Virus record (IMG/VR): IMGVR_UViG_3300046467_002861
Location: 1 to 21,706 of that record
DNA from: a virus
Strand: one strand, 5' to 3'
Length of the DNA: 21,706 nt
In this document: in pieces, positions 1 through 21,706 of the stretch
How the letters are laid out: each line of letters begins with the position of its first letter
Position numbering within the stretch: position 1 is the stretch's first letter
Program-made: the position numbers and the translations under genes
The notes under the pieces: generated by a model
Databases searched by the model: none
What the model was told of the DNA's origin: nothing
What the model saw: only the letters and a program-made list of their open reading frames with translations

Positions 1-537
1 ACGGAGACTGAATATCTTGAACTAGATGAGAAATTTGGAAACTTGGCGCACTATGCGGCATGGCAGCTTGTTAAAAAAAACTTAAATAACAATTACACGG
101 ATGATGTTGATGATATTTCTCAGGAGTTAAGATTGTCTATGGTCCGAGCCGGGTCATATTATAAGAGACAAGTTTATATTGAATCTTGTTTAAGGCACGT
201 AAAAGATTGTGTTAAAGACGGATTTATTTCTACCGTTGTTGATGAATTACAGGATTTATGGGATAATCGTACTCGCCATGGGGCAAACCGTCAAAAGTTT
301 GGTCCTTTCCAAGAAAAGTTGTTAGATCAAATTGTTAAAGAGGTTGTCCCGCTTGATATAAGGCCTTCCAAAAAACAGAAACTTAAGATCGATACTAAGT
401 TTTCAACTTATTGCAAGGCAATTGCTTGGAATACTCAAAAGTCAATGGGCAAGAAAATAACTAAAGAAAAGGCAATTAGATCTGGTCAGGTGAGTTTATC
501 TGAATTCAGTTATTTGGGTGCAGGGGAGACACTTTAG
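1..537 (+). CDS. Sigma-70-like factor (region 2-like), 5' end outside the window
   Basis: The frame is open from base 1, so the true start lies to the left; 178 codons are visible. Near the visible N-terminus the stretches LAHYAAWQLVKKNL and DVDDISQELRLSMVRAGSYY resemble sigma-70 region 2 (an aromatic/basic helix followed by an acidic DxxDxxQE-type helix). A basic, Gln/Arg-rich middle part follows, and the end reads VSLSEFSYL. T4-like phages encode a dedicated sigma factor (gp55) for late genes, so a phage transcription role is plausible, but no clear region 4 is seen. The stop codon directly abuts the helicase ATG, suggesting co-translation. Seen: the open frame and region-2-like pattern. 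Inferred: the sigma role. It could instead be another DNA-binding phage protein. Confidence 0.45.
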   Translation, partial: TETEYLELDEKFGNLAHYAAWQLVKKNLNNNYTDDVDDISQELRLSMVRAGSYYKRQVYIESCLRHVKDCVKDGFISTVVDELQDLWDNRTRHGANRQKFGPFQEKLLDQIVKEVVPLDIRPSKKQKLKIDTKFSTYCKAIAWNTQKSMGKKITKEKAIRSGQVSLSEFSYLGAGETL

Positions 538-2073
538 ATGGAATTAAGTGATAGTGATCAAGCTGTACTTGAGTCTTTGATTGATCCTGATGGTCCAGGG
601 CAAGCGAAGTATCGATGGGATGATGATTATCAAAAAAACATTCTTGGAATGCTTTTGGTTGATCGTTATTTTTTAATACAGAGTGTAGATTTAGTTGATC
701 CATCTTATTTCGTCAATGATGCGCATTCAGTTGTTGCCAAGATTTTATTTTCATATTTTAAAAAATATAAATCGCCTCCTTCTAAATCTGTTTTGATTCA
801 GGAGATAAAAGACAAAGTCGCAGACCGAAGCGAAGATGTTGAACTTCGTTATTTGGGGGAATTAGATGCTCTTTATGAATATTATGTTCCGGGTTTAGAT
901 GCTAAAGAGTATTTGCTTGATAAGATTGTTAACTTTGCAAAGATGCAAGGTCTTCGCAAAGCCTTTAATGAATCCATTCAGGAGATTAAAAGGAACCCAG
1001 AGAAAGAGGAAACATGGGCCAAGGTGTATGGAATACTTCGTGATTCCATGAACATTGATCGTGATTTCAATATTGGTTTAGAGTATTTTGAAGACCCCGT
1101 TTCCCGTTATGAAAAAATGGGTGAGGAGCAAAAGTCTGTAGAAAGATTTACTTCTGGATTCCCTTCTATTGATAATGAGATTACAGGCGGCGGAATTTGT
1201 CGTGGTGAAGTTGGGTCTTGGATGGGAATTTCAGGATCTGGTAAATCTTTAGCTCTTGTGGCTGGTGCTGTAGAAAACATCAACAGGGGTAAAAAGGTGC
1301 TTTATGTATCTCTAGAAATGGATGAGGATCGGATTGCCCAGAGATTTGATGCCCAATTTACTGGGCAACCTATTCAAGATCTTTATGAAAATCGGGATAT
1401 TGTTATAGCGAGCTTAGAAAGCCATTTGAAAGATTTTGAGTGGTATGATGAGTCAGCCAACAACAACCTTTTAGTTATTAAACAATTTCCTGCTGGTGGT
1501 GCTGATGTCAACACATTGCGGGCCTATTTCTCTCAATGTGTCATGAACGGATTTCGACCTGACATGATTATTCTTGATTATGTGGGCGAAATGAAAGACA
1601 TAGCGGGACTGCCTACTCATGAATCTAGGTATCGACTTGTTCGTGATCTAAGAGGATTTGCGACTGAAGAGAGTATTTGTATTTTAACAGCAATGCAACC
1701 GGGCAGGGCAGCAAGAGAGGCACAGCAAAATGGCGGGTTTATCGATGATGATATGATTGCCGACTCTCAAGCACAAGTTCGCCCGCTTGATTGCCTTTGG
1801 TCTTTGAATCAAAGTCATCAAGAAAAGAAACAGGGTGTTGGTCGTGTTTTTGTTGTTAAACACCGTAATGGAAAAAGTAGATATTCTTTTAATGTTGAGT
1901 ATGATCCCCATACATTAAAGATGAGTGAGATTGATAGTTCTGTGTATCATGCTAAGATGAATGAATACAAAGAAGAGAATATGGACGACGTTAAACTTGA
2001 CAAAACTCTTGCTGCCACTTTTAATGATGACGGCAGTGTTTCAAATGACGCTCTGAATGGGCTTCCAGATTAA
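538..2073 (+). CDS. Replicative DNA helicase, DnaB/gp41 type
   Basis: This 511-residue protein has the DnaB layout. A helical N-terminal domain spans about residues 29-170, with YQKNILGMLLVDRYFL near its start. A RecA-like C-terminal ATPase follows. Walker A is GISGSGKS at 230-237, the catalytic-glutamate strand is VSLEM (E260), Walker B is MIILDY at 343-348, the sensor glutamine lies in TAMQPGR (about 387), and the arginine-finger region is KHRNGKSR at 441-448. By family it is a hexameric 5'-3' helicase that unwinds the fork and recruits primase; no primase domain is fused and none lies beside it. The ATG follows the upstream stop with no gap, and the purine-rich AGGGGAG about 12 bases upstream lies inside the previous gene. 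A UvsY-like gene follows after about ten bases, as in a replication operon. Confidence 0.93.
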   Translation: MELSDSDQAVLESLIDPDGPGQAKYRWDDDYQKNILGMLLVDRYFLIQSVDLVDPSYFVNDAHSVVAKILFSYFKKYKSPPSKSVLIQEIKDKVADRSEDVELRYLGELDALYEYYVPGLDAKEYLLDKIVNFAKMQGLRKAFNESIQEIKRNPEKEETWAKVYGILRDSMNIDRDFNIGLEYFEDPVSRYEKMGEEQKSVERFTSGFPSIDNEITGGGICRGEVGSWMGISGSGKSLALVAGAVENINRGKKVLYVSLEMDEDRIAQRFDAQFTGQPIQDLYENRDIVIASLESHLKDFEWYDESANNNLLVIKQFPAGGADVNTLRAYFSQCVMNGFRPDMIILDYVGEMKDIAGLPTHESRYRLVRDLRGFATEESICILTAMQPGRAAREAQQNGGFIDDDMIADSQAQVRPLDCLWSLNQSHQEKKQGVGRVFVVKHRNGKSRYSFNVEYDPHTLKMSEIDSSVYHAKMNEYKEENMDDVKLDKTLAATFNDDGSVSNDALNGLPD

Positions 2074-2083
2074 GGAAATTATA

Positions 2084-2587
2084 ATGGCCGAATTAGATTA
2101 TAAAAAACAAACGATTAAATTGGGTTCAATGGAAGTTGTTATTGATCCTGAAAATATGAAATTTAATGAATCAAATTTAAGCATGTACCTAGAACGTGAA
2201 GGTTCGTGGTATGACTATTTTGGGCAACGACTTGCTGATGCCGAAGCGTTTTTGGCAAGGCATGATTTAGAGTATGATGTTAAATATGCTGAAAAATTTA
2301 AACATTATAAAGAACAGGGTTCAAGCGACAAATTGGCTGAGGCTTATTCAAAAAGCGAACCTGAAGTAGAAGAAGCTAAAAAAAGATCAATTGCTTCTAA
2401 ACATAAAGTCAGATTGCTTCAACAGCATTTAAGGGCGTGGGATAAAAACCATGATAATGCTCAAAGCCGAGGGCATATGATTCGCAAGGAAATGGACAAG
2501 CTTAATATCGACATTTATAAAAGCAAACAGCTTGATGAGGACATTGATAGCAAAGTGAGTGCGATCATTAAGGAAGCAGACGTTTAA
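2084..2587 (+). CDS. UvsY-like recombination mediator (putative)
   Basis: The ATG at 2084 is preferred over an upstream in-frame codon at 2057 that overlaps the helicase gene, because AAGGA at 2072-2076 sits seven bases before it. The product has 167 residues and is helical, charged and without cysteine. Its middle and end follow the order of T4 UvsY: an aromatic/leucine helix (WYDYFGQRLADAEAFL), a charged stretch with YSKSEPEVEEA (88-98), then LLQQHLRAWDKNHDNAQSRG at 111-130, which recalls the UvsY C-terminal helix with its SRG motif. UvsY loads the UvsX recombinase onto gp32-coated single-stranded DNA; both partner families are encoded at 7647-10233. The similarity was judged by eye and the N-terminal 35 residues look unrelated. 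It could be an unrelated coiled-coil protein. Confidence 0.45.
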   Translation: MAELDYKKQTIKLGSMEVVIDPENMKFNESNLSMYLEREGSWYDYFGQRLADAEAFLARHDLEYDVKYAEKFKHYKEQGSSDKLAEAYSKSEPEVEEAKKRSIASKHKVRLLQQHLRAWDKNHDNAQSRGHMIRKEMDKLNIDIYKSKQLDEDIDSKVSAIIKEADV

Positions 2588-2621
2588 TCCGATTTGGAAG
2601 GAAACAAAAAGGATAGAGTCA

Positions 2622-2939
2622 ATGGATGACGTGGATTCAGGTTTGTTTGTTAAGAAAGCCGATATTGAGCTTCATCAAAGCTCAAAATCGGGGAATTACT
2701 CTGGAAGGGGCAGAAGGCAGCATGCCTTGGATCGCTATATTACAGATAGAGTTGAAGTGTTAAGAGAACTCTATGAGAAACATGAACCTGAACTTAAGAG
2801 GGTTTTGACATACAAACATCCAAGTGATGGGAGATGTAATAATTACGGCTTGTTTCCAGTGAATGAGGATGAAATCAATTCCCCCTTTGATTTGCCAAAC
2901 TTGGAAGAATATATGCCAAATAAAGAAGATTATGTTTGA
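2622..2939 (+). CDS. Small charged protein of unknown function
   Basis: A GTG at 2559 would give a longer product overlapping the preceding gene. The ATG at 2622 is chosen because AAAGGA at 2608-2613 lies eight bases ahead of it. The 105-residue product is acidic at both ends with a basic, glycine/arginine-containing part (YSGRGRRQHALDRYI) near residues 27-41, followed by a helical segment rich in Glu, Arg and Leu. The C-terminus is rich in Pro, Asn and Asp. There is no membrane segment, cysteine pair or nucleotide-binding motif. It closes the left-hand replication cluster. I do not recognise a family. Confidence 0.6.
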   Translation: MDDVDSGLFVKKADIELHQSSKSGNYSGRGRRQHALDRYITDRVEVLRELYEKHEPELKRVLTYKHPSDGRCNNYGLFPVNEDEINSPFDLPNLEEYMPNKEDYV

Positions 2940-2998
2940 GTTTGTAAATTTCGTTAGTACAATTATATTATGGATTTCAAACTAATGAGATTGGGCAA

Positions 2999-3202
2999 AT
3001 GCCGCAGGTTTCGCTTAAGAGCCTTGAGTCGGAGGTAACGACGCAAGGGTATCAAGTGGCTACTTATATCAGGAACAATAAAGGCCAGTTTGTAGGTAAA
3101 TTTGTAACGTCTGGCGTGGGATTGAACGAACATAAGAGACGGTTTAATTCAGTAGTTAAGAAAACTGTCAAGGAGAAGAAGTTAGTCACGCCGAGTGATT
3201 AA
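2999..3202 (+). CDS. Small basic protein, possibly the truncated 5' part of a longer gene
   Basis: This 67-codon frame encodes a basic peptide with a beta-like part (GYQVATYIRNNKGQFVGKFV) and a lysine-rich end (VVKKTVKEKKLV). The ATG has only a weak GAG-containing upstream site, and no stronger start lies between it and the in-frame stop at 2945-2947. It ends at TAA 3200-3202, but the same frame continues as a plausible coding sequence for 55 more codons (separate entry). It may therefore be the front half of an interrupted gene. No family is recognised. Confidence 0.45.
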   Translation: MPQVSLKSLESEVTTQGYQVATYIRNNKGQFVGKFVTSGVGLNEHKRRFNSVVKKTVKEKKLVTPSD

Positions 3203-3370
3203 TCTGCTGAAAGATTAACAAAGGAAGTAGAACCAGTCCCCAATTTAAATCACATTGGATCAGATGTTATAGTTAAGTTTACAGATGCGTCTGGCGTGCC
3301 TATTTACATATTGTATGTGGATGCCGAAACAAAAACAACAACTCACTGGTCGTCTGGGGCACCTTTATAG
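3203..3370 (+). pseudogene. In-frame continuation past TAA of the 2999 frame: interrupted gene or readthrough extension
   Basis: Directly after TAA 3200-3202 the same frame stays open for 55 codons to TAG 3368-3370. The conceptual peptide looks like a folded beta domain (HIGSDVIVKFTDASGVPIYI, then LYVDAETKTTTHW) rather than random translation. It has no ATG of its own, and GTG 3296 would give only 24 residues. An AAAGGAAG at 3220-3227 is not followed by a start codon at normal spacing. The last 28 bases overlap the end of the convergent gene at 3343-3525. Either a nonsense mutation split the gene, or the stop is read through, or there is a sequencing error. Which of these holds cannot be told from the sequence. 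Confidence 0.4.
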
Positions 3371-3525
3371 TTTCGTTCAATTGCTTGAAGCCATTGGAGT
3401 TGTATGAACTCTATAAACAATGATTCATCCATTTCAAACTCGACCTCACCGTTTTCATCTATAGTGACTGATATATTTTCGTTTTCAGATGCTAGTTTTT
3501 GTAACGCCAGTATAAAGTCGGACAT
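3343..3525 (-). CDS. Small acidic protein of unknown function
   Basis: The last gene of the minus-strand cassette encodes 60 residues from the ATG at 3525-3523. A GTG at 3558 would add 11 residues, but AAGGAG (3542-3537) lies eleven bases before the ATG and inside that extension, so the ATG is preferred. The product is acidic, with a helix (FILALQKLASE), a short beta hairpin (ISVTIDENGEVEFEM) and a second amphipathic helix (LFIEFIQLQWLQAIERNY). No cysteine pair, signal peptide or membrane segment is present. Unlike the four genes upstream it lacks the shared N-terminal peptide. No family is recognised. Confidence 0.55.
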   Translation of the reverse strand: MSDFILALQKLASENENISVTIDENGEVEFEMDESLFIEFIQLQWLQAIERNYKGAPDDQ

Positions 3526-3547
3526 TATTCTCTTTGCTCCTTGGTTT

Positions 3548-4123
3548 TTATAGATCACCAGGAGAAAGTGATCCGCCGGGTCGTGGTTGTACGATATTGC
3601 TTGAACCGCTCATTCCTGAACGTGCTTGTGCGGCATTTGCTTGTCCGCTTTTTGACAATTCAACTGTAGTATGCCAAAGTCCGTCATCTCCTTTTTTTGT
3701 GCCCGATGTATGACCAGCAGGTATCTGATCTGTTTTTAGATGTTTAGCAAGCATGTCAAAAGCTTTGGCTTGACTGTATTTCATATTTTTATGGGAGAAG
3801 CGGACTGTGATAGTGTCCCCTTCAACCGTGACTCCATCTTCATGAGAAACTTGTTGCTGCGATGGAGCATCTTGAGATTGAGATTGAGTTTGTTGTTGCT
3901 GTAATGGAGCATTTGAATCGCCTTGTGGAATTACTCCAAGTGCTGCGGCTCCTAAGACTCCTGCTAAAGCGGCTCCTTTGCCCCACTTTTTAGCTTTTTC
4001 CCACGCACCAGCTTCTAGTAGTGATTCTAGATCTAGCGTTTGTGGATCGTAACCTTGAGATTCCAACCATTGGGAAAATTCTTTAATTTCTTGTTCTTTA
4101 TGATATTCTAAAAATGTTTTCAT
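3548..4123 (-). CDS. Unknown protein with short N-terminal targeting-like peptide and a Gly/Ala hydrophobic segment
   Basis: The 191-residue product begins MKTFLEYHKEQEIKEF, which resembles the T4 internal-protein leader MKTYQEF. The segment LESLLEAGAWEKAKKWGKG (about 33-51) contains an L-x-E motif of the kind cut by the T4 prohead protease. A small-residue hydrophobic segment AALAGVLGAAALGVI (51-65) follows, then a Gln/Ser-rich linker (about 68-95). The C-terminal domain has DGVTVEGDTITVRF and a lysine-rich end of low complexity. The ATG overlaps the upstream stop as ATGA, so translation is probably coupled. A virion or ejected internal protein is an inference from the leader and linkage. 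The hydrophobic stretch is weak for a transmembrane helix. No family is recognised. Confidence 0.6.
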   Translation of the reverse strand: MKTFLEYHKEQEIKEFSQWLESQGYDPQTLDLESLLEAGAWEKAKKWGKGAALAGVLGAAALGVIPQGDSNAPLQQQQTQSQSQDAPSQQQVSHEDGVTVEGDTITVRFSHKNMKYSQAKAFDMLAKHLKTDQIPAGHTSGTKKGDDGLWHTTVELSKSGQANAAQARSGMSGSSNIVQPRPGGSLSPGDL

Positions 4124-4404
4124 GATTTTCCCGTTCTTTCTTTATTCCTTTTCTTGACCTTGAGCTTTCTTTTTTTTTGTAAATCTATTGTAGTTGGCTC
4201 AGGATAAAATTGTTGAACATCTGGTGTCAGAGGTGTTGGGAAAGGGATGCCTGCGTTATGTGCTTGTCTTCGAGCCGCTTCTTCTGGTGGCATATAACTT
4301 CCGCTGCCCGTGTATATGAGTCCTTGGTCATAGTGTGCGCCGCCTCCGGTGCTTCCTATGTTTGATCCGGCTTCTAAGTATTGTTTGAAGTTTAGTAGTT
4401 CCAC
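4120..4404 (-). CDS. Small Gly/Pro-rich protein with basic tail, unknown function
   Basis: The GTG start at 4404-4402 overlaps the end of the ArfB-like gene by 13 bases, with GGGGG six bases upstream. The 94-residue product starts with the leader-like peptide MELLNFKQYLEAGSN, then a Gly/Ser/Tyr-rich stretch (about 15-37), a Pro-rich middle and a strongly basic C-terminus (LQKKRKLKVKKRNKERTGK). The basic tail could bind nucleic acid. The leader resembles those of its operon neighbours. There are no enzymatic motifs. It ends in ATGA overlap with the next gene. Function unknown. Confidence 0.55.
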   Translation of the reverse strand: MELLNFKQYLEAGSNIGSTGGGAHYDQGLIYTGSGSYMPPEEAARRQAHNAGIPFPTPLTPDVQQFYPEPTTIDLQKKRKLKVKKRNKERTGKS

Positions 4405-4841
4405 CTTTGCCCCCGTTCAGATTTTCTTTGTGACCGCTGTTTTTTCTTTCCAATTCTTTTTTCAACTGAGCTAGTGGTTGGGCCGGTCGTTCGTCTTTCT
4501 ACGGGTTCTTTTAATGCTTCTTCAATTGCCCTTTTCAGTTTACCAACACACGCTTCTTTGTTTTGTCCTTGACTTCTTTGTTCTTGGCAATCGGCACGGA
4601 AGTGCCCTTTATTGCTTATTTTATTGGCGGATAAAAATCGGTTTAGTGCTTCTTGGTTGTTGTGCCAGACAACACTGCTTTTGACGTGCCAAGACAGAAC
4701 TGCTTTTGAGGCCGTCTTATTTACTTTTTGTCCACCGGGTCCACTGCTTCGCACGAATGAAAAATTTAATTCTCCCTCAGGCAGGGTTAGGTTGCCAATT
4801 TCTATGCTTTCACTAATTAACAGATATTTTTTGAAGTCCAT
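4392..4841 (-). CDS. ArfB/YaeJ-like peptidyl-tRNA hydrolase (GGQ release-factor domain)
   Basis: This 149-residue protein carries the class I release-factor catalytic domain without codon-recognition domains. SSGPGGQKVNKTASKAVLSW spans 32-51, with the GGQ at 36-38. The pattern D-x-Q-x-x-RSQ-x-x-N and the basic tail KKKQRSQRKSERGQRW match ArfB/YaeJ/ICT1, in which the tail enters the empty mRNA channel. By family it hydrolyses peptidyl-tRNA on ribosomes stalled at mRNA ends, and its length matches ArfB. It differs in having a leader-like N-terminus, MDFKKYLLISES, before the domain. The ATG has AAGGA eight bases upstream, and the gene overlaps the metalloprotease-like gene by 29 bases and the next gene by 13. 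It may rescue host ribosomes late in infection, or be packaged in the virion; the latter is inference. Confidence 0.88.
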   Translation of the reverse strand: MDFKKYLLISESIEIGNLTLPEGELNFSFVRSSGPGGQKVNKTASKAVLSWHVKSSVVWHNNQEALNRFLSANKISNKGHFRADCQEQRSQGQNKEACVGKLKRAIEEALKEPVERRTTGPTTSSVEKRIGKKKQRSQRKSERGQRWNY

Positions 4842-5400
4842 CTTCTTGTCCTTTTAGTTCAGGATGTTTGTCCTGAATTCTTTTCATATTTTGTTTGGCC
4901 CAGTTCATGAATTCTCTTTCGGCTCTTTGTGGGCCTACTTCGCTGGTCTGACCAGTTTCCTCTCGTTCCATTTCATGTGTGCATTCGTGAACTATGGTTG
5001 CCGCTATTTGCAGAACAGCATCTAAATCGGTTTTTGACTCTTTAACTATTCGGTTTATGTTGACGTGAACAGTGTCGCTTTCTTTAATTCGTTTTTCATC
5101 TATCTCAGGGAATTGTTGCTTAATAACAGACTTAGGAAGTAAGTCGATGGTCTTTGGATCTATATGTTTCTGATCAAAAATAAATTTAGCATTTGTAGGG
5201 AGAACTTTTTTATTTTCACCTGAGTTGTAAAGGCCATAAGCTCCGCTGGCTAAATTTGCAATTGTAGAGATATTATTTAATAATTCTGGTTTATATTCAC
5301 GTACCAATTCTACAGATATATGGGCTTTATCGTATAATCGATCTATTTCAGCCTCATCTACTTCTGTATCTTGTTTGCCAAACCAGTTTTTAAATTCCAT
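4813..5400 (-). CDS. HExxH metalloprotease-like protein
   Basis: First gene of the minus-strand cassette, 195 residues, with AAGGAT just ahead of the ATG. The diagnostic motif is HECTH at 138-142 in a helix (IAATIVHECTHEMEREE), matching the zincin HExxH zinc site. Downstream acidic residues (E154, or E161 in RAEREF) could be the third ligand. The N-terminus MEFKNWFGKQD resembles those of the next three genes. The middle region (about 70-120) is mixed alpha/beta, and there is no signal peptide. A small zinc peptidase acting in the infected cell or in the virion is plausible, but catalysis is inferred from one motif. The following gene starts inside its 3' end (29-base overlap). Confidence 0.6.
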   Translation of the reverse strand: MEFKNWFGKQDTEVDEAEIDRLYDKAHISVELVREYKPELLNNISTIANLASGAYGLYNSGENKKVLPTNAKFIFDQKHIDPKTIDLLPKSVIKQQFPEIDEKRIKESDTVHVNINRIVKESKTDLDAVLQIAATIVHECTHEMEREETGQTSEVGPQRAEREFMNWAKQNMKRIQDKHPELKGQEDGLQKISVN

Positions 5401-5425
5401 GATAATCCTTAATTGATCTTTAAAT

Positions 5426-5433
5426 TATTTATG
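5426..5433 (-). promoter_or_regulatory. Possible T4-type late promoter of the minus-strand cassette
   Basis: On the minus strand these bases read CATAAATA, one mismatch from the T4 late promoter core TATAAATA, about 26 bases before the ATG at 5400. The motif is short and AT-rich, so chance occurrence is likely. It would fit late expression of virion proteins. Confidence 0.2.
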
Positions 5434-5451
5434 GTTGTTATTACGATATAT

Positions 5452-5479
5452 AGTGTAGATTTGGGACACATTATGTGAA
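5452..5479 (-). promoter_or_regulatory. Possible sigma70-type promoter of the minus-strand cassette
   Basis: Read on the minus strand, TTCACA (5479-5474) and TACACT (5457-5452) are separated by 16 bases and lie about 50 bases ahead of the cassette's first ATG. Each hexamer keeps four to five consensus positions. It is a candidate only and competes with the late-type motif nearer the gene. Confidence 0.22.
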
Positions 5480-5519
5480 TTATGCATCCTGCTCTTCTAA
5501 ATTGGACGAGTGGGTTAAC

Positions 5520-5544
5520 CCCAATGATGGTTTATTGGGCTTTT
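5520..5544 (+). other. Small hairpin followed by a T-run
   Basis: CCCAAT (5520-5525) and ATTGGG (5534-5539) pair around an 8-base loop and are followed by CTTTT. No plus-strand gene lies immediately upstream, so a terminator role is doubtful. It sits directly before the stronger hairpin at 5549-5580. Confidence 0.25.
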
Positions 5545-5548
5545 AATA

Positions 5549-5586
5549 GAGACCGTGTTGGAGAAATCCAACACGGTCTCACTTTT
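5549..5586 (+). terminator. Perfect 13-bp hairpin with short T-run, upstream of the methyltransferase-like gene
   Basis: GAGACCGTGTTGG (5549-5561) pairs perfectly with CCAACACGGTCTC (5568-5580) around the 6-base loop AGAAAT, and ACTTTT follows. The stem is far more stable than the AT-rich surroundings. It could terminate leftward or rightward read-through between the divergent gene blocks, or act as an RNA structure or processing site in the leader of the gene starting at 5594, only 13 bases after the stem. Calling it a terminator is an inference. Confidence 0.5.
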
Positions 5587-5593
5587 ATAAGGT

Positions 5594-6223
5594 ATGGAAA
5601 AAGTAGATTTAGATAAGTTAGAAGATAATATTAATTCTGATCTCAAGAAACAGTTGATTAGTTCTAGAGTGTTGATGAATAATTTTCGATTTATCGATGA
5701 GTCCTCTAGGAGAACCCCAGCGTATAGCGATCCTTTATTTGTTCCGTTTTATTATTATTTAGGGAAATATATTAAGCCAAAGACAGTCTTAGAGATGGGG
5801 TTTAGATTAGGGTTGTTTAGTGGGTCGTTTTTTAAATCTTGTTCTACCGTTGATTATTTTTTTGCTTTTCAAAATAAACCTGAGGTATTTTATTCGCCTC
5901 GTTTGGCGAGATCTAATGTAAAGCAGAGTTATAAGGGGTTGATTGATTTTTATGTAGGAACAGTGCTGGACAATGTTTTTGTTGATAAACTTTCTTGTAA
6001 AAGTTGGGATTTAGTTATAATCAATGAAGAAGAAAACTATGATACACATAGAACTTATCTTGACTATATTTGGCCAAACATTTCTCATGATGGTTTAGTA
6101 GTTGTGGATTATGTAAACTCTCATAAGCCAGCAAGAGACGCTTTGGTGGATTTTTGCAAAGGAAATAATAGAGATCCTATTTTTTTTAAAACACGTTATG
6201 GTGTTGGGATGGTTAAGAAATAA
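5594..6223 (+). CDS. Class I SAM-dependent methyltransferase-like protein
   Basis: The 209-residue product has a Rossmann-type methyltransferase outline. KTVLEMGFRLGLFSG (63-77) matches motif I (E-x-G-x-x-x-G), SWDLVIINEEENYD (137-150) is the strand-plus-acidic motif IV, and HDGLVVVDYV (165-174) is the following beta strand. This resembles the Methyltransf_24-type fold often found with glycan or metabolite modification, though the substrate cannot be read. No target-recognition domain or NPPY motif is seen, so DNA-adenine methylation is unlikely. The ATG is spaced only one base from AAGG, an unusual ribosome site, and a stable hairpin ends 13 bases upstream, so translation may be controlled. 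The next gene starts three bases after the stop. Confidence 0.65.
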   Translation: MEKVDLDKLEDNINSDLKKQLISSRVLMNNFRFIDESSRRTPAYSDPLFVPFYYYLGKYIKPKTVLEMGFRLGLFSGSFFKSCSTVDYFFAFQNKPEVFYSPRLARSNVKQSYKGLIDFYVGTVLDNVFVDKLSCKSWDLVIINEEENYDTHRTYLDYIWPNISHDGLVVVDYVNSHKPARDALVDFCKGNNRDPIFFKTRYGVGMVKK

Positions 6224-6226
6224 ATT

Positions 6227-6910
6227 ATGGGTTACGAAGTAAAATATCATTACCACGAGAAAACCGAGTCAGGGTATGACACTGACGATGCCAAGACGTT
6301 TACAAAACGAGTTGGAAAATCTTTTGAGGAAACGTCTTTGGGTGCTGTTGCCTCGGCCATTATAAGACAACTGGCCAGAAGGGATATTTGGGTCGTTAAT
6401 GTTGAAATTGTAGAATTTGTTAAAAAGGAAATTAGTTTTAGAGAGTCTAAAGGCGGCATTGTCATAAAGAATAGAAAATTTAATTTTGATTCTATTTCTC
6501 AATCTATTGTCGAAGATGAGGATGTTGTCGAAGACACAGTTGACACCCGGTCAGTTCCTTTGCCGGTAAAGCAGCCAGTAGTAGAGAATTTGGGACCCCC
6601 AATGAGGAGGGAGATTTTTAATCCTGAAATTCCTGGTTTGGTACAGGAATGTCAGAGACGTGGTTATGCTTTTACTGTTGGGGATCTTTATGATATTTAT
6701 AAAGAAATCCCAGATGTTAGAGGCTTAATGCACGGAATGATTTATACGGTATTAGATGATGATGGGAATAAGAGAGAGATGAACGACAAGCATTTCGCAT
6801 CTGATGCGACTTTAAAAGGTTTTGAAAATCCTGCCACACCACGTTCTGATGGTGGTACGGGGCTTAATTGGCAGGGCGCAGTTTCTTCAGATATGCCTGA
6901 TTTAAGATAA
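6227..6910 (+). CDS. Unknown two-part phage protein
   Basis: The 227-residue product has an N-terminal alpha/beta domain (about 1-85; VASAIIRQLARRDIWVVNVE is a clear helix-strand unit). An acidic linker (about 92-115) and a C-terminal domain follow (about 125-205; LVQECQRRGYAFTVGDLYDI). The end is Gly/Pro-rich and disordered-looking. There are no cysteines, no nucleotide-binding loop and no membrane segment. It follows the methyltransferase-like gene by three bases and precedes a lysine-rich gene by twelve, so the three are probably co-transcribed towards the gp32-like gene. No family is recognised. Confidence 0.65.
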   Translation: MGYEVKYHYHEKTESGYDTDDAKTFTKRVGKSFEETSLGAVASAIIRQLARRDIWVVNVEIVEFVKKEISFRESKGGIVIKNRKFNFDSISQSIVEDEDVVEDTVDTRSVPLPVKQPVVENLGPPMRREIFNPEIPGLVQECQRRGYAFTVGDLYDIYKEIPDVRGLMHGMIYTVLDDDGNKREMNDKHFASDATLKGFENPATPRSDGGTGLNWQGAVSSDMPDLR

Positions 6911-6922
6911 GGGGTTAATTTA

Positions 6923-7546
6923 ATGGTGAAAAAACAGAAAAATAAAAAGCAAATTGCAAAAGAGCTAAAAAGAAAAGAAAAAGCAAAAAAACGTGTTCTT
7001 TCACGTCGGAAGGTAATTCGGGCAGACGCTAAAGAGAAAAAAGAAATCGAGTACATTGAATGGAAATATCGTGAAAGGCAAACTCCTTTAAGGAAAGCAC
7101 ACGTAGAGTCGGAGAATGTTTTGGAAGGTTCAAATGGAGTAGATAAAATGGTAGAAGATACAAATTCTTCGGTGGAGACTGCTGAAGAAAGAGATGAAAA
7201 AATCGTAGATAGATTAAAACATAATTTAGAAGTCCTCAATGCTCTTCAAGATCAGTATTTTGCTGAAGAATCTGGTCGTGAAGAACTTAATCAGGAATTT
7301 TTAGATGCGGGGGTGGTAACTGCGGCAGAAAAGATGGAGTATCTTAAGGAGAAATGTAAAAAAGAATATGACGAGAAATCTTTAACAGATCCAACTAATT
7401 ATCCTCCAATGCTGAGTGACAATATAAAGCCGGTAAAGGCAAAGGTGGAAGCGGGTGCGGATGGTATTGGCAAAGTTGTGGATATTACATATGAAAAGAT
7501 TGATAACGAAAAGTCTACAAAAAAAGAACTTAAAGGAGGTGACTAA
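6923..7546 (+). CDS. Highly charged, lysine-rich coiled-coil-like protein
   Basis: AAGGGG at 6909-6914 lies eight bases before the ATG. The first 35 of 207 residues are almost entirely basic (KKQKNKKQIAKELKRKEKAK), suggesting nucleic-acid binding. Residues 40-140 are rich in Glu and Lys with heptad-like leucines and probably form long helices. The C-terminal part is more hydrophilic and ends KKELKGGD. No catalytic motif, cysteine or signal is seen. A scaffold or DNA-binding accessory role is possible, but neither is demonstrated. A sigma70-like promoter follows immediately, so it likely ends its operon. Confidence 0.6.
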   Translation: MVKKQKNKKQIAKELKRKEKAKKRVLSRRKVIRADAKEKKEIEYIEWKYRERQTPLRKAHVESENVLEGSNGVDKMVEDTNSSVETAEERDEKIVDRLKHNLEVLNALQDQYFAEESGREELNQEFLDAGVVTAAEKMEYLKEKCKKEYDEKSLTDPTNYPPMLSDNIKPVKAKVEAGADGIGKVVDITYEKIDNEKSTKKELKGGD

Positions 7547-7564
7547 AAACCTAGTTCTTTGAAC

Positions 7565-7593
7565 TTGACTTGAAAGAAAACTGTAATTAAACT
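7565..7593 (+). promoter_or_regulatory. Sigma70-type promoter of the gp32-like gene
   Basis: TTGACT (7565-7570) and TAAACT (7588-7593) are separated by exactly 17 bases, in a 100-base intergenic gap before the ssDNA-binding protein gene. Single-strand binding proteins are needed in bulk, which fits a promoter of their own. The -35 box has five of six consensus bases, the -10 box four. Confidence 0.55.
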
Positions 7594-7646
7594 GAATGAC
7601 AAGAACGAAAACAATTTCTTAACTTTTTAAAAACGAGGTAACAAAC

Positions 7647-8690
7647 GTGAGTAACTATGAAAAACTAAATATTGGTGACATTAATCAGGAATCGAGTCGG
7701 CTATCTGCCGATGGGCAAAATAGTAATAATTTTTTAAACAATTTTGTTCGCATGCCTGAAGGAAATGGCGCTGTCACCTTGAGATTTCTACCGCCTTCTA
7801 AGGGGTCTAGTTTTTATTGTGCGACTAGAACACATAGAATGAATGGTCGTAACGTACATTGTCCGAGAGAACTTGAAGGCGCCAGATGGCTCGGCCAGTG
7901 TTCGGTTTGTGAATATTATAATTGGTTGTGGAGAGAGTCGGAGAAGGATGGCGTTAGTGCTGATGAAGCAGACGCTTTTCAAACTAAGGCTCGTTCTATT
8001 AAGCCGATTGAGAGATATTACTATAACGTCATAGTACGTTCTCAAATTGGTGCTAATGGAGAAACTGAGGAAAATGTTGGTCCTAAGATTTTTTCATGTG
8101 GCAAGACTGTTCACAAAATGATCATTCGTGCTATTGTGGGCGATGAGGAACTTGGCGAGTCTCCGTTGGGTGACATTAGTGACTTGGTGGAAGGTCGTGA
8201 TTTTAAATTAATTAAGAGAATGAGAAAATCAGGATCTCAATCTTATCCTAATTATAACGAATCCAAGTTTCTTGAGCCTTCTCCCCTTGGCACTAAAGAT
8301 AGTGCGAAAGAATGGCTTGCGGGACTTCATGACCTTTCTTCTCTTCGAAGCTTAAAGACAGAAGAGGAGCTTAAGCATGAGCTTAAGATGTTCCTTGGAG
8401 TAGCACAGGAGAACGCTTCTAGTGGGTTTGATCCTTCGGAGTTTAAACTTGAAGGCGCACCGACTATTACTCTTCCCGTGCCTGATTCAATGAAATCTCA
8501 AGAAGGTGCAGGTGCGACGAGTGTTGAGACCGCACCTTTCCCCGTGTCTGATTCAGTGAAGGCTGAAGAGGATGTGAGCGAATCTAGTCCGACATCGGAG
8601 GAAGTAAAAGCGTCATCTGATGATGGCGGGGAAGATGATGAGGTTTTAGCCGATGATGACTTTCTTAAAGAGTTAAGAAGTTTAGGATAA
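7647..8690 (+). CDS. Single-stranded DNA-binding protein, T4 gp32-like
   Basis: The product has 347 residues from a GTG with GAGG eight bases upstream (7635-7638). After a short N-terminal arm, the core (about 30-230) contains VTLRFLPPSKG and a zinc-type cluster: H71-C72, then C85-x2-C88 in WLGQCSVCEYYNW, with C58 and H63 nearby. This matches the zinc-stabilised core of T4 gp32. A serine-rich linker with two similar copies of P-V-x-D-S-x-K follows (about 276-310). The tail is strongly acidic and ends EVLADDDFLKELRSLG, as in gp32, where the tail binds partner proteins. By family it coats single-stranded DNA and works with UvsY, UvsX and the helicase. It has its own promoter and terminator. Confidence 0.85.
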   Translation: MSNYEKLNIGDINQESSRLSADGQNSNNFLNNFVRMPEGNGAVTLRFLPPSKGSSFYCATRTHRMNGRNVHCPRELEGARWLGQCSVCEYYNWLWRESEKDGVSADEADAFQTKARSIKPIERYYYNVIVRSQIGANGETEENVGPKIFSCGKTVHKMIIRAIVGDEELGESPLGDISDLVEGRDFKLIKRMRKSGSQSYPNYNESKFLEPSPLGTKDSAKEWLAGLHDLSSLRSLKTEEELKHELKMFLGVAQENASSGFDPSEFKLEGAPTITLPVPDSMKSQEGAGATSVETAPFPVSDSVKAEEDVSESSPTSEEVKASSDDGGEDDEVLADDDFLKELRSLG

Positions 8691-8713
8691 AAACAAGTTT
8701 TTTGATAAGATTG

Positions 8714-8750
8714 AAAACGCCTGAGTGGTTACACTGCTCAGGCGTTTTTT
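8714..8750 (+). terminator. Rho-independent terminator after the gp32-like gene
   Basis: AAAACGCCTGAG (8714-8725) pairs with CTCAGGCGTTTT (8737-8748) around an 11-base loop and ends in a run of six T. The GC-rich stem in AT-rich surroundings, 24 bases after the stop codon, makes this the clearest terminator in the window. Confidence 0.9.
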
Positions 8751-8753
8751 ATA

Positions 8754-8782
8754 TTGCTTTTATTTCTGAATTAAGATATAAT
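8754..8782 (+). promoter_or_regulatory. Sigma70-type promoter ahead of the zinc-ribbon/recombinase operon
   Basis: TTGCTT (8754-8759) and a perfect TATAAT (8777-8782) are 17 bases apart, directly after the gp32 terminator. The position between a terminator and the next operon supports function, although the -35 box is weak. Confidence 0.5.
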
Positions 8783-8816
8783 TTGAATGTCTTGTTGGGG
8801 AGGGTAATGAATTACA

Positions 8817-9023
8817 ATGGATAAAGATTATCTTATTTTATCAATGCAAAATGGACTTTGCCTTGTTGAAAAGTTTTGTTGTATATGTCAGCACGATAAA
8901 ACATATTGGATTCCTTTAGATGATTTGGGATTTAATCCAATTAAACCTTGTCCTGATTGCAGTCGTTATGTTTCTATCATTGATACTTTAGGCGAGATAA
9001 TAAATGGCGAAGAAGAAGAATAA
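8817..9023 (+). CDS. Small zinc-ribbon protein
   Basis: The 68-residue product has two cysteine pairs, FCCICQ (20-25) and PCPDCS (44-49), spaced as a treble-clef/zinc ribbon. An acidic C-terminus EEEE follows. GGGGAGGG (8797-8804) lies twelve bases before the ATG, which is somewhat far; an overlapping five-codon ATG frame at 8807 is nearer to it. Its last 20 bases overlap the start of the recombinase gene, so the two are co-translated. Probably a small nucleic-acid- or protein-binding accessory; the exact role is unknown. Confidence 0.65.
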   Translation: MDKDYLILSMQNGLCLVEKFCCICQHDKTYWIPLDDLGFNPIKPCPDCSRYVSIIDTLGEIINGEEEE

Positions 9024-10233
9024 AGCAGACGCACTGGCTGGACAGGACGTTCTCGATTCTGCATCGCTCGCCAACGACCCAGTAGCCGATCTGTTTTCAG
9101 ACCTTGCTGCGGAAACGGGCGGCAGTGTTTTAGATGACATAGATAGTATTAAATATTTTGTGGACACTGGGAACTTAGCAGTTAACTTTGTTTGCAGCGG
9201 CAGATATATAAATGGCGGAGTTCCTGGCGGCAGACTTACAGAGATATATGGTCCGGCTTCGTCAGGCAAATCTCTCATTGCTACTAATGTTATTCGGGGC
9301 TGCCAGAAGCTTGGTGGGTTCCCAATATATTTAGATTGTGAAAACACTATAAACAAAGATTTTGTCCAATCGGCTAGTCATGTCGATGTATCTAAAGTTA
9401 TTAGATACACCCCCCAGACATTGGAGGAGGTGTTTACGAAAGTCCACACGGTAATCAAGAAGGTTAGATCGGTTAAAGGCATAGAGGTTCCCATAGTAAT
9501 TGTATATGACTCTATTAGTGTGTCGCCTAGTGCTAGAGAATACAGAGAGGTTGACCTTCCTGAAGGCTACACAGATGCTGATTGGAAGAGGATTGTTGGT
9601 GGCAAGGAACAACCTGGCGAGCGTGCCAAGATTTGCAGTCGGGAGTTTAGAAAGTTGACTCCTATATTGGAAGAACAGAATGCAACTATGGTTGTGGTTA
9701 ATCAGACTCGTGAAAAAATAGGCGTTATGTTTGGTAGCCCTGAAACGACAGGAGGAGGGGGCAATGCGTTGCCTTTTTACGCTTCATGTCGTATTAGAAC
9801 TCAAACTCAAAAGAAAATTGAGAATTCCAAGATCGGGTCTATTGTTGGAATTAATATGAAAATTAAAAATGTGAAAAATAAAACTTTTCGGCCTTTCATG
9901 GAAACCGAAAATGTTCAACTTTATTTTGATCGTGGTATAAATCCACTTTCTGGTCTTTTAAATACTTTGATTATGTCTGAGAGAATTGATGTAAGCGGTA
10001 AAGGAAGTTTTACTGTTAAAGAGCCTTGGGCCGCAGGCGAGGAGATTAAGTTTAGAAGTAGCATGGCTCGTAATGATGTACCGGAAGATGTTTTATATCG
10101 GTGTCCTTCCTTGATCGATGCCGAGTCTAAAGAACAGGTGAAAGATTACTTGTCGGAGTATCAGTTGGCCATTCATAGAGAAGATGCTAAAGATTTAGAA
10201 GAAAAAGAATTAAAAAGCGAGGAGGATCTTTAA
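9004..10233 (+). CDS. RecA/UvsX-type recombinase
   Basis: This 409-residue strand-exchange ATPase has Walker A GPASSGKS at 83-90, the catalytic glutamate in DCEN (E113) and Walker B IVIVYD at 164-169. The signature VNQTREKIGVMFGSPE with TTGGGGNALPFYAS at about 232-261 corresponds to the RecA Walker-B-distal and L2 region. The N-terminus is lysine-rich with an acidic helix, and the C-terminus is acidic (EEKELKSEEDL), as in RecA, where it regulates filament growth. It forms filaments on single-stranded DNA for homologous pairing and recombination-dependent replication, with the gp32-like and UvsY-like proteins. It resembles both RecA and UvsX, so an exact symbol is withheld. The start lies inside the zinc-ribbon gene, and the stop shares a base with the next ATG. 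Confidence 0.93.
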   Translation: MAKKKNKADALAGQDVLDSASLANDPVADLFSDLAAETGGSVLDDIDSIKYFVDTGNLAVNFVCSGRYINGGVPGGRLTEIYGPASSGKSLIATNVIRGCQKLGGFPIYLDCENTINKDFVQSASHVDVSKVIRYTPQTLEEVFTKVHTVIKKVRSVKGIEVPIVIVYDSISVSPSAREYREVDLPEGYTDADWKRIVGGKEQPGERAKICSREFRKLTPILEEQNATMVVVNQTREKIGVMFGSPETTGGGGNALPFYASCRIRTQTQKKIENSKIGSIVGINMKIKNVKNKTFRPFMETENVQLYFDRGINPLSGLLNTLIMSERIDVSGKGSFTVKEPWAAGEEIKFRSSMARNDVPEDVLYRCPSLIDAESKEQVKDYLSEYQLAIHREDAKDLEEKELKSEEDL

Positions 10234-10448
10234 TGTCGGAAGATACATCGGTAAATGAAAACGGTTGCACGTTGAGTTCGACTAGATATACAGAGTATGA
10301 ATGGAAGATTATTCGTTCTAGTGTTTTGGGTTTAGAAGATGAATTGAACGATCTTTCTCTTAATGGTCGTTGGGAAGTTTTTAGTGTAACTTCAGAGGTG
10401 AAGGGGCCGGGCGGTCCAACTGACTTTGTTATTGTCGCCCGCAGATGA
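10233..10448 (+). CDS. Small protein of unknown function coupled to the recombinase
   Basis: The ATG shares one base with the recombinase stop (TAATG), and GGAGGA at 10220-10225 is a strong ribosome site, so expression is coupled. The 71-residue product has a helix (TEYEWKIIRSSVLGLEDELN) and two beta strands (GRWEVFSVTSEV and FVIVARR) linked by a KGPGGP turn. This looks like a compact alpha/beta domain ending at its last strand. There are no catalytic motifs. It is the last gene before a convergent minus-strand gene, whose stop lies seven bases away. No family is recognised. Confidence 0.6.
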   Translation: MSEDTSVNENGCTLSSTRYTEYEWKIIRSSVLGLEDELNDLSLNGRWEVFSVTSEVKGPGGPTDFVIVARR

Positions 10449-10454
10449 AAATGA

Positions 10455-10931
10455 TTAAATAATATTATATTCTGTTTTATCTTTGTTTATTTTATATCCT
10501 TCTGCTTCTAATTCTTTTCTTATTTTTCTTATGTGGTTGCATAAGCAGGAATCAGTCAGTTCGTATCCTGAAAATCTTCTTTTAAGTTTTTTTAATGATA
10601 TAATTTTACCTGCTAAAAATTCTTTCTTTATATATTCATCTAATCTTTCTGAAGTTTTTATAATGTTGTTGCGAGGCTTTTTAATTTGAGATATTTTTGT
10701 TTCAATTAATTCATAAGTTATTTCTTCATTTGCATGATTTGGATCACAGAAAGCAGCGGCAAGTTCGCTTAGTTCTAGGATTGTTGCTTTTTTTATTTTT
10801 ACGACAGATACTTCGAGACTAAATTTTTTAGAAAATTCCAAAAGCAAAGAATAATTACTTTTCTCAGTTAGGAATTCTCTTTTGTCTTTAGTTTTCAGCA
10901 AAAGGCATTGTCTGTTTTTAATTTTTTTCAT
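10455..10931 (-). CDS. Putative winged-helix-type DNA-binding protein
   Basis: The 158-residue product is basic and very AT-rich in codon use. The N-terminal half has two beta strands and a helix (CLLLKTKDKREFL, then ILELSELAAAFCDP). The C-terminal half (about 105-150; KIISLKKLKRRFSGYELTDS, then CNHIRKIRKELEAEGYKI) has the helix-turn-helix plus wing outline of a DNA-binding domain, judged by eye. It is transcribed away from the amidoligase gene across a perfect 20-bp palindrome, an arrangement typical of autoregulated repressors. The ribosome site is weak. It could instead be a replication-initiator-like or purely structural protein; no family is recognised with confidence. Confidence 0.5.
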   Translation of the reverse strand: MKKIKNRQCLLLKTKDKREFLTEKSNYSLLLEFSKKFSLEVSVVKIKKATILELSELAAAFCDPNHANEEITYELIETKISQIKKPRNNIIKTSERLDEYIKKEFLAGKIISLKKLKRRFSGYELTDSCLCNHIRKIRKELEAEGYKINKDKTEYNII

Positions 10932-10956
10932 GTTACCATTTTATTACATTGTAGTT

Positions 10957-10976
10957 TTAAATCAAGCTTGATTTAA
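10957..10976. promoter_or_regulatory. Perfect 20-bp palindrome between divergent genes (candidate operator)
   Basis: The ten bases 10957-10966 (TTAAATCAAG) are mirrored exactly on the other strand by 10967-10976. The site lies 26 bases from each of the divergent start codons at 10931 and 11002. On the minus strand it overlaps a possible promoter, with a TACAAT -10 box just downstream of it. A dimeric regulator, possibly the product of 10455-10931, is the natural candidate to bind. Confidence 0.6.
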
Positions 10977-11001
10977 GTTTGTAGGTTTTTAAAATAAATT
11001 T

Positions 11002-12030
11002 ATGGATATGAGTGATGATTATTTGGGATTCGATTACAGCAGACGTTTTGGTGTTGAGATTGAATTGAATTCGCTGGACGGACGCAGCAGACCGCTGGTA
11101 AGGGGGAATCCTGTTGGTTCCGATTATGTTGCTAATTTAATTTCTAGATCTTTAAGTAAAACTGTAGAAATAGCCAAATGGCATCATACTCATAATAACG
11201 AATTCTGGATTGTTAAGCCTGATTCGAGTTGTGGCATAGAGGTCTGTTCTCCTGTTTCTAAGGGGTGGAAAGGTCTTAAAGACATATGCCGTGTTGTTGA
11301 AGGGTTTTCTAATGATGAGTTAATTGTGGCGGATGAGAGGTGCTCTTTACACGTTCATGTTGAAGTGGCGGATTTGTCAGAGAGGGAGTTGGCCTCGGTT
11401 TTATATTATTGGATCAAATGTGAGCCGGTTTTTCTTGATTCGGTTCCTCACGAGAGAAAGAGTAATCGTTATTGTCAGTTTATAGGTTTGACTGATTTAA
11501 TTGAACATGATGCGGAAATGTCTCCATCTCTTCTTATTTCTAGGTTAGGAAATGTAAAATATTATTCTTTAAATACTTATCACCTCAAGAAGGGGAAACG
11601 GGAAACTATAGAGTTTAGGATTATAGGAAATTCGGGGTGTCTTGACCCATTTTTGATTAAAAATTGGGTTAGGCTTATTGTTCATTTCATCAATGTAACC
11701 AGCAAAATGGGAATCCCCGGTCATTATGTAGAGGGAGATCCGTGGTCGTCTTTTTTGTGGCTAGATGCAAAAGACGTTTTTAGGTTATTGGGATTTTGGG
11801 ATAGCAATAAGACTCTAACAGAAGGTGTTAAGCAAACTAGGGATTGGTTTTTAGCAAGATTAAAGAAGAATGGTTCTCTATTAGACTGTGATGGGTTTTG
11901 GAGTACGCATTCTAGATTTGTTTCTAATTCTCAAGTTTCTGAGATGTTTTTAATACTAGGATTAGGTGAGATTAATAAATTATTATCTCCAGTAGGGGGA
12001 GATCTTATTTATTCTAAGAAATTTATTTAG
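11002..12030 (+). CDS. Amidoligase family enzyme (COOH-NH2 ligase)
   Basis: The 342-residue product shows the conserved blocks of the amidoligase (Amidoligase_2, glutamine-synthetase-like) fold. These are FGVEIEL at 16-22 (metal-binding glutamates), VKPDSSCGIEVCSP at 71-84, CSLHVHVEV at 114-122 (histidines), KYYSLN at 186-191 and TIEFRI at 202-207. By family it uses ATP to form amide bonds between a carboxylate and an amine, in peptide or cell-wall modification. The substrate cannot be read here. The length is usual for the family. There is no clear Shine-Dalgarno before ATG 11002, although ATG 11008 is also in frame. It is divergent from a putative regulator across a palindrome and is followed by small unknown genes that may be partners. 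Confidence 0.8.
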   Translation: MDMSDDYLGFDYSRRFGVEIELNSLDGRSRPLVRGNPVGSDYVANLISRSLSKTVEIAKWHHTHNNEFWIVKPDSSCGIEVCSPVSKGWKGLKDICRVVEGFSNDELIVADERCSLHVHVEVADLSERELASVLYYWIKCEPVFLDSVPHERKSNRYCQFIGLTDLIEHDAEMSPSLLISRLGNVKYYSLNTYHLKKGKRETIEFRIIGNSGCLDPFLIKNWVRLIVHFINVTSKMGIPGHYVEGDPWSSFLWLDAKDVFRLLGFWDSNKTLTEGVKQTRDWFLARLKKNGSLLDCDGFWSTHSRFVSNSQVSEMFLILGLGEINKLLSPVGGDLIYSKKFI

Positions 12031-12063
12031 CATCTTTTTTTTCATATATAATATGGAGGCATA

Positions 12064-12510
12064 ATGAAAGATAGAAATTTTGATAAAGAAATTATTAATT
12101 TAAAACGATTAGGCGAAAGGTTGATGGCTCATAATTACCCTTTAGGAAGTCGTTCTGAAGAAGATGCCTTAAGCCCATTGAAAATGGGATCTTTTTGTGT
12201 TGATGGATACGATGTTGATGTTCACTATAGCAAGGCTGATTATAAAAGTCATTATTTAGAAAGCATTCAAATAATGGGAAGAAACGTTCCGTTTCTTCCG
12301 TTTGTTCTTATTTGCAAAATAGCCAGAAGGGTCTTAGGCGACGAAGCTTTATCGTTTATAGAATTTTTTTCGGACTCAAATAAAGTTTATTGCTGGACAC
12401 GATCAATTGATAAAGTTGGTAATTTATTATACCCGCCGGAGGATGACGAATGTTCTTACGAAGGTTTTAATTATGCCTGCATCAAACCTAGTGAGGTTAA
12501 TTTTTATTAA
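12064..12510 (+). CDS. Unknown protein downstream of the amidoligase
   Basis: GGAGG at 12055-12059 gives a strong start at ATG 12064. The 148-residue product is alpha/beta with FCVDGYDVDVHYSK (about 44-57), a helical hydrophobic part (PFLPFVLICKIARRVLGDE) and an aromatic C-terminus (YCWTRSIDKVGNLLYP). Three cysteines are scattered and there is no zinc-type pair. It lies 33 bases after the amidoligase gene on the same strand and may be part of the same unit. No family is recognised. Confidence 0.6.
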   Translation: MKDRNFDKEIINLKRLGERLMAHNYPLGSRSEEDALSPLKMGSFCVDGYDVDVHYSKADYKSHYLESIQIMGRNVPFLPFVLICKIARRVLGDEALSFIEFFSDSNKVYCWTRSIDKVGNLLYPPEDDECSYEGFNYACIKPSEVNFY

Positions 12511-12559
12511 AGGCTATATAATTTCAAATCCATTTATTATAGGTTTTGGAGGTATAGTC

Positions 12560-12868
12560 ATGGCAAGTTCAAAAACGCAAAGTGCTAAAATTCAAAGATT
12601 ACTTATTTCTCAACTTGAAGAACATGGTTCTATAGAGTTGCTTTTGCCTAATCGGGTTGTTCTAGAGATTGGAATTACACAAGAAGGAAAAAGTGGGACA
12701 GTTAAAGCTGATGAATATTGTTGGCTCACAGCTTGCCAAAATGAGAGAGAGGTCAGTTTAGATTCTTATAATCTGGGCTTGAGATTCTCAGACTATAATA
12801 GTATGCTTCTTGAATCAGATATAATTAATGAAGATGGTGAAAATATTCGTTTGGTAAATGTTGTTTAA
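12560..12868 (+). CDS. Unknown small protein
   Basis: The frame is open further upstream, but ATG 12560 is chosen because GGAGG (12548-12552) lies seven bases before it and the upstream part overlaps the previous gene. The 102-residue product has a basic N-terminal helix (KTQSAKIQRLLISQLEEHG), then beta-type segments (IELLLPNRVVLEIGI), YCWLTACQNEREVSL and an acidic end. It resembles the previous gene's product in containing YCW and in length class, but the similarity is too weak for homology. Its stop codon lies in an 11-base tandem repeat. Confidence 0.55.
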   Translation: MASSKTQSAKIQRLLISQLEEHGSIELLLPNRVVLEIGITQEGKSGTVKADEYCWLTACQNEREVSLDSYNLGLRFSDYNSMLLESDIINEDGENIRLVNVV

Positions 12869-12877
12869 ATGTTGTTT
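12856..12877. repeat. Two tandem copies of an 11-base unit
   Basis: AAATGTTGTTT is repeated exactly at 12856-12866 and 12867-12877, covering the stop codon of the upstream gene and the last two bases of the convergent one. It probably arose by slippage and keeps the two convergent genes just apart. Confidence 0.7.
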
Positions 12878-13202
12878 AATTGTTAATAACGTAAAGGTTA
12901 CCTATGGTTTTAATATGACTGAGGTCTCCAGATGCAGATAATTTTAGTTCGCTTGTTCCTATTGCGATTTTGTTTTCCTCTTTTGGAACCTTAAATTCTA
13001 CCCATATTAAGAATCCGTTGTGTGTTAATTCAAACCTGGAGATGCTAATTTGTATTCCTATTTTTGGAATTGTTGATTGTTCCATTACAGCTAGTTCTGT
13101 GTCACGAACTATTTCTAGGATCTGGGCCATAAGTTTGCTGTAGTTTATGAAGCTCGTCCAATTTGCGATCAGCAATTCTTCAAGTTTTTTGGAGTTTATC
13201 AT
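12876..13202 (-). CDS. Small protein of unknown function
   Basis: A 108-residue product on the minus strand, convergent with the previous gene and divergent from the next. An N-terminal helical half (KLEELLIANWTSFINYSKLM) is followed by beta-rich segments (IGIQISISRFELTHNGFLIW and VEFKVP). There are no cysteines or catalytic motifs. No clear ribosome binding site precedes the ATG. The regular alternation of hydrophobic residues supports a real protein; the weak start lowers confidence. No family is recognised. Confidence 0.5.
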   Translation of the reverse strand: MINSKKLEELLIANWTSFINYSKLMAQILEIVRDTELAVMEQSTIPKIGIQISISRFELTHNGFLIWVEFKVPKEENKIAIGTSELKLSASGDLSHIKTIGNLYVINN

Positions 13203-13233
13203 TTAAGTCATTAGTTACGAACGAGGTGAAATC

Positions 13234-13500
13234 ATGAGAAGTTCAAATAGTGTATTAAAAGAGTATGTGTCATCCTTATCCTACAAAGAACTGCTTTTTA
13301 TAAAAACTAGATTTTCTCAAAGAGTAGGAGGGGATCTTGGAGAAGCTGTTAATTTCATTTCCAAGAATGAAGAAATGGACAAATGGCTTTTGTCGGCGGA
13401 AGGTGCCGAAGATTTTTATCAAATGATAGATGTTTTATCTGTTGAAGTTGGCATGGCATTGAGTAGGCTTAAAAGGACCCAATCTTCTAAAAGATCCTAA
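13234..13500 (+). CDS. Small helical protein of unknown function
   Basis: GAGGTG lies seven to ten bases before ATG 13234. The 88-residue product is mostly helical (VLKEYVSSLSYKELLFIKTR, later FYQMIDVLSVEVGMALSRL) and ends in a basic, serine-rich tail (KRTQSSKRS). There are no cysteines and no membrane segment. It is followed by a 93-base gap with a bulged hairpin and then the large helicase gene, to which it may be linked. No family is recognised. Confidence 0.55.
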   Translation: MRSSNSVLKEYVSSLSYKELLFIKTRFSQRVGGDLGEAVNFISKNEEMDKWLLSAEGAEDFYQMIDVLSVEVGMALSRLKRTQSSKRS

Positions 13501-13523
13501 TTTGTTATTGTCATTAGAAGTGG

Positions 13524-13547
13524 CCCCTTTTGTTCTCAAATGAGGGG
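13524..13547 (+). other. Bulged hairpin ahead of the Hel308-like gene
   Basis: CCCCTTTTG (13524-13532) can pair with CAAA...AGGGG (13537-13547) with a two-base bulge, just after the small gene ending at 13500. A short T-run follows (GGTTTAC). It could be a weak terminator or an attenuating structure. Confidence 0.3.
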
Positions 13548-13583
13548 TTTACAATGATAGGTTTTGAGGAACGGTTTACAATG
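13546..13583. repeat. Direct repeat of GGTTTACAATG in the helicase leader
   Basis: The 11-mer occurs at 13546-13556 and 13573-13583, 27 bases apart, each time ending in ATG. Neither ATG opens a long frame; the second gives only nine codons. The used start is probably ATG 13594. Confidence 0.6.
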
Positions 13584-13593
13584 GGGGTGCACG

Positions 13594-15615
13594 ATGCCAG
13601 CGATTATTAAGCTTGGAGACCAAAATGAGTTAATCGCAGCTAGAGATTTCCCTGATTATGCTAATTTTTCTTTTGATGAATTTAATCCTGTTCAATCAAG
13701 AGCTTATGAGATTTACGATAGGGATTGTAACGCCATAATAGCCTCTTCAACGTCTTCTGGCAAAACGGCGATAGCAGAGATGTTTCTTAGCAATGAAGTG
13801 CGTGAGAGAGGCGGCAAGGGCCTTTACTTGAGTCCTCTGAAGGCATTGGCACAAGAAAAGATTGACGATTGGTCGTCTGATGATCACCATTTTAAAGATT
13901 TGAAGATTTCTATTTGCACAGGTGATTATCGCATAACTGAAGATCGCAAAAAAGAGTTGGCTGCTGCAAATTTAATATTAATGACGAGTGAAATGCTCAG
14001 TCATAGATGTCGCAATCATAAATCAGAGGGAAATAGCTTTCTTTCTGAAGTTGGGACTTTGGTTGTTGATGAATTTCATCTTATAGGAGTTGATGGTAGA
14101 GGGGATCACTTAGAAGCAGCATTGATGAAATTTACAGAAGTTAATCCAAACATTAGACTTGTGTTTTTATCTGCTACGATGCCAAATGTGGATCAAATTG
14201 GGGAATGGGTAAGTTACGAATTAACAAAAAAAGAAACATATTTAATTGAATCTTCTTATCGGCCTTGTCCTTTAACTATCCATTATGAGAAATGCTATGA
14301 TGGTGATAAAAAATATGAGGATAGAGAGCTTCAGAAGGTCGCTCACGCCCTACAGATCGTAGAAGACTACCCAGATGACAAGTTCCTTGTGTTTTCTCAC
14401 ACCAAGCGAACTGGGCGACATATGAAGACGGCCCTTGAGCGTGCAGGGATTAATTGTGGGTATCATAATGCGGATTTGACAAAAGCTAAAAGACTCAGAT
14501 TAGAAAGGGACTTTAAGGAAGATCCAGACCTTAGAGTTTTGGTTGCCACATCAACAGTAGCGTGGGGATTAAACTTACCGGCTCGTCGTGTTGTAATCTT
14601 GGGGGTTCATCGTGGTTTGAGCCAAGTAGAAAATTATGACATTCAACAAATGTCAGGTCGTGCAGGTCGCCCAAAATATGATCCGTCAGGGGATGTTTAT
14701 ATTTTAATTCCTGAGAGTAAGGCGGATCATTATGTAAAGAAATTAAATAGGAAACAAAATATTGAATCACAAATGCTTGACACTTTAGGTGGTCATCATA
14801 AAATAATGGCTTTTCATGTAGTAAGTGAAATCCATCATGGAAGTATAAGGAATAAAGATGATTTTCGTGACTGGTACGCCAGAAGTCTGGCTGCATTTCA
14901 GTCGATGCAATTAGATGATGATGTTATTGATCAATTGGTTGATTTGTTATTAAAAAAAGGAATTATTAGAGAGCATGAAGGAGAATACAAGGTCAATGCG
15001 GTAGGAAAAATATCTAGTATGTTTTATTTTGATCCTTTTGATGTTGCTGATCTTAGAAGGAATTTTTCTAGTGTATTTGAAAATAATAGACAGGATAATG
15101 ATTATGCAATTTCAATGGCTCTTGCTAGTGTGGAGTCTTGCAAGCTTGGCATAGTTAGTAAAAATGAAGAAGAAGAAATGGGGCCTTTTTCCGCTCGTAT
15201 AAGGAAAATGTTTGGAAATATTAAAAAGCCTGTCATAAAAGCAGCTTATGCATATCACCTTTTACTTAAAGGCTTGCCCAGTCAGACCTTTAACCCGTAT
15301 ATGAGAGGGCTTCAAATGGACTTTCCTCGTCTGGCAACGGTTTTGAAGTCGATTGATTCCATGAGTGCAAAGTGGGACCAAAAAGAGTGGTTGGGAAATC
15401 TTCAAACTAGAGTTGTTTATGGGGTGGATGATTATTTGGTTGGCTTATGCAATCTTCCTCATATTGGAAAGGTTAGAGCAAATAAACTTTGGAATTCCAA
15501 TATAAGATCTTATAGAGATATTGTTAATAAATCTTCTCTCGTAAGTAAAATTCTTAAATTAGATGACAATAAGATCAAAGAGGTGATTCATAAGGCTAAG
15601 TCTCTATATAAGTAA
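13594..15615 (+). CDS. Hel308/Ski2-like SF2 DNA helicase
   Basis: ATG 13594 is chosen over TTG 13564: it starts just before the conserved domain and has GGGGGTG nearby. The 673-residue product has all SF2 motifs: Q-type FNPVQSRA (about 30-37), Walker A SSTSSGKT (51-58), DEFH (159-162), SAT (193-195), FSHTKRTG (267-274), motif V STVAWGLNLPARR (about 320-332) and motif VI QMSGRAGRP (352-360). A helix-hairpin-helix at the end (LCNLPHIGKVRANKLW) and a winged-helix-like middle match Hel308/HelQ and Ski2-like enzymes. Such helicases move 3'-5' and act on forks and recombination intermediates. In a phage it may support recombination-dependent replication. Ski2-like RNA helicase activity cannot be excluded. 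Confidence 0.88.
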   Translation: MPAIIKLGDQNELIAARDFPDYANFSFDEFNPVQSRAYEIYDRDCNAIIASSTSSGKTAIAEMFLSNEVRERGGKGLYLSPLKALAQEKIDDWSSDDHHFKDLKISICTGDYRITEDRKKELAAANLILMTSEMLSHRCRNHKSEGNSFLSEVGTLVVDEFHLIGVDGRGDHLEAALMKFTEVNPNIRLVFLSATMPNVDQIGEWVSYELTKKETYLIESSYRPCPLTIHYEKCYDGDKKYEDRELQKVAHALQIVEDYPDDKFLVFSHTKRTGRHMKTALERAGINCGYHNADLTKAKRLRLERDFKEDPDLRVLVATSTVAWGLNLPARRVVILGVHRGLSQVENYDIQQMSGRAGRPKYDPSGDVYILIPESKADHYVKKLNRKQNIESQMLDTLGGHHKIMAFHVVSEIHHGSIRNKDDFRDWYARSLAAFQSMQLDDDVIDQLVDLLLKKGIIREHEGEYKVNAVGKISSMFYFDPFDVADLRRNFSSVFENNRQDNDYAISMALASVESCKLGIVSKNEEEEMGPFSARIRKMFGNIKKPVIKAAYAYHLLLKGLPSQTFNPYMRGLQMDFPRLATVLKSIDSMSAKWDQKEWLGNLQTRVVYGVDDYLVGLCNLPHIGKVRANKLWNSNIRSYRDIVNKSSLVSKILKLDDNKIKEVIHKAKSLYK

Positions 15616-15638
15616 TAATACTTTACATATAGAGATTT
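15598..15638 (+). other. Stem-loop covering the ribosome binding site of the cysteine-rich gene
   Basis: TCTCTATAT (15601-15609) pairs perfectly with ATATAGAGA (15627-15635), and the stem can extend by a G-U and two A-T pairs. The 3' arm contains AGAGA, the only Shine-Dalgarno-like sequence before ATG 15642. The structure also contains the helicase stop codon, so translation of the helicase could open it. It may alternatively act as a weak terminator. Confidence 0.4.
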
Positions 15639-15641
15639 TAT

Positions 15642-17789
15642 ATGACACTTAAAGATTGTTGGGATTGTTGTGAATGTCCGACCTCATGCGAGGGGGAGTG
15701 CACATGGACTTATCATTGTGACGATCCGCCTGAGTGTGATTGTGCAGATGGAAACTGCATATGGACTTGGGTAGGTTGTGCGTGTATGCAAGGTTCTTGT
15801 GAATGGTCATGGGTTACAGGGGACGATAATTATGGGTCGTGGGTAGAAAATAATTCATGTGGCACGATGTGCTCTGGATGCTCATGTACTTTTGACGACA
15901 TGACAAATGGGAGCCAACCTGGTACCGCAGATCCTCCGAACACCGGCGTCATGCAGGTATTTACTGGCACCTGCGGGGGCACCCCAACCGATTCCAGTTG
16001 GGATCTAACAGATAACTGCATTGGCACCTGTTCGCCTGGAGCGAGTGGCCTTGAATATTGCGAATGTACTGGCGAACCTACGGTCGATGGTGCATACGAT
16101 AATGAGGAGCACATGGGCTATTGCGGTTTCGCCGGACAGGATCCATATAATCCATCCGATGGGCCATGTTATTGGGAGCTTACAACTGATTGTGGGGAGA
16201 CTAATGATTCCGGTTGTCAATGTGCCAGCAAAACATGCGACTGGACATGGACGCTGTCTGGTTTAGAGTGCAATGGCGTGTGTCAGTACAATCCCCGAAC
16301 TGGAAGCATTATGTCCGGCTGTGATTCAGGTTGTGATTGCCCGGAAAAAGTTGTCAAGACGTGTCCCGGGAAGTGTACTTACTATTGGAGCGGATCTGGA
16401 TGGCCCTATTATTGGTGTGATCCCCAGGTGACAGGCGTAGATACGACCAATTGCGGGTGCGATTGTTTTGACCAATGGACTGTGGAAGAATCTTATCAAT
16501 GCAATGTTGGCAGGCCGAATACGAACTTAGCGAACACGCCTAATACTTACCCTTGCACCGCCCAGAATGGCAATGCCACTTTCTGCGTGGATTATGATAT
16601 CACCTGCTCTGGGTATGAGGAATTCTTGCCCTGTGAAGATCCTAATAGTAGTGGAACTTGGATTCAGACAAGTGATTGTGATTGTGAAAATTGTACGTGC
16701 CCTGATCCGCCAGGTCAGCTTTCTCCTACTTCTGGTGATGGCTCCACGTTGACAACTCATTGCTCTGGTGTAGGCACATCGGGGACGGCCACGATTAACT
16801 GCGATTGTGATATACCGATTGCCTACACCAATGATTGCCTCGCAGGGCAATGTAATTATACAGGCTCTGGGGGGGTTTATACATATTCCAGCGACAACTG
16901 CGATCCTGGATGTGGTTGTCCAGAGGCATCAACTGTTACCTCATCAACGGTAGCATGTGTTGATGCCAATGCTGGTGGTTATGAGGATGAGGAAACAGCA
17001 AGAACTCCTTGCTATGGTGGCCCGTGTGACACATCTAATTCTGCTTGTTGCGCTCCAGGCGAATGTGAATATATTTGGGATGCTTTTTTAAACACATGGG
17101 ATCTCGATTCGGGTTGCAATGGCATGTGCGAGTATGATGACTTCCGGGGTACTCTCTCTGACTCTTCGCAATGCGATAACCAGCGGTCTACAACCTGTGG
17201 ATGCCCGGACCCTGAACCGTTGCCATCGTGTCCCGGGGTGTGCAAGTATCGCTGGCTCTCCTCTCATTCCCGATGGGCGCAGTGGGGTGGTTCTTGCGAT
17301 TGCGACTTTAATATGATGTCGGGCTGGCGATACTCAATTTGTTGGCCCGCTCCGTCTACGGACTTAGCGAACACGCCCGGTGTTTACTCGTGCGGCCAAC
17401 AGTCGTGCGTGGACGTTGCCGTCACCTGCACTGGGTATGAGGAATTCTTGCCGTGTGAGGGCGGTGAGGATACTTGCACCGGAGCGTGTACAGATCCTGA
17501 TGTGGACTGCGAATGCCATGAGCCAACTTACAATGGCACAACCTATCAAGAACCAGGCCAAGGGTCTTGTATGCCTGTCGTCACTACAGCAGCGTTATCT
17601 AATAGAACTTTTGGTCTTTCTAGTAAGATCCCTCGGATTAGGAATAGTCGTGAGGAGATCAGGAATTCATCAGCGCTTAAGGTCACCAGAAAAGGAGTTT
17701 CTAAAGTTTATTTAAATGTAAAAGCTATTAAAAGAAAAAGGAGGGCAATGGCCCTAAAGGTCGCCAGTAGAAGACAGAGGATGCGATGA
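15642..17789 (+). CDS. Giant cysteine-rich repeat protein
   Basis: The 715-residue product has about 80 cysteines (roughly 11%), many Trp, Tyr, Gly, Asp and Thr, and few Lys until the end. Recurring units of the form G-x-C-x-[WY]-x-W, then C-x3-C-x-C-P run through most of it (CTWTYHC, CDWTWTL, CTYYWSGSGW, CEYIWDAF, CKYRWLSS). A larger duplicated block contains TNLANTPNTYPC...CSGYEEFLPC and TDLANTPGVYSC...CTGYEEFLPC, about 275-280 residues apart. There is no signal peptide. The last 75 residues lack cysteine and are strongly basic (KRKRRAMALKVASRRQRMR). The interior is clearly more GC-rich than the flanking genes. A disulfide- or metal-stabilised surface or fibre protein is possible, perhaps matured by the coupled C39-like peptidase. 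Function unknown; real coding is very likely. Confidence 0.8.
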   Translation: MTLKDCWDCCECPTSCEGECTWTYHCDDPPECDCADGNCIWTWVGCACMQGSCEWSWVTGDDNYGSWVENNSCGTMCSGCSCTFDDMTNGSQPGTADPPNTGVMQVFTGTCGGTPTDSSWDLTDNCIGTCSPGASGLEYCECTGEPTVDGAYDNEEHMGYCGFAGQDPYNPSDGPCYWELTTDCGETNDSGCQCASKTCDWTWTLSGLECNGVCQYNPRTGSIMSGCDSGCDCPEKVVKTCPGKCTYYWSGSGWPYYWCDPQVTGVDTTNCGCDCFDQWTVEESYQCNVGRPNTNLANTPNTYPCTAQNGNATFCVDYDITCSGYEEFLPCEDPNSSGTWIQTSDCDCENCTCPDPPGQLSPTSGDGSTLTTHCSGVGTSGTATINCDCDIPIAYTNDCLAGQCNYTGSGGVYTYSSDNCDPGCGCPEASTVTSSTVACVDANAGGYEDEETARTPCYGGPCDTSNSACCAPGECEYIWDAFLNTWDLDSGCNGMCEYDDFRGTLSDSSQCDNQRSTTCGCPDPEPLPSCPGVCKYRWLSSHSRWAQWGGSCDCDFNMMSGWRYSICWPAPSTDLANTPGVYSCGQQSCVDVAVTCTGYEEFLPCEGGEDTCTGACTDPDVDCECHEPTYNGTTYQEPGQGSCMPVVTTAALSNRTFGLSSKIPRIRNSREEIRNSSALKVTRKGVSKVYLNVKAIKRKRRAMALKVASRRQRMR
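16601..16637. repeat. Copy 1 of a near-identical 37-base coding repeat in the cysteine-rich gene
   Basis: It matches 17423-17459 with two differences, and encodes TCSGYEEFLPC. Identity even at third codon positions over 21 consecutive bases (16610-16630) points to recent duplication or gene conversion. A second shared block, ACTTAGCGAACACGCC, occurs at 16525-16540 and 17362-17377. Confidence 0.75.
17423..17459. repeat. Copy 2 of the 37-base coding repeat in the cysteine-rich gene
   Basis: Partner of 16601-16637, offset by 822 bases, a multiple of three, so both are in the same frame. It encodes TCTGYEEFLPC. Confidence 0.75.
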
Positions 17790-18427
17790 GTCGAAATATT
17801 AGGTGGGCTTATTTTGTTCTTTCTTTAATTTCTGGGATTGTCATTTATAATGAAATTTCAAAACCTGTTTATCCTGATAAATGTTTTATAAGTAAATTTC
17901 CCCTAATAAAACAATTGGATCAAATAAGTTGTGGTCCGGTTGCTGCTACTATGTTATTGAATTTTTATGGGGAAGAAGTAAAAGTATCTAAAGTCAAAAG
18001 CAAGACTAAAACCAAGTGGTTTAGTTATAAGGGGGAAGAAGTTGGAATGACCTCGCCAGACTATATTGCTGAAGCTTTAAGTCATTATGGGGTTTATTCT
18101 GTTGTTAGAAAGAGTGATTTGGATCATGTTAAATTATATGTGTCGGAGAATAGGCCTCCTATATGTTTGATACGGAGTTCCAAGACTACGTGGCATTATG
18201 TTGTTGTTGTGGGTTATAATGATGAAGAGACTATCTTCTTGGCAGATCCAGTAGAGGGGAAAATAATAATGATGTCTCAATATGATTTTGTTGAAGCTTG
18301 GAGCTTTAATCGTGATATGTTTGGAAGAAAAATAAAACCTCCAGATTTTATTGGAGGTTTGTTGAGGTTAGCAGATGTTAGCAATTATACTTTAATTGTT
18401 CCAATGCATGCAAATGCTGCTGGATGA
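17786..18427 (+). CDS. Membrane-anchored C39-like cysteine peptidase
   Basis: The 213-residue product starts MSRNIR, then a hydrophobic segment (WAYFVLSLISGIVIY, 7-21), giving a signal anchor with the rest outside the cytoplasm. The catalytic domain has LDQISCGPVAATMLLNFYGE (44-63, nucleophile C49), WHYVVVVGYND (136-146, H137) and LADP (152-155, D154), as in the C39/papain-like fold. C39 enzymes of bacteriocin exporters cut after Gly-Gly-type leaders; free C39-like proteins have varied or unknown substrates. The ATG overlaps the stop of the cysteine-rich gene as ATGA, so the two are made together, making that protein a candidate substrate or partner. It could instead help host lysis or act on the cell envelope. 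Confidence 0.75.
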   Translation: MSRNIRWAYFVLSLISGIVIYNEISKPVYPDKCFISKFPLIKQLDQISCGPVAATMLLNFYGEEVKVSKVKSKTKTKWFSYKGEEVGMTSPDYIAEALSHYGVYSVVRKSDLDHVKLYVSENRPPICLIRSSKTTWHYVVVVGYNDEETIFLADPVEGKIIMMSQYDFVEAWSFNRDMFGRKIKPPDFIGGLLRLADVSNYTLIVPMHANAAG

Positions 18428-18853
18428 AATGTCCTCTGAATAAATGCTCCAATTTTTAAATTTGTTTTTCATAAGCATGATAGTTGTTTTCATTAATGGG
18501 CTTACTTTCTGATTGTCTTTTATTTCTATCCAACTTTTCCATGAATGACAATCTCCTATTGCTTTTGTTTCATTAAAATTTAGCACTGGGACGTGGACAC
18601 AGTGTATTTTTCCCCATGACCCTAATATGATCCCTAATTTGATTGCTGGCATGCACGATTCGTGCTTCTTTTTTTTGTCATCAATAGTATATGATTTTGC
18701 TCGTTGTAGCCCTAATGTCTCCAAGAGGTCTATTGCATCTTCTAGTTCACAATTTTTAATTTTTTCTTTTGTGGGCAGTTCCATGTCCTTATTCATAAAG
18801 ATTGAATTGGGACTGTTCACAGATTTTGGAAATAAAATAATGTATTCGGACAT
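18392..18853 (-). CDS. Unknown protein convergent with the C39-like gene
   Basis: A TTG at 18859 would add two residues; ATG 18853-18851 with GAG five bases upstream is more likely. The 153-residue product begins MSEYIILFPKSVNSPNSIFM, has a helical acidic part (ELEDAIDLLETLGLQRAKSY), a cluster of lysines and an alpha/beta core (GIILGSWGKIHCVHVPVLNF). Four cysteines are scattered and there is no zinc-type motif. Its 3' end overlaps the C39-like gene by 36 bases on the other strand. It is divergent from the 29-residue cysteine-rich peptide gene across a short AT-rich region. No family is recognised. Confidence 0.55.
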   Translation of the reverse strand: MSEYIILFPKSVNSPNSIFMNKDMELPTKEKIKNCELEDAIDLLETLGLQRAKSYTIDDKKKKHESCMPAIKLGIILGSWGKIHCVHVPVLNFNETKAIGDCHSWKSWIEIKDNQKVSPLMKTTIMLMKNKFKNWSIYSEDISSSSICMHWNN

Positions 18854-18917
18854 TCTCAAAATCTATATAAAATATTTTTATTATTAATTAATAGATAATT
18901 AAAACAAAGGAGGTTTT

Positions 18918-19007
18918 ATGTGTGATTGTAGTTGTGAGCATTGTTTGGAAGATTGTTGTTTGAATAACGAACACCCATGTTGTGATGAGTGCACTTGTTG
19001 CGAATAG
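18918..19007 (+). CDS. 29-residue cysteine-rich microprotein, metallothionein-like
   Basis: AAAGGAGG at 18906-18913 lies four bases before ATG 18918, the best ribosome binding site in the area. The peptide has 11 cysteines (positions 2, 4, 6, 9, 13, 14, 21, 22, 25, 27, 28) and histidines at 8 and 19, in C-x-C, C-x2-C and CC patterns, with acidic residues between and no hydrophobic core. Such density is typical of metallothionein-like metal binders. A role in zinc or copper handling, or a link with the cysteine-rich protein upstream, is inference. It lies alone between a minus-strand gene divergent from it and one convergent with it, and could have its own promoter (CTATATAA at 18863-18870). 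Confidence 0.6.
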   Translation: MCDCSCEHCLEDCCLNNEHPCCDECTCCE

Positions 19008-19031
19008 AATAATTCATTTTTATTTTTATGC

Positions 19032-19051
19032 AACCCCATTTAAATCGGGTT
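19032..19051. terminator. Possible bidirectional terminator between convergent genes
   Basis: AACCC on either strand pairs around an AT-rich loop (ATTTAAAT inside), just after the microprotein gene and over the end of the convergent gene. TTTT follows on the plus strand and A/T-rich sequence on the minus strand. The stem is only five GC/AT pairs plus an interrupted extension. Confidence 0.3.
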
Positions 19052-19321
19052 TTCAATAAAAACTGGAGTATGTATTCCCATATAAGCGGACACAACATTA
19101 AATTCCATCCATTCTATAGCCTCTTCATGCGACATGCTTTGGTTCATTAGTGTTTGGATGCATTTGTCGTAACTATAAGTCACGACTGGCGAGCTTCCTG
19201 CTTTTCTGCAAATGCCTATAATGGCATCATCAAATCCGTCTGCAAATAAGGCTTCTGGATTTTCTTCTTCCATTATATCTTTTATATCTTTTATTTCATT
19301 TATTTCATTTATTTCATTCAT
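19040..19321 (-). CDS. Small conserved-looking phage protein of unknown function
   Basis: The ATG at 19321 overlaps the upstream gene by eight bases (ATGAATGA), with GGAG of that gene serving as ribosome site. Of 93 residues, the first 16 are a low-complexity repeat (NEI three times, KDI twice). The rest is a compact domain: ENPEALFADGFDDAIIGICR, then VVTYSYDKCIQTLM, then EEAIEWMEFNV and GIHTPVFIENPI. I recall similar short proteins in many phage genomes but know no function. Coupled with 19314-19580. Confidence 0.65.
   Translation of the reverse strand: MNEINEINEIKDIKDIMEEENPEALFADGFDDAIIGICRKAGSSPVVTYSYDKCIQTLMNQSMSHEEAIEWMEFNVVSAYMGIHTPVFIENPI
19275..19319. repeat. Five tandem 9-base units inside a coding region
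   Basis: Two ATATCTTTT units (19275-19292) are followed by three ATTTCATT[T/C] units (19293-19319). They encode, on the minus strand, NEI-NEI-NEI-KDI-KDI at the N-terminus of the small phage protein. Unit number can change by slippage without breaking the frame. Confidence 0.8.
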
Positions 19322-19580
19322 TTTTTTCTTCTCCGAAAAATCCTTTGGGGTATTCCATTTTTACAACTCCATTATTATTTGTTTTTTCTCCTGTTTCAGC
19401 ATCTTCCGTCCACCATCTTACTTGTTGAATTTCGATTCCCAATTCCTCCATGTGACACTTATCTTCGGGAGAGACAGGCATATTATATCGCTCTCCTTCG
19501 TGCAAAACGGTTATTTTGCATCTTTGTTCGGAGGATTCGTATAATCTACAATTGCCGCAAATTTTCTTAACTTTATTCAT
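19314..19580 (-). CDS. Small cysteine-containing (zinc-binding-like) protein
   Basis: The 88-residue product starts MNKVKKICGNCRLYESSEQR, followed by another cysteine (RCKITV) and one near residue 42 (EDKCHMEEL). The four-cysteine set C8, C11, C21, C42 suggests a zinc knuckle. The C-terminal half is acidic with WWTEDAETGE and ends GFFGEEKNE. It is the first gene of a two-gene minus-strand unit, with the next ATG overlapping its stop. A plausible accessory phage protein of unknown role. Confidence 0.65.
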   Translation of the reverse strand: MNKVKKICGNCRLYESSEQRCKITVLHEGERYNMPVSPEDKCHMEELGIEIQQVRWWTEDAETGEKTNNNGVVKMEYPKGFFGEEKNE

Positions 19581-19600
19581 CTTGAATAATGATAGTATAT

Positions 19601-19688
19601 TTAATATCCTTTATCAATGGTTTTTAATTTTATAGGTAGCAATGACGTTAATATCCTTTATGGTTTTTAACTTCATAGGGAGCAATGA
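19601..19688. repeat. Imperfect tandem duplication of the dNMP kinase leader
   Basis: Copy 1 (19601-19645) and copy 2 (19648-19688) match at 38 of 41 aligned bases, apart from a four-base gap. Each copy carries a Shine-Dalgarno-like AGGTAGC or AGGGAGC followed by AATGA. Only the second copy lies at working distance from the kinase ATG at 19692. Confidence 0.75.
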
Positions 19689-19691
19689 GTT

Positions 19692-20285
19692 ATGGTAAAT
19701 ATTGTAGGGTTTGCAGGCCAGATGCAGAATGGAAAGGATACAGCGGCAGATTATCTGTTTGAAAAAATTAAATTTAAATGGGCGGATGCAGAGCGAGCGT
19801 CTTTTGCTGACAATGTTAAACGAATATTTTGTGAGACTTTTAATGTAGATCGCTCTTTTGTGGAAGAGTGGAAAACAAAGTCAGAAATTCCTGAAGGTTT
19901 TGATTCGCCGGTGAGACAGGGCTTGCAGCAGATCGGTGATGGGTTTAGAAAAATTCAGGGCAAAATTTGGATAGAACTTGCTTTTAGAGATAGGGTAAGA
20001 TCTGCAATATTTTCTGATGTAAGATATATTAATGAGCTTAAAAAGATTAAAGAAGTTGGGGGAACAACGGTGTTGGTGTGGAGGCCAAGTCACGAGAATG
20101 AGGACCCTAATGGTTCTGAAGCTCAAATAAAGCCATTGGTAGATTGGTTTGCATCACACCCGTGTTCGCTCCCTGCCCCTCATCGGTCGCCAGAGGGTGC
20201 TGAGTATGTTGACCATTTTTTAGTAAATGATGGATCGATAGAGGATTTGTATAGAAAAGTAGACGATATTGTTTTGAGTTTATAA
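19692..20285 (+). CDS. Deoxynucleoside monophosphate kinase, T4 gp1-like
   Basis: The 197-residue product has a P-loop near the start, GFAGQMQNGKDTAADYL (6-22, with K15), close in form to the GVKRSGKDTTADF of T4 gp1. Later, VLVWRPSHENEDPNGSEA and FLVNDGSIEDLYRKVDDIV match the gp1 C-terminal pattern (VRPG, then TNDGSLEELFSKI). By family it phosphorylates dNMPs to dNDPs for phage DNA synthesis. GGGAG lies about nine bases before ATG 19692. The leader is duplicated upstream. The stop shares a base with the next ATG (TAATG). Confidence 0.85.
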   Translation: MVNIVGFAGQMQNGKDTAADYLFEKIKFKWADAERASFADNVKRIFCETFNVDRSFVEEWKTKSEIPEGFDSPVRQGLQQIGDGFRKIQGKIWIELAFRDRVRSAIFSDVRYINELKKIKEVGGTTVLVWRPSHENEDPNGSEAQIKPLVDWFASHPCSLPAPHRSPEGAEYVDHFLVNDGSIEDLYRKVDDIVLSL

Positions 20286-21421
20286 TGAAAATCGCCGCAA
20301 TAATACAAGCACATAATGACGATGATGTCGTCTTGGACACTATAGACTCTGTTAAGAGGTGGATGACCACGGACATTTTGACAGTGATGGATGGTGTGTC
20401 TTGGGATGGTCTTGATAAAGATAAATTTTCTTCATCTCATCTTGTTAAGGGGCTTAATCATGGCCTTCCCAATAATCCTTATCGGAATGTTTTTTTTGGT
20501 TTGAAACAGGTATATGATAAATGGCCTGATAAGGATTGGTATTGTTATTTAGAATATGATTGCTTAGTCACTTCTAATTCTTTTGAATCAGATTTGAAAA
20601 AAGGTGAAGAATTGAATTATTGGGTACTTGGCACAGATCTTAGGATGAAAAAGTGCAAGTTTCCTTTTATAGAAAAAATAATTGATAAGAAGTTTAATGA
20701 AACTTTTTATGTTCTTGGATGCTTTTATTTTTTACATAGAAATTATATCGCTGCTCTTAATGATTTGAATTTTTTTGATAAATTTTTAAGTTTGACGAAC
20801 CATTTTTCTAATGGGTTTTTCCCTATGGGTTCGGGCCGAGCCGATTGTCTTACAGGACACCGGACTGGCTCTCAGAACATGGTTGATACGTTCGGCCCTA
20901 TCTTTGATCTTTCAGAAGAATTGATACCGACTTTGGCTTATTATTTAGGTGGCAAAATTGGTTCTTTGTCTTTTTGGGGGGATGGATCTACTCATCCTCA
21001 CAATGCTGTTGTGGGGGTTAATAGAATGCCAACAACCAGTCAGACGGCAATGCATGATTCAACTCATAATTCGTTGGGATGGTATGGGAATTATAGAAAA
21101 TACCCAGTTAGGTGGAGACCAGATTTAAATAGTAATGAAAATTTTATTGAGTCTGCAATAATGCATCCTTTGAAAACCTATGATCATCCGATACGTCAGT
21201 ATCATAGACATATGCGAGATTCTGTCTTAGTTCAAGCATGTTCGGAACATGTGGATGCAAAAATCTATCCTTCTTTAATAGACATTAATTGGTTCCATCA
21301 AAATGGTGTTTTTAATGTAAATGTAAAAGACGAAATTGGCAGATTGTGGAACGTCATATCGGATGATGGGAAGGGAGTGACTGGGGTTTCAATGTCTGGT
21401 CCGTTTGATTTTTCTTTTTAA
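20285..21421 (+). CDS. Glycosyltransferase-like (GT-A type) protein
   Basis: The 378-residue product begins KIAAIIQAHNDDDVVLDTID, the typical first strand and turn of a GT-A glycosyltransferase. ILTVMDGVSWD (31-41) and WYCYLEYDCLV (85-95) follow, where EYD at 90-92 takes the place of the DxD metal motif. The second half is aromatic and histidine-rich (HPHNAVVG, YGNYRKYPVRWRPD) and may recognise the acceptor. Phages use such enzymes to modify DNA bases, virion proteins or host surface sugars; the target cannot be read. It is translationally coupled to the dNMP kinase, which would fit, but does not show, nucleotide-related modification. It overlaps the convergent nuclease gene by 33 bases. Confidence 0.6.
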   Translation: MKIAAIIQAHNDDDVVLDTIDSVKRWMTTDILTVMDGVSWDGLDKDKFSSSHLVKGLNHGLPNNPYRNVFFGLKQVYDKWPDKDWYCYLEYDCLVTSNSFESDLKKGEELNYWVLGTDLRMKKCKFPFIEKIIDKKFNETFYVLGCFYFLHRNYIAALNDLNFFDKFLSLTNHFSNGFFPMGSGRADCLTGHRTGSQNMVDTFGPIFDLSEELIPTLAYYLGGKIGSLSFWGDGSTHPHNAVVGVNRMPTTSQTAMHDSTHNSLGWYGNYRKYPVRWRPDLNSNENFIESAIMHPLKTYDHPIRQYHRHMRDSVLVQACSEHVDAKIYPSLIDINWFHQNGVFNVNVKDEIGRLWNVISDDGKGVTGVSMSGPFDFSF

Positions 21422-21706
21422 TTTTCCGATTCCCACTTCTGTCATTACAACAAATTCCCACCCACGATTTTTACAATAATCATTGCATGCGGTCCATTTA
21501 GAATGATTAACATCTAGCATTGTCTGGGAAGCGGGTTTAATTTCCCATATTTCTATTCTGCCATCGGAAAATTTAACAGATAAATCAGGAGTATACTTTC
21601 TTTGTTTTCCTTTATGAACGTATGGAACTTTGAATGGCTCAACATCATATGCTAGAACTTCTGAGATTAATTCTAGACATCCATACACGTCGCACTCATA
21701 TCCAGA
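21389..21706 (-). CDS. Head-completion/TnsA-like nuclease, 5' end outside the window
   Basis: The frame is open to the right edge (codons for SGYECD precede a GTG at 21688-21686), so the gene probably starts beyond it. The visible part has the PD-(D/E)xK nuclease signature: RKYTPDLSVKF with the aspartate, then DGRIEIWEIKPASQT with E-x-K, then NHSKWTACNDYCKNRGWEFV and a final MTEVGIG. This order matches T4 gp4 head completion protein and the TnsA N-terminal family (IEVKP, then Q-x-KW-x-A, then G-W-F-x-TE). By family gp4 acts in finishing DNA-filled heads. TnsA-like transposition is less likely, as no transposase is seen. Confidence 0.65.
   Translation of the reverse strand, partial: SGYECDVYGCLELISEVLAYDVEPFKVPYVHKGKQRKYTPDLSVKFSDGRIEIWEIKPASQTMLDVNHSKWTACNDYCKNRGWEFVVMTEVGIGKLKRKIKRTRH

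Follow-up and report, generated by a model that had tools for sequence, protein, structure and literature searches.

The cysteine-rich gene of the viral sequence analysed here is a lineage-specific version of a fast-changing huge-phage gene found at a fixed locus in many of these phages, and the C39-type peptidase encoded next to it, probably membrane-anchored, belongs to a separate family that adjoins the cysteine-rich gene only in the closest relatives of this phage. The proteins encoded at this locus, hereafter called slot proteins, form an undescribed family of cysteine-rich huge-phage proteins that was found in the present analysis. Both ends of these proteins are shown to be kept, the N-terminus as a Cys cluster and the C-terminus as a basic, probably helical segment; the intervening body is replaced, expanded or shuffled. 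As the best explanation, to which we assign a probability of about one half, we propose a display slot whose product combines a conserved tail with a variable body, the C39 peptidase being independent of it.

The window, i.e. the whole stretch of 21.7 kb (21,706 nucleotides) that was analysed, is an IMG/VR virus fragment with T4-type replication genes. The features referred to below are the following:

538-2073: DnaB-like helicase
7647-8690: gp32-like gene
9004-10233: UvsX-like gene
13597-15615, plus strand: Ski2/Hel308-like DEAD helicase (phrog_6819), marking the 5' border of the slot
15642-17789, plus strand: Cys-rich protein, slot protein of the window's genus, 715 aa, 81 Cys
15642-15713, plus strand: conserved Cys-cluster head MTLKDCWDCCECPTSCEGECTWTY, 24 aa, 88% identity to relative L002 and 56% to relative L003
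15714-17567, plus strand: body of hypervariable, mosaic sequence containing CxWxW and CxCP motifs
16584-16636, plus strand: internal direct repeat copy 1, 53 nt, 85% identical to copy 2
17406-17458, plus strand: internal direct repeat copy 2
17568-17789, plus strand: basic C-terminal tail, conserved (83% identical to L003 across 66 aa) and containing a KVYLN motif
17786-18427, plus strand: C39-like cysteine peptidase with putative N-terminal hydrophobic anchor
17930-17932, 18194-18196 and 18245-18247: predicted catalytic codons of the peptidase (Cys49, His137 and Asp154)
19314-19580, minus strand: small CGNCxLY Cys protein, at which the variable slot commonly ends on its 3' side
19692-20285, plus strand: deoxynucleotide monophosphate kinase-like gene (Pfam DNMK 2.7e-08), next conserved neighbour

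Elsewhere in the window, an Amidoligase_2 family protein (11002-12030, plus strand; Pfam 2.2e-10) is encoded between recombination genes. A 149-aa ORF on the minus strand (4392-4841) contains FVRSSGPGGQKVNKTASKAVLSW, a GGQ motif resembling the ribosome-rescue factor ArfB, and is kept in the relatives L023 and L026; a 195-aa ORF on the same strand (4813-5400) has a metalloprotease-like VHECTHE motif, and a Pfam search with it gave no match.

A variable slot 3' of the helicase gene

The helicase (Pfam DEAD 8.9e-28, Helicase_C 1.9e-15; phrog_6819 5e-62) was used as an anchor and led to 80 loci on contigs of up to 527 kb, in addition to the 595-kb uncultured phage LR756511. In most relatives the order is helicase, variable gene or genes, small CGNCxLY protein and dNMP kinase; some carry glycosyltransferase or methyltransferase genes inside the slot, and some carry other genes there. 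Under thresholds of our own choosing, on which the counts of the family rest, at least 24 of the 34 helicase clusters with a complete slot possess a Cys-rich, hypervariable and basic-tailed slot protein without a C39 neighbour, and inspection suggests that several of the remaining ones hold a Cys-rich slot protein as well. A Cys content of at least 6% together with at least nine K+R among the last 40 residues, thresholds of the same kind, is found for 36 out of 211 distinct slot ORFs and for none of 613 other ORFs from the same loci. When the family profile was scanned without recourse to the helicase, members adjoined the helicase in every testable case inspected. The family is not represented in Pfam, PHROGs, NCBIfam or PDB, a search of INPHARED yielded no member except LR756511, and we found no paper on a Cys-rich family of huge phages in the open-access literature.

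Members of the main family begin with a head of the type CxPP[FY]...GTGG[WF]CGCNCxCCPP, followed by a linker that can be of low complexity (poly-Ser, PPT, TQG or TPTP repeats), a beta domain and finally a tail of the type LNKxxLxxRIKKxRR. The beta domain is predicted with a pLDDT of about 90, and no fold match in PDB or among viral folds was obtained at E<=0.001. Most slot genes are oriented against the helicase. How unevenly the parts evolve can be seen from a set of five related loci, where identity is 64-79% between the helicases and 57-86% over the last 14 residues of the slot proteins, compared with 10-29% for the bodies, one of which is wholly different.

Several loci deserve separate mention. 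The slot proteins of L104 and L115 have very long TQG or PPT repeats, possible stalks, ahead of the common beta domain and basic tail. In L116 (10795-12072, minus strand) a basic ISINRELLLRKVKRRR motif precedes the Cys cluster, so that the order of tail and head is apparently swapped, and a DXD glycosyltransferase gene adjoins the slot protein. By eye, a small thioredoxin-like ORF (MAIEATEKNFAEHTQEGVVILDFHA and similar) lies near and downstream of the helicase in L047, L107 and L111-L114, which are without a Cys-rich slot protein. Finally, an insert of about 1.05 kb splits the helicase gene near query residue 146-159 in L135, L139 and L140 (e.g. L140 8313-9367), as expected for an intron or intein.

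The cysteine-rich protein of the window as a slot protein

The cysteine-rich gene starts 26 bp after the helicase stop codon, directly 3' of it. Its 715-aa product contains 81 Cys (11.3%) and 23 Trp, 13 Cys falling within the first 60 residues and 15 K+R within the last 40; it therefore shows the make-up of the slot proteins, i.e. a Cys-cluster N-terminus, at least 6% Cys and at least nine K+R in the last 40 residues. The Cys content of the larger genes of the window is far below this value. The count agrees with the initial annotation, which had described about 80 cysteines in 715 residues arranged in repeated units; CxWxW and CxCP motifs are indeed present, but the repeats are irregular and the body is a mosaic rather than a regular array. 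The attribute "giant" given there is relative, slot proteins elsewhere having about 200-700 aa.

In comparison with slot proteins of the LR756511 type, the window protein shares the locus, the Cys-cluster N-terminus, the hypervariable body and the basic C-terminus, whereas it lacks the GTGGWCGCNC head and the beta domain and has CxWxW repeats instead; moreover, its gene runs with the helicase, against the orientation of most slot relatives. The family profile (A6) found no match in the head or body by hmmsearch. Homology of the heads was rejected, as the head HMM scored the window protein no better than shuffles, and with the tail HMM 308 of 1000 shuffles scored as high. Profile-profile comparison (hhalign) yields a single weak tail-to-tail match, correctly placed, of KGVSKVYLNVKAIKRKR with KGAKGYLNIAKLMERVNRLKRR (P=5e-4, probability 31%). 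A KxYLN motif with basic follow-up, chosen after this match had been seen, is present in 12 of the 42 tails of the family, compared with 4 of 1365 other ORFs and 72 of 20000 shuffles. The window protein is thus a positional and architectural counterpart of the slot proteins; sequence homology to the main family is suggested for the tail only.

Searches of Pfam, PHROGs, NCBIfam and PDB with the cysteine-rich protein gave no match. Two profiles run on bacterial and archaeal genome contigs confirmed no homolog of the body, the profiles having been seeded with patterns that distant relatives could escape. There is neither an apparent signal peptide nor a double-glycine leader. A structure prediction from a three-row alignment is unusable (pLDDT 32) except that a helix is predicted in the tail at residues 684-714 (pLDDT 65-77). 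Late expression from a T4-type late promoter was considered and dropped: the sequence TATAAATA is absent upstream of the gene, and its occurrences in the window are not above chance.

Close relatives were retrieved with the peptidase as query, which led to three contigs (95, 85 and 37 kb) that belong to one related species. On all three, both genes and their overlap are kept, and this conservation shows that the 715-aa ORF is coding. A fourth contig, L002, contains a 758-aa open version of the Cys-rich protein and ends inside the gene. Between the window and the related species, DNA identity amounts to about 93-94% on the helicase side and about 93% on the peptidase side, whereas the Cys-rich DNA aligns in patches only. 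At the protein level, the identity to L003 is 56% for the head, 34% for the body and 83% for the tail. Duplication and shuffling are indicated by internal direct repeats, both those of the window and a 57-nt pair in L003 (91% identical). In the 95-kb relative (L024, 6086-11024), three adjoining ORFs resemble by eye PrkA, DUF444/YeaH and SpoVR, a bacterial trio.

The abundance of cysteines could also be read in terms of metal or redox chemistry, with clustered CxC, CxxC and CC motifs binding Zn, Cu or Fe in the reducing cytoplasm. CxC and CxxxC spacings are numerous, and the head motif CGCNCxCC of the slot family would suit such a role. However, the number of Cys (57-90) and their spacing vary strongly among relatives, the 23 Trp stand in CxWxW contexts, low-complexity stalks occur in the family, and the Pfam search revealed no known metal-site signature; we judge metal binding to be very unlikely.

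The base composition raises a different question. GC3 is 0.456 in the body of the Cys-rich gene compared with 0.25-0.37 in other genes, 0.35 in its tail and 0.25 in the peptidase gene. The increase is limited to the window's genus – in the slot family, 10 of 44 members exceed their helicase – and the notion that the gene is foreign by composition throughout the family was rejected. The deviating GC3 of the body and its very low identity between close relatives would still be compatible with a weakly constrained insertion, i.e. a locus tolerating foreign sequence and a body devoid of conserved function. Against this reading, long open frames and high Cys are found in all close relatives, the same make-up recurs at the slot, and dN/dS of the C-terminal tail is 0.24, which indicates purifying selection; it appears highly improbable.

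The C39 peptidase and its pairing with the cysteine-rich gene

The ATG of the peptidase gene overlaps the TGA of the Cys-rich ORF as ATGA. The encoded protein of 213 aa consists of the C39 domain only, without fused transmembrane or ATPase domains, and exceeds the curated cut-offs of PF13529 (E=6.6e-14, 53.1 bits versus 24) and PF03412 (E=4.5e-13, 49.6 bits versus 22). Basic residues precede its N-terminal hydrophobic stretch. With a Kyte-Doolittle value of 1.33 over 19 residues, the stretch of the window's enzyme is modest, and those of the orthologues are stronger (1.65-2.48). The oxyanion Gln43 as well as C49, H137 and D154 are invariant in six C39 homologues. Judged from its sequence, the peptidase is an intact, probably membrane-anchored C39-type enzyme, and its predicted catalytic domain probably faces outward, outside the cytoplasm.

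Among known enzymes, FapD (NF058616), FilB (NF050078) and the PA2778 family (NF033920) resemble the phage enzyme most in organization: they are stand-alone and exported, with a single C39 domain, the Cys/His/Asp set and no ABC transporter. The phage enzyme scores far below the NCBIfam curated cut-offs of all three (14.9 bits versus 330 for the FapD profile), has an N-terminal anchor that looks uncleaved, and is not accompanied by fap or fil partner genes. Homology with the C39 domains of ComA (3k8u; E=2.9e-08) and PCAT (4ry2) extends over the catalytic domain; in contrast to these, the phage protein has no transporter or ATPase domain, and its predicted catalytic domain lies probably outside the cytoplasm rather than in the cytosol. 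A double-glycine leader in the substrate characterises the bacteriocin-processing subgroup and is not shared by all C39-like enzymes.

Anchored C39 orthologues (35-46% identity), all with a hydrophobic N-terminus and intact motifs, occur in at least six further huge-phage lineages, and in none of them does a Cys-rich gene of the slot type adjoin. Conversely, slot proteins outside the window's closest relatives have no C39 neighbour. In two long contigs the genes are about 130-330 kb apart: the helicase slot lies near 264 kb and the C39 gene at 397 kb in a 527-kb contig, and at about 67 kb and about 395 kb, respectively, in a 436-kb contig. LR756511 (595 kb) has a slot protein and only non-anchored C39s, which are 58-78 kb away. 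As most contigs are fragments, a gene missing from one of them counts for little as evidence. Since the pair separates beyond close relatives, the coupling of C39 and Cys-rich gene is a feature of the window's genus.

These data bear on the proposal in the initial annotation that an anchored C39-like peptidase, translationally coupled through ATGA, matures the Cys-rich protein at Gly-Gly sites. The coupled gene itself was confirmed, including its overlap in the related species and its active site, though the anchor stretch is modest in the window. As to synteny, the pair stands together in close relatives and apart in further lineages; the annotation had named precisely such a separation as evidence against it, and outside the closest relatives this is what was found. 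Of the quoted sites, AGGYED is ATGYED in the related species and EGGEDT is missing there; a comparison of the window with L003 revealed no clearly conserved Gly-Gly site. Because of this and the lineage-specific pairing, maturation by the adjoining C39 is not supported. A more general version, in which the Cys-rich protein would be cut by the anchored C39, at Gly-Gly or elsewhere, while it is exported or assembled, in a FapD-like manner, could draw on the conserved overlap, the intact catalytic residues and the fact that, among stand-alone C39s, the best curated leads (PA2778, FilB, FapD) are of the exported or periplasmic type, FapD being a periplasmic C39 protease required for the secretion of Fap amyloid (PMC5557850). 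Yet in other lineages the orthologous anchored C39s are remote from the slot or without a Cys-rich neighbour, slot proteins exist without an adjoining C39, and no leader or signal for such a route is apparent in the Cys-rich protein; a dedicated substrate-peptidase pair is therefore quite unlikely. Instead, the C39 peptidase is probably an independent FapD-like enzyme of the same phages with its own substrates in the envelope, and its co-expression with the Cys-rich protein may be incidental or a recent recruitment.

Proposed function of the slot proteins

The slot protein is probably a disulfide-rich surface display protein on the virion or the cell envelope. A role at either surface, as already considered in the initial annotation, is compatible with the hypervariability, the Cys richness and the low-complexity stalks. 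The display model also draws on the fixed locus, the internal duplications, the well-predicted beta domain and the glycosyltransferase or methyltransferase genes in the slot of some relatives. According to this model, the display slot is the fixed place directly 3' of the helicase gene in a huge-phage lineage. Since slot proteins apparently lack a signal peptide, they would be synthesised in the cytoplasm and come to the outside carried on the virion or once the cell has lysed; there, the cysteines would form disulfides. The conserved basic tail would attach the protein to a conserved partner in the virion or envelope, and the variable body, diversified by module shuffling, would contact the host or the environment. 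In the window's genus alone, the peptidase gene is part of the same operon, and the enzyme would be made together with the Cys-rich protein without being an obligatory maturase. Several points count against display. The slot is surrounded by replication genes and not by structural genes, some relatives have other genes in it, and the window gene differs from most relatives in orientation; in addition, the window protein gave no usable fold, the beta domain of the family has no fold match, and sequence homology of the window protein to the main family is no more than suggested.

The same neighbourhood of early or replication genes, together with the co-transcription with a presumably envelope-anchored peptidase in the window's genus, would fit a non-virion protein that is released into or onto the infected cell and acts in superinfection exclusion, envelope remodelling or host surface binding. 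We consider this unlikely: a signal peptide is missing, and a conserved tail onto which bodies are swapped is more typical of virion appendages.

As far as the mode of action is concerned, display would be comparable to T4 Hoc and other hypervariable capsid decoration or fibre proteins of phages, which carry a variable display body on a conserved attachment part; similarity in sequence or fold between these and the slot proteins was not found. The location of T4 hoc beside uvsW was rejected as a positional parallel, because hoc is located on the opposite strand, 5' of uvsW, and the window's helicase, which falls into another PHROG, is not the orthologue of T4 UvsW.

Going further, we tentatively consider the display slot as a single site for cassette-like exchange of disulfide-rich display proteins. 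Bodies of unrelated origin, namely beta domains with Ser/Pro/Thr stalks or CxWxW Cys repeats, might be swapped onto a conserved tail that acts as docking tag for a conserved partner in the virion or envelope; the outcome would be a rapidly changing host-contact or serotype determinant without a described relative.

With the present analysis, the tempting but unsupported story of a dedicated peptidase-substrate pair is removed. Very large phages are abundant, and little is known of their host-contact proteins. A single recognisable locus with a hypervariable Cys-rich protein, present on contigs of up to 595 kb, offers a handle on them: it can be read out of any genome of this kind, comparison of its variants with the hosts becomes possible, and the tail of the slot proteins is a candidate docking tag.
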